From Butyrivibrio sp. (lineage in GTDB: Bacteria > Bacillota > Clostridia > Lachnospirales > Lachnospiraceae), in assembly GCA_015056575.1 (NCBI GenBank), contig SVGA01000018.1, positions 1 through 64,000 on the forward strand: a stretch of DNA of 64,000 nt, written 5' to 3'. Below the pieces are notes generated by a model. It made no database searches. It saw nothing but the letters and a program-made list of their open reading frames with translations, and was not told where the DNA came from. Shown piece after piece: positions 1 to 64,000 of the stretch (the first letter of the stretch is position 1; each line of letters starts with the position of its first letter). A program made the translations under genes and the position numbers.

Positions 1-809
1 CTTTCGTTAAACGTAACTTTCTTCTTGATCTGTGGTGTGGCTCTCTTCTGTATAAGGATGTCTATCATCTGTTCCTGAGTGAGAGAGTCATCATCACGAT
101 ATTGGCGGAGATCCATGAGCTGTTCCTGCTTGATCATGCCGTTTTCGTGGATATATTCCCATACCCACTGTTGATATGTATGGTTAAGAAAAGAAATCTC
201 GACTGCACAGGAAAGCGCCAGTCTACCTTCATCAACCATATCAAGAAGTTTGGGAATAAGTTCTGTAAGCCTAATATACCTTGATACCTGAACTGCACTT
301 GTTCCCATTTCTTCAGCAATAATATCTCGTGACTTCATTCCTAACTTGTGTTCAACTTGAACACAAGTTGAATCTGGTCGTTTACCCTGACGTCTAATGG
401 CTTCAAGCTTCATCTTATATGCAAATGCCTTTTCACTAGGAAGTATCTCTTCCCTCTGCATATTTGCATTAACCATGGCAATTGTGGCATCATCATTGGT
501 CATTTCCTTAATGATTGCAGGAATCTTCCTAAGTCCAGCTCTTTTTGCCGCATGAAGACGTCTGTGCCCTGAGATCATCTCATAATTGCCCTCATCATCC
601 GGTCTTACAAGAACCGGAGTGAGAACACCGCTTTCCTTGATGCTCTCAACAAGCTCATCCATCTTTTCATCATCTACAACTCTGAAAGGATGATTCTCGA
701 AAGGATAAATTGTCATAACATCAAGATCTACAGTTCCCTCCATGCTTGGAACGCCCAGGAGCTCATCAATACTAGATAGCTTTACTTTCTGTCCAACTCT
801 TTGTGCCAT
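1..809 (-). CDS. parB: ParB/Spo0J-like partition protein (3' end cut by window edge)
   Basis: Minus-strand translation MAQRVGQKVKLSSIDELLGVPSMEGTVDLDVMTIYPFENHPFRVVDDEKMDELVESIKESGVLTPVLVRPDDEG... continues open to base 1; same family as the ORF at 30404-31324; overlaps the parA 3' end. Confidence 0.9.
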   Translation of the reverse strand, partial: MAQRVGQKVKLSSIDELLGVPSMEGTVDLDVMTIYPFENHPFRVVDDEKMDELVESIKESGVLTPVLVRPDDEGNYEMISGHRRLHAAKRAGLRKIPAIIKEMTNDDATIAMVNANMQREEILPSEKAFAYKMKLEAIRRQGKRPDSTCVQVEHKLGMKSRDIIAEEMGTSAVQVSRYIRLTELIPKLLDMVDEGRLALSCAVEISFLNHTYQQWVWEYIHENGMIKQEQLMDLRQYRDDDSLTQEQMIDILIQKRATPQIKKKVTFNE

Positions 810-1584
810 TGTCCATTACCTCCCTTATGAATGATGTGTAAGCAAATGCTGCTTTTCCTTTTGGATCATATACGTAGAGGCTGCTTCCTGAAGCGCTTAT
901 TTCTGCAGCTCTAACTGATAACGGGATCTCTGTCTCAAAAACATTTATACTTGATGAATAAGCTTCGTAAATCTGAGCCGAAATGTCTTTTGCATAATTG
1001 GTCCTGTTATCCACCATAGTGATGAGAATTCCGTCGATTTCGAGCTTAGGATTAAGCTGACGCTTTACTCTTCCAATTGTCTTTATAAGCTGTTGCAGAC
1101 CCTTTACAGGAAGATATGCGGCCTGGCATGGAATGATTACAGAATCAGCACAAGCCAGGGCATTTATGGTCATCATTCCAAGAGAAGGCATACAATCAAT
1201 AATAATGAAGTCATATACTTCTCTGGCCTTGTCTACGTACTCTTTGAGGATTGTCTCCCTGCTGATCACTCCGGTCATGCTGATTTCTAAACTTGAGAGT
1301 TCTATATTTCCCGGCATAAGATCTACACCTTCAGGATGATGAATGAGGCCTCTTGCTACATCTACAGGCTCATCATTGATAATGCTCACAAGCGCTGTGG
1401 CAAGAGAATAATCAAGTCTGTCCGGTTCATCACATCCAAGACTGATTGACATACTGCCCTGAGGATCCGCGTCGATCATAAGGACCTTATAGCCTTCTCT
1501 TGCAAGACCAATACCTAGATTTACACTGGTGACTGTTTTTCCCACACCGCCTTTCTGGTTTGCTACGCTGATAACCTTACTCAT
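772..1584 (-). CDS. parA: ParA/Soj-like partition ATPase
   Basis: MSKVISVANQKGGVGKTVTSVNLGIGLA deviant Walker A; followed by parB. Confidence 0.95.
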   Translation of the reverse strand: MSKVISVANQKGGVGKTVTSVNLGIGLAREGYKVLMIDADPQGSMSISLGCDEPDRLDYSLATALVSIINDEPVDVARGLIHHPEGVDLMPGNIELSSLEISMTGVISRETILKEYVDKAREVYDFIIIDCMPSLGMMTINALACADSVIIPCQAAYLPVKGLQQLIKTIGRVKRQLNPKLEIDGILITMVDNRTNYAKDISAQIYEAYSSSINVFETEIPLSVRAAEISASGSSLYVYDPKGKAAFAYTSFIREVMDNGTKSWTESKAI

Positions 1585-2056
1585 AAAAATCATCCTCCTC
1601 CCAACATGATTCTATAAACTCATCAATTTTTTCCGTGTTACACAGAACAACTCCTCTTACCTTTCTTGTGGCTCTTGCATCCTTAGCCAGCTTTTCAAAA
1701 GTATGTAGCCCCATTGAGTAGAGCTCAGCGCCTTCCTGGTAACGCACATATTTCTTTTTTCCCTTTTTAACCATTTCCTCCAGGTTAGGGACAATTCGTC
1801 TTTTAGGCATTTCCTTGTTCTCCTTTACTGTTTCCTCGTACCGGCAATTATCTTCAATAAACTTTTCATAGATGTCCTGATCAACCAGTACCCGCTGTCT
1901 GATCATCCTATTGGCCCCGGCTTCCTTTACTGAATTTACGAAACTCCAATAAGGAATGCTGTAGAGCCTTGCACCATCTTCGTAGGTGACGAAATTATGC
2001 AGTTTTCCCTTGAAATACTTATCAAGATCCGGTGGAGAATTTGATTTGTGAACCAT
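1577..2056 (-). CDS. Protein with two tandem DUF6462/excisionase-like HTH domains
   Basis: Two internal copies of the pattern (F)VTYEDGARLYS..V.EAGA.R..RQRVLVD and VRYQEGAELYSMGLHTFEKLAKDA.ATRKVRGVVL; overlaps the parA start. Confidence 0.7.
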   Translation of the reverse strand: MVHKSNSPPDLDKYFKGKLHNFVTYEDGARLYSIPYWSFVNSVKEAGANRMIRQRVLVDQDIYEKFIEDNCRYEETVKENKEMPKRRIVPNLEEMVKKGKKKYVRYQEGAELYSMGLHTFEKLAKDARATRKVRGVVLCNTEKIDEFIESCWEEDDFYE

Positions 2057-2118
2057 CTTGTAACCTCCTTTTGGGTGTTACGAGATGTAAAACGAAAGAA
2101 ATGAACTAAAAAGATAAA

Positions 2119-2152
2119 AAGCCACATTCCTTGATGAAAAGAAATGTGGCTT
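2119..2152 (-). terminator. Intrinsic terminator hairpin upstream of the DUF6462-parA-parB operon of element A
   Basis: AAGCCACATT...AATGTGGCTT stem followed on the minus strand by TTTTATCTTTTT. Confidence 0.7.
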
Positions 2153-2411
2153 AAAATGCAGATTCTCTATTAAAAGATTGAAATTATATCAAAAATACGC
2201 CGCTAAAACTGTTACCAAAAATAAACCGACTATTCCTCAGGGCCTTGACCAACCCCAAAATTCGTCATAGCGCGTCCTTTGATTTCTCGATTATTATCCA
2301 TAGAACGTCGTATAGCTCCGTAGGAGTCCAATGAAGGAACTGTCAAAAAGTTGCCTGATTGGACGAATATGGACTCCTATGGATTCCCTGTACTTTCTAA
2401 GACGCACTATA

Positions 2412-2435
2412 TTACTTGCTCGACTTCAAGGTCGG
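2412..2435 (-). other. Putative att site: lysS 3'-end-like remnant (PTLKSSK*)
   Basis: Minus strand CCGACCTTGAAGTCGAGCAAGTAA; compare lysS 3' end CCGCAACTTAAGTCGCTCGACAAGTAA. Confidence 0.65.
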
Positions 2436-2726
2436 GATTTTTTCGACCGCTTAAGCATATGGAAGCATTTGAGATCATATACGAGCATCTATCTTCATTA
2501 CTGTACTTTTGGGGTTACGCATTTGAGAACATCTACGTTCATTTGACTTCCCCACAGATTTGTCAGCTGTTTGTCAAAGGCTATATCAGTCACGATATTT
2601 CGTACTTGTTTCAGCGTATACTTTCCGTAGCCTTTTGCGCTTTTCCTTTGACTAATTATGCTCGTTTGTCAGAATGTTGTTTTGTCAATTTTGGTTTGTC
2701 AGAAAAATTCTTTTCGGAGTACCATT

Positions 2727-3968
2727 TTAGAAAACGCCATTAAGCTTTGCTGCAAGCTTATTGATTGATTCTTTGTTTCTCCGATCTGACGAATCAGCAT
2801 AGATTTCATATGTAGTAGAAATCTGTCTGTGTCCCATCACTGCCTGGATCACTTTTGGATTGTCTTCCACCTCACAGAGCCTTGTAGCAAATGTACGTCT
2901 CAGATAGTGACACGTGAAATGCGGAAGTATTATCGGTTCCCTATCTTCCCTAACAGCATCAATCTCTTCCTCATGATTGTAATCATTGTAGATTCTTTTA
3001 ATTGCTTTATTAACTGAGGCAGCGCTCATTACTGAGCCATACTTGTTTTGGAAAATGAATCCCGAATATCCGTCTACTACAGTCTGATTGTACCCCTTGC
3101 CTGCAAGTTGGTTTTCCTTTTCAAATTGGAATGCTTCTTTAACAGCATCCATCATAGGGATTATTCTACAACCTGCTTTGGTCTTAGGTGTTGAGATCCT
3201 TAGCTTTGATGTGCGTGAACCCTTCTGAGGGTAGTACGACAGTGTATGATTAACATCTATCCATCCCTCTTTCAGATCGATGTCCTGCCAACGAAGGCCA
3301 GTGCATTCTCCAATTCGCATTCCCGTTCCAAGAAGTACAGTAAAAAGCGGCCACCAATGATAATACACCGGGCTCATAGCAACATATTCCATAAAGGCTT
3401 TTTGTTGCTCTGGAGTAAGTGCCTGCCTTTCCGTTTCCGTCTTAGGAAGTCTCTTTGCAAGTTCTCTCTTTGCTCCTTCGGTCGGGTTCTTTCTTATTAT
3501 ATCATCTCTTACAGCCAACTCGAATGTCGGATGTAACAATCCATCTACAGATTCAATAGTAGAAAATGAAAGATGCCTTTCCGAATGTAAAAAGGTGTAG
3601 AACTGCAACACATCGGAATACTTTACATCAACAAGTTTCTTTTTTCCGAAGTCATCTCTGACATAACGCTCGTAAGTATATTCGTAGTTGCTCTGTGTCG
3701 AATCCTTCAGGTCTATTCTTGTTGAAATGTATCTGTCATATGTCGAATTGATGGTTGCGAGGCCTGCAGCATAGATATCAAGTCCATCCAGCTGATCCTT
3801 TTTTAATTTGTCCTCTCTCCGTCTAAGTTCTAACAGATTATCTGCATATATGTATTTCTTCCTGCCAATAGGATCGGTGTAGATATACATATAACGCTTG
3901 TCTGATTTTCTCTGATGTTCTCCGCGGAAGAGGGTGTTACCTTTCAAGTCTTTTCTTGAATTTGCCAT
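2727..3968 (-). CDS. int: Tyrosine site-specific recombinase/integrase
   Basis: GTGMRIGECTGLRWQDID, HYLRRTFATRLCE, VMGHRQISTTYEIYAD motifs typical of Tn916-family integrases. Confidence 0.95.
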   Translation of the reverse strand: MANSRKDLKGNTLFRGEHQRKSDKRYMYIYTDPIGRKKYIYADNLLELRRREDKLKKDQLDGLDIYAAGLATINSTYDRYISTRIDLKDSTQSNYEYTYERYVRDDFGKKKLVDVKYSDVLQFYTFLHSERHLSFSTIESVDGLLHPTFELAVRDDIIRKNPTEGAKRELAKRLPKTETERQALTPEQQKAFMEYVAMSPVYYHWWPLFTVLLGTGMRIGECTGLRWQDIDLKEGWIDVNHTLSYYPQKGSRTSKLRISTPKTKAGCRIIPMMDAVKEAFQFEKENQLAGKGYNQTVVDGYSGFIFQNKYGSVMSAASVNKAIKRIYNDYNHEEEIDAVREDREPIILPHFTCHYLRRTFATRLCEVEDNPKVIQAVMGHRQISTTYEIYADSSDRRNKESINKLAAKLNGVF

Positions 3969-3981
3969 TCTTCCTCCATAA

Positions 3982-4194
3982 CTACCGTTTTTTCGCGGTT
4001 CGTAAATACTCCTCTACAAGTTCCGGATCCACAAAAACAAGCGTCTTACTATGTGGATAATAAGCTCCGCAGGCTTCTGCCAACTTTTTCATAGTTGCTC
4101 TGCCGACCTTAAAATACTCCGAAGCTTCTTTGAGTCGCATCAGTCTTGTTGCCTTTGCTTTAGTCTCTTTTACTGTAGCAATGTCATTGCCCAT
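3982..4194 (-). CDS. Excisionase-like small HTH protein
   Basis: LMRLKEASEYFKVGRATMKKLAEACGAYYPHSKTLVFVDPELVEEYLR directly upstream of int. Confidence 0.75.
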   Translation of the reverse strand: MGNDIATVKETKAKATRLMRLKEASEYFKVGRATMKKLAEACGAYYPHSKTLVFVDPELVEEYLRTAKKR

Positions 4195-4340
4195 TTGATT
4201 CCTTTCTGCAAAGTTAAAGACGTTTTATGAAATTAGACTTGGCTGTAATTCATGAAAAGTACTTCAGCACAATATTATTATGACTCTATTCGAGCGCTGT
4301 AGCAAGAACTAATCTGAATCTGCCAAGTCTTATTCATACG

Positions 4341-4523
4341 TTACCGATTCTTATGTGACAAAATAAATTCTTCCAATATTGGATAATCAATATACACTGT
4401 AGCCCTGTTTATATAGTGGTATGCACCACACGCTTCAGCCATCTTTCTTATTGTTCTCTTATCCCCTGCAATAAGATGTGATATCTCTTCATATGTATAT
4501 AGACGTTTCGTATTTCCACGCGT
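4341..4523 (-). pseudogene. Second excisionase-like gene, 5'-truncated remnant fused out of frame to virD4
   Basis: Minus-strand frame TRGNTKRLYTYEEISHLIAGDKRTIRKMAEACGAYHYINRATVYIDYPILEEFILSHKNR*, homologous to the ORF at 3982-4194. Confidence 0.7.
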
Positions 4524-5487
4524 CTTCTTTACCGGCAGCTAATTTGTATTTGTTATACTGCCTTACTGCGAAGTGATCAGGATTCTTTTTCTCAAGCCTT
4601 GAAAACAGGATATCCACTGCATTCTGGAATGATTCATCATCCTCCCTAACCTCCATGGAATTGATCATTTCAACAAGTGTATTAAAATTCCTCTCTTCCT
4701 CAGGAGCCTCATAATAGATCATGCCGATAAGTGCTGTATAAAGCAGCTTCTCGGCTTTCTCCCAGAAAGGATCTCCGGGAGTGCCCTCACCCTTGGTATT
4801 TGCCATGAGTGTTGTTACAAGCTTCAATATGTCAGACTCCGAATGGATATATTGGAACGGATTGAAATGCATGCTCTTCTTGAAATTCACAGTATTGAAT
4901 ATTTTTATCCTGTAGCCAGCCTGTACAAAAGCGTTACCAACTTCATTGATGACGGTTCCCTTGGGATCAGTCAATACATAGGAACTGTGGAACTGTAAGA
5001 GATTCGGTTTTATGAAAAACCTTGTCTTACCGGAACCAGAACCACCTACCACAAGGACGTTCTTATTCCTTGCAAGTTTGGGTTCCTTTGGCCGGTTGTT
5101 CATGGTAATGCGTTCTGTCTGTGACAGGATCACATTATTTTCAAACACCGGGTCCTCAAACGGTTCTATATCCTCTTGTTTTCCCCATCTCGCTGATCCA
5201 TACTCCTGTCCGTGGCGAAAGTTTTTGGCATTCTTACTTTTGATATAGACTGCAAGCCTAAGAACTGCTCCAAAAGCAATGCCAATACATAGGTCAAAAG
5301 GATGAATGCTGGGAAGCATGTTTGCAAATGCCTTACTAAGGCCACCATAAAGGACAAGTCCCTGGACCTTTTCAGACATATTGCTTCCCCAGGCTATTCT
5401 CCACGCTTCACCAAGATTGGTACAGAAAAGCCCCACAGCAACATACGGGATATTAAGGATAATTTTCTTCTTTACCTTTCTGTTCAT
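4489..5487 (-). pseudogene. VirD4/TraG-like conjugative coupling protein, C-terminally truncated
   Basis: KNVLVVGGSGSGKTRFFIKPNLLQFHSSYVLTDPKG Walker A region; protein stops after 332 aa, running into xis-like DNA in another frame. Confidence 0.8.
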
Positions 5488-5963
5488 CTGACTTTCTCCT
5501 TAAATCTCGTCTTTACCTTGCGAGGTTTCTTTGAGATTTCTTCCTTAAGCTTACGGAGCTGCTGCACAAGACTTGGCTTTTCTTTCTTCTGCCCTCTTTT
5601 TACGATTTCTGCAGAATACTCCTTTACCACAGCCGTGATGGCATCCATGTCCTTAGCCTTGAAAAAGCACATATAACGTGGCGGATCTGCTGTCTTGTCC
5701 TTAACTATTGCAAAATCCACTCCATATTTGTTAGCAATTTTCTTGAAGGTTCCGATGCTCTCACCGCTTACTTCCATGCTTGAAGCACCCTGACCCTGTT
5801 TAATGAGTTCCTTTACTGTCTGCTTACCTTCTTTTGGAGCATTGTGTCTCTTTTCATGGTTCCTCATATATATCTTTATTCCCTTTATGAGGCCACTTCC
5901 GGAAACCCTGGCAACGTTTATCACAAACCTTATGGCTTCTTTTGAAGTCTCACCATTATTCAT
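5484..5963 (-). CDS. PcfB/DUF3801-like conjugal transfer accessory protein
   Basis: Position next to virD4 and sequence style (ESIGTFKKIANKYGVDFAIVKDKTADPPRYMCFFKAKDMDAITAVVKEY). Confidence 0.75.
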   Translation of the reverse strand: MNNGETSKEAIRFVINVARVSGSGLIKGIKIYMRNHEKRHNAPKEGKQTVKELIKQGQGASSMEVSGESIGTFKKIANKYGVDFAIVKDKTADPPRYMCFFKAKDMDAITAVVKEYSAEIVKRGQKKEKPSLVQQLRKLKEEISKKPRKVKTRFKEKVR

Positions 5964-5974
5964 AGGCAGTTACC

Positions 5975-6421
5975 TCATGCAGCTTCGCCATAGTCATGTT
6001 CAAGCGGAAATGCTTTAAAGCTGACTGATGCGCAGCTCAACTTTACAAGACTCCTCTCAAACAGAGTTCTTATCGCCTTTATGTCCAAATCTGAAAGTTC
6101 CTTTATCCTGGAATCTCTGCCCGTTTTCATAAACACGGCACTTCCCACAAGGTAGTTCCCAAACTCCGTATATACTATGGCTTTGCTCGAAAATACCATC
6201 ACATAATCATCACAAAGCGAATATGCCAATCCATCATCACCCAGAGCCTCCAGCATCCTGTCCAACTCTCTGGTACTCACTGTACGAAAATTACTGTCCG
6301 TTCCTACCACAAGAGCCATTGGATTATTGATATCGCTCTTTATTTTTCTTGTGTTCCCCGGAAACTGGATTATCTTGTCATTGACCGGATCCAGCTCTAT
6401 CTGTATTTTTAGCTCTTCCAT
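5975..6421 (-). CDS. Hypothetical ICE-associated protein
   Basis: 148-aa ORF in operon with the transfer genes. Confidence 0.6.
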   Translation of the reverse strand: MEELKIQIELDPVNDKIIQFPGNTRKIKSDINNPMALVVGTDSNFRTVSTRELDRMLEALGDDGLAYSLCDDYVMVFSSKAIVYTEFGNYLVGSAVFMKTGRDSRIKELSDLDIKAIRTLFERSLVKLSCASVSFKAFPLEHDYGEAA

Positions 6422-6423
6422 CT

Positions 6424-6651
6424 TTAAGCCGCCTTTCTTGAGTTTCTGTGTTCGTCCATGATCTTAGCCATGCATGGATAGCAGAATGGTTTTCCTGTTC
6501 CATATGAACAAGGCGTTTTACAATTCTGCGGCTTGATCCCTCCCTGCGGAATTGGATTCAAATCCCTGCAGCTAAACCTTGAACAGTTCAACGCTTTTCG
6601 CTCCTGAGCCTTCCTTTTGTTGGCTCTCTGACGTTCTCTGCCTTTGCTCAT
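6424..6651 (-). CDS. Small Cys-rich hypothetical protein
   Basis: 75 aa; CKTPCSYGTGKPFCYPCMAK. Confidence 0.55.
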   Translation of the reverse strand: MSKGRERQRANKRKAQERKALNCSRFSCRDLNPIPQGGIKPQNCKTPCSYGTGKPFCYPCMAKIMDEHRNSRKAA

Positions 6652-6757
6652 CCTCTTCTCTCCCCGTTCTTAGAAAATGTCTTTAAAAACAGCGCCAGAC
6701 TTAATGTGCACATCCGCCCGGCGCCGTTATCCTATTCCCATATTAGGGAATGGTTTA

Positions 6758-7840
6758 TCAGAGTGCTGCTTCACCCTTTGTCTTGGTGCCAATGTCTGCA
6801 GCATCCTTATGAGGTGTCTTAGCCGCCTCATCCTTGGCTGCCTTAAGGTCTCCAAGAAGTGATTTCTTCTCTGATGTTTCGTGGAGCTTTGTTTCCTTTT
6901 CAGCCTGGCGCTCTACAAACTTCCCACCAAGCTCAAAGATCTTATCCTGAGCATCGTAGTGATATACGTTGTCTGTAAGCTGGTCTGCAGGATCCACGGT
7001 TGTGGCATTTACCTCTTTTACCATGTTCTCAAGGCTCTTGAGGTCGAAGTTACCATTATCAGGAATGATCAAAAGCTCGTGAATAGAACTTGGTAAGATG
7101 AAGAAGCTCTGCCCACCAACTCTTTCCGAAGCCTTATCCATGAAGTCCTCATATGCAAGGACTCCGGCTCCGTGAACATTTCCTTCTACGGAAGCGACAA
7201 ACATCTGCTCCTGCTCAGGTGGAATGTTAAGGCCAAGCATCTCCAGGTCCTCAACACCCATCTGCTTTGCAAGCACTTCTGCCATGCCCTCGATAACAAG
7301 AGGTCTGATCTCAGGAGCATTCTTCACAGCATCCTCATGGAGCTGGTCTGCAGTGATTCCATAATTATCGATCATCTGATTTGTCACAAGGATTGTTCCT
7401 GTACCCTGGGCTGTATCTCCGATCACAAAGCGGTAAACCACTGACATGTCCTCAATATCCTTATGAGGAACAGTCTCAAGCAGGTCTGCGTTTCTGTCCT
7501 TGGAAACAACCTCCATTGCAAGTGAATCCTTCATCTTGCTGTAATCACTGAATGCATCCACATCAAACTCAGGTCTGGACTTAAGAGCGTTGTCCGCCAT
7601 ATCAGCAGCTCCCTCTACAATTGAATCGTAAGATCTTCCGTCCTCATATTCCTTGTAAAGAGCAGTTGCGTTAAGATTCACTCCGATGATGCTGTCCTCA
7701 GGCTTTACCGTGATCGCATCGTATGTCTCGTTCATCTTATCTACTGTTCTGGTCTCTACCAGTGTGTCGCCACCAGTTCTTGCATCAAGTGCTTCCTTAA
7801 CGTCCTTTACCAGATTGTCCTTAAATGTTTCAAAATCCAT
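6758..7840 (-). CDS. DUF5688-like protein of ICEs
   Basis: MDFETFKDNLVKDVKEALDARTGGD... likely start at the internal Met (track start 7888). Confidence 0.7.
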   Translation of the reverse strand: MDFETFKDNLVKDVKEALDARTGGDTLVETRTVDKMNETYDAITVKPEDSIIGVNLNATALYKEYEDGRSYDSIVEGAADMADNALKSRPEFDVDAFSDYSKMKDSLAMEVVSKDRNADLLETVPHKDIEDMSVVYRFVIGDTAQGTGTILVTNQMIDNYGITADQLHEDAVKNAPEIRPLVIEGMAEVLAKQMGVEDLEMLGLNIPPEQEQMFVASVEGNVHGAGVLAYEDFMDKASERVGGQSFFILPSSIHELLIIPDNGNFDLKSLENMVKEVNATTVDPADQLTDNVYHYDAQDKIFELGGKFVERQAEKETKLHETSEKKSLLGDLKAAKDEAAKTPHKDAADIGTKTKGEAAL

Positions 7841-8112
7841 GTTGTTTTCCTCTCTCTTTTCAAATAATTTTTGACACGAAAAAAGCACCGGTCATGACGC
7901 ATTCGTCACAACACAGTGCCGGAACAAAAACATATTCTTTTGCAAAAGAAAAACGCCTCATGGTTCGGACTTCATTTCTGTAATCCGTATCACTTGGCGC
8001 ATTATAATAATATCATGCCCAAAATCGATTGAAAAGTGACGAGAGGGGTAAACTTGGGGTAATACCGGGATAAAGTTGAGGGAAAGTTGAGGTAAACTTC
8101 AACTAAATAGTA

Positions 8113-8952
8113 TTATTTGTACCCTACTATTCCACCCTTTTGCTGTCCTACATGTAATGCCAAAACGGAATAACCTCCAAGTATAACTGCAGCCAGCATA
8201 ACGTAAATAAAACCTTCAAAAATGGAACCCTGTCCCATAAAGCAGAGAACTGTCTGATAGATTCGTGGAACTGCAAAATAAACTGCCATCACATTATATA
8301 TATACTTCTGAAGTTTTCCATATGACCTGAAATATGCCGCAAAAATAAAGAATGCCAATGCACAGCCCCAATAAATCAGCAGGCCAGACTGTTCATAATG
8401 CAAACCCATTGTAAAAAACTGAATTGTCTTTTCATATGTAAAGAACAAAATAGCTGCAAATACAAGTATAGTTGCCATTAAGGAAACCTTTACTTTTACC
8501 GGATCCTTTTCCACATATCCGTTTAGTATTGCATCATGCTTTGCTCTATCCATCTCCATAAGGCTTTCATGACCCTTATTTGCAAAAAGCTTCCAAGCCC
8601 TTATTTCATCCTCTATGGTTGGAATTATAGCTTTAATATGAGTTGCACTAACTGCCTCTTCGGTACCCTGGTGTGAGCCTTTATTACTCAGCTTTCGCAT
8701 CGCATGAAGGTTATATATCTGAGCCTTCGGAAAGCTGCTACAATTATCGAGTGCATCAATCTGTTCCATAATTGTAGGAAGCTGATCAGCATTTTTTATC
8801 TCAGGAGTGTAATAATCTGTATATGAATTAACAATAATCTCTACAATCGTTCTTACGAGCATAGCACCATATTCATATTCGCCTTCATTTACAAATTTTT
8901 TTAAATCCACAAAAGTCTTATCTACTTTTGCCACTTTTTCATTTAATGTCAT
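8113..8952 (-). CDS. DUF4145/HEPN-like N-terminal domain plus C-terminal transmembrane segments
   Basis: VRTIVEIIVNSYTDYY...MRKLSNKGSHQG then several hydrophobic helices. Confidence 0.6.
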   Translation of the reverse strand: MTLNEKVAKVDKTFVDLKKFVNEGEYEYGAMLVRTIVEIIVNSYTDYYTPEIKNADQLPTIMEQIDALDNCSSFPKAQIYNLHAMRKLSNKGSHQGTEEAVSATHIKAIIPTIEDEIRAWKLFANKGHESLMEMDRAKHDAILNGYVEKDPVKVKVSLMATILVFAAILFFTYEKTIQFFTMGLHYEQSGLLIYWGCALAFFIFAAYFRSYGKLQKYIYNVMAVYFAVPRIYQTVLCFMGQGSIFEGFIYVMLAAVILGGYSVLALHVGQQKGGIVGYK

Positions 8953-9028
8953 ATCTCTGTTCCTTATTTAAGTGGATAAAAAGGGCTAAGGTACATTATC
9001 CTCAGCCCCTTCAGCGTCATATAATCTA

Positions 9029-9931
9029 TTACGCTCTATATGTTGACCCCAGCTGCTGAAGCTTAGCAATTCTGTCATCTGTAGCAGGATGACTGCTTGA
9101 AAGTACAGCAAATACACCCTTACTACTGCAACCAGCATACTTATCAAGGAATCTGCAAAGTCCCTCGGAATAACCAAGCTTCAATGAAAACTCATCTGCA
9201 ATGTATTCCTCGGATCTTCCAGTTGCAAGGACAAGGTACTGACCAAACTTAGTCCAAATCTTCATTAGAAGCGCAACAATCACGTCTCCACAAACACCAA
9301 TGATGATTGAAAGATTGCCCTGTCTTGAACCAAAAAGATTTGAAAGACTGCCAAAGAATGTAAGTATTCTGAAAATCCATCTAATAACAAGGATCATTGC
9401 AGTAATAATCATATTTCCTACGGTAACTACTAGAATCAAGTCTGTATCGTGATTAGCGATATGAGCAAACTCATGGCCAAGTACTCCCTTGAGCTCTTCA
9501 GCTGTAGCCTTTTCATACATACCCTTTGTAAGGCATATTGTCTTTCTTCCAGTTGCAAATGCATTAGGATCCTTATCATCGTTCATGAATAATTCTATAT
9601 CATCTGGCAAAGATGGGTTTTCCTGCTTTGCACGAGCATAAACCTCTTTAAAAATTGGATTAAGACGCTCAATGTGATCTATTCTCTTTATCTTTCTGCA
9701 TCCCATCTGTACTCTTAAAATCCACTCTCCAATTGGAGATAAAGCTATTACTATTGATAAAGCATATACACCTAAAGCCATCGGTATTGATTTCCAATTA
9801 AACTCACCAGATCCCGATGTTGTAAACCAGTTAAGTACGTATGTGATAATAAAAACATTTATTACCAAATAAATAATTACAGGAATTCTGTGCTTCTTAG
9901 CTAAACTCTTGAAAAAATCGATAAAATACAT
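9029..9931 (-). CDS. M48 family membrane metalloprotease (HtpX-like)
   Basis: GVLGHEFAHIANHDTDL HExxH motif; SEEYIADEFSLKLG; GGAGG RBS before ATG at 9931. Confidence 0.9.
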   Translation of the reverse strand: MYFIDFFKSLAKKHRIPVIIYLVINVFIITYVLNWFTTSGSGEFNWKSIPMALGVYALSIVIALSPIGEWILRVQMGCRKIKRIDHIERLNPIFKEVYARAKQENPSLPDDIELFMNDDKDPNAFATGRKTICLTKGMYEKATAEELKGVLGHEFAHIANHDTDLILVVTVGNMIITAMILVIRWIFRILTFFGSLSNLFGSRQGNLSIIIGVCGDVIVALLMKIWTKFGQYLVLATGRSEEYIADEFSLKLGYSEGLCRFLDKYAGCSSKGVFAVLSSSHPATDDRIAKLQQLGSTYRA

Positions 9932-9994
9932 ATTTTCCTCCAAATCAATAACACAAACAACAAATTACAAATCACCAAAAGAATCAATAGCGCA

Positions 9995-10020
9995 TAAAAA
10001 AAGCGATGCAAACGCATCGC
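9995..10020 (-). terminator. Riboswitch expression-platform terminator
   Basis: Minus strand AGCGATGCGTTTGCATCGCTTTTTTT. Confidence 0.85.
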
Positions 10021-10024
10021 TATA

Positions 10025-10100
10025 ATAAACTGCAACTGGCTGCCTAAAATAGGCCCTATAGCTTTGCGTCACTAGATCACTCTAGCTTTGCCCATTATTT
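10025..10100 (-). ncRNA. Cyclic-di-GMP-I (GEMM) riboswitch
   Basis: Minus strand GGGCAAAGCTAGAGTGATCTAGTGACGCAAAGCTATAGGGCCTATTTTAGGCAGCCAGTTGC matches the conserved GGCAAA...GACGCAAAGC...GGCCT...AGCCAG.TTGC core; terminator follows. Confidence 0.88.
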
Positions 10101-10118
10101 TCCCTTTTCGCAGACGAA

Positions 10119-10147
10119 ATATTACCACAGTTTTTCACAGCATGCAA
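10119..10147 (-). promoter_or_regulatory. Sigma-A-like promoter driving the c-di-GMP riboswitch
   Basis: TTGCAT - 17 bp - TAATAT on the minus strand, just upstream of the aptamer. Confidence 0.6.
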
Positions 10148-10399
10148 TAAATATTTTTGACATTGTAAAAATATTTATTGATTGCAGTTGCAATATCCAT
10201 CTTAGTTTTTGTGGACAAAGCCTTTGCTAAAGACATGATTTACTTTACCTCAGCTACCAATTTTTTTAAATGAACTGCTAGTTCAGTGTTTGAAATCATC
10301 CACGCAAAAAGCGCCATGTAAGATGTGTTCTTAACTTTCACATTACTTAGCGCTTCAAGCCTTTTTATGATAAAAAAGAATTATATTAAACAGTAAAGC

Positions 10400-10819
10400 T
10401 TATCCCTTCTCCGGAATTTTAATTGTCAAAAACTCACATACTGCCTCAAATACATCATAAAAATCCTTTTCTTCCTTAGTGTCCTCTTTTTTCTTCAATT
10501 TATTGTATGAATCCTTATATCCTGGATGATATAGTGTCACTTGATTTGAATCAGTCTGTATTTCCACATTAACATTACCCTTATCAAAAGTATTTACCAC
10601 AATATTATTTCCAGATCTATACCAAGTGAACGAATCCCACGTTTCTTCCTTATTCTTACTATACGTTCCCATTCCGTATTTACTGAACGTGTAAACAACA
10701 ACTCCATTGCCACATTTCCATGTCCCCATCATGTCGCGCGGATGAGATATTCTGTCAACATTTACCAGCAAGAATAATGCTAATATGACACCTATGAAAA
10801 ATCCTGCTATTCTCTTCAT
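10400..10819 (-). CDS. Small membrane-anchored protein with lipocalin-like repeats (DUF5640-like style)
   Basis: N-terminal TM MKRIAGFFIGVILALFLLVNV; GTWKCGNGVVVYTFSKYGMGTYS. Confidence 0.6.
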   Translation of the reverse strand: MKRIAGFFIGVILALFLLVNVDRISHPRDMMGTWKCGNGVVVYTFSKYGMGTYSKNKEETWDSFTWYRSGNNIVVNTFDKGNVNVEIQTDSNQVTLYHPGYKDSYNKLKKKEDTKEEKDFYDVFEAVCEFLTIKIPEKG

Positions 10820-10867
10820 AAAATCACCTCTCAAATTATTCTTCTTACGTTTTCATTCTTGCGTCTT

Positions 10868-12580
10868 TTATGTTGCACTTACAAAAAATGAATATATGCT
10901 AACTACAGTCGCCATGACTGCCACTACAGGATGGCCAAAAAGCAAAAGAATTGCTATGGGCAGCGACAGAAGTGGTACAGCAAAATACTCCGCTGGAGAC
11001 ACATTTCCTTTTACCAATTTTTTTAGATAAGGCATAACCGCTATAATTACATAAATTACTAGGTATATAAAGTGTGATCGTCTTAATAAGAAGAAAAATG
11101 GTACCGCAGTTACCATGCTCAAAAATGTCGAAAGGAATAAACTCTCACCAATACTACCATCATCTACTTCTACTACTCCCCTCATTCCTGCCGCCATAAA
11201 GAATGCTGCCCCCAAGCCAACTATGCATCCAATAAAAGGATGATCATAATAGAAAAGAGCATAAATGCCAGCTGCTACACCCAAGGCAATCACGGTCACA
11301 AATATCGCTCCCCACCTATCAGCTTTATTAACGCTTACCTCAGGTTTGATATTCGCACCATCCATGTACTTCAGCACATTCTGTCCAAAAGACAACTTTT
11401 TGATTGCCTTCCTTGCCTTACTTTTATTCTTCAGAATTATTCCGACAGCATAAGCCAACCCTGCATTATATGGCTGTTTTTCAATAAAGTAATCGGATTT
11501 CGAATTATAATCTGAAGGATATCTCAATGCCTGATCATATACTTCCAAAAGCTTATTCTTTCTCTTTTTATCTCCTTGCAAATATGCATCTGCATTCTCC
11601 CTAAAGGAAGCATAAAGCTCATGCACCTTTCTAAATGTATCTATATATGAAATATCATAGCCATTTTCAGAAAAACCGATTGCTTTCTGAGCATAATAGT
11701 CAGTGATTTCCAAATAATATATATCAGGACTATTCTCATTTTCTGCCGTCACATAGGATAAATCATAATACCCTTTGGGCATAGCTTTATCAATTTTAAT
11801 TGCCATGTAGAAGGCTTTTACTACTTCTCGATAATAATCAATGTCTTGTAAGTATGTTGAAAACAGCCAATCTCGCAAAGAAGCTACTATATATCCAAAG
11901 TCATAAGCGATTCCCCTACGATCATACAGTTCATTCAAGTAGTAAAATATGTTCTGAGCTAAAATATTTGCAACAGATCCATCTGTGCCATTGGCCATAG
12001 CATCAAAACATTTAAATATAGAATCATAAAGAATATCCCCGTCTAACTTGCTCCTGTTTGTATTTGCAATTCTCGCGATTCTTAAAAACTCATTATAAAA
12101 GCTTTGATGATTCTGGTTTTTTGCAGGTCCAAGACCAATCATTTTACACATGGTATCATTGATCTCTTGGAATGCATCATTATAAGAAATGACCTTATAC
12201 CTTCCATACTCTGTCTTAAAGAAGTTCCCGTTGTCATAATCAATCCCGTTATAAAGCTTTCTTGAAGGTTTTGCATTGGGATTAATAATATCCCCTTCAT
12301 TCTTGACCTCATTTCTATCTGTTTTTTCTTGCGCCTTTACCTTATTTTCATTATTGTGGCTTAACTTTTGATCATATTCTTTTCTTGAAGATTCAGACTC
12401 AAATACTGCTTCCGCTTCAGCAATTTTCTCTAAAAGCTTTTCTGCCTCATATCTTTTATCTGTCGTTGGGGCAGTATTCTGTCTATTTATCTGTTTCTTC
12501 TTTTCTTTAAGCAGTTGCGCTTTGATTCCATCAATATCAAGATTTCTGTTTAAGGAAAAAAGCTCGTAATAATTGTCCAT
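10868..12580 (-). CDS. Membrane-anchored J-like (HPD-less) protein
   Basis: N-term MDNYYELFSLNRNLDIDGIKAQLLKEKKKQINRQN...EAEKLLEKIAEAEAVFESESSRKEYDQKL resembles a J domain without HPD; C-terminal TM helices. Confidence 0.7.
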   Translation of the reverse strand: MDNYYELFSLNRNLDIDGIKAQLLKEKKKQINRQNTAPTTDKRYEAEKLLEKIAEAEAVFESESSRKEYDQKLSHNNENKVKAQEKTDRNEVKNEGDIINPNAKPSRKLYNGIDYDNGNFFKTEYGRYKVISYNDAFQEINDTMCKMIGLGPAKNQNHQSFYNEFLRIARIANTNRSKLDGDILYDSIFKCFDAMANGTDGSVANILAQNIFYYLNELYDRRGIAYDFGYIVASLRDWLFSTYLQDIDYYREVVKAFYMAIKIDKAMPKGYYDLSYVTAENENSPDIYYLEITDYYAQKAIGFSENGYDISYIDTFRKVHELYASFRENADAYLQGDKKRKNKLLEVYDQALRYPSDYNSKSDYFIEKQPYNAGLAYAVGIILKNKSKARKAIKKLSFGQNVLKYMDGANIKPEVSVNKADRWGAIFVTVIALGVAAGIYALFYYDHPFIGCIVGLGAAFFMAAGMRGVVEVDDGSIGESLFLSTFLSMVTAVPFFFLLRRSHFIYLVIYVIIAVMPYLKKLVKGNVSPAEYFAVPLLSLPIAILLLFGHPVVAVMATVVSIYSFFVSAT

Positions 12581-12604
12581 AAGGTCTCCTTCTTTATTTA
12601 CTCA

Positions 12605-14968
12605 TTAAATATCATCAGAAATGTCTTTTGGTATTATTGTCCTTCTGCTCTCCCCAACAAGTCCTTCTACTTCGACCCTATTTATCATATTGATCCATAT
12701 TTTCTCGAATAAACTTCGCATTGCTCTTGCATTACCGAATTTCGAATCGCGCCCCTTATAAATGTTTTCTATCTGACTATTTATCTTATCTTTTGCCGAC
12801 TCTTGTACATTCACATTTCTTTCGCTTGCAAAGCCATAAAAAATTTGAATCAATTCATCTAGAGAATAATCCGGGAACACTATTGTCTTTGCTAATCTAC
12901 TCTTTATTCCGGAATTACTGTTCATAAAGAGTTCCATTTCTTTTGAATAGCCCGCAAAAATGACAATCATTCGATCCCTATTATCTTCCATCTCTTTAAT
13001 CAGAGTTGCTACTGCCTCCATACCAAAAGAATCATTTTCTCCATGAACTAAATTATACGCTTCGTCAACAAACAAAATTCCTCCATAAGATCGTTCACAT
13101 AATTCTTTTGTTTTGATTGCTGTCTCGCCCTGATATCTTCCTACAAAATCACCTCTGGATGCTTCTATTAGCACTCCTGTTTTGGCTATTCCTATTGCAG
13201 ATAATACCTCTGCATACAATCGCGCCACTGTTGTCTTACCTGTTCCTGGGTTGCCTGCAAAACACATGTGCATATTGTTGTTTATAAAAATACTATCAAT
13301 ATTACCTTCCCCTCTCTCATGTTTCAAGTAATCCATCATTCTTACATTAGATTTGATTTCATACTTAACATCTTTAAGTCCAACAAGCTTATCAAGTTCA
13401 CCCAGTATCTCTTTTGCCTTATTCTCGGCACTTTCGCTCAAATCTATGCCAAAATCTTCTGGGGTTAATATTGTCATGTATTCGACACTGGCTTGTTTAG
13501 GATTAAAACGTATTGCCTTTTCCATATATGCTTCGTTCATCAAAGTCCGAACCGCTCTGGCATTACCAAATTTACTATTAACACGTAAACGATTGATTCT
13601 TTCTTTAAATGCAAGTTCTCCATCCGAGCTAAATGAATAACGCTGTTCTGTTGCCATATTCCTTGCAATCTGTAATAGTTCGTCCTCACTATAATCTGGA
13701 AATTCTATAACCTTTGTAATTCTGCTTTCTAAACCCACATTTGCCTGTAGCAATTTATACATTTCATTTTTATAGCCAGCAAGAATTACAACCAGTTCCT
13801 TTCGATGATCCTCCATTTCCTTTACTAGGGTATCGATAGCTTCTTTTCCAAAATCATCGTTATCACCATTTATTAAGCTGTACGCCTCATCTATAAACAG
13901 AACACCGCCAAGAGCCTTTTTTATTGCATCTTTTGTTTTTATTGCAGTATGTCCTTGGAACTCTCCTACTAAATCACCTCTTTCAACCTCTATGAGTTGC
14001 CCCTTTTCAAGTAATCCTGCATTATGAAGAATTCCGGCAAGTAGTCTTGCGACAGTAGTTTTACCTGTTCCTGGATTTCCCACGAAAGCAAAATGATAAG
14101 AATCCTGAGTATCCAATAAAACTCCTAAAGTTTCTTGACGGGCTTTGTCAAACTCTATTTTTTTCTTAATTCTTAGAATTTCATTTTTTACAGCATCCAA
14201 GCCGATAAGATTTCCAAGTAATTCTTCTGCAGCCTCTGGAGACGTCTCATCATAAAAATGTGACTCATTATCAAAAGTTTCTATTTCCTCTTGCGAATCC
14301 CTCTTATCCCTTATTTTACAAAGTAGCTCTAAAGCTGTTTGCGCAACATCTGAGTTGGGATATATTCTCAATATCCTCTTACTCATTTTTTCGCACTCAT
14401 CATACCTACAAGCCTTATAAAGATATATTATTTCTGTCTTGAAAATAGCAAGACTTTTACTAATATCCTTGCCCTTTTCTATCAGTTTTTCAATTTCTTC
14501 ATCGTCAATATTGTTTTTAATCAGGACTGAGATATACTCACCAATGACTTCCTCATCCAATGGATACTCAGAATATGCTTCGCGCATCTCACGTACTGCT
14601 TTTCTTATATTGTTATCCGATAGATAATAGCCGGTACGGGCAAAATAGCACTCTTTAAACTTCCTATCTCTTATCTTTTCAAATAGTTCCTCTAGAGGTT
14701 CATCAACTTTAACTTCGGAAGAAACTAGTATTATTCCAGAGATAGCATAAGGATTAGTTGCATCATAATAGTATGCCTGCTTGTAATACCGATATGCCTC
14801 TTCATACCTTTGTTGGTGGTATAGAATTTTACCCATCATATCTAAAAGCGAAGGGTTTGTCCCATCCGATTTCAGCTTGCTTTGAATTATTTCGTATGCA
14901 GCTTCGCTTTCACCACTTAGAAGAAGCCTATTTATTTGGTTGGCAATGCTTTTCAGTTCCTTGTTCAT
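12605..14968 (-). CDS. TPR + tandem CbxX/CfxQ (SpoVK-like) AAA+ ATPase
   Basis: Two Walker A copies GNPGTGKTTVARLLAGIL and GNPGTGKTTVARLYAEVL, two FIDEAY/FVDEAY Walker B, N-terminal TPR-like helices. Confidence 0.92.
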   Translation of the reverse strand: MNKELKSIANQINRLLLSGESEAAYEIIQSKLKSDGTNPSLLDMMGKILYHQQRYEEAYRYYKQAYYYDATNPYAISGIILVSSEVKVDEPLEELFEKIRDRKFKECYFARTGYYLSDNNIRKAVREMREAYSEYPLDEEVIGEYISVLIKNNIDDEEIEKLIEKGKDISKSLAIFKTEIIYLYKACRYDECEKMSKRILRIYPNSDVAQTALELLCKIRDKRDSQEEIETFDNESHFYDETSPEAAEELLGNLIGLDAVKNEILRIKKKIEFDKARQETLGVLLDTQDSYHFAFVGNPGTGKTTVARLLAGILHNAGLLEKGQLIEVERGDLVGEFQGHTAIKTKDAIKKALGGVLFIDEAYSLINGDNDDFGKEAIDTLVKEMEDHRKELVVILAGYKNEMYKLLQANVGLESRITKVIEFPDYSEDELLQIARNMATEQRYSFSSDGELAFKERINRLRVNSKFGNARAVRTLMNEAYMEKAIRFNPKQASVEYMTILTPEDFGIDLSESAENKAKEILGELDKLVGLKDVKYEIKSNVRMMDYLKHERGEGNIDSIFINNNMHMCFAGNPGTGKTTVARLYAEVLSAIGIAKTGVLIEASRGDFVGRYQGETAIKTKELCERSYGGILFVDEAYNLVHGENDSFGMEAVATLIKEMEDNRDRMIVIFAGYSKEMELFMNSNSGIKSRLAKTIVFPDYSLDELIQIFYGFASERNVNVQESAKDKINSQIENIYKGRDSKFGNARAMRSLFEKIWINMINRVEVEGLVGESRRTIIPKDISDDI

Positions 14969-14981
14969 CTATCTATTACCA

Positions 14982-16496
14982 TCACTCTATATCTGCGCCA
15001 CCAATAAATTCCTTTTTATTTGCGATTTCATCATCGGACAAGTTGCTTTCGCGATCGATGTGCATCTCACCCAAGTCTGCACCATCTACATTATCCTTAA
15101 CTCTTACATGGATAATTCCGTTCTGATCATATTGCATCATTACCCCAATTGGAGATCCCTTAGGTCTTGGAACCAATTTTAAAGTTGTTGTACCAATAAC
15201 AGTATCGTACTCAGGATCTTCATCTTCACCTTCAACCACCACAACTTTCAAACTAGTTTGCCCTTCATCTAATGTGTAGTATTCCTTTTCTCCTGAGGCA
15301 GGTATAGCCGTATTCCTTGGGATAATAAAAGATGCTATGTCATACTCCCCATTATGAGTTGTTATTATTCCAAGAGAGTGTGAATTTACATCAGTAACCT
15401 TTATTTCCTTTTCAGCTTTTGGTTTTTCACCAGTCGTTACCACATTCAAAGTATCAGCATAATATGCTGCACCCATAGCAACTGCTTCATCAGGGTTTAA
15501 CTCATGCGATGGCTCAATTCCAGTAAGATCCTTAATCATATTTTGAATAGCTGGAATTCTTGTAGACCCACCCACAAGTAATATTTTAGATATATCCGAC
15601 CACTTAAGCCCAGCATCATCCATAGCAATTTCCATACTTGCTTTTGTGGAATCAATCTGGCTCTTAATCATAGCCTCGAATTCTTCTCTGGTAATTTCAA
15701 CCTTAATAGGTTTTCCTTGCGATACTATCGATAAACTTGCCTTTGGCCTACTAGAAAGCGCTTTTTTCAAATTTTCTGCTTTGATTCTCAAATCCTGGCA
15801 AGCAACATCATCATCCTCAAGATCCAAATTATGCTCTTTCTTAAACTCATCGATAACCTTGTTGATTATGGCATTATCAAAATCAAAACCTCCAAGATTT
15901 CTGTTACCAGTAGTTGACAGAATATCTACCTTAGTAAGATTATCTGACAATCTCATTATGGTAATATCAAAGGTACCTCCGCCAACGTCATAAACCATAA
16001 CAATACCATCTGAATTAGCCTGACCATGACAATAAGCAAGAGCTGCAGCAGTAGGCTCATTTATAATTCCAAGAACTTTTAGTCCAGCTATCTCGCCTGC
16101 ATCCTGAGTTGCTTTTCTTTGTGCATCATCAAAATACGCAGGGACAGTAATTACTGCGCCATCGATTGTTTCTCCGGTTGCATTTTCTGCATCTTCCTTG
16201 AGTCTCTTTAATATCATTGCAGAAATATCTTCTGCTGAATACTTCTGATCTGATGAAATATCAAAAGAAAAGGCTTTCTTACCCATCTGTCGTTTTACAA
16301 ACTGGCATACACTGTATGGATCAACAACACTGTTATCCTTAGCCTGCTCTCCAACTATAATTGAGCCATCTTCAAACATAACCACAGAAGGAGTTGTTCT
16401 CTCTCCCTCTCTATTTGTCAATATTTCTGCGCGTCCATCTGCGCCTAAACGAGCAATTGCTGAAAAAGTCGTTCCCAAATCAATGCCTACTAACAT
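14982..16496 (-). CDS. Hsp70/DnaK-like chaperone, short C-terminus
   Basis: VGIDLGTTFSAIARLG, AVITVPAYFDDAQRKATQDAGEIAGLKVLGIINEPTAAALAYC; 504 aa. Confidence 0.95.
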   Translation of the reverse strand: MLVGIDLGTTFSAIARLGADGRAEILTNREGERTTPSVVMFEDGSIIVGEQAKDNSVVDPYSVCQFVKRQMGKKAFSFDISSDQKYSAEDISAMILKRLKEDAENATGETIDGAVITVPAYFDDAQRKATQDAGEIAGLKVLGIINEPTAAALAYCHGQANSDGIVMVYDVGGGTFDITIMRLSDNLTKVDILSTTGNRNLGGFDFDNAIINKVIDEFKKEHNLDLEDDDVACQDLRIKAENLKKALSSRPKASLSIVSQGKPIKVEITREEFEAMIKSQIDSTKASMEIAMDDAGLKWSDISKILLVGGSTRIPAIQNMIKDLTGIEPSHELNPDEAVAMGAAYYADTLNVVTTGEKPKAEKEIKVTDVNSHSLGIITTHNGEYDIASFIIPRNTAIPASGEKEYYTLDEGQTSLKVVVVEGEDEDPEYDTVIGTTTLKLVPRPKGSPIGVMMQYDQNGIIHVRVKDNVDGADLGEMHIDRESNLSDDEIANKKEFIGGADIE

Positions 16497-17798
16497 TTAA
16501 TCCTCCTTACTCTCTACCATATATTGATTTAAAGTCTCAATAAATAAATTAAAGTCTATGGCCTTACCATCTTGTTCCTTATCAAATAGCTCATTTCTTA
16601 AATATGAGACAAGCTGTTTTTTATCCTCATGACGCAGCAACTTTTTGTACTCTTTTGATGCTTTTCTTATATCGGGATTCTGCGATTCAAATCTTATAAA
16701 CAATCCATTCAGCCAGCTATCTGTAAATAGATACCCACCCACATCATCATAGTTTTCCAGAAACCTAAGCACAAAAGCATTCCACTTCGTAAATGAATCG
16801 GCATTCACATATACTGAAATCTGCTCTGGAACCCCATCCATTATTCTCCCCATTGATATATCCATGGTTGAATAATCAAATGGCTGAATGTGTCCTAAAA
16901 GCTTCTTCAGCTTTTCTTCATCTATTTCAGTTATTTTTTTGCATACTAGCCGGTACAGTTCATTTATCGTCCGTAATGCTCTTTCTGAATAACATGCTAT
17001 ATCTCTGCTAAATCCATATTCTCCATACGCCTTTTCTGAAGGCATTTTCATAGGTAGCCATCTAAACCTGTCCTTGAAACTATTCTGACTGGAATCATAC
17101 TGATATGAAATAATGAATGGACTATCTATTCCCTGCATTTTTACCAAATATGCCTTAATATACTGCAGACCTACACATTCCACATTTTTGATTTCATCAA
17201 CATTAGCATTTAATATATCCCCTTTATACTGCTTGTATTTAGTGAAATCCGCATTCAAGAGCTGAGTGTTTATCTCATCGATAGAAACGCCCTCTATATG
17301 AGGCATATGCGGTATTACAATAAAGGTTTTATCTTTGCCTTGCAAATCAGCTTCAGAAGGCTGCTCACCAATCTTTAACAAATCACCTGTTATAGCATCA
17401 GCCTGAAATCTCTGTCTTACATTGGCATGTTCTATCTTCTGTTTCATTCCTAATGATTCTCTGCCCAATTCTGTAATGCCATTAGAATCCACAAAAGAAT
17501 ATCCCATTAATAAATCAAGAATTTTCTGCGTATAATTAGGACTTAATCCCATCATATCAGCAATCTCTTTAGCACTTCCAAGCCCTGCATCGACAAATCT
17601 CAGGACAGTGAGTGGAACAAGATCAAAGTCTTCAAAAGTCGTTTCAGATACTTCCATCTCTAAAATTGCAATTGGATAATAAACCTCAGTAAAAAGCTCT
17701 ATCCTGCTGGGAATAATCTGAGGATTCTGCGCCATTATGCGATCCAAAACCGTATTAACTTCATAATTATGTTTTTTTTGCTGTTGTTTTTCAGCCAT
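16497..17798 (-). CDS. Uncharacterised protein with N-terminal wHTH-like region
   Basis: LGSAKEIADMMGLSPNYTQKILDLLMGYSFVDSNG; in operon. Confidence 0.6.
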   Translation of the reverse strand: MAEKQQQKKHNYEVNTVLDRIMAQNPQIIPSRIELFTEVYYPIAILEMEVSETTFEDFDLVPLTVLRFVDAGLGSAKEIADMMGLSPNYTQKILDLLMGYSFVDSNGITELGRESLGMKQKIEHANVRQRFQADAITGDLLKIGEQPSEADLQGKDKTFIVIPHMPHIEGVSIDEINTQLLNADFTKYKQYKGDILNANVDEIKNVECVGLQYIKAYLVKMQGIDSPFIISYQYDSSQNSFKDRFRWLPMKMPSEKAYGEYGFSRDIACYSERALRTINELYRLVCKKITEIDEEKLKKLLGHIQPFDYSTMDISMGRIMDGVPEQISVYVNADSFTKWNAFVLRFLENYDDVGGYLFTDSWLNGLFIRFESQNPDIRKASKEYKKLLRHEDKKQLVSYLRNELFDKEQDGKAIDFNLFIETLNQYMVESKED

Positions 17799-20700
17799 CC
17801 AACGCTATCCTCTTGGCAAACTCAGCATAAGACATCAGTTCGCCTCTTCCTCCATTTACATCGTCTAACATTTTTTTAATGAAATCCGAAAACTCCTTTT
17901 CACTATGTTCATATATGGGTTCTTCCATATCATCAAGCTCCTGGTATAGACATCCCGCCAAAAAGCGCATATCTCCAATCATAACAAGGGTCTTTTTGCA
18001 TCTACTCATAGCAACGTTTAGTCTTCTCAGCTCATTAAGAAATCCTATTCTACTCATCGTTGGCTTCTTTTTTGAGCTCTTTGTAAAGCTATAAATAATC
18101 AAATCTCGTTCCTGTCCCTGGAAGCTGTCAAGTGTTGCCACCATAGAATTTGCTATTTCTGGAGGAACTACACCCTTTAATGCCTTTTTTATTCTGGCAA
18201 CCTGATCTCCGTAAGCTGAAATTACACCAATCTCGCTCATTTTTATATCAAGTTTTTCACCAATAACGTGCCTAACTATTTGTTTACATATTTCAGATTC
18301 AAGAACATTAAATGTTCCTCTTTCCGGCGTCCTTTGCTCGTAACGATCCTTAACGTCAGAAGTGTCAACTACAATAAATGGTTTATCAGAAAGCCCTGGC
18401 ATAAGTCCCTTCATGCTGCGCTTAAAATCTGGAGATTTGTACTCACCGTTGTAAAACCACTCAGAAATAGTATCCGCTATTTCTCCTGGCATTCTGTATT
18501 GCGTATCGAGCATCATCTTATTGGAATCCGGAAGCTCATTGAACATCTTTTCAAAAAGGCTCTTCTTAAGTAATTCCGGATCAACCCCATTTATTTCACA
18601 AGCTTCAATCAATTCTTGATCAGCTGAAGGAGGAATCTGCTTAAAATCCCCAAGCATAATAAGCTTATTAGATACTGACATTGGCACCAGTGCATTATGA
18701 ATCTGTATCTGTCCAGCCTCATCGATAATAGTTACGTCAAATTGAAGATTTGCAAATCGCTTCTGCGAACTGACACCTATGCACGTAGCACCTACAAGGT
18801 CCACTGTTTCAAGTATTATTTCATTTAGAGCATAATTCTGCTTTCCAACAATATCCTCTCTCCATTGTTTTTCATTATCCAAAAGCTTTTGGGCTCTTAT
18901 AATCTCTCCGTCAATTCTATCAAGGAGAGATCTGAGTCTTACGGGAGAATCCAGATCATCCTTGAAAATGACTATTGATTCGAATAGATGTGCAATCCTC
19001 GGAACTTTAGGAAGATCCAAGTTGAGATTTTCATAGCCTTGTATTTTTTTCTTCTGTGCCCTTGCTATATCATGCTCATACTTCTGTTTAAGCATTTGTT
19101 CAGTCTCTGCATACATGGCACTGTATTTGATATAATCCGCTTCATTCTTTGCAATCTCGTCTTTTAAAAGTACCAATTCCTGCTCTATCTTTTGTGCCAA
19201 AGCAACATCTTCTTTATACTGAGCTTCTTCAAGCTTTCTAAGTATGATATTTTTCGAATTATGCTTTTCTATATTGTCTCTCAGCTCTGTGAGTTTATTA
19301 TTCTTCAAGTCAAATTCATTCTTTTGTCTCTTTGTCTCCTCAAAGAATCTATCTTGTCTTATCTTAATTGGCTTAAGCTGATTATCTACGCTCTCTTTAT
19401 ATTGGTCGTTTATTTCATCTACTTCAGAAAGCTGCTTTGAAAAAATCATGAATCGCTTTCTATATTCACTCCAATTACTAATCGCAGATTCAAGTTTTAA
19501 AAGATTATTCTGTGTAGCAATATCTATGCTGTCATTCAGCCTTACCAATTTCTTTTCAAACATGTAATCTTTAACATCGTCCTGAAGTTTTGACTCGGAT
19601 CCTATTCTGATTACATCAATATCTTTTTCCTCAGCTAGTCTTGCAAGTACATTGTCTACCGCTTTATTGTTTTGAGAAGAAACCAGTACCCTCTTGCGTT
19701 CCACATTAACAAAGTACTTAACCCACTCAAGGATAACCGTAGTTTTTCCAGTTCCAGGCGGTCCCATTACCAGGAAAACATCCTTAGATTTTATACCTTT
19801 TTCTATAGCTGTTATCTGGCTCTTATTTGGAGGATAAGGCTTCTGATTTTCTAAGTTGTAAATTAATTCGCTTAAATCCTTATCTTCAAATCCTGCAGTT
19901 TTATTACCACCAAGAACATTTTTCATAAACTTTGCTTTGGACACGCCACTTGCTATTTTCTGATTAGCTGCAAGCTGCACATCTTTATTCACCGTTGAAA
20001 AAGACAGTGATATAAAACCAAAAGAAGCAAATGAATCTACGCTAACTTGCTTGTTAAAAAGCACAACTATTTTTTTGTTCTCGTTATCACTAAGATCTAT
20101 TTCAACTATTTCTCCATTGATTCTCTCACTATGTTTTCCTTCAAATTCAACCTGAGTACCAATATCGAATACTGATTTATCAATGTCATCCACTATAAAT
20201 GCATATGCTACCCTATCTATGCGGTCATAATCAGAAGCATAAAATTCTCTATAGGATATCTGTCCCATCTCATGAGTTTTCTTTTCTTCAAGCTCACTTG
20301 AAAGAATTGAGTACTGTTCAGACTGCTTAAGGACTTCTTTCAGAAATAGTTCATCATAATCAGTCTCACCTGATTCCAGCTCTATTTCTTCGTCATTTTT
20401 ATCCTCATTCTGATACTCTGCCTGCTTGATTATCTTTATTATCTGATCCGCTGAAGGCTTTGTATCTCCGCAGTCCACGGAATTGTATTCATGCTTCTGT
20501 CCAGAGATATACTTGTATTTAATGTCACTCTCCGGAAGCAAAACCTCTGCATCCACCCCATTCTCAGCACTAAGAATTATGCCTTTCTTCAATGCCTTAT
20601 TCTGCGAAAACAAATTGCTCTCGTTATAAAAAATTACAGAAAAGCCATCAAATGTTTTGTCATTTAATGCACAGCCAAAACATCCAAATGAGGTCACAAG

Positions 20701-20886
20701 TTCGAATTTATCATTCTCATGCTCAATCGGTGTAATAATAAGTCTTGTAAGTTTAGAGAGCATAGCAACGCAGTTTTCAGGAGACTCATTACTTTTGCTG
20801 ATTCCCTGATATGCACTGTTTGTTATTCCAAACTTGATTATGCAGTTTATCTTTATAGCATCCTTATCGAATTTAATTATCTGCAT
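17791..20886 (-). CDS. SF1 DNA/RNA helicase (UPF1/Dna2-like, AAA_11/AAA_12) with coiled-coil insertion
   Basis: GPPGTGKTTVILEWV, DVTIIDEAGQIQIHNAL, MLGDFKQIPPS, TLDSFQGQERDLIIYS, RRLNVAMSRCKKTLVMIGD. Confidence 0.95.
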   Translation of the reverse strand: MQIIKFDKDAIKINCIIKFGITNSAYQGISKSNESPENCVAMLSKLTRLIITPIEHENDKFELVTSFGCFGCALNDKTFDGFSVIFYNESNLFSQNKALKKGIILSAENGVDAEVLLPESDIKYKYISGQKHEYNSVDCGDTKPSADQIIKIIKQAEYQNEDKNDEEIELESGETDYDELFLKEVLKQSEQYSILSSELEEKKTHEMGQISYREFYASDYDRIDRVAYAFIVDDIDKSVFDIGTQVEFEGKHSERINGEIVEIDLSDNENKKIVVLFNKQVSVDSFASFGFISLSFSTVNKDVQLAANQKIASGVSKAKFMKNVLGGNKTAGFEDKDLSELIYNLENQKPYPPNKSQITAIEKGIKSKDVFLVMGPPGTGKTTVILEWVKYFVNVERKRVLVSSQNNKAVDNVLARLAEEKDIDVIRIGSESKLQDDVKDYMFEKKLVRLNDSIDIATQNNLLKLESAISNWSEYRKRFMIFSKQLSEVDEINDQYKESVDNQLKPIKIRQDRFFEETKRQKNEFDLKNNKLTELRDNIEKHNSKNIILRKLEEAQYKEDVALAQKIEQELVLLKDEIAKNEADYIKYSAMYAETEQMLKQKYEHDIARAQKKKIQGYENLNLDLPKVPRIAHLFESIVIFKDDLDSPVRLRSLLDRIDGEIIRAQKLLDNEKQWREDIVGKQNYALNEIILETVDLVGATCIGVSSQKRFANLQFDVTIIDEAGQIQIHNALVPMSVSNKLIMLGDFKQIPPSADQELIEACEINGVDPELLKKSLFEKMFNELPDSNKMMLDTQYRMPGEIADTISEWFYNGEYKSPDFKRSMKGLMPGLSDKPFIVVDTSDVKDRYEQRTPERGTFNVLESEICKQIVRHVIGEKLDIKMSEIGVISAYGDQVARIKKALKGVVPPEIANSMVATLDSFQGQERDLIIYSFTKSSKKKPTMSRIGFLNELRRLNVAMSRCKKTLVMIGDMRFLAGCLYQELDDMEEPIYEHSEKEFSDFIKKMLDDVNGGRGELMSYAEFAKRIALDG

Positions 20887-21731
20887 TTTGTTTCCCTAAT
20901 AATTTTTTTCAGATCATTTATCAGCTCTGAGTAGTTCCTGTATCTATCCTTAGGTGAATATGCCATAAGCTTATTAATTGTTTTATTCATATTTGCACTT
21001 GTGTCCGGTTTTTCTGCTATAACCTCTTTAAAAAAATCCCATTTACCTGCAGCCGGATCATAGCAGTCGTAGTCCATCATTCTCGCCGGAATTCTTCCGG
21101 TGACAAACTGATACATCATCACTCCTATAGAAAACATGTCTACCTTATCTCTAGCGGTAGTAATTGACCCATAATCCATTTCCGGCGCTTTATAATACAG
21201 TGTTCCTTCCATCTGATTAGGAACAGAAACGCTGATATTGAAATCAATAAGATAAAGATCATTATTCTGATTGAACATAATATTCTCAGGCTTAATATCC
21301 TTATGCTGGAAATTCTTTTTCGCCATGACATCTAATATCTGGCAAAGTTCATGCATCCACCCAAGAAACATGGAGAGAGAAACGCTTCGTTTCATCTTAT
21401 CTGCCAGTGTTTCGCCATTTATCCACTGCATCACAATGAAAAGAGCGTTCTCTTTCTCCTCATAGTAAGTCCCATATATATTTGGAATTTTTGCAGTAAG
21501 CTCCCCAATCTGAACCATAGTTTTAACTTCCTGTTGAGCTCTCTTGAGGTTTTCCTTTCTTTCTCTTGGGGTATTACCCTGAATAATTACCTTCTTAAGA
21601 GCCACAGTTCTATTAAGAGTAAGGTCCAATGCTTTATATAACTCACTATTCGGAGTCACATGTGAAGCTTCATCATATCTATAGCAATGATTCTCAGTAA
21701 ACTTAAGGTCCATATCATTCCATTTCTTCAA
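20877..21731 (-). CDS. Ser/Thr protein kinase
   Basis: TVALKKV, HKDIKPENIMFNQNNDLYLIDFNIS, APEMDYGS...DMFSIGVMMYQFVTGR. Confidence 0.92.
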   Translation of the reverse strand: MKKWNDMDLKFTENHCYRYDEASHVTPNSELYKALDLTLNRTVALKKVIIQGNTPRERKENLKRAQQEVKTMVQIGELTAKIPNIYGTYYEEKENALFIVMQWINGETLADKMKRSVSLSMFLGWMHELCQILDVMAKKNFQHKDIKPENIMFNQNNDLYLIDFNISVSVPNQMEGTLYYKAPEMDYGSITTARDKVDMFSIGVMMYQFVTGRIPARMMDYDCYDPAAGKWDFFKEVIAEKPDTSANMNKTINKLMAYSPKDRYRNYSELINDLKKIIRETKCR

Positions 21732-23136
21732 AATACTGAATTATAGTTTGTGTAGTGGGTCTAAGATCAGCGTTTGGATTCTTCATTTTATCTATCAGCT
21801 GCACTAAAGACATATTCACACCAGCTCTCTGTAATTTCATAGCCGGTACTACGCCTGGTTCAATTTGACCATTAAAAATATCTCCAAACAACACTCCTAA
21901 TGAGAATATGTCAGCCTTTTCCCAATTAACCTTAGCATCTCCTCCCTGGAATAACGTTCGTACTTCCGGTGCAGAGTATTTGAGTAATTTCTGTTGCTGA
22001 ATCATTGTCTGCATATTTTGAACATTGGCAATAACAGTACCAAATTCTTCAGATGCAATCTTTGCACAGTCCAACTTAATTATCGTAGGTTCCAAGATTT
22101 CGTTTTTTCCCTTGCATACATAGATACTGTCAAAGGAAAGGTTTCTATGATATATCGGTGTACTAAGATTATGAAAACTGTTTAGAATAGCTGTAATCTT
22201 CTTACATAATTCTGTTTTAGCATTTACATCCATGCTCTTTAACAGTGCATCGTTCAAGTGAGATGGTTTCTTTGAAAACTTATAAATAACCACATAGTAA
22301 TCACTTGTGTCAGAACTAAGTTTAGATAAGACATCTACTTGAACATTACCATCAAACTGTATCCCTGCTTCGGATTCCGCCTCAGAAAAAGCCTCCTGAT
22401 CCCTCAGCAAGAGTAGTTTCTCGTCAATGTCGCCTTTCTTGAACATCCTAACTATGCCATATTTATTTATGCGCCCAGTTTCATTGTAAGAACATGTTTC
22501 AAATTCTCTAACGCAATTTGACACCGGTTTATCAAGCGGAGTATAAGAATTTATAACGTAGTTATCACCAATAGGAATAATATTTGTATCAAACTGTGGT
22601 ATTTTCTTAGCAGCTTCTTTTCCTTTTTTTCTTACATATTCATATCTGAAAGCTTTATAAATGACGTGGAGAACCGTCTCCAGATTCCCGCATGTTACAG
22701 CAGGCTCATCTGGCTTCTGTTCACTGTGTACACATTGATTACAAAATCTGCGCCAAAGAGCATCCCAAAATGTCTGCTCCTTTTTATTCGCAACAGAAAT
22801 ATATGAGACCATCCTTTGGTTCTTATCAAATTTGGGCAGTTTATCATTTTTCTGAAGTGTGTATAAGTAGTCACTTAAGACAGGATTTCCGCCATTCTTA
22901 GATGTGACCTTAATTCCAAATTCATCAGCCAATGCTTTTGCCCATATTTCAAAAGCATCACGAACAAGCTGACCAGCGCTACTGCAATCTATATATGTCT
23001 TTTTCTCAGCTTCGCAAAGTTTTTTATAGACATCTGGGTATATTTCTTCCACAAAACCAAAATTGCCTTTTTTTACATCCATGTTTTCATTAGCCATACC
23101 GTTCCCTCCGAGTTTATTTACCTTGTCTTTTGACAT
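21715..23136 (-). CDS. DUF4145/HEPN-like N-terminal domain + pseudokinase domain
   Basis: RDAFEIWAKALADEFGI...FCNQCVHSEQ; kinase-like part with YHRNLSFDSIYV (HRD to HRN) and LDCAK in place of DFG. Confidence 0.7.
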   Translation of the reverse strand: MSKDKVNKLGGNGMANENMDVKKGNFGFVEEIYPDVYKKLCEAEKKTYIDCSSAGQLVRDAFEIWAKALADEFGIKVTSKNGGNPVLSDYLYTLQKNDKLPKFDKNQRMVSYISVANKKEQTFWDALWRRFCNQCVHSEQKPDEPAVTCGNLETVLHVIYKAFRYEYVRKKGKEAAKKIPQFDTNIIPIGDNYVINSYTPLDKPVSNCVREFETCSYNETGRINKYGIVRMFKKGDIDEKLLLLRDQEAFSEAESEAGIQFDGNVQVDVLSKLSSDTSDYYVVIYKFSKKPSHLNDALLKSMDVNAKTELCKKITAILNSFHNLSTPIYHRNLSFDSIYVCKGKNEILEPTIIKLDCAKIASEEFGTVIANVQNMQTMIQQQKLLKYSAPEVRTLFQGGDAKVNWEKADIFSLGVLFGDIFNGQIEPGVVPAMKLQRAGVNMSLVQLIDKMKNPNADLRPTTQTIIQYFEEME

Positions 23137-23311
23137 ATTTACCTGATTTTATACGCTGATCCGGAGGTCTCTTGGCATTGGCAGGAATTGCCCAGGTGTT
23201 GCCAAACTTCTGAGCCCCATCTATTCTGCCCTCATTACATAGCTGATTGATCCATCTTATACTTACATCCCATTTTTCAGCCACTTCACTTATTGTCAAA
23301 AAGTCCTTCAT
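23114..23311 (-). CDS. Small excisionase/MerR-like HTH protein, first gene of the cargo operon
   Basis: FLTISEVAEKWDVSIRWINQLCNEGRIDGAQKFGNTWAIPANAKRPPDQR. Confidence 0.8.
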   Translation of the reverse strand: MKDFLTISEVAEKWDVSIRWINQLCNEGRIDGAQKFGNTWAIPANAKRPPDQRIKSGKYVKRQGK

Positions 23312-23454
23312 TATAGCTTTCCTTTCACAGCTTCATACGTACGGTTTATAAACTGATTTTATTCCAGCCGTGGAAGTTTATCCATATATCGTAAAGATTA
23401 TTTACAAACATTTCATAAAATCACAGGGAAATAATATGATCAGATAAAAATTAT

Positions 23455-23760
23455 CTATCTAGTATAAAAATACCACAATGAACTTGTAGTTAAGATTCGC
23501 ATATAACGCGGAAGGAGAGGACTCTCGTCCTCTCCTTCTCGCTCTATTAGTATGTTGTCCATAGATGTATGGAACAATTTGCCTAAGGCAAACAGGTTGT
23601 CGACTTTGGGAAGACTATCTCCCCTAAGCCATTTGTAAACAGATTGTTCGGACTCAAAGCCCATGTATTCAACGATATCACGGACTTTGATGTTGTTCTG
23701 TTTCATTAGTTTTCTGATGTTAAGGCCTGTTTTTTTAGTGTCTAATACTGGATATTCCAT
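23455..23760 (-). CDS. XRE-family HTH regulator
   Basis: TGLNIRKLMKQNNIKVRDIVEYMGFESEQSVYKWLRGDSLPKVDNLFALGKLFHTSMDNIL. Confidence 0.85.
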   Translation of the reverse strand: MEYPVLDTKKTGLNIRKLMKQNNIKVRDIVEYMGFESEQSVYKWLRGDSLPKVDNLFALGKLFHTSMDNILIEREGEDESPLLPRYMRILTTSSLWYFYTR

Positions 23761-23958
23761 AATAAAATCCTCCTTCGGATTAAAACGTATTATTTGTTTC
23801 CTCTACAATTGCTTTTTTACAAATCCAACACGTTCTGTATTATGAAATCTTTTTTCGCCTTAAGACACTTTGAACTTCTTTAGTGAAGTCTTTTGATAAT
23901 ACTACTCGATATTTTGTTTGTCAACTTATTTTTTCTTTCTACACCGATATTTTGGTTG

Positions 23959-24660
23959 TTACGATACTAAATAAGAGAGCTGAACCATTTCAGGATATAC
24001 CTTTTTCAATTTACTATAAAAAGTCTGCCCAGCTGCAGGTCCCATATTTTGTGTGCAGTACAGATAAAACTCCGCCTTGCTATACGTTGTTTTTAATCCC
24101 TTTATAACCATATCCATCATATCCTGTGCTGGATACACTCCGAGTTTATTCATAATGATAACGCCTATTTCTGTTACAGGATCATTCTCAGCCACCTTAT
24201 TCTCATAATATGACCCAATCCCTTTGCTAGTATTATCATTTTGAGCTAAATCAATTTGAATAATGTTATCTGTATCGTCAGCTTCTTTTTTCTCTTCCTT
24301 ATTTTTTTCTATTGCAGCTCTTATGCAGGGAATTTCATCTACAGTAATATCATATTCGTGCAACATATTTATTGCAGGCATGAATCCCCTATCCCCAGAA
24401 ACCACATAATATTTTTTGCTCTTTTTTGCATTTCTACACAAAAAAGTTACTAACTGAAAATCCAAAGCATTTGCGGTTCCACACTCAGCTTTAATAAATT
24501 TGATTTTTGCTTTTGTGTTAACCAAGACGTTGATATCAATAGTATAGGCACTAGTACTATAAAAAATCACAACAGAGTCATGCTTGCTTAATTCAGCAAT
24601 CCCAGTTAAGCCATCGCAATGAACATTTTCGTAGTCCACAAGATATATTCCCATTCTCAT
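23959..24660 (-). CDS. NYN/PIN-like domain protein (putative RNase)
   Basis: GIYLVDYENVHCDGLTGI...YYVVSGDRGFMPAINMLHEY acidic-residue pattern of NYN domains. Confidence 0.75.
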   Translation of the reverse strand: MRMGIYLVDYENVHCDGLTGIAELSKHDSVVIFYSTSAYTIDINVLVNTKAKIKFIKAECGTANALDFQLVTFLCRNAKKSKKYYVVSGDRGFMPAINMLHEYDITVDEIPCIRAAIEKNKEEKKEADDTDNIIQIDLAQNDNTSKGIGSYYENKVAENDPVTEIGVIIMNKLGVYPAQDMMDMVIKGLKTTYSKAEFYLYCTQNMGPAAGQTFYSKLKKVYPEMVQLSYLVS

Positions 24661-24956
24661 TCCCCTCCTATCTCAATTAGTTGTTTGCACATAGCATCGT
24701 ATTCTTTATACCCAAGTAAAAGTGCCATATCTCTCACCTTTCCAATAGCACTCTCAAATTTTGTGCTATCCTTCTTCCTTACTCTGCAGATGATTAGCCG
24801 AATTTCTGTCCCTGGCTTAACAAACGAGGAACTTCTCTTTATTTTTATTCCATTTTTCATCATCACTCTTAAATATAATTTCTCAGCAGTGTCTACAAAT
24901 GCATACCGTTCAGAAAAAAGGGATATACCACCTAGTTTTATATAATTCCTCATCAA
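24657..24956 (-). CDS. Small hypothetical protein coupled to the NYN gene
   Basis: 99-aa ORF with 4-bp overlaps on both sides. Confidence 0.6.
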   Translation of the reverse strand: MMRNYIKLGGISLFSERYAFVDTAEKLYLRVMMKNGIKIKRSSSFVKPGTEIRLIICRVRKKDSTKFESAIGKVRDMALLLGYKEYDAMCKQLIEIGGE

Positions 24957-25234
24957 TCCTCATTTTCAGCTTCATCTGTTTCGCCAATTGTTTCCTTAAT
25001 ATCCAATATGGCCACAGCAATCTGTCCTATTAGGGCAAGCGTCATTGTTGTATACCCTAGTATCCTACCAATGCTACTTTCAGTCTCCTTAGTAGTTAAA
25101 CTGGATGTGATAAACATAACTCCATATGTTAAAAAATCTATCTTTCTTCTTATCCCCTCCTGTGATTTTTGTATTGTTTTCAATTCATTTCTCACGTTGC
25201 TCATTTCATCTTTCCTTTCATTAAATCCACGCAA
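24953..25234 (-). CDS. Small membrane protein with coiled coil
   Basis: 93 aa; hydrophobic ILGYTTMTLALIGQIAVAIL; 4-bp overlap with the next gene. Confidence 0.6.
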   Translation of the reverse strand: MRGFNERKDEMSNVRNELKTIQKSQEGIRRKIDFLTYGVMFITSSLTTKETESSIGRILGYTTMTLALIGQIAVAILDIKETIGETDEAENED

Positions 25235-25302
25235 GCAGTATCATCATTAGTTATATTCTAAAGATGAAATGAATGTATTTCTATGAACTTGTAGTTAAGA
25301 AA

Positions 25303-25328
25303 AAGGACATCCATCTCTGGATGTCCTT
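25303..25328 (-). terminator. Intrinsic terminator of the 25336-26856 gene
   Basis: AAGGACATCCA-GAGA-TGGATGTCCTT followed by TTTTC on the minus strand. Confidence 0.75.
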
Positions 25329-25335
25329 CATTATA

Positions 25336-26856
25336 TTAATTGTTCACTGCACTCCTATTTGATAAACTGCCATATAATTCATACTTTTTCTTTGTTGCCT
25401 CGTATAATTTTATCATTTGAGCCTTATCAACACTCCACGAATATTTTATGGCAAACTCAAAAATCGGAAGGCTATCGCTCCATGCTCCTAACATTGATTG
25501 CTTTACTACAGGAATTTCACCTAAAAATCTCGCTTCTAATTGATTTCCAATAAAAGCTGCTAATAGCGCACATGCATATGCAGCTCGCGCATATTCTCCA
25601 CTTTTTTCATTTATATCACAGGGACGGTGACGTGCATAAATGTGTTTTCTCTCCACACAAATGAATGAAGACTGTACAGCAAGCAATGAATACCTACACA
25701 CTCGTAACACTTGTTCAGTCTTAACCTTTTTATCGGTCCATCCCGAGATTTCATCATATGCTTTAATTACTGTCTTTCGACATTCTTCTAGATGTTCCTC
25801 AATAGCCCTGAAATCATTATTAGTTATAGCTTTAAGGCATGGAATAAAGAACTTTGCTGCCCAATCATCAGGATCATCAAGCATGATTCCATTGTAACAG
25901 CTGAGTGCCTTAGCATAATCATTTGAATTCAGTGCCATTCCAGCATTTTTGCTCAGATCAAAATTTGCGAAAAATTTAATCTGTTGTATAGCTTTGTCTT
26001 CAAGCCCATCATAATCAGTCACAGAATACACACGTATTCCATCAAAATATAAGTCTATACGTCTTATTCTTGCAGGATTCTCACTATCAAAAATCACTTC
26101 TGCTTCAAGCGGGTTGACATCAGAAAAGTTTTTAATCTTATCATCACCCAAAAGGATTCCATCACAGCTAATATGAAAATAATACCTGGGACAACTTTTT
26201 CCTCCGACTATTATTCCCCCAAACCCATCCTCAGAAGGCTTAATCCGCGCACCCTGCGCTTTCGCATTCGCAGCAAGAAATTGCCGGGTTACTTCTATTG
26301 CATTCTCACGCGCCATCTCATTTTTAATACGTCGTTCATTATATTTATCATGATCAAAAGAATGAACAACCGTTTTCTTCTCTGGGCGATTTATTGTCTG
26401 TTTTTCATTTCCAGAACGAACCACAATATATTTGGGTTTTCTAATCGAATTCGAAACTGTCCTTCCACCTATAGTTATATAAAAAGCACTCCACCTATTA
26501 AATAGGACAGAATTATTTTTAACCAAATTCATTATCTTTTTTACAATTGCCAAATTCTTTTTTCCAGCTAAGATTAAGTCATTCAGAGCATCCTTATCAA
26601 GCTGTTTGTTATCATATGCATATCCATATGTATATAGTAATAATGATGCATCAATAGAATCATCAGTTATGTTTTCAAGTATTGAGCTCATGTCCCCAAT
26701 ATTAACAAGCAACAATTCCGCACGAAGTCTTTTTTCAATATTGGGAGCATTCTGCCTATGTATAGTCCGTTTGCGTATCTCAAATAACTCATTCTTCATT
26801 TCAGTAACAGTCTTGCTGCTACTACAATCGAGCCCCAATTCTTCAAGTATCCCCAT
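25336..26856 (-). CDS. Second J-like-domain protein (soluble)
   Basis: N-term EMKNELFEIRKRTIHRQNAPNIEKRLRAELLLVNIGDMSSILEN resembles the N-terminus of the 10868-12580 protein. Confidence 0.55.
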   Translation of the reverse strand: MGILEELGLDCSSSKTVTEMKNELFEIRKRTIHRQNAPNIEKRLRAELLLVNIGDMSSILENITDDSIDASLLLYTYGYAYDNKQLDKDALNDLILAGKKNLAIVKKIMNLVKNNSVLFNRWSAFYITIGGRTVSNSIRKPKYIVVRSGNEKQTINRPEKKTVVHSFDHDKYNERRIKNEMARENAIEVTRQFLAANAKAQGARIKPSEDGFGGIIVGGKSCPRYYFHISCDGILLGDDKIKNFSDVNPLEAEVIFDSENPARIRRIDLYFDGIRVYSVTDYDGLEDKAIQQIKFFANFDLSKNAGMALNSNDYAKALSCYNGIMLDDPDDWAAKFFIPCLKAITNNDFRAIEEHLEECRKTVIKAYDEISGWTDKKVKTEQVLRVCRYSLLAVQSSFICVERKHIYARHRPCDINEKSGEYARAAYACALLAAFIGNQLEARFLGEIPVVKQSMLGAWSDSLPIFEFAIKYSWSVDKAQMIKLYEATKKKYELYGSLSNRSAVNN

Positions 26857-27079
26857 TTTGCCTCCAACACTACAACAAACAGCTCACAAGTTTTTCCCAA
26901 TAATCCCTTTCACAAGATAAACACTATAAAAAAAACTTGCATTATTCAATCAACTGTTAGTTCAGATAACATATTTTATAATACCACTTTATATCAGTCC
27001 TGCACACAAAAGACCCATCACTGGATGTTTTTCACACAATGACAGGTCAATAGATTTATATCTGCAAATAGAATCTGCA

Positions 27080-28024
27080 TCAGTCATTATTCTTTTTTAC
27101 ACTAGTTCTCATAGGCGACTCATTCCACTCTTCCATGAGTTCAAGTTCACCTCTTTGTATTAGTCTATATACTCCTTCAAAAACAGGCATATCTCCAAGC
27201 ATCAATCCACATTCACCCATAACAGTACCAACTAACTGCGCTATTTTAAATGTTTCTGGCATTTTGGAAAGTGCATCCCTGATAAAACCATCGAGGAATT
27301 CTTCATTAAGACTAATAAGTTTACCGCCAACCATAAGTCTGAGATATGCGTTTTCTTTACGTAATTCTTTCCATCTAGCTGAGCACGTCCTTATCTCAGC
27401 TTGCGACATCATTCGTTCCAGTCTCAGAGTGTCAAACCAATATTCTGGTCCCAACTCCCCCCATGCACTGCAATAATATTTTCCATTCCAATAGTCCGGA
27501 GGCAAGAACATAGTACTAATATTTGTATAATGCTCCTTGCTATCCAAAAAATACATCAGCCAATAAAACGCATTTATCTCATTAGGACTACAACTATACC
27601 ATACACGAATATCATCATCATTTTCCATAGCCTCTTTCAGCACCTTCAGATAAGCACGGTTCTTTTTCCTTATCCCTGATACCCATTCCTCTGACAATTC
27701 CTGATGACAATCTTTTGGGTACATGGTATTTATCATATTAGTAATAGACTCATATCTTTTCTTACCTGGAGTCTTCTCAGATATATCTCCATATTCAAGA
27801 CTAAACTCCAGGCAAATAATATCCTCTGCCTTACCACCAATAGGCCTGGCATTATTCCATTTTTCAACATTCTCGGCATTTAATTTCTTTATTGATTCTG
27901 GCACATTCCCATTCTCATCCTTTATGTCACAGATCATGAAATCAGGGCATTTGCCAACTCCTATATACTGGGCCATTCTTAGACTTCCTTGCACGCTCGG
28001 TCCAAATACAATTTCTTTTTTCAT
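27080..28024 (-). CDS. DUF1835/DUF3658-like protein
   Basis: MKKEIVFGPSVQGSLRMAQYIG...VWYSCSPNEINAFYWLMYFLD; likely internal start. Confidence 0.6.
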   Translation of the reverse strand: MKKEIVFGPSVQGSLRMAQYIGVGKCPDFMICDIKDENGNVPESIKKLNAENVEKWNNARPIGGKAEDIICLEFSLEYGDISEKTPGKKRYESITNMINTMYPKDCHQELSEEWVSGIRKKNRAYLKVLKEAMENDDDIRVWYSCSPNEINAFYWLMYFLDSKEHYTNISTMFLPPDYWNGKYYCSAWGELGPEYWFDTLRLERMMSQAEIRTCSARWKELRKENAYLRLMVGGKLISLNEEFLDGFIRDALSKMPETFKIAQLVGTVMGECGLMLGDMPVFEGVYRLIQRGELELMEEWNESPMRTSVKKNND

Positions 28025-28134
28025 GAGTATTACCTCTATAAGTCTTTTGTTTTTCATCAAAATATAAATCTTATAATTCCATGCTATCATTTTAAAGTTG
28101 CGTTTAGTGCAACTTTTGAAAATTTATTATATTT

Positions 28135-28647
28135 TTATGCTGCCATTGGCTCCTGCCTCTTATGACAAAGCTCATACAGTTCAAACGCAAGAGCCTCTGC
28201 AGCCTTGAAGTCCTTTATCTTCTGACCTCTAACCTGCCACAATCTGTAATCATCACAATATATTCCCCAACTGTCATATCTCCCCTTCACAAGAGTAATA
28301 TATGTGCCCTTGTATTTCTTGCTGTAAGTTCTCTTCACCGGATTATATTTCCAGGGCTTGTTCAGAAAATTCTTCTTGCGAAGAAGCTTGTTCTTAAGGG
28401 CATTTTCATTTTCCCTTGGGCTCTCATAATCTCCAGACATCTTCTCCGCACATACACAGCCCACCCTAAGTTCTCTGAAATAACTTTCATGCCTCATGAT
28501 GTGAACATACCGGATTTTCTCATTTCCGCACATTTCACACTGCTCATAATCAATTTCATCGCTGGACGAAGCTCCATCCCCAACATCAATTACTCCTTCA
28601 CACTTCCAGCCTCTGTGCGGTACTCCCTTAACATCCCATAAATTCAT
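28135..28647 (-). CDS. Hypothetical protein with Cys-rich motif
   Basis: YEQCEMCGNEKIRYVHIMRHESYFRELRVGCVCAEKM. Confidence 0.6.
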   Translation of the reverse strand: MNLWDVKGVPHRGWKCEGVIDVGDGASSSDEIDYEQCEMCGNEKIRYVHIMRHESYFRELRVGCVCAEKMSGDYESPRENENALKNKLLRKKNFLNKPWKYNPVKRTYSKKYKGTYITLVKGRYDSWGIYCDDYRLWQVRGQKIKDFKAAEALAFELYELCHKRQEPMAA

Positions 28648-28666
28648 CGCTATCTCCCCCTCTTCT

Positions 28667-28966
28667 TCAAGATGCTAATATATTGCTGAGTTTGTCTGTA
28701 ATATCCTCAATCGCAACCCCCACTGCAACCGCGCCAAAAGTCACAAGGAATGCCGCAAAAGAGAATGCAACTCCCATAAACACTGCATCCCACATTTTCA
28801 TACTAATGTACATCACGATTATTCCCAGCATAAGCAAGTAAAACAGACCAAGAATCAAACAGCCGATCTTGGACAGAACACCTACCCAACTCTTGATAAA
28901 GCACATGATCAAAAATACCGGAAACAATGCAATTTTCACTAAAAGCTTTAAGATAAACATAATCAA
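28667..28966 (-). CDS. Small membrane protein
   Basis: Three hydrophobic segments. Confidence 0.6.
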   Translation of the reverse strand: MIMFILKLLVKIALFPVFLIMCFIKSWVGVLSKIGCLILGLFYLLMLGIIVMYISMKMWDAVFMGVAFSFAAFLVTFGAVAVGVAIEDITDKLSNILAS

Positions 28967-29997
28967 CCCTCCATCAATTCTTGATTTTCAGTTACACCGA
29001 AGCCATATTTTATGCCATGATTGACCTCCGCTGTTATCTGAGCAACGTGTGTTGTGGACACGTTATACAGCATTGTCAGCATATATGCCCTTGGATTCTT
29101 TGGCACTTCGGTAAGGCTTTTCCAGCTTGCCACAACGTCCTCGAGAAGCATATTATCAAGCTTCATAAGCCTCCCCTTTACCGAGTTGGTTTCCCTTTCT
29201 TCACTTCCAACCCATATCTTTGGGCGGTTTGAAGTGAGAACGTCAACCAAAAGGTCCTCTATGCCCCTTATTATCCCTTCATCGTCAGGGAATCTCTCAC
29301 ACAGTACATCAGTCCCAATATCCTCTCTGACATAAGCTCTTGTTGCCTTTTCTTCATCCTCTGATTCCATCCCATCCATCTGCGAAGCCATACTGTTACT
29401 GGGATAGATACGGATAAGATTATTATTATAATTATTTTTATTAATATTATTTTTATTACGTCCCAATTCCTGGTACTCTGGAGAACCAAGACCAGTGACT
29501 TCCAAGTCCCGATTCTGACCTCGGCGGTTCAATTCCCGGTATTCAGAAACATCCTCTTTTTTGCTTGAATCACAAATTGTGAACTTCTGGGCTTTTTCCA
29601 ATTTTTGGTTTTCAGACTCATTTGCATCCACGTTATGTTCTGCTTCAACTATTCTCATGACATAAATACGTGATGGCTTTCCCTGTCCCATCTTCACACG
29701 CTCTATCAAACCAATCCCTTTTTCTGAATCCAGTTCGTCAAAAAGCTTATATACTGTATTCTTACTTAAGCCCGTTGCCTCATGAACATCTTCCCAATCG
29801 TAGAAAACATAGGTTTTTCCTTCCTTATCAACCATATTGTTGATCGCAGAAAGCTTCATTCTGTCCAATAGCAGCGCATACAAATACCTTGCGTTGACCG
29901 ATACCTTGTTAAGCACAGGATCACTGTGAAAACATTTGGGAAGTGCCATGTAGCTATTTGATATCGGTTCCCTCCCGTTAAAATACTCGAATTTCAT
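28963..29997 (-). CDS. repA: Replication initiator (RepA_N-like, DUF6017-type C-terminus)
   Basis: LPKCFHSDPVLNKVSVNARYLYALLLDRMKLSAINNMVDKEGKTYVFYDWEDVHEATGLSKNTVYKLFDELDSEKGIGLIERVKMGQGKPSRIYV. Confidence 0.88.
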   Translation of the reverse strand: MKFEYFNGREPISNSYMALPKCFHSDPVLNKVSVNARYLYALLLDRMKLSAINNMVDKEGKTYVFYDWEDVHEATGLSKNTVYKLFDELDSEKGIGLIERVKMGQGKPSRIYVMRIVEAEHNVDANESENQKLEKAQKFTICDSSKKEDVSEYRELNRRGQNRDLEVTGLGSPEYQELGRNKNNINKNNYNNNLIRIYPSNSMASQMDGMESEDEEKATRAYVREDIGTDVLCERFPDDEGIIRGIEDLLVDVLTSNRPKIWVGSEERETNSVKGRLMKLDNMLLEDVVASWKSLTEVPKNPRAYMLTMLYNVSTTHVAQITAEVNHGIKYGFGVTENQELMEG

Positions 29998-30018
29998 TTT
30001 ATTCTTTCTCCCCCTTCC

Positions 30019-30414
30019 CTATTCCAGAGATGCAATTTTTGCACCTCTGGAACAACTTTCATCATCCTTGTAAATAAAGTTCTTCACGTAGTACAGATTT
30101 GGTTTCCCCTGACCTCTTATACAGATATCAATAATTCCGATATCTTCCAATTGCTTCAGTGCTGTGCTGATTGTTCTTGTTGAAAGTCCTATATCTTTAT
30201 GCATCTGTTCAAGCGGATATACCACGTAAAGCCTACCTTCTTCATCCCGCCAGCCATTTCTATTTGCCAGCCTTATCCTTTGTAGCAGAATTCCATATAC
30301 AACCTTTGCTTCTATAGACAGTGGTTCAAACGCATCGTCAATAAACATAAGCAGTGGAATTTCTACCATGGCATACTGGAATGCCTGTCGTCCGTAATGA
30401 TAATCAAGTTTCAT
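30019..30414 (-). CDS. Short RepA_N-like wHTH replication protein
   Basis: FEPLSIEAKVVYGILLQRIRLANRNGWRDEEGRLYVVYPLEQMHKDIGLSTRTISTALKQLEDIGIIDICIRGQGKPNLYYV; starts inside the parB 3' end. Confidence 0.8.
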   Translation of the reverse strand: MKLDYHYGRQAFQYAMVEIPLLMFIDDAFEPLSIEAKVVYGILLQRIRLANRNGWRDEEGRLYVVYPLEQMHKDIGLSTRTISTALKQLEDIGIIDICIRGQGKPNLYYVKNFIYKDDESCSRGAKIASLE

Positions 30415-31324
30415 CTGCCATTTCCTCCTGTTCTTCCTTCCACTTTGCAAGAAGCTCAAGGATAACCTTTTCACGCTCCCTTGAAGGCATATGGGAAGGG
30501 AAATACTTATTTAATTTTCTTTCTGACAATGAGACCTTTCCGTTTGTTTTAGGCTCAGGCAATGCACTGTTCAAAACCTGTATAACTGGGTACTGTTGCA
30601 TATTTTCAAGATTCTTCTGCGCCTTAAGTGCTTCTATCTGTTCTGGTCTGAGAATGCCGTTTTCTTTTCGGTATTCATATATCCACTTCTGGACTTCCTT
30701 ATCAAAGAAAGAAATATCATAGCCCATTCCTATTGAAATAACTTTTTCATCAACCATCTGCATAAGTTCAGGAATCAGATCTGTGAGCTTTACATATTTT
30801 CTGACCTGCCTATCTCTAAGACCAAATTCTTCACCAACGGCATCGCCAGTCAACTTTCGGCACTCAGTACCAGAAGTATCTTCGAGGTCAGTTCTTCTTC
30901 CCTGTCGCTTAACAACATCCATCTTCATTTTCAGTGAGTATGCTCTCTCACTAGGCAAAATCTCTTCTCTTTGTACATTGGAATCAACCATAACTATTAC
31001 CGATTCATCATCTGTCATTTCCTTTACAATTGCCGGCACAACCTCAAGCCCCACTAATTTAGCAGCATGCATCCTTCTGTGACCTGAAACCATTTCATAA
31101 CCACCCTGGTTGTCTGGTCTTACAAGAACCGGAGACAAAATACCATTAGCCTTGATACTCTCTACAAGTTCCGCCATCTTATCATCATCAACCACTTTAA
31201 AAGGGTGATCTTTAAATGGATGTATCTTATCAATCCTTATTTCTTCTGTACCATCTTTAATTGAAGGAGCTCCAAGAAGCTCATCTACTGATTCAAAATG
31301 TATCTTTTCTCTTTTAGCAGCCAT
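30404..31324 (-). CDS. parB: ParB-like partition protein
   Basis: LVESIKANGILSPVLVRPDNQGGYEMVSGHRRMHAAKLVG. Confidence 0.95.
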   Translation of the reverse strand: MAAKREKIHFESVDELLGAPSIKDGTEEIRIDKIHPFKDHPFKVVDDDKMAELVESIKANGILSPVLVRPDNQGGYEMVSGHRRMHAAKLVGLEVVPAIVKEMTDDESVIVMVDSNVQREEILPSERAYSLKMKMDVVKRQGRRTDLEDTSGTECRKLTGDAVGEEFGLRDRQVRKYVKLTDLIPELMQMVDEKVISIGMGYDISFFDKEVQKWIYEYRKENGILRPEQIEALKAQKNLENMQQYPVIQVLNSALPEPKTNGKVSLSERKLNKYFPSHMPSREREKVILELLAKWKEEQEEMADET

Positions 31325-31339
31325 ATCTGATTACCCCCT

Positions 31340-32122
31340 TCATGAATTATCTGCGACAAAATCTGTAAGTTCACTATAGGCACTTGCCACCTTGCCTTTT
31401 GGATCATATTCATATATGCTTTTACTCATAGCAGATGTTTCACTTGCTCTGATTGATAGCGGAATCTCTGTAGGAAGGACTCGGAGGCTTTTGCCATATA
31501 CTTCATTAACCTCTGCAATAATTTCCTTAGCATAGTTGGTTCTCTTATCAACCATAGTTAATAGAATTCCTTCAATCTCCAGCTTTGAATTAAGTCTGCG
31601 CTTTACTGTATAGATGGTCTTAAGCAGTGCCTGAAGACCCTTTACAGGAAGAAACGCTGCGGCACAGGGTATGAGGCAAGTGTCTGCACAAGCAAGTGCA
31701 TTTACGGTCATAACACCCAGAGATGGCATGCAATCAATAATGATGTATGAATACTGGTCCTTTATCTGTTCCACATAATCCCTAAGTACCAGTTCTCTGC
31801 TCATTACATTTACAAGTGATACCTCTGCGGCAGATAATCCGATATTTGAAGGAAGAAGATCTACGTTCTCGCTGTGGTGCATGATAGCAAAACCTTCCGA
31901 AATATCTTCCTCATTAACAATCTTCTCAATAACATCAACGATAGTGAGTTCAAGACTGTCAGGATCCTTATATCCCATGCAGATAGAAAGGCTTCCCTGT
32001 GGATCGTTATCAATTAACAGTACCTTATGCCCCTTGTTGGCAAGTCCTATTCCAAGATTCATAGCAGTTGTGGTTTTAGCTACCCCACCTTTCTGATTAG
32101 CGATTGCGATTACTTTGCACAT
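31340..32122 (-). CDS. parA: ParA-like partition ATPase
   Basis: MCKVIAIANQKGGVAKTTTAMNLGIGLANKGHKVLLIDNDPQGSLS. Confidence 0.95.
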   Translation of the reverse strand: MCKVIAIANQKGGVAKTTTAMNLGIGLANKGHKVLLIDNDPQGSLSICMGYKDPDSLELTIVDVIEKIVNEEDISEGFAIMHHSENVDLLPSNIGLSAAEVSLVNVMSRELVLRDYVEQIKDQYSYIIIDCMPSLGVMTVNALACADTCLIPCAAAFLPVKGLQALLKTIYTVKRRLNSKLEIEGILLTMVDKRTNYAKEIIAEVNEVYGKSLRVLPTEIPLSIRASETSAMSKSIYEYDPKGKVASAYSELTDFVADNS

Positions 32123-32361
32123 ACTTTTTTCCTCCCATCTTTTCCATTTTTTCTTAAGTAGTCCTCAAAGATTGCCCTGTTTATGAGAACCTTTTTATGA
32201 AGTTTGTAAAAGGCACCGGACCTGTCTGCCACACGAGTAACTGCCCTGTAGCTCATCTTGTAGTAATCAATGGCCATGTTGTAAGTGATAAAACTTCTCT
32301 GGGCAAACAGAATATCTTCATCATCAATCTGATCAGAGAACTTCCATATTGTTCCGAACAT
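32110..32361 (-). CDS. DUF6462/excisionase-like HTH protein
   Basis: SFITYNMAIDYYKMSYRAVTRVADRSGAFYKLHKKVLINRAIFEDYLR. Confidence 0.7.
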   Translation of the reverse strand: MFGTIWKFSDQIDDEDILFAQRSFITYNMAIDYYKMSYRAVTRVADRSGAFYKLHKKVLINRAIFEDYLRKNGKDGRKKVCAK

Positions 32362-32363
32362 AT

Positions 32364-32774
32364 TCAGCCCTCTCTTTCTTCCAAAACTTTTTTCTCCCGA
32401 TTACCATTTGTTTGATACATTCCTGCAGGCTGGTGGAATCTCTCAAGATACTCATCAAAGATGTCTCTGTTGATCAGAACGGTTCCTTCTCTTCTGTAAA
32501 TCGCTCCTGCCTGGTCTGCCATCTCAAGAATTTTCTTATGCTCAAGGCTGTAAACAATTTCTGCATCCCTATATCTGAGCCACTTTTTCCTCAAGGTACG
32601 CATCACTACTTTTTCCTGGACTATAACTTCCCGGTTAAATGGACTGTTTTTCTCATTCTCATTTTCAAGTTCGCCAACGTAATCACGGTTATCATCAAAA
32701 TACGGTCTGTCTTCTTTTTTTCTTTTCATGAATGATGTCCTCCTTATTTTTTTGTGTGCTGAAGAACCATCCAT
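32364..32774 (-). CDS. DUF6462/excisionase-like HTH protein
   Basis: KKWLRYRDAEIVYSLEHKKILEMADQAGAIYRREGTVLINRDIFDEYLE. Confidence 0.7.
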   Translation of the reverse strand: MDGSSAHKKIRRTSFMKRKKEDRPYFDDNRDYVGELENENEKNSPFNREVIVQEKVVMRTLRKKWLRYRDAEIVYSLEHKKILEMADQAGAIYRREGTVLINRDIFDEYLERFHQPAGMYQTNGNREKKVLEEREG

Positions 32775-32790
32775 GAATTAGCCAACAAAA

Positions 32791-32833
32791 AAGAGCTACT
32801 TCTTAGAATTTTGTTTTCTAAAAAGTAGCTCTT
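32791..32833 (-). terminator. Intrinsic terminator hairpin upstream of the DUF6462-parA-parB operon of element B
   Basis: AAGAGCTACTT...AAGTAGCTCTT followed by T-run on the minus strand. Confidence 0.75.
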
Positions 32834-32983
32834 ATAACCTTTTGTAAAGTTATCGAAAAAAAGTTTTCTGTTTTTAACGGTGCGCCTCTGAGCGCATCTA
32901 CAAACCTCTAAATTCATCTCCCGTTTGTCAGGAGTTTGTCAAAACATATCTTTGCGTCTCTAAAACCCGCATAAATACTGGTT

Positions 32984-33010
32984 TTACTGCTTCATGGACT
33001 TAAGTGTCGG
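32984..33010 (-). other. Putative att site: lysS 3'-end-like remnant (PTLKSMKQ*)
   Basis: Minus strand CCGACACTTAAGTCCATGAAGCAGTAA followed by AACCAGTATTTATGC, aligning with lysS 3' end + AAGCCAGTATCCATGC. Confidence 0.8.
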
Positions 33011-33337
33011 GAACATAAGTCCTCCTCTCTATCCGTTGCTATTTACTGCTTATGACTTCGTACTACAAACTTTATTGCCTTGATTTCATTGCTTATCACT
33101 GCTCATGACTGCTTACATAAAATTGGTCTCAATGTTTGTCATAGGCTTTATCAGTAACGAAATATCGTTTCTTATTCGTCCTATGTCGCCGTTCCTGAAA
33201 ACATTTGTAAAACCGATCACGATTTTTCCATCTTAGCATGACTGCAAATTTCTACAAATGGCTTCTCATGAAATGTTTGTCAGATATTGGTCAAGTTTGC
33301 ACTTATCAATCTTCAAACATGCATGGATACTGGCTTT
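33010..33337. mobile_element. Gene-less CIME-like segment between two lysS-end att sites
   Basis: Contains both a left-arm motif (33134-33168) and right-arm TTTGTCAG motifs (~33273) but no plausible gene. Confidence 0.55.
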
Positions 33338-34908
33338 TACTTGTCGAGCGACTTAAGTTGCGGCCAAAGCAGCACGTCCCTGATGCTGGGGCTGTTGGTG
33401 AGCAGCATGCAAAGTCTGTCGATGCCGTAGCCGATGCCGCCTGTGGGAGGCATACCAATCTCGAGGGCGTTGAGGAAGTCTTCGTCTGTGTGCTCGGCCT
33501 CTTCGTCACCTGCTGCCGCATTGGCATCCTGAGCGGCGAAACGCTCACGCTGGTCGATAGGATCGTTGAGCTCTGAGTAGGCGTTGCACATCTCCCAGGT
33601 GTTGATGAAGAGCTCAAAACGCTCAACCTTCTCGGGATCTGTGGGCTTCTTCTTGGTAAGAGGTGAGATGGCGATGGGGTGATCCATGATGAATGTAGGC
33701 TGGATCAGCTTCTCCTCGCAGAACTCCTCGAAGAAGAGGTTGATGATGTCGCCCTTGGTGTGGCGATCCTCAAACTCGATATTGTGTTCCTTGGCAATAG
33801 CCTTGGCCTCTTCGTCTGTCTTGACTGCATCGAAGTCGATGCCTGCGTACTTCTTGATGGCATCGTTCATTGTAAGGCGCTCGAAAGGCTTTCCAAGGTC
33901 GATGATATTGTCGCCGTAGGGAATCTGTGTTGTGCCGCAAACCTTCTCGGCAAGGTAACGGAACATGGACTCTGTGAGTTCCATCATTCCCTCATAATCT
34001 GTGTAAGCCTGGTAGAGCTCCATAAGTGTGAACTCGGGGTTGTGTCTTGTGTCTGTACCCTCATTTCTGAATACTCGTCCGATCTCGTATACTCTCTCAA
34101 GACCGCCAACGATAAGTCTCTTAAGATAGAGCTCCAGTGAAATACGAAGCTTTCTCTCCTCGTCAAGAGCGTTGTAGTGTGTGATGAAAGGCCTTGCAGC
34201 AGCTCCGCCTGCGTTCTCGACAAGCATGGGAGTCTCAACCTCAAGGAAGTCCCTGTCGGCCAGGAAATTGCGGATCTCGCGGATGATGGCACTTCTCTTC
34301 TTGAAGGTCTCTTTAACATCTTCATTCATGATAAGGTCAACATAACGCTGTCTGTATCTTATCTCTGTATCTGTAAGTCCATGGAATTTCTCAGGCAGTG
34401 GCATAAGAGACTTGGACAAAAGAGTCAGCTCCTTAACATGAACTGATATCTCACCGGTCTTGGTTCTGAATGCGAATCCCTTAACGCCGATGATATCGCC
34501 GATGTCCATCTTCTTGAAATCAGCATAGGCCTCGTCCCCAAGGTCGTTTCTTGAAACGTACAGCTGCATGCGGCCGTCTCTGTCCTGAAGATTTGCAAAG
34601 GAAGCCTTACCCATTACACGCTTGCTCATCATACGGCCCGCAAGGGAAACTATCTTCTCTGCGGGGATGTCTGACATGGGCACTACAAGTGCTCTTCCGT
34701 CCTCATCTGTAGGTGCAACAAACTCAAGAGTCTCGAAGTTGTCACGAATCTCCTGTGTATGATGGGTCTGATCATATTTTACGATCCGGAAAGGATCCCT
34801 TCCCTGAGCCTGAAGCTCAGCGAGCTTGTCTCTTCTGACCTGACGAAGACGTCCCACGTCCTCTGCCGGTGCATTCTGCTGGTTGTTCTGCTGATTATTC
34901 TCTGCCAC
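33337..34908 (-). CDS. lysS: Lysyl-tRNA synthetase
   Basis: Class II aaRS, GRMMSKRVMGKASFANLQDRDGRMQLYV, FRNEGTDTRHNPEFTLMELYQAY, GIGYGIDRLCMLLTNSPSIRDVLLWPQLK. Confidence 0.98.
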   Translation of the reverse strand: MAENNQQNNQQNAPAEDVGRLRQVRRDKLAELQAQGRDPFRIVKYDQTHHTQEIRDNFETLEFVAPTDEDGRALVVPMSDIPAEKIVSLAGRMMSKRVMGKASFANLQDRDGRMQLYVSRNDLGDEAYADFKKMDIGDIIGVKGFAFRTKTGEISVHVKELTLLSKSLMPLPEKFHGLTDTEIRYRQRYVDLIMNEDVKETFKKRSAIIREIRNFLADRDFLEVETPMLVENAGGAAARPFITHYNALDEERKLRISLELYLKRLIVGGLERVYEIGRVFRNEGTDTRHNPEFTLMELYQAYTDYEGMMELTESMFRYLAEKVCGTTQIPYGDNIIDLGKPFERLTMNDAIKKYAGIDFDAVKTDEEAKAIAKEHNIEFEDRHTKGDIINLFFEEFCEEKLIQPTFIMDHPIAISPLTKKKPTDPEKVERFELFINTWEMCNAYSELNDPIDQRERFAAQDANAAAGDEEAEHTDEDFLNALEIGMPPTGGIGYGIDRLCMLLTNSPSIRDVLLWPQLKSLDK

Positions 34909-35034
34909 GTTGATTCCTCCTGTGCTTGGTTTTACTGATCAATGTCCGCAACCACATTGCTGCGCGATCTGCATCTTTTATTATAATAAAGCCGACGACC
35001 TACCTTTAGATCGCCGGCTCCTAAATCAAATTTA

Positions 35035-35517
35035 TTACTCAGATCTCTCGATTCCAAGTACCTTGTACTTAAGGACGCCAGCCTGTGTCTCTACTGAAAC
35101 TGTCTGTCCCTTCTTGGCACCGATAAGAGCCTTTCCGACAGGTGACTCGTTTGAGATCTTGCCCTTAAGGCTGTTAGCCTCTGATGAACCTACAATCTTG
35201 TACTCAAGATCCTCGTTGAGCTCAAGGTCACGGATCTTAACCTTGCAGCCAATGCTGATCTTGTTAAGGTCTACATCCTCTTCAACAACTACTTCCGCGT
35301 TCTTGAGGATCTTCTCAAGAGCCTCGATCCTGGCCTCGATGTCGCGCTGCTCGTCTTTAGCTGCGTCATACTCGGCGTTCTCTGAAAGGTCGCCCTGCTC
35401 TCTTGCCTCTTTGATCTTCTCAGCAACTTCTTTTCTCTTTACTACCTTCAGCTCGTGAAGCTCATCCTCGTATTTCTTGAGACCTTCATAAGTTAAAATA
35501 TTCTTCTTCTCTTCCAT
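35035..35517 (-). CDS. greA: Transcription elongation factor GreA
   Basis: [50 protein letters not shown]. Confidence 0.97.
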
Positions 35518-35658
35518 TCCTAATTCCTGCCCTTCACAAAGTTTGAATCGCCGCCGTCTCGGCTTTCACTATATATTATCGGTACTAACCCAACAATCTT
35601 TAGCTCCTTTTAACTTTGCTATTATACAGTCTATATCTGGGTGTGTCAACGTATGTTT

Positions 35659-36639
35659 TTACTCTCCCAGCATGACTTTGGCACAGGCGCTTTTAAGTGA
35701 CTCCATATCCGTCATTTGGTTTATCTCATTTCGGAATCTTGCGCTTCCCGGCATCCCCGTGGTGTACCAGGACACATGCTTTCTCATCTCCCGGATCCCG
35801 ATGTACTCACCCTTGTATTTAAGCTGCATGTCGGCATGCCGTATGACCGTGTCATAAACTTCACGCTGCGTCGGCCTCTCGCAGGCTTCGCCCCGGGTAA
35901 AAAAGCTATTGATCTCCCGGAAGATAAACGGATTGCCCTGAGCTGCTCTCGCAACCATCACGCCGTCGCACCCGGTCTCCTCAAACATCCGCTTTGCGCT
36001 TTCTCCGTCAATCACATCGCCGTTTCCGATCACCGGCACCTTCACTGCCTCTTTTACCTGTCTGATGATATCCCAATCGGCCTTGCCTGAGTAGAACTGC
36101 TCTCGTGTCCTTCCATGGACCGCGATCGCCGCCGCTCCGCCCTGCTGTGCCGCAAGGGCGCATTCAACTGCGTTTACGGATGCTTCGTTGAACCCCTTCC
36201 TTATCTTAACAGTGACGGGCTTGTGGGACACCTTCACAAGGGCTGCCACGATCTCCTCAATGAGCTTTGGGTTCTTCATAAGGGCCGAGCCCTCGCCATT
36301 GCCAACGATCTTGGGCACCGGGCACCCCATGTTCACATCCAGGATGTCGTAGGGTCTGTCCTTTATCATCTCCACAGCCTGTGCCATTATATCGGGCTCA
36401 GAGCCAAAGAGCTGCAGGCTCACCGGATGCTCGTTCTCGTGGATCTCCAGCAGCATGTTGGTGTTTCGGTTCTTGTAGAGAATGGCCTTGGCACTTATCA
36501 TCTCCATGCATACCATGCCGGCACCCATTTCGCTGCATAAAACACGAAACGGCAGGTCGGATACCCCTGCCATCGGTCCCAGTATTATGTTGTTGTCAAG
36601 AGTTACGCTGCCAATCTGCAGCTTGCCGTAGCCTGCCAT
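35659..36639 (-). CDS. dusB: tRNA-dihydrouridine synthase
   Basis: LGPMAGVSDLPFRVLCSEMGAGMVCMEMISAKA, DVNMGCPVPKIVGNGEGSALM, AVHGRTREQFYSG. Confidence 0.95.
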   Translation of the reverse strand: MAGYGKLQIGSVTLDNNIILGPMAGVSDLPFRVLCSEMGAGMVCMEMISAKAILYKNRNTNMLLEIHENEHPVSLQLFGSEPDIMAQAVEMIKDRPYDILDVNMGCPVPKIVGNGEGSALMKNPKLIEEIVAALVKVSHKPVTVKIRKGFNEASVNAVECALAAQQGGAAAIAVHGRTREQFYSGKADWDIIRQVKEAVKVPVIGNGDVIDGESAKRMFEETGCDGVMVARAAQGNPFIFREINSFFTRGEACERPTQREVYDTVIRHADMQLKYKGEYIGIREMRKHVSWYTTGMPGSARFRNEINQMTDMESLKSACAKVMLGE

Positions 36640-36725
36640 AAATCAAATTTCCTTATCAAGGTAGTTCTGCTCTCACTATCGCTCGCCGGAACAATCTTCG
36701 ATCACGAAGATCGTAGATTTCTGCC

Positions 36726-37202
36726 TCAATCCTCGTCTGCGAGAATATCCGCAGGATTCTCGTGAAGCACATATATCCTGTAGTAAAGCCCCAGCGCCTC
36801 AAAGAGATCCTGTCTCTTTCTTCTTACTTCACTCACAAGAAGCCCGGCCGTGATCTCATCGTAGGTGATGTCTTCCTCGTCGGCATTGGTCTCGATGGAA
36901 ATACTGCCGTCCTCCTCAAAGACGATGGTAAAGATACCGCCCGCCTCCTGGGTAAAGAGAACGCTGATTATGTTCAGTTCCTTCTTGATGCTCTCGGGGA
37001 TCTGATTGAAGACAGGGTTGAAGTAATATTTCCGCTCATAGGCGTTGGCGCCGCATAGCACCACTCTTCCTTTGGCGTTTTCCTCAAACACCCTTCCCTT
37101 GTTAGTCTTCTGCATCTCGTCGATGTGAAGGTCGTCCCCGCTGTTATCTATGTTCTGTTCAAATTCTTTTTTGTACTCGTCTTCAAATTCCTTAGCACCC
37201 AT
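36726..37202 (-). CDS. DUF6145-like conserved hypothetical
   Basis: 158-aa ORF in backbone operon. Confidence 0.7.
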   Translation of the reverse strand: MGAKEFEDEYKKEFEQNIDNSGDDLHIDEMQKTNKGRVFEENAKGRVVLCGANAYERKYYFNPVFNQIPESIKKELNIISVLFTQEAGGIFTIVFEEDGSISIETNADEEDITYDEITAGLLVSEVRRKRQDLFEALGLYYRIYVLHENPADILADED

Positions 37203-37223
37203 AATTCTCTCCTAAACCGCTTA

Positions 37224-38039
37224 TCACTCGGGGTGATCCTGGTCATCAAACTCTTTGTTCCGGGGCTTGTGACTGCGGTTCTTTTCATATAAAATATGCA
37301 GACCCTTCAGGGTAAGTGTAGGGTCGTAAACATCTATCTCTTCCGTCTCTTCTGCGATAAGCCTTCCAAGGCCGCCTGTGGCCACAACCTTCATGTTCGG
37401 GTAGCCGGAAGCTTTTTTCATCTCGGTAATGATGTACTTGGACTGTCCGATCTGGCCGTAAATAAGTCCCGCCTGCATGCTGGAGATAGTCTCCTTTGCC
37501 AGGATAGTCTCAGGTTTCTTGATCTCGATTTCCGGAAGCTTGGCTGTTCCCTCCCACAGGGCCCTGGCAGAGATCCTGATTCCCGGAGAAACCACTCCCG
37601 CAAAGAACTCGCCCTTCTCATTGATGGTCACATAGGTGGTGGCCGTTCCAAAGTCCACTATCATCACCGGCCCACCGTAGATCTCAAAGCCCGCCACCGC
37701 ATCCACGATAAGATCCGGTCCCACTTCCCTGGGATTATCCGTCTTGATCTTTATGCCTGTCTTGATCCCCGGGCCTACGATGTAAGGTCTTTTCCCGATG
37801 TACTTCACAATGGCATTCACCAAAGCGTGCATTACCTTGGGAACAACGCTGGCGATCATCACTCCCTCGATCTCTCCCTTGCTTATACCGTTGAGGCTTA
37901 GCATCGACAAAATCTGCATGCCGTATTCATCGGAGGTGTGCTCTATCCTGGAGATCATTCTGAAGGAACTCTTCAGTGTCTCTCCCTTGAAAACTCCGAA
38001 GGTTATATTTGTATTTCCAACATCTGCCACCAGTATCAT
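37224..38039 (-). CDS. coaX: Type III pantothenate kinase
   Basis: MILVADVGNTNITFGVF; GPDLIVDAVAGFEIYGGPVMIVDFGTATTYV. Confidence 0.95.
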   Translation of the reverse strand: MILVADVGNTNITFGVFKGETLKSSFRMISRIEHTSDEYGMQILSMLSLNGISKGEIEGVMIASVVPKVMHALVNAIVKYIGKRPYIVGPGIKTGIKIKTDNPREVGPDLIVDAVAGFEIYGGPVMIVDFGTATTYVTINEKGEFFAGVVSPGIRISARALWEGTAKLPEIEIKKPETILAKETISSMQAGLIYGQIGQSKYIITEMKKASGYPNMKVVATGGLGRLIAEETEEIDVYDPTLTLKGLHILYEKNRSHKPRNKEFDDQDHPE

Positions 38040-38119
38040 CTTCTTATCTCTCCGTCAAAAAAATGTGTGGCTTCCCGCCGCTGCCTCAAAATCCGCCACC
38101 TGAGTGAGTTTGCCCCGGA

Positions 38120-39178
38120 TCACACGTATCCGTAGACTCCCCGGACCGAGACTTCTCCGGAATTAACCTGCAGCTCCACGCCGCTTAAAAGCCGCACCTT
38201 AAGCTCCCCAAGATCCGTTATGCCAAGGGCTGTGCCGATCTCCTCAGAGGGCGTGCCGCCTTCCGTCTCTGCGTCGGCGGTATCCGGCTTATTATCCGCC
38301 TCCTGCTTGCAAAACTTCTCTTCCACCTTGTTGCGTGGCGCGATGTCCGCTGTTCTTTTGGGGTCTATCAGTATCACCTGCCGGCCCTTATTAAGGAGCC
38401 TTGCTTCGTACTGCCGCTTTAGAAGCGACAGGTCGCATGTACTTACAAACTTCTCGTAGTTCTCCTCGAACCTCTCCATGACCCTTGCAACCACCAGACT
38501 TCTGTCCACCCTAAGTCCGGTCCCGGTCAAAAGAGATCCCGCCACATCCCGGATGCTCTCAGCAAAATCCTCATGTTTCATGTTCACGTTGATGCCCACA
38601 CCGATGACCACGTCTCCAATACTGCCATCGGGATTCATATGGAGCTCCGTGAGTATGCCGCAGATCTTTCTGCCTGACAGGACCACGTCATTGGGCCACT
38701 TGATGCCGCAGGTTCCTTCATCGGGAACTGATGCCCATTCACAGTCCGGGTCTTCGCATCCCCGCTGTCCGGCTGCGCCAGCCGGAGCTGATGTTGCTTC
38801 ACAGCTCGGAGCTTCACCGCCCTGCTGTCCTGCCGTCTCTGCACCTTGCTGTATTGTCTCCCTTATCGCCTCGTCTGCTCCCTCCGCCACGGAAAGTCCC
38901 ATTACCAGTGTCAGCATAGGAACCCGCTCTACGGGGATATTGGGCCTTACCACAAGGCTCATGGCGATATTGGCTCCGGGCGGGGTCTCCCAGCTTCGGC
39001 CTCTGGATCCTCTGCCGGTATCCTGCCGGTCCGCAACCACCAGGGTGCCGTGGTCTGCGCCGCAAGCTGCCAGCTCTTTGGCATCGTCATTTGTGGATCC
39101 CGTTATGTCTTTGTAAACTGTATTTCTTCCTGCCCACTTTGTGTGGAGCAGGCTTGTTATCTTATTGCTGCCAAGCAT
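38120..39178 (-). CDS. birA: Biotin-[acetyl-CoA-carboxylase] ligase with inserted low-complexity segments
   Basis: TGSTNDDAKELAACGADHGTLVVADRQDTGRGSRGRSWETPPGANIAMSLVVRP; CGIKWPNDVV; GVGINVN. Confidence 0.92.
   Translation of the reverse strand: MLGSNKITSLLHTKWAGRNTVYKDITGSTNDDAKELAACGADHGTLVVADRQDTGRGSRGRSWETPPGANIAMSLVVRPNIPVERVPMLTLVMGLSVAEGADEAIRETIQQGAETAGQQGGEAPSCEATSAPAGAAGQRGCEDPDCEWASVPDEGTCGIKWPNDVVLSGRKICGILTELHMNPDGSIGDVVIGVGINVNMKHEDFAESIRDVAGSLLTGTGLRVDRSLVVARVMERFEENYEKFVSTCDLSLLKRQYEARLLNKGRQVILIDPKRTADIAPRNKVEEKFCKQEADNKPDTADAETEGGTPSEEIGTALGITDLGELKVRLLSGVELQVNSGEVSVRGVYGYV
38721..38848. repeat. ~60-bp imperfect tandem duplication inside birA
   Basis: Units begin GGAACTGATGCCCATTCACAG (38724) and GGAGCTGATGTTGCTTCACAG (38784). 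Confidence 0.7.
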
Positions 39179-39199
39179 GCTTTCTGCACCCTTTGCTTA

Positions 39200-40189
39200 T
39201 TATTTCCTCAGAGTTGCCAGCATCACCGCCTTTATGGTGTGCATGCGGTTCTCCGCCTCCTCAAATACGATGGATCTGTCTGATTCGAAGACCTCATCGG
39301 TAACTTCCATCTCGTCAAGACCGTATCTGTTCTTGATGTCCCTGCCGATCCCTGTGTTCAGATCATGGAAGGAAGGCAGACAGTGCATGAACACGCACTG
39401 AGGTTCCGCGTTGTTCATAATGTCCATAGTCACCATGTAAGGCTTAAGGTCTCTGATGCGCTCTTCCCAGACTTCATCAGGCTCGCCCATGGATACCCAG
39501 ATGTCGGTGTAGATAACGTCTGCGCCCTTGGTTCCCTGAATAGCATCCTCACTAAAGTCGATGATCGCACCGGTCTTTTCGGCGATCTTTTGGCACTGTT
39601 CCACCAGCTCTTTTGCCGGGAAGTACTTCTTGTTGGAGACAGCAGTGAAGTGCATTCCAAGCTTAGCACAAAGCACCATAAGAGAATTGCCGGTGTTGTA
39701 CCTGGCATCGCCCATGTAAACAAGATGGATCCCTTTAAGGTGTCCGAAGTGCTCTCTGATGGTGAGGGCGTCTGCCAGCATCTGTGTGGGATGAAACTCG
39801 TTGGTAAGGCCGTTCCATACAGGCACCTTGCTGTGCTTGGCTATTGTTTCAACAATCTCCTGGCCGTAACCGCGGTACTCGATACCGTCATACATGCCGG
39901 CCAGAACCCTCGCGGTGTCTGCGATACTCTCCTTCTTGCCGATCTGGGAATCGGTGGGGTTAAGATATGTGGAGCCCATTCCAAGGTCGTGGGCTGCCAC
40001 TTCAAAGGAACACCTGGTCCTGGTACTGGTTTTCTCAAAAATAAGCGCGATATTGCGGCCTCTAAGTTCGTCATGAAGAACACCGTTCTTCTTTTTGTCC
40101 TTAAGCTCTGCTGCCAGGTCAATGAGATACTCGATCTCTTCCGTGGTAAAATCCAGAAGTTTCAAAAAATCCCGTCCGTACAGATTCAT
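39200..40189 (-). CDS. argF: Ornithine carbamoyltransferase
   Basis: [33 protein letters not shown]. Confidence 0.96.
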
Positions 40190-40241
40190 GTGACTCCTCC
40201 TTGTATCCGAAACTAATTAGTGGGTAAAACCCAGTGAAAAA

Positions 40242-40264
40242 GGGATTGCATTTTCTGCAATCCC
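40242..40264 (-). terminator. Intrinsic terminator after the cell-wall hydrolase gene
   Basis: GGGATTGCATTTTCTGCAATCCC with U-tract on minus strand. Confidence 0.75.
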
Positions 40265-40310
40265 CTTAATTCTACCATTTTGTGGGCTTCTTGTGCACCC
40301 CTATGTTTAA

Positions 40311-41429
40311 TTACCAGAATACATGGGCTCCGATGACGATACCATCTCTGCCGTTGGCTCTTCTGAAGTGAAGTGCGCCGCCTACGGTAGTCTCACCGCT
40401 TATGGCTGCCTGAGCCGCCTGGATGTTAGTATCACTGATCCTGCCGCTGTTGTACACCCTTGCCACGGTTCCGTTGAGGGCAGGTGTAAACTGGCCTGAT
40501 GCATAAATAACACCGTAAATACTGTTGGGATAAGCACCTGACTTAACCCTGTTAAGGACAACCGCACCGACAGCAACTCTTCCCTCATAAGGCTGGTTAC
40601 CCGCCTCGCACTGGATAAGTGCTGCCAAAAGCTTAACCTCGTCTGCATCTGCGCTGACTGCGCCACGATTCCTGGTAAGTGCAGCCTTCTTCTCAGCTTC
40701 CTCACGGAGCTTGATGGCTGCCATGGTCTCACCCTGGTCTATCTTAAAATCTGTGGTCACATATTCGGACTGAACATAACCTGTCTCATCGTTGTAATCG
40801 ATGCTGATCCAGCCGTTTCCCAGATCCTCGATCATGTCAACGAAGGTCTTCTCAGTGAGAACTCCCAGAACCTCTGCATCCACAGATGCCTCTGCCCTTA
40901 CGTTAAGAGCACTGCTCTGGCTTGTAACGATCTGTTTGCCAACTTCCTCGGCAAGAGACTCTGCATCCTCGTCAAAAAGAAGATACTCGTCCTTGGCCCA
41001 TCCGATCAGCTCGCCGGACTGGATCTTACTCCAGCCGTCCTGTCTGTCAAGAAGCTTACCGCCACAGTCCTTGTAAAGAACGCCTACCTTGGTGGCATCC
41101 TCGCTGGGCTCTTCCCTGACATTCATGACCTGGCTGACGTTGGCCATTACGATACTGGGACTCTCCTTCTCTTCCTCCTGACTGGAAGCACTGGATGCCG
41201 CAGAAGACTTCTCTGCATTCTCCGCAGCCTTGACTTCGGGCGCCTCGCTGTCCATACCCAGAGGTGAAATTGGGCTGATAATATTTGTAATTCCTGTAGC
41301 AAGTTCCAAATAGCTTGATGTATTCCTTGCCTCTACCGTCATCCCCGAACCCACAAAAACACTCAGCGTAAGGCCAAATGTTACAAGGCGCCTTACCGGT
41401 CCGAAGGATAACTTTATTGACTTGTTCAT
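40311..41429 (-). CDS. SH3-domain cell wall hydrolase (SleB/Hydrolase_2 family)
   Basis: Two SH3b-like repeats; LLAALIQCEAGNQPYEGRVAVGAVVLNRVKSGAYPNSIYGVIYASGQFTPA. Confidence 0.92.
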   Translation of the reverse strand: MNKSIKLSFGPVRRLVTFGLTLSVFVGSGMTVEARNTSSYLELATGITNIISPISPLGMDSEAPEVKAAENAEKSSAASSASSQEEEKESPSIVMANVSQVMNVREEPSEDATKVGVLYKDCGGKLLDRQDGWSKIQSGELIGWAKDEYLLFDEDAESLAEEVGKQIVTSQSSALNVRAEASVDAEVLGVLTEKTFVDMIEDLGNGWISIDYNDETGYVQSEYVTTDFKIDQGETMAAIKLREEAEKKAALTRNRGAVSADADEVKLLAALIQCEAGNQPYEGRVAVGAVVLNRVKSGAYPNSIYGVIYASGQFTPALNGTVARVYNSGRISDTNIQAAQAAISGETTVGGALHFRRANGRDGIVIGAHVFW

Positions 41430-41508
41430 ATCTCTCCCGCTATCCTAATAAGTTTGTTACAACTTTGTTGCAACTTGTTAAGAATGTGAAAACACTCTGC
41501 AGGAAATA

Positions 41509-42306
41509 TTAACAAAGATTTCTACTCTTGTCAATGCAGGCGGATACTGCATCCATAACGGTTCCGCGGAATCCGTTCTCCTCAAGCACGCGTACAGCCT
41601 CGATCGTGGTGCCTGCAGGGGAGCAGACCATGTCTTTTAGCTCACCCGGATGCTTGCCGGTCTCCAAAACCATCTTGGCTGAGCCAAGTACGGACTGTGC
41701 TGCGAATTCATAGGCTTGTTTCCTGGTCATTCCGCCGGCCACAGCCGCATCCGCCATTGCCTCTATGAATAAAAAGACATATGCAGGTGAGGAACCGGAA
41801 ACTCCAACCACCACGTCCATAAGTGCTTCCTTAACGGTATAGGCTTTGCCAAAGCTGCCAAGGAGTTCCATGATAAAGTGAAGGTCGTCGTCGCTTACCA
41901 GGTCGTTTCTGCAAACTGCGGAACAGCCCTCTCCCACAAGGGCCGGAGTATTTGGCATAACCCTCACGATCTTAACGGGCTTCTCAAACTCTTTTGCGAT
42001 CCAGGAAATGCTTCTTCCGGCTGCGATGCTGACAATGACCTTGTTTTCGTCAACGCTGTCCATGATATCGGCGATGACCACCGCCATGTAATCCGGCTTG
42101 ACTGCCAGGAAGATGATATCGGCTTCCTTGGCCACCGCAGCATTTGAACTGCTGGTATGAATGCCGTACTGAGCGGCCACCTTCTTGCAGGTTGCCTCGG
42201 TATTTGCCGTTCCGATGATCTCGTTGGGCGCCACAACGCCCTTCTGGAGCATACCTCCGATCATGGCCTTCGCCATGTTTCCAAGTCCGATAAATCCTAT
42301 TGTCAT
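41509..42306 (-). CDS. proC: Pyrroline-5-carboxylate reductase
   Basis: MTIGFIGLGNMAKAMIGGML; RVMPNTPALVGEGCSA; VGVSGSSPAYVFLFIEAMADAAV. Confidence 0.96.
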   Translation of the reverse strand: MTIGFIGLGNMAKAMIGGMLQKGVVAPNEIIGTANTEATCKKVAAQYGIHTSSSNAAVAKEADIIFLAVKPDYMAVVIADIMDSVDENKVIVSIAAGRSISWIAKEFEKPVKIVRVMPNTPALVGEGCSAVCRNDLVSDDDLHFIMELLGSFGKAYTVKEALMDVVVGVSGSSPAYVFLFIEAMADAAVAGGMTRKQAYEFAAQSVLGSAKMVLETGKHPGELKDMVCSPAGTTIEAVRVLEENGFRGTVMDAVSACIDKSRNLC

Positions 42307-43127
42307 TTGTTTACCCCCCTTCTTTGTCTAGACGCTTCAAATGTTAATATCGCTGAAGATGTGGCCGCATTCATGGATTCCACCTCTCCCTTCATTGGGA
42401 TGAGGACGTAGGTCGCGGCTGCATCCGCTGTCTCTTTTGTCAGGCCGTTGCCTTCATTTCCTATCAAAAAAGCTGTCGGCTTCCGATAATCGAATTCGTC
42501 GTAGTTCTTCTGTCCCTTAAGGTGGGCAGCGTAGGTGTTTATGCCCTTTGCCTCCAGATCCTTAACCGTCCCCGCAAGGTCCTCTACATATATAAAGGGC
42601 ATTCTGAAAATGGAGCCCATGGTGGATCTTATAACCTTGGGATTATAGATGTCGGCACAGCCTTTGCTGAGGATAACCCCGGTAACACCTGCGCCCTCAC
42701 CGGACCTTAGCATTGTTCCCAGGTTTCCGGGATCCTGGATGTTCTCAAGGACCAGGAGAAGAGGTGCCGTCTCTTTTCCCTCGGAAAAAGAGCTCTCGTT
42801 GTAGCCGGTAAGTACCTCATCCTTAGAGTACTCGTACTGACGCATGACAGCCAGAACTCCCTGAGGTGTCTGGGTGTCGGACATCTTCTTCATGACCTCA
42901 TCGCTGACAGTCTCGGCGCCATACCTCCAAAGGATCTCCTTGTCGTCTTCGTCTGCGGTGTCAAGGAACTTCTCGGTGATGTAGACCTCCTTGACCTGAA
43001 GCACCGGAGCTTCCCTGAGCATCTTCATGCCTTCTATGACAAAGACCTTGTCCTCCCGGCGGGCCTTGCTCTTCTCTACATATGAAACAACCTTCTTAAC
43101 CCGGTCGTTACTGGTACTGGTTATCAT
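42303..43127 (-). CDS. TrmH/SpoU-family RNA 2'-O-methyltransferase
   Basis: LVLENIQDPGNLGTMLRSGEGAGVTGVILSKGCADIYNPKVIRSTMGSIFRMPF; LIGNEGNGL; IPMKGEVESMNAATSSAI. Confidence 0.95.
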   Translation of the reverse strand: MITSTSNDRVKKVVSYVEKSKARREDKVFVIEGMKMLREAPVLQVKEVYITEKFLDTADEDDKEILWRYGAETVSDEVMKKMSDTQTPQGVLAVMRQYEYSKDEVLTGYNESSFSEGKETAPLLLVLENIQDPGNLGTMLRSGEGAGVTGVILSKGCADIYNPKVIRSTMGSIFRMPFIYVEDLAGTVKDLEAKGINTYAAHLKGQKNYDEFDYRKPTAFLIGNEGNGLTKETADAAATYVLIPMKGEVESMNAATSSAILTFEASRQRRGVNK

Positions 43128-43231
43128 CTAAGCTTCCTCTCACTGACAAATATTGTTAGTACGATTAGTATAGCACAATTGAGCCGAAAGTGGTCCTTGA
43201 GGACGGAGTCATGGGCTCATTTTATAAACCT

Positions 43232-43420
43232 GCCGGACATTCGGGTTGATACGGAAATGCGCAGTTCTCGGACGAGCAAGACAAAGCATGAAACGAAAAA
43301 GCAAGGGCCTGCTGACTGCTATGAGCAACGTCGATAGGAAGCAGGTCCTTGCTTTTGAGTTTATATGATTTGCTGCGCAGACGAACACAAGCATTTCCGA
43401 ATTATACCCGAGTGTCCGGC
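43232..43420. repeat. ~189-bp imperfect palindrome / long hairpin between mmsB-like gene and the RNA methyltransferase gene
   Basis: GCCGGACATTCGGGTTGATACGGAAATGC ... GCATTTCCGAATTATACCCGAGTGTCCGGC, with an inner AAAGCAAGGGCCTGCT...AGCAGGTCCTTGCTTT stem. Confidence 0.75.
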
Positions 43421-43434
43421 TGCGATTATAATTA

Positions 43435-44628
43435 TCAGTTCTTTACGATCATCTTGCCGCCACGCTTTGATACTACGTCGAAGATAACTGCTGCAAGAAG
43501 TACGACACCCTTTACAACCTTCTGCATGTTGGCATCAACGCCCATAAGTGACATACCAAGGTTGATAACACCCATGAGAACCGCACCTACGATAACGCCG
43601 GGTACTGTTCCGATTCCGCCATAAGCGGATGCTCCACCGATGAAGCAGGAACCGATGGCGTCCATCTCGTAGTTCTGTCCGTATGTGGGCTGAGCTGATG
43701 TAAGTCTGGCAATGGTGATCATTCCTGCAAGAGCAGCAAGGAAGCCCATGTTGGTGTATGCCAGGAAATAAACTCTGTTTGTATCAATACCGGAAAGCTT
43801 TGTAGCCTTCTCGTTACCGCCTACTGCGTAGAAGTAACGACCAACTGTGGTGTTGGAGGTGATGTATCCGTAAATGAATACTACGATGATAACCCAGATG
43901 AGAACTGAAGGGATACCCTTGTGCTGAGCAAGTCTGTAAGCAAATGCCACAAGAACGCCAGCCAGTACCACCAGCTTAAGAGTAAAGGTCCAAATAGCCT
44001 CAAGCTCATATCCGGAGTTCTTTTTCTTGATACGTCCCATTACCTGGACAATAACCAGTACAGCTGCTGCAAGGATACCTGCGATAAGACAGGTCATGTT
44101 AAGTCCACCCTGGCCTCCGATGTAATCGGGGATATAGCAGTTTGCTCCGCCGCCGAAGAGGTTTACGAAGCCAACCTTGTCACCGATTGAAACGGTAAGA
44201 CCGTTAAGTACTACGTTTGAAAGTCCTCTGAATACAAGCATTCCTGCCAGTGTTACGATGAAAGGAGGAATTCTTACAAAGGCGATCCAGAAGCCCTGGA
44301 AAGCACCGATAGCTGTTCCGATGAGAACCATGATAATGATTGAAAGCCATACAGGTACATTGAGGTTCATCATAAGAACCGCACCTACCGCACCTACGAA
44401 GCACACAACAGATCCAACGGAAAGGTCAATGTTACCACCGGTTAAGATACACAGCAGCATACCTGTTGCAAGAACGAATACGTATGCATTCTGTGAGATC
44501 AGGTTACTTACGTTCATGGGAAGCAGGATCGCTCCACCTGTCTGCATTGAGAAAAATGCAACTACGATGATAAGAACAATGATCATCGTGTTCTTTTTCA
44601 AAAATCCTAAAACTGATTCTTTATTCAT
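43435..44628 (-). CDS. mmsB: Multiple-monosaccharide ABC transporter permease (MmsB/GguB-like)
   Basis: [33 protein letters not shown] downstream of ATPase gene. Confidence 0.9.
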
Positions 44629-46174
44629 GATTCTCCTCCTTCTCTGCGGATGACTGTAATATATAAGTCATGATCTTTTCCTGGGTCGCGTCTTTTGCAT
44701 CAAGCTCCCCAACCATTTTTCCTTCATTCATTACGTATATTCTGTCGCACATACCAAGAATCTCAGGAAGCTCTGAAGAAATCATGATTACTGACTTACC
44801 CTCAGCTACCAGCTGATTTATAATGCAGTAAATCTCGTACTTGGCACCTACGTCGATACCCCTTGTAGGCTCGTCAAGAATAAGGATCTCGGGATCCGCA
44901 AACATCCACTTTGCAAGGAGAACCTTCTGCTGGTTACCACCGCTTAAGTTTCCTACGTTCTGCTCTACTGTAGGACATTTGGTCTTGAGCTTGTCCTTGT
45001 ACTCTACCGCTACGTTGTACTCTTTGTGCTTGTCGATAACCTTGTGGTTGCTGACTTCATCAAGGTTTGCAAGTGTTGTATTGATCTTTATGGGATTGGA
45101 CAGGATAAGTCCGTTACCCTTTCTGTCTTCAGTTACATATGCAAGTCCGTGACGGATAGCACTGCTTACCGTATTAAGATGGACTTCTTTGCCGCCTATA
45201 AAAGTCTGACCCGATATATTTTCCCCATAGCTTTTCCCAAATATGCTCATGGCAAGCTCTGTTCTTCCGGCGCCCATAAGACCTGAGATACCGAGAACTT
45301 CGCCTCTTCTTACATAAATATTTACGTTGTCAACGACTTTTCTTTCCTTCTGTAAAGGATGATAAACGTTCCAGTTCTTTACTTCCATCATTACTTCGCC
45401 GATGTGGGACTCTCTCTTAGGGAATCTGTCGGAGATCTCACGACCAACCATGCCCTTGATGATACGGCTCTCGGAGAGATCGTCTACACCCTTTGTAAGA
45501 GTCTCGATAGTTGCACCGTCTCTGATAACGGTGATCTTATCGGCAACATAAGAAACCTCATTGAGCTTATGAGAAATAATGATAGAGGTAAGACCTCTTT
45601 CTGCCTTCAGCTTAAGAAGCAGATCAAGAAGTGCCTTTGAATCTGTCTCATTAAGTGAAGATGTGGGCTCGTCAAGGATAAGAAGTCTTGCATCCTTGGA
45701 AAGAGCCTTCGCTATTTCAACAAGCTGCTGCTTACCTACACCGATGTCCTTAATAAGAGTCTGAGTATTCTCCTTAAGGCCTACGACGTCCAGATACTCT
45801 CTGGCAAGCGAGTTTGTTTCGTGCCAGTCAATCTTAAACTTCTGTCCTCTCTCGTTTCCAAGGAACATGTTCTCTGCAATTGTCATGTAAGGTATAAGAG
45901 CAAGCTCCTGATGGATGATAACTATACCCTTTGCCTCACTGTCTTTGATCTGGTTGAACTGACAAACCTGACCATCATAAATAATATCCCCCTCATATGA
46001 ACCATAGGGATACACTCCGCTAAGAACGTTCATAAGGGTGGATTTTCCTGCACCATTTTCACCTACCAGCGCATGGATCTCGCCTTGTTCTACCTGAAGA
46101 TTTACATTATCTAAGGCTTTAACACCAGGGAAGGTCTTGGTGATATTTTTCATTTCCAGCAATATCTGTGCCAC
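44621..46174 (-). CDS. mmsA: Sugar ABC transporter ATPase, two ABC domains (MmsA/GguA-like)
   Basis: [73 protein letters not shown]. Confidence 0.95.
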
Positions 46175-46272
46175 TTTGCCCTCCTCCTATCTTTTCGCTT
46201 TTCTTTTTTGAGCGAACATAGGGCGGGTCGTTTAAGGCCCGCCCTATGTTCAATTTGGGAAAATAAGAGGTT

Positions 46273-47361
46273 TTACTTAAGCTGATCCTCTGTGTAATAG
46301 CCGGAATCAATAAGAAGCTCTTTGTAGTTGTTTACGTCTGCGAATACGGGCTCGCAAAGGTATGAAGGGATAACGCCTGTGCCGTTGTCATAGGTCTTTG
46401 TATCATTAACGGGAGCCTCTGTTCCCTTCATGATAGCGTCAACCATCTCAACAGTCTTAGCAGCAAGTGTACGTGTATCCTTGAAGATAGACATTGACTG
46501 CTTGCCGGCGATCATGTTCTTAACGTTAGCAACGTCACAGTCCTGACCTGTGATGATAGGCCACTCACCTGTGTAGTTAGCTGTAAGTGAGTTTGTAACA
46601 CCGAGTGCTGTTGAGTCGTTTGAGCAAAGAACTGCATCAAGCTTTGTTCCGTCAGCATAGTTAGCAGAAATGATGGCATCCATTCTGGACTGAGCATTTT
46701 CTGTTGACCAGTTAGCTGTTGCAACGTTATCGAAATCAACCTGACCTGACTTAACAACAAGCTTGCCGCTGTCGATGTAAGGCTTAAGAACGTCGATAGC
46801 ACCGCCGTAGAAGAATCTTGCGTTGTTGTCACCGGGGTCACCTGTGAAGATCTCAAGGTTGAAAGGACCTGCTGCATTGTCGAGGTCAAGCTGCTCTTTG
46901 ATGTACTCGCCCTGCTTTGTTCCTACCATGTAGTTATCGAATGTTGCATAGTAAGAAACAGCGTCGGAGTTCATGATCAGACGGTCATATGCGATAACCT
47001 TGATGCCCTGCTCCTTAGCCTGTGCAAGAACTGTTCCCAGGGAATCACCATCGATAGATGCGATTACGAGAACCTTGGCACCTGAAGAGATCATGTTCTC
47101 AATCTGAGAAACCTGTGTTGCAATATCGTTTGAAGCATACTGAAGGTCAACTTCATATCCTGCTGCCTTGAGCTGCTGCTCCATGTTTGCACCGTCCTGG
47201 TTCCATCTCTGAAGGTCCTTTGTAGGCATTGCTACACCAACCTTACCTGAGCCTGATCCTGAACCCGATGAAGATGCAGGAGCTGCTGCGCCGCCGCATC
47301 CAACCAGCATTGAAGCTGCCAGTACTACTGAAAGAATACCGCTTAAAATTTTCTTCTTCAT
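46273..47361 (-). CDS. chvE: Multiple-sugar-binding lipoprotein (ChvE-like)
   Basis: Lipobox MLVGCGG; KVGVAMPTKDLQRWNQDGANMEQQLKAAGYEVDLQYASNDIATQVSQIENMI. Confidence 0.92.
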   Translation of the reverse strand: MKKKILSGILSVVLAASMLVGCGGAAAPASSSGSGSGSGKVGVAMPTKDLQRWNQDGANMEQQLKAAGYEVDLQYASNDIATQVSQIENMISSGAKVLVIASIDGDSLGTVLAQAKEQGIKVIAYDRLIMNSDAVSYYATFDNYMVGTKQGEYIKEQLDLDNAAGPFNLEIFTGDPGDNNARFFYGGAIDVLKPYIDSGKLVVKSGQVDFDNVATANWSTENAQSRMDAIISANYADGTKLDAVLCSNDSTALGVTNSLTANYTGEWPIITGQDCDVANVKNMIAGKQSMSIFKDTRTLAAKTVEMVDAIMKGTEAPVNDTKTYDNGTGVIPSYLCEPVFADVNNYKELLIDSGYYTEDQLK

Positions 47362-47498
47362 TTAGTAATCCTCCCTTTATTGGATTGGTTTTACAGACAT
47401 AATGTCTGCTCTTTACATGATTCAATTTACCACAGAACAAATAGGAATGATTTACGACTTGTAGCACATTTTTAAGTTGTACTGTTTTATAAAAAAAG

Positions 47499-47526
47499 CC
47501 GTGCTAGCATTTTTTTGCAAGCACGG
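47499..47526 (-). terminator. Intrinsic terminator separating the sensing operon from chvE
   Basis: CCGTGCTAGCA...TGCAAGCACGG followed by T-run on minus strand. Confidence 0.8.
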
Positions 47527-47589
47527 ACTATTTCGCAACAATATTTTGCTATTTGCCTTTTAAAGTGAAACAAAATTTCCATGCCCTGC

Positions 47590-48663
47590 TCAGTTTGAGG
47601 GCATTTTCCCGGGAACATTCAGGTATACATCCTCTTTAAGATGAAAGCCGCTGCCTATTATCACCTCATCGATGTTGTCCTTTGTTACGGCAATGGGCTC
47701 TATCTTCAGATATGGGACCGTCCCGCTCTCTCCAAAATACTCCGAGACATCGGCCTCCTCCAGTGCCTCGCCCTTTGCAAGGCTGACTGCTGCCTCCGCA
47801 GCCTTCTGAGCCAGCTTCTCGATTGGCTTGTATACGGTCATCAGCTGAGTCCCCTCAACTATCCTCTGGCAGGCTTCAAGATCGGCGTCCTGTCCCGCCA
47901 CCAGCTTTTTTCCTGCAAGTCTCTTCTCAGCAAGGGCATACACAACTCTGCTGGCAAGATCGTCGTTTCCGCACATGATCGCGTCCGCCTCCTCGATCCT
48001 CTCAGGGTTATTGTATACGTAATCCCCCGCCAGCTCTGCCTTCCAGCCGTCGCAGTAGTACTCATCCAAAATCTCAACGCCGTTGTCGCTCAAAACAGAC
48101 TTAAAGCCGCCGTCCACCATGGGCACGTTCCTATCCTTCGGAGAGCCGCAGATCATAACCGCCTTGTTCCCCTCCCCAAGGCCCGCCTTTACCATAGCTT
48201 CCCCCATAAGCTCTCCGACTTTTTCATTGTCAAAAGAGATATAGAGGTCCACCACTGCTTGGGGAATGGGGCGATCGTAGGCTATAACCTTTATTCCGGC
48301 ATCCCGGGCCCTTTTGACGGAGTCCGTAAGTTCATCCGGATCTATGCTGATGATGACAATGACATCCATCCCCTTTTTTATAAAGTAGTCGATGTGATCC
48401 TTCTGCTGCTGCACGTCTCCGTTGGCATTCTGGACGTTGACCTCCGCACCCAGCTCTTTTGCCGCGGAAACAAAGACGTCACGGTCTCTCTGCCAGCGCT
48501 CTATGACAAAAGAGTCAAAGCACATGCCTATCTGTATCCCGTCGTCGTTGTCTGCCGAATTGTCAGTGTCCCCGGGAGCCGCAGCTCCGCATCCGACAAG
48601 GCACCCGCACAAAAGCGCCATAGCCAGCACCATCCCCAATATCCCCTTAAGATTCTTTTTCAT
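47590..48663 (-). CDS. Second sugar-binding lipoprotein
   Basis: LLCGCLVGCGAAAPGD; IGMCFDSFVIERWQRDRDVFVSAAKELGAEVNVQNANGDVQQQKDHIDYFI. Confidence 0.92.
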   Translation of the reverse strand: MKKNLKGILGMVLAMALLCGCLVGCGAAAPGDTDNSADNDDGIQIGMCFDSFVIERWQRDRDVFVSAAKELGAEVNVQNANGDVQQQKDHIDYFIKKGMDVIVIISIDPDELTDSVKRARDAGIKVIAYDRPIPQAVVDLYISFDNEKVGELMGEAMVKAGLGEGNKAVMICGSPKDRNVPMVDGGFKSVLSDNGVEILDEYYCDGWKAELAGDYVYNNPERIEEADAIMCGNDDLASRVVYALAEKRLAGKKLVAGQDADLEACQRIVEGTQLMTVYKPIEKLAQKAAEAAVSLAKGEALEEADVSEYFGESGTVPYLKIEPIAVTKDNIDEVIIGSGFHLKEDVYLNVPGKMPSN

Positions 48664-50261
48664 ACACTAAGCTTCTCCTTGTACTCAGTAGGAGTTATCC
48701 CCACGTTCTTCTTGAAACTCCTGCTGAAATAGTTGGGATCCGTATATCCGCAGGAAAGACATATCTCCTTTATGGACAGTCCGGAGTTCTCCAACAGCTC
48801 TTTTGCCTTCTCTATCCTGATGTTGGTCAGGTATTCAATGAAATTAAGGCCGCTCTCCTCCTTGAAAACCTTGCTGAAGTAGTAAGGAGAGATATTCACA
48901 ACCCTGGATACGTCGTCCAGGGAGATGTCCTTGTCGAAATTGTCCTCGATGTAGCGCTTGGCGGTCCTGATGATGTCGCCTGAGCGCTCCTCCCGCTTGC
49001 TCACAACATCTCGGCAGGCACTCATTGTCTTTTCCGAAAACCATTCCCTGATCTCCTCCGGGGTATTAAGCTCCATGATCTGAGGCAGGTAGTCGCTGCG
49101 CCCCGAGTAGTGATAGGTCTGGCCGCCGTTCTGATAGGCGATGTGCTCTGCATAGAGGGTGAACTCAAGGGTCTTGAGTCTCATGGACATAAGATCGCCA
49201 TCCAGAGCCTTCTGGCACATCCACTCGCCGTATTTGTCAACCATTACCTGAGCCTCGTTGAGGTCGCCCTTGGCGATAGCCTCAAACAGCGGTCTCTCCA
49301 GGTTTTTGGGATAGTCATCGTCGTAGTCGCAGGAGATCACCAGATCGTCCACATGAGCAACGGAGCCGGTGGTGACTATAAGGGCGTTGAGAGCCTCACG
49401 GTAAGAATCCCCCAGCTCCCTGAGGGGCTTGACGCCGCCGATACCGATCCTGAAGCTGATGTCGGTTTTTTTTCGAAGAAAACGCACAAGCTCCCTGGCT
49501 CTGTCGATCATCTCGGTTCTTTTGTTGTACTCGATGCGGGACTCGTTGCACGGGATCAGCACCGCGATCTTGTTGGACATCACGTTTCCGATCTTGCAAT
49601 CAAAGTAAGACTTGACCCCCTCGCGGATCTCATGGTACTTGCCGGAGATCTTCACGGAACTTCCGATGGCGTTGGTCATCCTGCTGCCTTCCTGGGAATC
49701 TCCGCAGACAATGGCCATCATACAGCCGTAATTCTCGGTGATACCAAGTATGGTCTTATAGTTGTTTACATCCTCTTCAAAGTGCTCCTGCAAAAGAATG
49801 TCGTAAATAAGCCCGTTCTCTATGATTGGCTCCACGGTCTCGAGCTTCTCTTTAATAAGAAGGTCGTTGCTGCGTTTTGCCCTGTCTCCGTCTATCTGGG
49901 CCATGGCTCTTTTCAAGACCGCCACAACCTTCATCTTCTCCATGGGCTTGGTTATGTACTCCATAACCCCCAGGGCAATGGCCTCCTTGGCATAGTCGAA
50001 CTTGTCATAGGCAGACATTACGATGAAAACCGTATTGGTGCAGAACTGCTTCATCTCCCTTATGGCGTCTATGCCGTTGATGCCGGGCATGTGAATGTCG
50101 ATGACCGCAATGTCCGGCCTGAAGTTCTCTGCCAGCTCAATGACGCTCCTGCCGCTCTTGGCACATTCCACCTGACAGCTGTCGCCAAACTCTTTTTCTA
50201 TTATGAATTTCATGGAATCGATGACAATACCTTCGTCATCCGCCACCATCACTCTGTACAT
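48660..50261 (-). CDS. AraC-type response regulator (YesN-like)
   Basis: MYRVMVADDEGIVIDSMKFIIEKEF; C-terminal SPYYFSKVFKEESGLNFIEYLTNIRIEKAKELLENS. Confidence 0.96.
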   Translation of the reverse strand: MYRVMVADDEGIVIDSMKFIIEKEFGDSCQVECAKSGRSVIELAENFRPDIAVIDIHMPGINGIDAIREMKQFCTNTVFIVMSAYDKFDYAKEAIALGVMEYITKPMEKMKVVAVLKRAMAQIDGDRAKRSNDLLIKEKLETVEPIIENGLIYDILLQEHFEEDVNNYKTILGITENYGCMMAIVCGDSQEGSRMTNAIGSSVKISGKYHEIREGVKSYFDCKIGNVMSNKIAVLIPCNESRIEYNKRTEMIDRARELVRFLRKKTDISFRIGIGGVKPLRELGDSYREALNALIVTTGSVAHVDDLVISCDYDDDYPKNLERPLFEAIAKGDLNEAQVMVDKYGEWMCQKALDGDLMSMRLKTLEFTLYAEHIAYQNGGQTYHYSGRSDYLPQIMELNTPEEIREWFSEKTMSACRDVVSKREERSGDIIRTAKRYIEDNFDKDISLDDVSRVVNISPYYFSKVFKEESGLNFIEYLTNIRIEKAKELLENSGLSIKEICLSCGYTDPNYFSRSFKKNVGITPTEYKEKLSV

Positions 50262-51760
50262 TCTTCTCCTCCGAAAGGAAGTCTTATGATAACTTCACAG
50301 CCCTTGTTCTCGCCAAAGCTTATGATATCAATGGCATCCTCCGCCTCGGCAAAGATTCTGATCCTGGAGATAACGTTATCCATTCCAATACCGTTGTTGT
50401 CGTAGCTGTCCTCAATGTGACTGAAGCTTCCGCTTAGCAGCTGGTCAATGGTCTTACTACTGATGCCCTTTCCGTTGTCCCTGATGCTGATGCAGACATT
50501 GTCATCCTCTCTGTAGACTCTGAGCATGATCTTGCCTTCCCCTGCCATCTCCCTGATGCCGTGGTTTACCGCATTTTCAACAATGGGCTGAAGTATCATG
50601 CTGGGCATGATGTGGTCAAGAAGCCTCTCATCCACCTGCTTCTCGTAGCCGATATCTCCGGAAAATCTTACGTTCAGGATCCTTATATAGTTGTCCACCA
50701 GTGTCACTTCGTCCCTGATGGTCACGTCTCTTTTCTGGCTCTGTACATTATACCTGAAAAAGTCCGCCACGGTCTGCACGTACTCGTAGGTCCTGTCTGC
50801 TCCCTCCATCATGGCAAGCTGAGCTCCCGCATTAAGGGTATTGAACAGAAAATGGGGATTGATCTGAGCCTGCAGGTACTTGAGCTGGGCGTCTTTAAGA
50901 TGCGCCTCCATAAGCAGCTCTTTTTCCTGCATGTAGCGTTCATTCTCCATGCTCTCCTTGAGCTTCTCGATATAGTCCTTGATGCTGACCACCATCTTAC
51001 TGAATGCGTTGATAACTATTCCCACCTCGTCATGGTAAAGAGCCGGTGGTATGGTGGCGTCAAAATTGCCCTCCGATACTTCATTGGCGGAGTTCGCCAG
51101 TCTCTTAAGGGGCATGATCACTGTTGTCACAAAGCCGGTAACCAGGATTACGTTTCCTATCATAACAAGAGTCATGACGCCGACTCCGATGACCTCGAAC
51201 CTTCTGAAGGCCCGGGAAAGAGTCAGATAGTTCTCGGAGTTTATAACGAACAGCTCCAGGTTCAGGCTTGTGATATAGTCGTCGATATCCTCATAGAGCC
51301 TTGTGCTGCTCTCATAAAAAGACCTGTATTTCTCAACGTTACGTCCTCTCTTGGTCTCAATGGTCTGCGCTACTTCCTCGAGGTAATTCTGGGACATATG
51401 CCTTATGTTTCTCTCCATCCTGTTGTAGGCCAGGTCCGTTACGGAGTCATCCAGATTAAGAGAAAGATCCGAGAAATACTGGGCATCCCTGTAGTACTCC
51501 TCCAAAGACTCGCTGGTCTTTGCACTTAGGTAAGCGGTCATGGAATCCTGGACTCTGGTCATGGCCTCGGAAAGCTCGTTCAGGGAGCGGTTGTCCTGAT
51601 AAACCATCTCCATATCCTCGGACATGCTGTTGATACCCAGGATCAAAAAGATATTTACTATGAAGATAATGACGTTGGCAAAAATACAGACGCTGATGAT
51701 CTTGAACTGAAGGGGGCGGTTGAGGAATTTATTCATCTCCTTCCTCCTTCCGGAATTCAT
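50249..51760 (-). CDS. Sensor histidine kinase (YesM/LytS-type)
   Basis: HAMP; LKYLQAQINPHFLFNTLNAGAQLAMMEG; LQPIVENAVNHGI. Confidence 0.95.
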   Translation of the reverse strand: MNSGRRKEMNKFLNRPLQFKIISVCIFANVIIFIVNIFLILGINSMSEDMEMVYQDNRSLNELSEAMTRVQDSMTAYLSAKTSESLEEYYRDAQYFSDLSLNLDDSVTDLAYNRMERNIRHMSQNYLEEVAQTIETKRGRNVEKYRSFYESSTRLYEDIDDYITSLNLELFVINSENYLTLSRAFRRFEVIGVGVMTLVMIGNVILVTGFVTTVIMPLKRLANSANEVSEGNFDATIPPALYHDEVGIVINAFSKMVVSIKDYIEKLKESMENERYMQEKELLMEAHLKDAQLKYLQAQINPHFLFNTLNAGAQLAMMEGADRTYEYVQTVADFFRYNVQSQKRDVTIRDEVTLVDNYIRILNVRFSGDIGYEKQVDERLLDHIMPSMILQPIVENAVNHGIREMAGEGKIMLRVYREDDNVCISIRDNGKGISSKTIDQLLSGSFSHIEDSYDNNGIGMDNVISRIRIFAEAEDAIDIISFGENKGCEVIIRLPFGGEECTE

Positions 51761-52814
51761 CCACGTTGTCCTGATTTATGAGGGTAATGTCAGCAAGGTA
51801 ATACTCACTGGTGGTCCCGAATTCAAGGAAATCGGAAAGAGCAGTTACGCTGTACTCTCCAAGCTGCTCAGCATCTATGGAGATGGTGGCGTAAATTCCG
51901 CCTCTTTCTATGGCGTTAATTATGGACTCCGAGCCGTAGTATCCCAGGATGTTCACCTCTCCGACCTTATTAAAATCCACCACCGCCTGATAGGTACAGT
52001 CAGTGCTCTGTTCATCAAGACACACGATAACATCCGGCACATTCTCACCAAGGAAGATATCCCTTATGGATTCCTCGACGGAAAAGCTGTTGGTGTTGTC
52101 TATGGCAGCTAACGATACCGCAAACTCCGCGTCAGTGACATTGCCCTGATAAATAGCATCCTGAAGGCTCGAGATGATGATGTTCTGTCCGGTATCCTTG
52201 CTGTCCGCGTTGACAAGGATCGTTACCTTCACCTGACTTCTGTCTTCGATGGTCTCGGACTCTAAAAGCTCTTCTCGCCTCTTTTCCTTAATGATATCTA
52301 TGATCTGGCTGCCGTACATCTTGCCGATACTGTAGCTTCCCACTCCGACAAAACTGAGTCTGTCAGACTTGGTACAGTCGCCGTAGAGGGTCACCACGGG
52401 AATTCCTGCGTTTACCGCCTTGTTGATAAGGGCCGACATCTCCAGGGTCTCATTGGCGTAAACCATGATCCCGTCAGGCTCCGAGGCGATGGCGATCTCC
52501 ATCAGCTCCTCCACGGAATAGTCCTTGGAGAAATGCTCTCCCAGAAGATCCACAAAGGCATTCTCCTCCCTGGCGGTATCAAGAGCCCCCTTGTATACAG
52601 ACTTCCAGAAATCCGACTTGTAATTGTCGGTGATCATAACGTAGTATCTGTCATAAACCCCGGACTCAGCCTGAATCACCAGGTTTGACCTGTAAAGCCT
52701 GAAAAAAACCGATCCTGCGATCAGCGTGATAAGGACGAACAAAAGCGTCAGGACCAGAAGAAAGTACTGCCTGCCTATTCTTTTCTTGTAACTGTCTTCG
52801 TTTTGGTTTTTCAT
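51729..52814 (-). CDS. Membrane-anchored periplasmic-binding-protein-like sugar sensor
   Basis: N-terminal TM; FWKSVYKGALDTAREENAFVDLLGEHFSKDYSVEELMEIAIASEPDGIMVYANE; overlaps HK. Confidence 0.9.
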   Translation of the reverse strand: MKNQNEDSYKKRIGRQYFLLVLTLLFVLITLIAGSVFFRLYRSNLVIQAESGVYDRYYVMITDNYKSDFWKSVYKGALDTAREENAFVDLLGEHFSKDYSVEELMEIAIASEPDGIMVYANETLEMSALINKAVNAGIPVVTLYGDCTKSDRLSFVGVGSYSIGKMYGSQIIDIIKEKRREELLESETIEDRSQVKVTILVNADSKDTGQNIIISSLQDAIYQGNVTDAEFAVSLAAIDNTNSFSVEESIRDIFLGENVPDVIVCLDEQSTDCTYQAVVDFNKVGEVNILGYYGSESIINAIERGGIYATISIDAEQLGEYSVTALSDFLEFGTTSEYYLADITLINQDNVDEFRKEEGDE

Positions 52815-52850
52815 AAGGAAATTTTAGCAGATGCACATAAATAGAAAAAG

Positions 52851-52895
52851 TGGACTTTTTTGTTTTGTGCTAAGCACTTCGCAAAAAAGTCCACA
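52851..52895 (-). terminator. Terminator after pfkA
   Basis: GTGGACTTTTTTG...CAAAAAAGTCCAC inverted repeat. Confidence 0.65.
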
Positions 52896-52932
52896 TAGTT
52901 TCATGATATAAATGCTGTCCTACCGAAAGACA

Positions 52933-53904
52933 TCAGATGGTACGAGCGATCTCGTACATGTACTCGTTGATGTTCTTCTTCATTGCAAGAGCCTCATCAA
53001 TGTCGTAGTCAACGAACTGGCCGTTTCTGTAACCTACAACCCTGTTGGTCTTGCCTGCTGCAAGGATATCTGCTGCGTAGCATCCCATCATGGAAGCATA
53101 CACACGGTCCTTACATGTGGGGCTACCGCCACGCTGCATGTATCCGAGAATGGAAGCTCTGGTCTCAAGACCTGTAGCTGCCTCGATACGACGTGCCATC
53201 GAAGTTGAATGTCCGATACCCTCGGCATTTACAATGATATGATGGGTCTTGCCCTTCTTACGGTTATCGATGATGTTGTCAATAACCCTCTGCTCGTTGT
53301 AGTCGTACTTCTCAGGAAGAAGAATGTCGTCTGCGCCGTTGGCGATCGAGCACCACAGTGCGATATATCCTGCGTGGCGTCCCATAACCTCTACGATGCT
53401 GACTCTCTCGTGAGATGAAGAAGTATCACGGATCTTGTCGATAGCATCCATCGCTGTGTTGATGGCTGTATCGAATCCGATGGTGTAATCTGTGCAGGCG
53501 ATGTCAAGGTCGATGGTTCCGGGAATACCTACTGTGTTGATCCCCTGAGCCGAAAGCTTCTGAGCTCCGCGGTAAGAACCGTCGCCGCCGATAACAACCA
53601 TTCCGTCTATTCCATGCTTACGGCAGATCTCAGCGCCCTTGGCCTGTCCCTCAGGTGTCGTGAACTCCATGCATCTTGCGGTTCCAAGAATCGTACCGCC
53701 TCGCTGGATGATGTCGGAAACGCTGCGTCTGTCCATCTCAATGATCTCCTCATTGAGAAGTCCCTGATAGCCTTTCTTGATGCCCACTACTCTAAGGCCG
53801 TTGGCAAGTGACTTGCGGACTACCGCACGGATTGCGGCATTCATGCCCGGTGCATCACCACCGCTCGTAAGTACGCCGATTGTCTTAATCTGCTTAGCTG
53901 CCAT
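52933..53904 (-). CDS. pfkA: 6-phosphofructokinase
   Basis: IGVLTSGGDAPGMNAAIRAVVRKSL; GGDGSYRGAQKLS; GIPGTIDLDIACTDYTIGFDTAIN. Confidence 0.97.
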   Translation of the reverse strand: MAAKQIKTIGVLTSGGDAPGMNAAIRAVVRKSLANGLRVVGIKKGYQGLLNEEIIEMDRRSVSDIIQRGGTILGTARCMEFTTPEGQAKGAEICRKHGIDGMVVIGGDGSYRGAQKLSAQGINTVGIPGTIDLDIACTDYTIGFDTAINTAMDAIDKIRDTSSSHERVSIVEVMGRHAGYIALWCSIANGADDILLPEKYDYNEQRVIDNIIDNRKKGKTHHIIVNAEGIGHSTSMARRIEAATGLETRASILGYMQRGGSPTCKDRVYASMMGCYAADILAAGKTNRVVGYRNGQFVDYDIDEALAMKKNINEYMYEIARTI

Positions 53905-54102
53905 ATTTTAATCCTCGATTCTAAATAAATTCCCCAATCTTCTCTAACTTATTATATTAGCGCATGTTTTTTTATCATGCAAGAAAAAATCTTTTCTTCA
54001 AAGGGATAATAAGCACGAAAACTGTCCCACTATCCCCCCTCGTAATGTGGTAATATGTAGTATCATATAATGAAAAAACGGGGAAAGATTGGGGAGAGAA
54101 AT

Positions 54103-57100
54103 ATGGCTTTTACGCATCTTCACGTCCACACGGAGTACAGTCTGCTGGACGGTTCCAATAAGATAAAAGAATATGTGGCACGCCTCAAGGAGCTTGGCAT
54201 GACCGCCGGAGCCATCACGGACCACGGGGTTATGTACGGCGTCATTGACTTCTATAATGCCTGCCGAAAGGTCAATAAGGATGATCCCACCGACTATGCT
54301 ATCAATCCCATAATCGGATGCGAAGTATACGTTGCCCCCGGTTCCCGCTTTGACAGGGAGTCCCAGAGCGACGACAGATACTATCACCTGGTTCTTCTTG
54401 CGGAGAACAACAAGGGCTATGAGAACCTCACCCACATCGTAAGCCGCGGCTTTACGGAAGGCTACTATTATAAACCCCGTGTTGACTACGAGCTTTTGGA
54501 GAAGTACCACGAGGGGATCATTGCTCTCAGTGCCTGCCTTGCCGGAGAGATCCCCCGCAACATCCTGAAGGGAACTCCGGACCTTGCCAAGATGGCGGCT
54601 CTTCGCCTCAACAACATCTTCGGCCAGGGCAATTTCTTTTTGGAGCTGCAGGATCACGGCATTCCCGAGCAGAGAATGGTGAACAACTCTCTCATGGCTC
54701 TCTCACAGCAGCTGGGGATCCCTCTTGTGGCCACCAACGACTGCCACTACACCTATGAGGATGACGCGGAGGCTCACGACCTGCTTTTGTGTATCCAGAC
54801 GGGCAAAAAAGTCAGCGACGAAGACCGAATGCGTTACGAGGGCGGTCAGTATTATGTTAAGAGTGAAGAGCAGATGAGAGCTCTTTTCCCTTATGCTCAG
54901 GAGGCTATCGACAACACACAGAAGATCGCCGACAGATGTCACGTGGATATCGAGATGGGAAAGAGCAAGCTCCCTGACTACGACGTTCCCGAAGGATACG
55001 ACTCCTGGACCTATCTGAACAAGCTCTGCGACGACGGCTTTAAGGAGAGATATCCCGATGACGACGGCACTTTGAGAAAGCGCCTGGACTACGAGCTTTC
55101 TATAATAAAGAACATGGGATATGTGGATTACTTCCTTATTGTATGGGACTACATCAACTTCTGCCGAAAGAATGATATTGCCGTAGGACCGGGCCGTGGA
55201 TCGGCTGCCGGGAGCATAGTCTCCTACTGCATACATATCACCAATATAGACCCCATCAAGTACGACCTGTTCTTTGAGCGATTCCTTAATCCCGAGCGTG
55301 TGTCTATGCCCGATATAGACGTGGATTTCGAGTACGAAAGGCGCCAGGAGGTTATTGATTACGTAACAAGAAAGTATGGTCCCGACAGAGTCATGCAGAT
55401 CATAACCTTCGGATCCCTGCTTGCCAAGGGCGTTGTAAGGGATGTTGCCCGAGTTATGGATCTGCCCTACAGCTACGGGGACCAGATAGCCAAGATGATC
55501 CCTGCGGATCCCAAGATCACGCTGGATGCGGCTCTTGCTGCCAGCCCGGATCTTCGGAAAATGTACGAGGAAGATCCCACGGCTCACAAGCTCATCGACA
55601 TGTGCAAGAAGTTGGAAGGCCTTCCAAGGCACGCTTCCATTCACGCTGCCGGTGTGGTCATCTGCAGAGATCCCGCCGAGGATATGATCCCTCTTGCCCG
55701 CTCCGCTGATGGCGGCGTCACCACGCAGTTTCCCTGGAAGACCACGGAGTCACTGGGGCTTCTCAAAATGGACTTCCTGGGACTTCGGACCCTTACCGTT
55801 ATCAAGGATGCCGTGCGGGATGCCAATAAGTCCATCGGTGCAGTACCCGGGGATCGGAACTTTATCGATATAGATAAAATAGATTACAACGACCAGAATG
55901 TGCTGTCCTATATAGGCTCAGGACAGACCGACGGTATTTTCCAGCTGGAGTCTGCGGGAATGAAGGCCTTCATGAAGAACCTGAAGCCTCAGTCCCTGGA
56001 GGATATCATTGCGGGAGTAGCCCTTTACCGTCCGGGTCCTATGGATTTCATTCCGACCTACATTGCCCGCAAGAACGGGAAGGAGCCTATTACCTACGCC
56101 ACTCCGGAGCTTGAACCGATCCTTAAGACCACCTACGGATGTATCGTGTACCAGGAGCAGGTCATGCAGATATTCCAGCAACTGGCAGGCTTTACCCTTG
56201 GACGAGCTGATATGATCCGCCGTGCCATGAGCAAGAAACACGCAGATGAGCTGGAACGTGAGCAGGCAAACTTCATCTACGGCAATCCCGATGAGGGAAT
56301 TCCCGGCTGCGCCGCCAAAGGCATATCCCCTGACGTTGCCAAGAGCATCTTTGATTCCATGATGAGTTTTGCTGCCTACGCCTTCAACAAAGCCCACGCC
56401 GCATGCTATGCCGTTGTGGCCATACAGACCGCATGGCTCAAATATTACTATCCTGCCGAATTCATGGCCGCATTGATGACTTCCGTTATCGATGCTCCCG
56501 GCAAGGTTGCGGGCTACATTATGACCTGCCGGAATATGGGCATAACTCTTTTGCCACCTGATATAAATGACGGCGTTGAGGGATTCTCCGTGGACAGGAA
56601 CGGCGGCGCGGATGGAAAAGATACGAAAGGCTCAGAGAAAGGCAGCTCATCAGCGGATAACGACAACGCCTCAGACAAAAAGAACGGAAAGTATATCCGC
56701 TATGCGCTGACTGCCATCAAGGGTGTTGGACGCCCCATTATCGAGGCAATTGTCCATGAGCGAAAGGTAAGAGGCAAATTCAAGGATCTCAACGACTTCC
56801 TCACCAGGATGCAGACTGGCGACTGCGAAGTCAACAAGCGGGCTGTAGAGAACTTCATAAAGGCCGGCGCCTTCGACTGCTTCGGACATACCAGGAAGCA
56901 GATGATAACCGTCTACGGAACCATCATGGATCAGCTCCACACCTCCGGCAAGAATGCCATGGCGGGACAGATGACTCTTTTTGATATAGCGGGAGAAGAT
57001 CAGAAGAAACAGTACGAGATTCCAATGCCCAAGGTTGGGGAATTTGACCGGGAGCTGCTCCTTGAATTTGAGAAAGATGTACTGGGAATCTATGCCAGCG

Positions 57101-57723
57101 GGCACCCTCTTGAAGAGTACGTCAATATGTGGAAGAAGAAGATCACCAATGTTTCCACAGATTTCTTTGTAGAGACCGGGGAGGGAAGTGATGATGACAA
57201 GAACTCTTCATCCGATGACAACGTTCCGGCTGTTACGGACAAGGCAAATGCCACCATTGGCGGGATCATCACAGCCAAGACAATTAAGTACACCAAAACC
57301 CAGCAGGTGATGGCCTTCGTTACCCTTGAGGATATGGTGGGAACTGTTGAGGTAATAGTTTTCCCCAAGGCCTATGAGACCTATGGGCCAAAGCTCATGG
57401 AGGATGCCAAGGTTTTCATCTCCGGAAGAGTATCGGTGGAGGAAGGGCGCAGTGCCAAGCTTATCGCGTCAAATGTCATGACCTTCGAAGAAGTTCCCAA
57501 GACTGTGTGGATCCAGTTTGACAACAAGGAAGCCTACGAGGCAGGTGCCGGGAGGCTTGAGGAAATCATCGCAAAGAGCGACGGGCATGATGAGGTGAAG
57601 ATATACCTCAAGGAGACCAAGCAGATCAAATCCTACGGCCGCGCCGGTGGGATCCTGGCGGACAAGGTCACACTTGAAGCTTTGGCTGATGCCTTCGGGA
57701 AAGACAATGTACAGGTTACGTAA
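54103..57723 (+). CDS. dnaE: DNA polymerase III alpha subunit (DnaE)
   Basis: MAFTHLHVHTEYSLLDGSNKI PHP domain; GPGRGSAAGSIVSYCI; PDIDVDFEYERRQEVIDYV. Confidence 0.97.
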   Translation: MAFTHLHVHTEYSLLDGSNKIKEYVARLKELGMTAGAITDHGVMYGVIDFYNACRKVNKDDPTDYAINPIIGCEVYVAPGSRFDRESQSDDRYYHLVLLAENNKGYENLTHIVSRGFTEGYYYKPRVDYELLEKYHEGIIALSACLAGEIPRNILKGTPDLAKMAALRLNNIFGQGNFFLELQDHGIPEQRMVNNSLMALSQQLGIPLVATNDCHYTYEDDAEAHDLLLCIQTGKKVSDEDRMRYEGGQYYVKSEEQMRALFPYAQEAIDNTQKIADRCHVDIEMGKSKLPDYDVPEGYDSWTYLNKLCDDGFKERYPDDDGTLRKRLDYELSIIKNMGYVDYFLIVWDYINFCRKNDIAVGPGRGSAAGSIVSYCIHITNIDPIKYDLFFERFLNPERVSMPDIDVDFEYERRQEVIDYVTRKYGPDRVMQIITFGSLLAKGVVRDVARVMDLPYSYGDQIAKMIPADPKITLDAALAASPDLRKMYEEDPTAHKLIDMCKKLEGLPRHASIHAAGVVICRDPAEDMIPLARSADGGVTTQFPWKTTESLGLLKMDFLGLRTLTVIKDAVRDANKSIGAVPGDRNFIDIDKIDYNDQNVLSYIGSGQTDGIFQLESAGMKAFMKNLKPQSLEDIIAGVALYRPGPMDFIPTYIARKNGKEPITYATPELEPILKTTYGCIVYQEQVMQIFQQLAGFTLGRADMIRRAMSKKHADELEREQANFIYGNPDEGIPGCAAKGISPDVAKSIFDSMMSFAAYAFNKAHAACYAVVAIQTAWLKYYYPAEFMAALMTSVIDAPGKVAGYIMTCRNMGITLLPPDINDGVEGFSVDRNGGADGKDTKGSEKGSSSADNDNASDKKNGKYIRYALTAIKGVGRPIIEAIVHERKVRGKFKDLNDFLTRMQTGDCEVNKRAVENFIKAGAFDCFGHTRKQMITVYGTIMDQLHTSGKNAMAGQMTLFDIAGEDQKKQYEIPMPKVGEFDRELLLEFEKDVLGIYASGHPLEEYVNMWKKKITNVSTDFFVETGEGSDDDKNSSSDDNVPAVTDKANATIGGIITAKTIKYTKTQQVMAFVTLEDMVGTVEVIVFPKAYETYGPKLMEDAKVFISGRVSVEEGRSAKLIASNVMTFEEVPKTVWIQFDNKEAYEAGAGRLEEIIAKSDGHDEVKIYLKETKQIKSYGRAGGILADKVTLEALADAFGKDNVQVT

Positions 57724-57757
57724 GGTTTAATGTATATCATATAAGGGAGGGAAAGAA

Positions 57758-60700
57758 ATGAAAAAAGCAGTAAAAAAGGCTGTTGCACTTGCGTTAGGGG
57801 CTGTGCTTGCCTTTTCTTCACTGAGTGCGGATGTTTATGCAATGTCAGATGATCAGCAGAACATCTCTGAAGAAGTAATTGCAGGTGAAGGAAACAGCGA
57901 CGCATCCAAAGAAACAGACCTTCAATCAGATGAGGCAGCATCTTCATCTACAGAAAAGAGCGGGAATGGAGCTTTGGAAAGTTCAGATAACGCAGCGGCT
58001 GCAGATGAAGCGCAGACAGACAAATCCAATTCCGACGCAGAGCCTGTCATCAATGAAGCTGAGGAAGATGCGTCCGGTGATGCTTCTGAGGACGCTTCTG
58101 AGGATGCTTCTGAGGATTCATCCGTGACAGATGCTTCTACCGAGGCAAGCTCAGTATCTGATGCCGGAGAATATTATACCGTCACCTACGAAGCTCTTGA
58201 TGACGACGTTCTTGATCTGCCTGTGGATGACAATCATTACAGCTATGGCGATACCGTGCAGGTAACATCGCAGATCCCCACAAGAGAGGGATTTGAGTTC
58301 TGGGGATGGAGTCCCACGGGAGACCCTTCTGTGATCTACACTCACGAATGGAGTTTTGAGATCACTGAGGATATGACCTTTTATGCAACATGGACCTGCG
58401 AAGATGTGATTGTGGATGATGATTCTGCTCCTCTTTATTCTTCCGCTAAGGGTCAAAAGGAAGACGGTGTAGTTACTGCCATTAACAATTACGTCAATTC
58501 ACTAAACGGAACCTTTAATAACAATTTCTATTACGGAGGAGCATGGCGTTCCAAGCAGTGCTGCGCTTTCTGCGATTATGTGTGGCAGGACGCGCTGGGA
58601 ATAACAAGATTCTCTAATCCAAAGGTGCATAAAGCCATCACTTCTGACAGAAAGCTGAAAGGAAGCGAGATTTACGAATTCCTTAAAGCCAATGATGTCA
58701 AGCCGGGCGACTGGCTTTGGGCTCATGACCCCAAAAGCGCAAGCAGTTACAATATAACCCACAATATGATCATCCTGGGCTATGACAGTGACTCCATAAC
58801 TATTTCCGATGGCCGGGAAGTAGATGGAAAAGGTGTCGTATGGCATACCAACAGTACGTTTTCTCTAACAAGTGGCCAATATTATAATTTGCATTTCAAA
58901 GGAAACTGCTATATTACAGTTTATAAGATAACAGATGAGTCCGTAAGGGAGAGATTTAATCCTAAGAACCCAAAGCCTTTTATAACCTCTGTCAATGAGG
59001 ATGCGGTTACGGACAGGTATCACAGTTTCCAGCTGACAATAAATACATCTGATGGAGACAACAGTGCTGCTGGAAATGTCTTCGTAAAGGTATGGGCTAC
59101 CAATGATGGCGAAAACAGCGTACCCGAAAACTGGCAGGACTCATACACCTACAAAGCAAATCGCTATACCGATGGCGGACGATATACCTTCAGCTTCAGA
59201 GAAGGCAACATATCAAAGCTAACCGACTATACCTATGTAGTTTATTTATATGACGATAAAGGAGAGCTTGCGGAAAAGACCGAGCCCGCACACATCTCCC
59301 TGGGCGTTCTGAATCAGGCCAGCGGCAAATGCGGCGATAATCTCACATGGACGATGACAGAATCAGCTAACCATATCGGAAATTATGATCTTACCATCAG
59401 CGGAACCGGTAGAATGTATGATTTTTCAGATGATACAGCGCCATGGGTAGAGAAGATTAAAAGTCTTAAAAGTCCATACTATAGCAACAGTTATTACTTT
59501 AGCAGCATAACTATTAATCCCGGCATTACTTACATTGGGGATTGGTCGTTTAGCGCAATCGAATGTCCAAAGTCAGGTAAAACACTCACAATTCCAAACA
59601 CAGTTACAGAAATCGGAGATTCGGCATTTGAAGGACTTTACTACAACAGTTCGATTACTATACCCGACAGCGTTAAAATTCTTGGAGAAAGAGCTTTCGA
59701 TGGCAGTAGTATATCTTCTGTTACAGTAGGTCAGGGTGTTACTGTTATACCCCGCGACTGTTTTTTTTGCTGTAGAAATCTTAGCAACGTCAAAATGTCC
59801 GACAATGTCAAAAAAATTGAGGAAGGCGCTTTTTACGCTTCAGGGGTTAATACAGTCTTTAATCTTTATATGTCCAAAAATATAGAATGCATAGAGGACC
59901 TGGCATTTTGGAATTGCAAAACTTTAAGAATAGATGATCTGTCATTTTTCAAGAATCTTAATCAACGGTCTATTAGCGCATTCAGTAATTGTGAGCAGCT
60001 AAGCGGAGAACTTGAATTATCGGGTAATATCTTATATGTTGGCGGTTTCGAAAAATGCACGGGTTTAACAAAACTCACAATTAACAATGGTACACGCAAA
60101 ATTGACATAGACGCTTTTAAAGGATGCACTGGATTGCGCACTTTGTCACTCCCCGATGGCCTTGAGGAAATTGGGGCAAGCGCTTTTGAAGGATGTACCG
60201 GATTAACCGGAACTCTAACCATCCCCAACAGATTAGATTACCTGGGTCCAAAAGCATTTTTAGGATGTTCCGGGCTAACCGGTCTTGTATTTCCCGACCA
60301 AAAAAACTATTGGGGTGAAAGAATTTATATTGGTAGTAGGGTCTTTGAAGGCTGTAGCAGTCTTATTGGCGATGTAGTTTTAGATCCATTCGTGATAACT
60401 ACCATTTCCGGCCATGGGTATGAAAGACTGTTTTATGGCTGCGATAATGTCAATCGTTTTATACTCTCAGCATGGATCACATCAGACATCCGTGTAATTA
60501 AAGGCAAAGGCGCTACCGGCAATATCAGTGGCGATGATGAACTTCCTGATGGATCAATCATAGCGACCTTCCCTGATAATGCAAAGCTGTATTTTGATAC
60601 CTCAATGTATAGGAATGGTCAGATTCCCCAGCGTTTCAAAGATCTGGGCTATGAGATTCATACTCTTGATGAGGGATACTATCCGCTTACTAATGTAAAC

Positions 60701-63358
60701 GTAATGAATCTTATCACACTAAGTGTAAATGATACTCTGGGATATTATAGTTCTGCATTTATCTATCCGGCATATGCAAACAATAAGGACATAAATATAG
60801 TAGTTGCCGATGAAAATATTGCATTAGTTGAAAAAAAATACGGTGAAAGCAGCCCCTGGTCTAATGACTACAATATTTGGAATTTCAAAGGCAAAAAAGT
60901 AGGCGAAACAACCTATACAGTCACATCTGCTGACGGCAAGTTCTCTGCCACAGGCAAGATTCGCATCGTCAAAGATAATAAGTCTGTAACCGATGTAAAC
61001 ATTAATGCATTCGGTATGACTCTTATGAAGAACGATAAACGTAAGCTTACATATAATCTCTTGCCTTCAAACGCCGCTAACAAGGCAGTTACCTGGAGCA
61101 GTTCAAATCCAAGAGTTGCGACAGTCGATTCAAAAGGCTACGTAACCGGCAAGGCAGGCGGAAAGTGCGTTATCACGATAACCACCAAAGACGGCGGATG
61201 GACAGACACCTGCGACATAACAGTAGAAGCCGACAACTACACGGTATCCTTTGATGCCAACGGCGGAGTGGGCGAAATGCCCGACATGTTCTGTGATCCG
61301 GGCAGGAAATACACACTAGAAGCCAACACTTTCACCAGAGCCGGATATGTTTTTGACCACTGGAACACGCTGCCGGAAAATGATGAGTATTTTTACCAGT
61401 CAAATACCAAATATGCAAACAAAGCATCCTTTACTGATCTTGGCAAAGCATACGATAACGTAACCCTTTATGCATCCTGGAGGCCCGATCAGTCCTACAC
61501 CATCGTATATGACAGCAACAGCAAGAACTCCCACGGAGCTGTGATCTACGGAGCCATGGAGAAGGATACAGGCTACGCATTCAATGACGAGGACGATAAA
61601 GTCTACATAAGCGACGGCGACTTTTTGGCAAGAGGTGTTTCTTTTACAAACTGGAACACGAAGGCCGATGGAAAAGGAATCACTGTGGAAGCCGGAAGCG
61701 AATATACTCCTGAAGAGCTTGGTGCTAAAGAACTTACAAAGAAGGGTGTGCAGAATGTAGTCCTCTATGCCCAGTGGAAAGAGGAAAGCTACAATGTTCG
61801 TTTCGAACTGGATGGCGGAAGCCTCACCGATACTACATTCGGCGATTCAGAGGTGACAAGCTTCTCTAAAAGAGGCGGAGACGCAACCGGTCTTTATACC
61901 TTCGGACAGGCTGTCAAAAAGCTTCCGGTAGCGGAAAAGAAGGGCTACACCTTTGGAGGATGGTTCTTCGACGCAGCCTGCAAGAAAGCAGCCAAGACGC
62001 TTCCTGCCAATCTCACCGCCGACACTACGTTGTATGCCAAGTGGACACCTTACAAATACACTTTGACTCTGGATCCCAACAAGAATCAGGGCGGTGAAAG
62101 CCTTACCGTATCAGGTTCAGCTAAGAAGCTAACTGCATATTACGGAAAGGAGCTTCCTGAACTCAAGAACTCTTTTGTCAATAAAGGTTATAAGCTTATA
62201 GGTTGGACCAATGAAAAAGGCGGTGCAACAGCCCTTGTTCGCGCCGATGATGTCTTTTCCTGGGAAGCTGCAGAGCCTCTCCTTGGCACAGTGGCAAACA
62301 ACGATAAGAAGACTCTATATGCAGTATGGGAGAAGGCTCCGTACAGCATCAGCTACGAACTCAACATGCCTGAGAAGAGCGCTGCCGAGCTTGAAGAGAT
62401 CTGTTCTTCCTATGTGAAATCCTATGAATACGCAGATCCTTCGAATGTCGATATCCGGTTCCCCATTCCGATAAGGGATGGATATACCTTTGGCGGCTGG
62501 TATACAGACAGCGGACTAAAGAAAGCCAAGAAAAACATAACAGCGAAGGATTTTGGTGATATCACTCTCTTTGCAAAATGGACCGCTGCCTACACAGTAA
62601 GGCTTCATGATAACGCAGGAGTCGCCGGGGATGAGAAGACGCCAAAAGCTTATACCGGCTACAAATATGAAGCTGCCAAGGCGCTTCCCGCAAATCCTTT
62701 TGCCAAAGCTGACGCGGCATTTATCGGATGGGCTTTGTCAGAATCCGATGATAAGCCGGCATATAGCAACAAGGAGAAGATTTCAGCTCCGGTACTCACA
62801 AAGACTGATGACGGATTTGTGCTTGACCTTTACGCAGTTTGGAAAAACAGCTTCACGGTCGAGATCATGACTGACCTTAGTAATGTTTCTTATGCAAAGG
62901 GAGAAAAGAATCCGCTTCCTTCCACTACAGGATTTTCTTACACCTACTCTGAAGTTAAGAAGAAGGCTATAACACTTCCTAAGGCAATGAATAAGGACGG
63001 ATATAAATTCGCAGGCTGGTTTACCGATGAAAAAGGCACCAAAAAGATAACTTCCATAAGTGCCAAGAACTGTGCTGACTATAAGCTTTATGCTGTATTC
63101 AAACCTCTTTCATACAAGATCACTTATGTGGCGAATCCGCCAATGGGAGCCAAAGCATTTGGCAAAATGCCGACCAGAAAAGCAGTATTTGGCGATGAAG
63201 TAACAATAGATGACAGCGACTACTATATCAGCGGATATATCTTTGGAGGCTGGAGTCTTGATCCCAAGGCCGAGAAGATAGATTTTAACAGCGGCGATGT
63301 CTACGCCGGCAGCTATCAGAAAACTGTGAAGCTGTATGCTGTCTGGTTTAAGAGATAA
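57758..63358 (+). CDS. Large secreted surface protein: signal peptide, InlB B-repeats, cysteine-peptidase/amidase-like domain, BspA-like LRRs, Big2-like Ig domain
   Basis: Signal peptide; YTVTYEALDDD...GFEFWGWS; NNNFYYGGAWRSKQCCAFCDYVW; LTIPNTVTEIGDSAFEG repeats; TLMKNDKRKLTYNLLPSNAANKAVTWSSSNPRVATVDSKGYVTG; multiple GYTFGGWFFD.. repeats. Confidence 0.9.
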   Translation: MKKAVKKAVALALGAVLAFSSLSADVYAMSDDQQNISEEVIAGEGNSDASKETDLQSDEAASSSTEKSGNGALESSDNAAAADEAQTDKSNSDAEPVINEAEEDASGDASEDASEDASEDSSVTDASTEASSVSDAGEYYTVTYEALDDDVLDLPVDDNHYSYGDTVQVTSQIPTREGFEFWGWSPTGDPSVIYTHEWSFEITEDMTFYATWTCEDVIVDDDSAPLYSSAKGQKEDGVVTAINNYVNSLNGTFNNNFYYGGAWRSKQCCAFCDYVWQDALGITRFSNPKVHKAITSDRKLKGSEIYEFLKANDVKPGDWLWAHDPKSASSYNITHNMIILGYDSDSITISDGREVDGKGVVWHTNSTFSLTSGQYYNLHFKGNCYITVYKITDESVRERFNPKNPKPFITSVNEDAVTDRYHSFQLTINTSDGDNSAAGNVFVKVWATNDGENSVPENWQDSYTYKANRYTDGGRYTFSFREGNISKLTDYTYVVYLYDDKGELAEKTEPAHISLGVLNQASGKCGDNLTWTMTESANHIGNYDLTISGTGRMYDFSDDTAPWVEKIKSLKSPYYSNSYYFSSITINPGITYIGDWSFSAIECPKSGKTLTIPNTVTEIGDSAFEGLYYNSSITIPDSVKILGERAFDGSSISSVTVGQGVTVIPRDCFFCCRNLSNVKMSDNVKKIEEGAFYASGVNTVFNLYMSKNIECIEDLAFWNCKTLRIDDLSFFKNLNQRSISAFSNCEQLSGELELSGNILYVGGFEKCTGLTKLTINNGTRKIDIDAFKGCTGLRTLSLPDGLEEIGASAFEGCTGLTGTLTIPNRLDYLGPKAFLGCSGLTGLVFPDQKNYWGERIYIGSRVFEGCSSLIGDVVLDPFVITTISGHGYERLFYGCDNVNRFILSAWITSDIRVIKGKGATGNISGDDELPDGSIIATFPDNAKLYFDTSMYRNGQIPQRFKDLGYEIHTLDEGYYPLTNVNVMNLITLSVNDTLGYYSSAFIYPAYANNKDINIVVADENIALVEKKYGESSPWSNDYNIWNFKGKKVGETTYTVTSADGKFSATGKIRIVKDNKSVTDVNINAFGMTLMKNDKRKLTYNLLPSNAANKAVTWSSSNPRVATVDSKGYVTGKAGGKCVITITTKDGGWTDTCDITVEADNYTVSFDANGGVGEMPDMFCDPGRKYTLEANTFTRAGYVFDHWNTLPENDEYFYQSNTKYANKASFTDLGKAYDNVTLYASWRPDQSYTIVYDSNSKNSHGAVIYGAMEKDTGYAFNDEDDKVYISDGDFLARGVSFTNWNTKADGKGITVEAGSEYTPEELGAKELTKKGVQNVVLYAQWKEESYNVRFELDGGSLTDTTFGDSEVTSFSKRGGDATGLYTFGQAVKKLPVAEKKGYTFGGWFFDAACKKAAKTLPANLTADTTLYAKWTPYKYTLTLDPNKNQGGESLTVSGSAKKLTAYYGKELPELKNSFVNKGYKLIGWTNEKGGATALVRADDVFSWEAAEPLLGTVANNDKKTLYAVWEKAPYSISYELNMPEKSAAELEEICSSYVKSYEYADPSNVDIRFPIPIRDGYTFGGWYTDSGLKKAKKNITAKDFGDITLFAKWTAAYTVRLHDNAGVAGDEKTPKAYTGYKYEAAKALPANPFAKADAAFIGWALSESDDKPAYSNKEKISAPVLTKTDDGFVLDLYAVWKNSFTVEIMTDLSNVSYAKGEKNPLPSTTGFSYTYSEVKKKAITLPKAMNKDGYKFAGWFTDEKGTKKITSISAKNCADYKLYAVFKPLSYKITYVANPPMGAKAFGKMPTRKAVFGDEVTIDDSDYYISGYIFGGWSLDPKAEKIDFNSGDVYAGSYQKTVKLYAVWFKR
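58067..58126. repeat. 12-bp tandem repeat encoding (DASE)n
   Basis: GATGCGTCCGGT GATGCTTCTGAG GACGCTTCTGAG GATGCTTCTGAG GATTCATCCGTG. Confidence 0.8.
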
Positions 63359-63423
63359 AAAGTATATTGCGTGTATGTGAATAAATTGATATAAAGATGT
63401 GTGCCGGTAAGCGTACAAAATAA

Positions 63424-63462
63424 AAAGGTGATCACCTCTTGCATGAGGTGGTCACCTTATTT
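63424..63462. terminator. Bidirectional terminator between surface protein and metK
   Basis: AAGGTGATCACCTC TTGCAT GAGGTGGTCACCTT flanked by A/T runs. Confidence 0.8.
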
Positions 63463-63519
63463 TTGTTCTAATCAGTGAAGCGCTGACACTTCTATAATGA
63501 TATGCTGTATCCGCAACTA

Positions 63520-64000
63520 TTACTGTACTGCTGCCTTGAGCTCTTCTACCTTGTCGAGCTGCTCCCAAGGGAGATTCAGATCGTTGCGGCCGAAGTGTCC
63601 GTAAGCTGCTGTCTGCTTGTAGATGGGACGACGAAGGTCGAGCATCTTGATGATTCCCGCAGGGCGAAGGTCGAATACCTTACGAACAGCCTCTGTAAGC
63701 TTCTCGTTGGAAACCTTGCCTGTTCCGAAGGTATCTACAAGGATTGATGTAGGCTGTGCTACGCCGATAGCGTATGAAAGCTGGATCTCAGCCTTGTCGG
63801 CAAGACCTGCTGCAACGATGTTCTTGGCAACGTATCTTGCTGCATAAGCACCTGAACGGTCAACCTTTGTACAGTCTTTGCCGGAGAAAGCTCCGCCGCC
63901 ATGACGTGCTGCTCCGCCGTAGGTGTCAACGATGATCTTACGGCCTGTAAGTCCTGCATCACCCTGAGGTCCGCCGATAACGAAACGGCCTGTGGGATTG
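63520..64000 (-). CDS. metK: S-adenosylmethionine synthetase (N-terminal part beyond window edge)
   Basis: Minus translation [86 protein letters not shown]... Confidence 0.96.

Follow-up and report, generated by a model that had tools for sequence, protein, structure and literature searches.

Organisation of the locus

The window, which is the whole 64-kb stretch of DNA analysed here, belongs to contig C38 of the 3.58-Mb genome of a rumen Butyrivibrio. A c-di-GMP-I riboswitch aptamer and an intrinsic terminator precede a gene for an HtpX-like M48 metalloprotease, which is followed by a gene for a DUF4145-like protein. The features of this unit are, in the direction of transcription:

10145-10180 (-): A+T-rich inverted repeat of 14 bp, arms 10180-10167 and 10158-10145 (fold of 10185-10140)
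10119-10147 (-): candidate promoter TTGCAT-17-TAATAT, with TGG just before the -10 hexamer (from the sequence)
10028-10102 (-): c-di-GMP-I riboswitch aptamer, RF01051 (cmscan 57.1 bits, E 1.6e-8; genus model R1 84.5 bits)
10056-10070 (-): predicted antiterminator strand 1, the aptamer core GACGCAAAGCUAUAG, pairing with 10025-10011
10011-10025 (-): predicted antiterminator strand 2 and terminator 5' arm, UUAUAGCGAUGCGUU (duplex of -15.8 kcal/mol)
9996-10021 (-): intrinsic terminator AGCGATGC-GTTT-GCATCGCT, then T6 (fold and terminator scan)
9029-9931 (-): M48 metalloprotease, HtpX-like membrane protein with an HEFAH motif (PF01435, E 8.6e-25)
8113-8952 (-): 279-aa protein with a DUF4145-like N-terminal domain and predicted membrane helices (PF13643, E 3.2e-4)
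7880-7920 (-): terminator-like hairpin(s) at the end of the M48/DUF4145 unit (terminator scan)

The aptamer and its probable ligand

The preliminary description had read the leader as a c-di-GMP-I riboswitch with canonical cores, an assignment to be judged by an Infernal search with the Rfam model, with a low score counting against it. The match obtained is full length (model positions 1-87 at 10102-10028 on the reverse strand), scores 57.1 bits against a gathering score of 35 bits for RF01051, and carries both the GACGCAAAGC and the GGGCAAAG cores, as well as a P2 helix capped by a GNRA loop, GUGA. The Rfam scan returned no second RNA match in the 64-kb window, and the source genome holds one further c-di-GMP-I copy. 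A SAM riboswitch lies just past the window, at 64918-65033 (-) of the contig (L041 4918-5033).

The aptamer reads GGGCAAA, with a G at the position that discriminates between c-di-GMP and cGAMP, which we take to be the equivalent of G20 through Vc2 numbering. This G is expected for a c-di-GMP rather than a cGAMP aptamer, and we infer that the window aptamer binds c-di-GMP. A G20A change has been tied to the cGAMP specificity of such aptamers (PMC6274999). In 11 of 97 Butyrivibrio copies (G008:C17:5724, G025:C10:79586 and L198 8651-8727, for example), an A replaces the G at the discriminating position, and these copies could possibly represent cGAMP-type aptamers or an altered specificity in Lachnospiraceae.

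With regard to the source of the ligand, the genome contains 47 GGDEF, 18 EAL and 12 HD_5 (HD-GYP) matches, none of which is located on contig C38. Since such genes are missing from the contig and numerous in the genome, any ligand would be the c-di-GMP of the host, in keeping with the earlier remark that the element holds no recognisable cyclase or phosphodiesterase gene.

Leader architecture and predicted direction of switching

The hexamers of the promoter that had been proposed, TTGCAT-17-TAATAT, are indeed present, but they match the consensus at 8 of 12 positions and the site is absent from the promoter-scan output; a weak promoter is plausible here. No terminator-like site was found from the upstream cassette to the riboswitch, which, together with the weakness of the promoter, suggests that the leader could also be fed by read-through. 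The 14-bp inverted repeat overlaps the -35 hexamer and is possibly an operator, which would give the leader a second input.

The terminator expected 3' of the aptamer is found at 10021-10002, as a stem of 8 bp followed by T6, and it starts 3' of both the aptamer and P1 without sharing their strands. The aptamer core at 10056-10070 is complementary to the terminator arm at 10025-10011 in 13 of 15 positions, and the duplex of -15.8 kcal/mol is stronger than in dinucleotide-shuffled sequences (z -2.9). When growing transcripts are folded, with energy models that include neither the ligand nor tertiary contacts, the minimum-energy structure of transcripts ending at 10012-10006 is the antiterminator, with pair probabilities mostly above 0.94, and once the end reaches 10002 or beyond, where the terminator is complete, the minimum consists of aptamer, P1 and terminator. 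Aptamer and terminator therefore coexist in the minimum-energy fold, and the alternative antiterminator excludes both.

This computed arrangement, an aptamer-compatible terminator together with an antiterminator that excludes both, is that of a Cd1-like OFF switch. In the flgB operon of Clostridioides difficile, the class I OFF riboswitch Cd1 (Cdi1_3) has an antiterminator that competes with aptamer and terminator (PMC9262584). The window leader resembles it in its class I aptamer, its intrinsic terminator, its competing antiterminator and its predicted OFF response to ligand, and differs in what is controlled, chromosomal flagella in C. difficile and, in the window, the membrane protease pair of an ICE-like element. 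Because antiterminator, aptamer and terminator follow Cd1-type logic, the window unit is predicted to be OFF at high c-di-GMP, which is the likely direction according to the modelled folds. At low c-di-GMP, the aptamer core GACGCAAAGCUAUAG would pair with UUAUAGCGAUGCGUU to form the antiterminator, which would block the terminator and allow the protease pair to be transcribed. At high c-di-GMP, the ligand would keep the core inside the aptamer and the arm AGCGAUGC would be freed for the terminator, so that transcription would end ahead of the protease gene.

The window leader was set against about 96 other Butyrivibrio c-di-GMP-I leaders, and two of their platform types are relevant here. Type A, found in the window and in at least 13 other leaders, has a separate terminator of the form (AT)AGCGATGC...GCATCGCT-T, located 3' of the aptamer. 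The complementarity between core and terminator arm is common to about 15 Butyrivibrio relatives, most of those on the same platform having inherited one terminator by descent and thus not being independent tests. Notwithstanding, two leaders with other terminator sequences retain the core complementarity (G011:C76, z -5.4; G389:C416, z -3.0), which argues that it does not reflect mere descent. In type B, the terminator is built from the 3' strand of the aptamer, GACUGC, with compensating changes that preserve the pairing, and the mutual exclusion of aptamer and terminator points to an ON design. The type B platforms of the same genus could therefore be taken to favour an ON switch in the window too, in which binding of c-di-GMP would prevent termination and induce the protease pair. 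However, the window terminator shares no strand with the aptamer or P1, the two coexist at minimum energy and it is the antiterminator that excludes both, which makes an ON response quite unlikely here. We consider it rather probable that an OFF-type, transcription-attenuating c-di-GMP-I riboswitch gates the M48/DUF4145-like cargo pair on this ICE-like element in response to c-di-GMP made by the host.

The M48 protease and the DUF4145-like protein

The protease gene had been described as HtpX-like, which the match to PF01435 upholds, with a correction of its likely start from TTG 9943, where the reading frame opens, to ATG 9931, which stands behind GGAGG about 65 nt 3' of the terminator. The protein carries HEFAH as its HEXXH motif, and the best score among the HtpX equivalog models is 77.1 bits, against a cut-off of 355, so that it is termed HtpX-like and not filed as HtpX. 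The second gene, announced as encoding a DUF4145 membrane protein, is present at 8952-8113, outside the 9029-10147 segment that had been described, but its PF13643 score of 21.2 bits falls under the Pfam cut-off of 23.1, and the protein is thus called DUF4145-like only. A structure model computed from this single sequence reached a pLDDT of 40 and was unusable.

Relatives of the M48 protein are sparse in the family (17 of 299 genomes), the best one being a tandem copy with 50% identity in genome G156. The scan of the genome contigs with the M48 protein retrieved no relative, and plasmids and phages contained none above 60% identity; distant M48 proteins are found on many Klebsiella plasmids. 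None of the 8 closest M48 loci examined, all of them in other genera, carries a riboswitch. This speaks against a riboswitch conserved with such M48 proteases, and riboswitch control does not appear to be a conserved property of this protein.

The same homologues without a riboswitch, the weak promoter and the occurrence of the M48/DUF4145-like pair just once in the genus would also suit a relic, that is, a mobile leader that landed before the protease gene and is now dead or acts as a merely constitutive attenuator. Against such a history, the aptamer reaches 57 bits with the Rfam model, and no other copy searched fits the genus model better (84.5 bits); its core, the antiterminator and the terminator have all been preserved, and the ribosome-binding site and start codon are normally spaced. 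We therefore regard a relic as unlikely.

An ICE-derived element with a variable-cargo slot

The M48/DUF4145-like pair adjoins the backbone of an ICE-like element, whose features in the window are:

7900-8099 (-): conserved boundary of the variable-cargo slot, 200 bp (91-95% identity in four other Butyrivibrio elements, those of CB08, XPD2006, INlla16 and WCD3002)
6758-7888 (-): DUF5688 protein of the element backbone (PF18941, E 4.3e-91)
4489-5487 (-): VirD4/TraG coupling protein, truncated to 332 of 587 aa (comparison with sister elements)
2727-3968 (-): Tn916-type tyrosine integrase (PF00589, E 3e-26; PF02920, E 8.8e-14)

An integrase is present, and the complete conjugation module that an ICE would combine with it is not, the coupling protein being truncated. 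The truncated VirD4 gene (4489-5487) adjoins the Tn916-type integrase and a small gene (2727-4194). As the coupling protein next to the integrase retains 332 of 587 aa, the element is ICE-derived and probably transfer-defective, its conjugation module having apparently been lost.

The sister elements of sp. CB08, XPD2006, INlla16 and WCD3002 share the backbone from the DUF5688 gene to VirD4 mostly at 96-100% identity (one protein has 80% in CB08), with 96-99% for the DUF5688 protein itself, and the place taken in the window by the M48 pair and the genes around it is filled in them by other genes. Because these elements keep the backbone and the boundary and swap the cargo, the pair is located in a variable-cargo slot. 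The 200 bp at 7900-8099, between DUF5688 and the swapped cargo, mark a cargo-exchange site. The sequence thus upholds the preliminary placement of a riboswitch with an attenuator before a protease pair on an integrated element, and the element is ICE-like.

Among 48 DUF5688 loci (776 kb, named genomes), a c-di-GMP-I riboswitch was found at a single one, in sp. M55, where a type B riboswitch lies in the cargo slot (L161/L274) before genes for a small membrane protein and a DUF6688 protein. This count indicates that the riboswitch travels with particular cargo and not with the backbone, and it speaks strongly against the riboswitch as a feature of the ICE backbone. A riboswitch that belongs to the backbone and governs transfer or maintenance of the ICE, with the protease being incidental, could draw on the position of the M55 riboswitch next to DUF5688; since M55 is the sole case, has the other platform type and carries different genes downstream, this reading is highly improbable.

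The upstream cassette and related loci

A long same-strand operon, running from a kinase gene to a small-protein gene, is located directly upstream of the riboswitch:

21715-23136 (-): PglW-like kinase domain protein, first gene of a Mokosh-like operon (PglW, E 1.3e-9)
20877-21731 (-): Ser/Thr protein kinase (PF00069, E 3e-30)
17791-20886 (-): MkoA-like SF1 helicase (PADLOC MkoA, E 4.1e-102)
16497-17798 (-): MkoB-like protein (PADLOC MkoB, E 5.8e-13, N-terminal third of the profile only)
14982-16496 (-): short DnaK-like Hsp70, 504 aa (PF00012, E 8.5e-133)
12605-14968 (-): double AAA ATPase of the SpoVK/CbbX/EccA type (TIGR02881, E 4.7e-154)
10868-12580 (-): J-domain-like membrane protein, 570 aa (weak DnaJ-type match to curved DNA-binding protein, residues 3-97, E 4.7e-4)
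10400-10834 (-): small secreted or membrane protein, last gene of the cassette

The MkoA profile is split over separate helicase (E 4.1e-102) and kinase genes and the MkoB match is partial, and the operon is therefore termed Mokosh-like. It resembles the Mokosh anti-phage system in having a kinase, an MkoA-like SF1 helicase and an MkoB-like gene, and differs from it in the separation of kinase and helicase, in the partial MkoB and in the added Hsp70, AAA and J-domain genes. Two of the eight M48 loci examined for riboswitches hold their distant M48 protease in an operon with such neighbours: L080 has TIR and HerA-type genes, and L081 has a kinase gene together with one of the HerA type. These settings, together with the neighbours of the window protease, hint at a role in defence or stress. 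Judged by family resemblance, the protease pair probably serves in membrane-protein quality control, or as an effector step at low c-di-GMP, alongside the Mokosh-like/Hsp70/AAA/J-domain cassette.

The best relative of the window helicase among 79 Butyrivibrio genomes, with 36% identity, is found in sp. M55 (G033:C11). There, a homologous Mokosh-like operon (L159, 7179-13797), which encodes a kinase-like protein, a kinase, a helicase (MkoA, E 3e-100) and an MkoB-like protein in this order, has a type A riboswitch 57 nt ahead of its first gene. Relatives of the short Hsp70 with J-domain membrane partners are found elsewhere in the genus. In 3 of 16 such Hsp70/J-domain loci, which were picked by an Hsp70 search blind to RNA, a type B riboswitch is located directly upstream (G026:C28, G372:C7 and G386:C137), against roughly 0.13 expected from the density of the genus (92 riboswitches in 41 genomes, about 0.64 per Mb); the three are mutually similar and may thus represent one event. 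Type B riboswitches, predicted to be ON switches, lie before J-domain membrane protein/Hsp70 cassettes at the following positions:

L160 8969-9051 (-)
L171 3695-3787 (+)
L175 5382-5466 (+)

Furthermore, a pair of type A riboswitches in divergent orientation, separated by about 200 bp, occurs at L188 9626-9976 (G396:C35), and one of the two heads genes for a Sel1-repeat protein, an Hsp70-like protein (826 aa) and an AAA protein; this locus was chosen because of the coincidence and is left out of the enrichment estimate. In another species, part of the Hsp70/AAA/J-domain cassette that lies upstream in the window recurs with 94-99% identity at L158 (G389:C250), on a contig that stops about 0.4 kb short of the riboswitch position and hence cannot test its conservation; no M48 gene was found in the G389 assembly.

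Tentatively, Butyrivibrio c-di-GMP riboswitches might be a recurrent means of controlling mobile defence-like or chaperone cassettes (Mokosh-like, Hsp70/J-domain, M48), so that the motile or sessile state of the host would gate the cargo, with individual units OFF or ON at high c-di-GMP. A repeated linkage of riboswitches to Mokosh-like and Hsp70/J-domain cassettes would be new, and the two riboswitch types and several loci argue for it.

Relation to known systems

Class I riboswitches are already known both in prophages and on a metalloprotease gene, and the window adds a new genus and a new cargo. In C. difficile, Cdi-1-12 turns off the zinc metalloprotease ZmpI (CD2830) (PMC6200980). The window shares with it a class I c-di-GMP riboswitch, a metalloprotease and, by prediction, the OFF direction; the difference is that ZmpI is secreted and cleaves surface adhesins, and the window protein is an HtpX-like M48 membrane protease. 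Likewise, the c-di-GMP-I riboswitches Cdi1_4 and Cdi1_5 of C. difficile prophages are found near lysis modules (PMC3649979), and thus also reside in mobile elements, with phage genes in place of ICE cargo. The preliminary description had called riboswitch control of a mobile protease beside a possible defence operon unusual. These precedents weaken that claim as far as mobile elements and metalloproteases are concerned, and the M55 locus, where a riboswitch of the same subtype heads a homologous Mokosh-like operon, lends weight to the link with such operons.

The mobile tLST stress island contains horizontally moved proteostasis genes, including orf15, which encodes an HtpX-like M48 protease (PMC8290217). 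A mobile HtpX-like M48 protease is thus common to the island and the window, and the gene set and host of the island are unrelated to those of the window. We know of no riboswitch in the tLST island. In the open-access literature, nothing was found that joins c-di-GMP riboswitches to ICEs, and Butyrivibrio appears only incidentally.

The predicted arrangement would wire mobile cargo to a second messenger of the host through RNA alone, with no regulator protein being carried. Should the linkage to Mokosh-like and Hsp70/J-domain cassettes have a function, defence or proteostasis would be coupled to lifestyle signalling by c-di-GMP. By inspection, most of the other Butyrivibrio riboswitches precede genes for apparent surface proteins, chemoreceptors and secreted proteins, and a scan of IMG/VR for type A-like aptamers returned 39 stretches.
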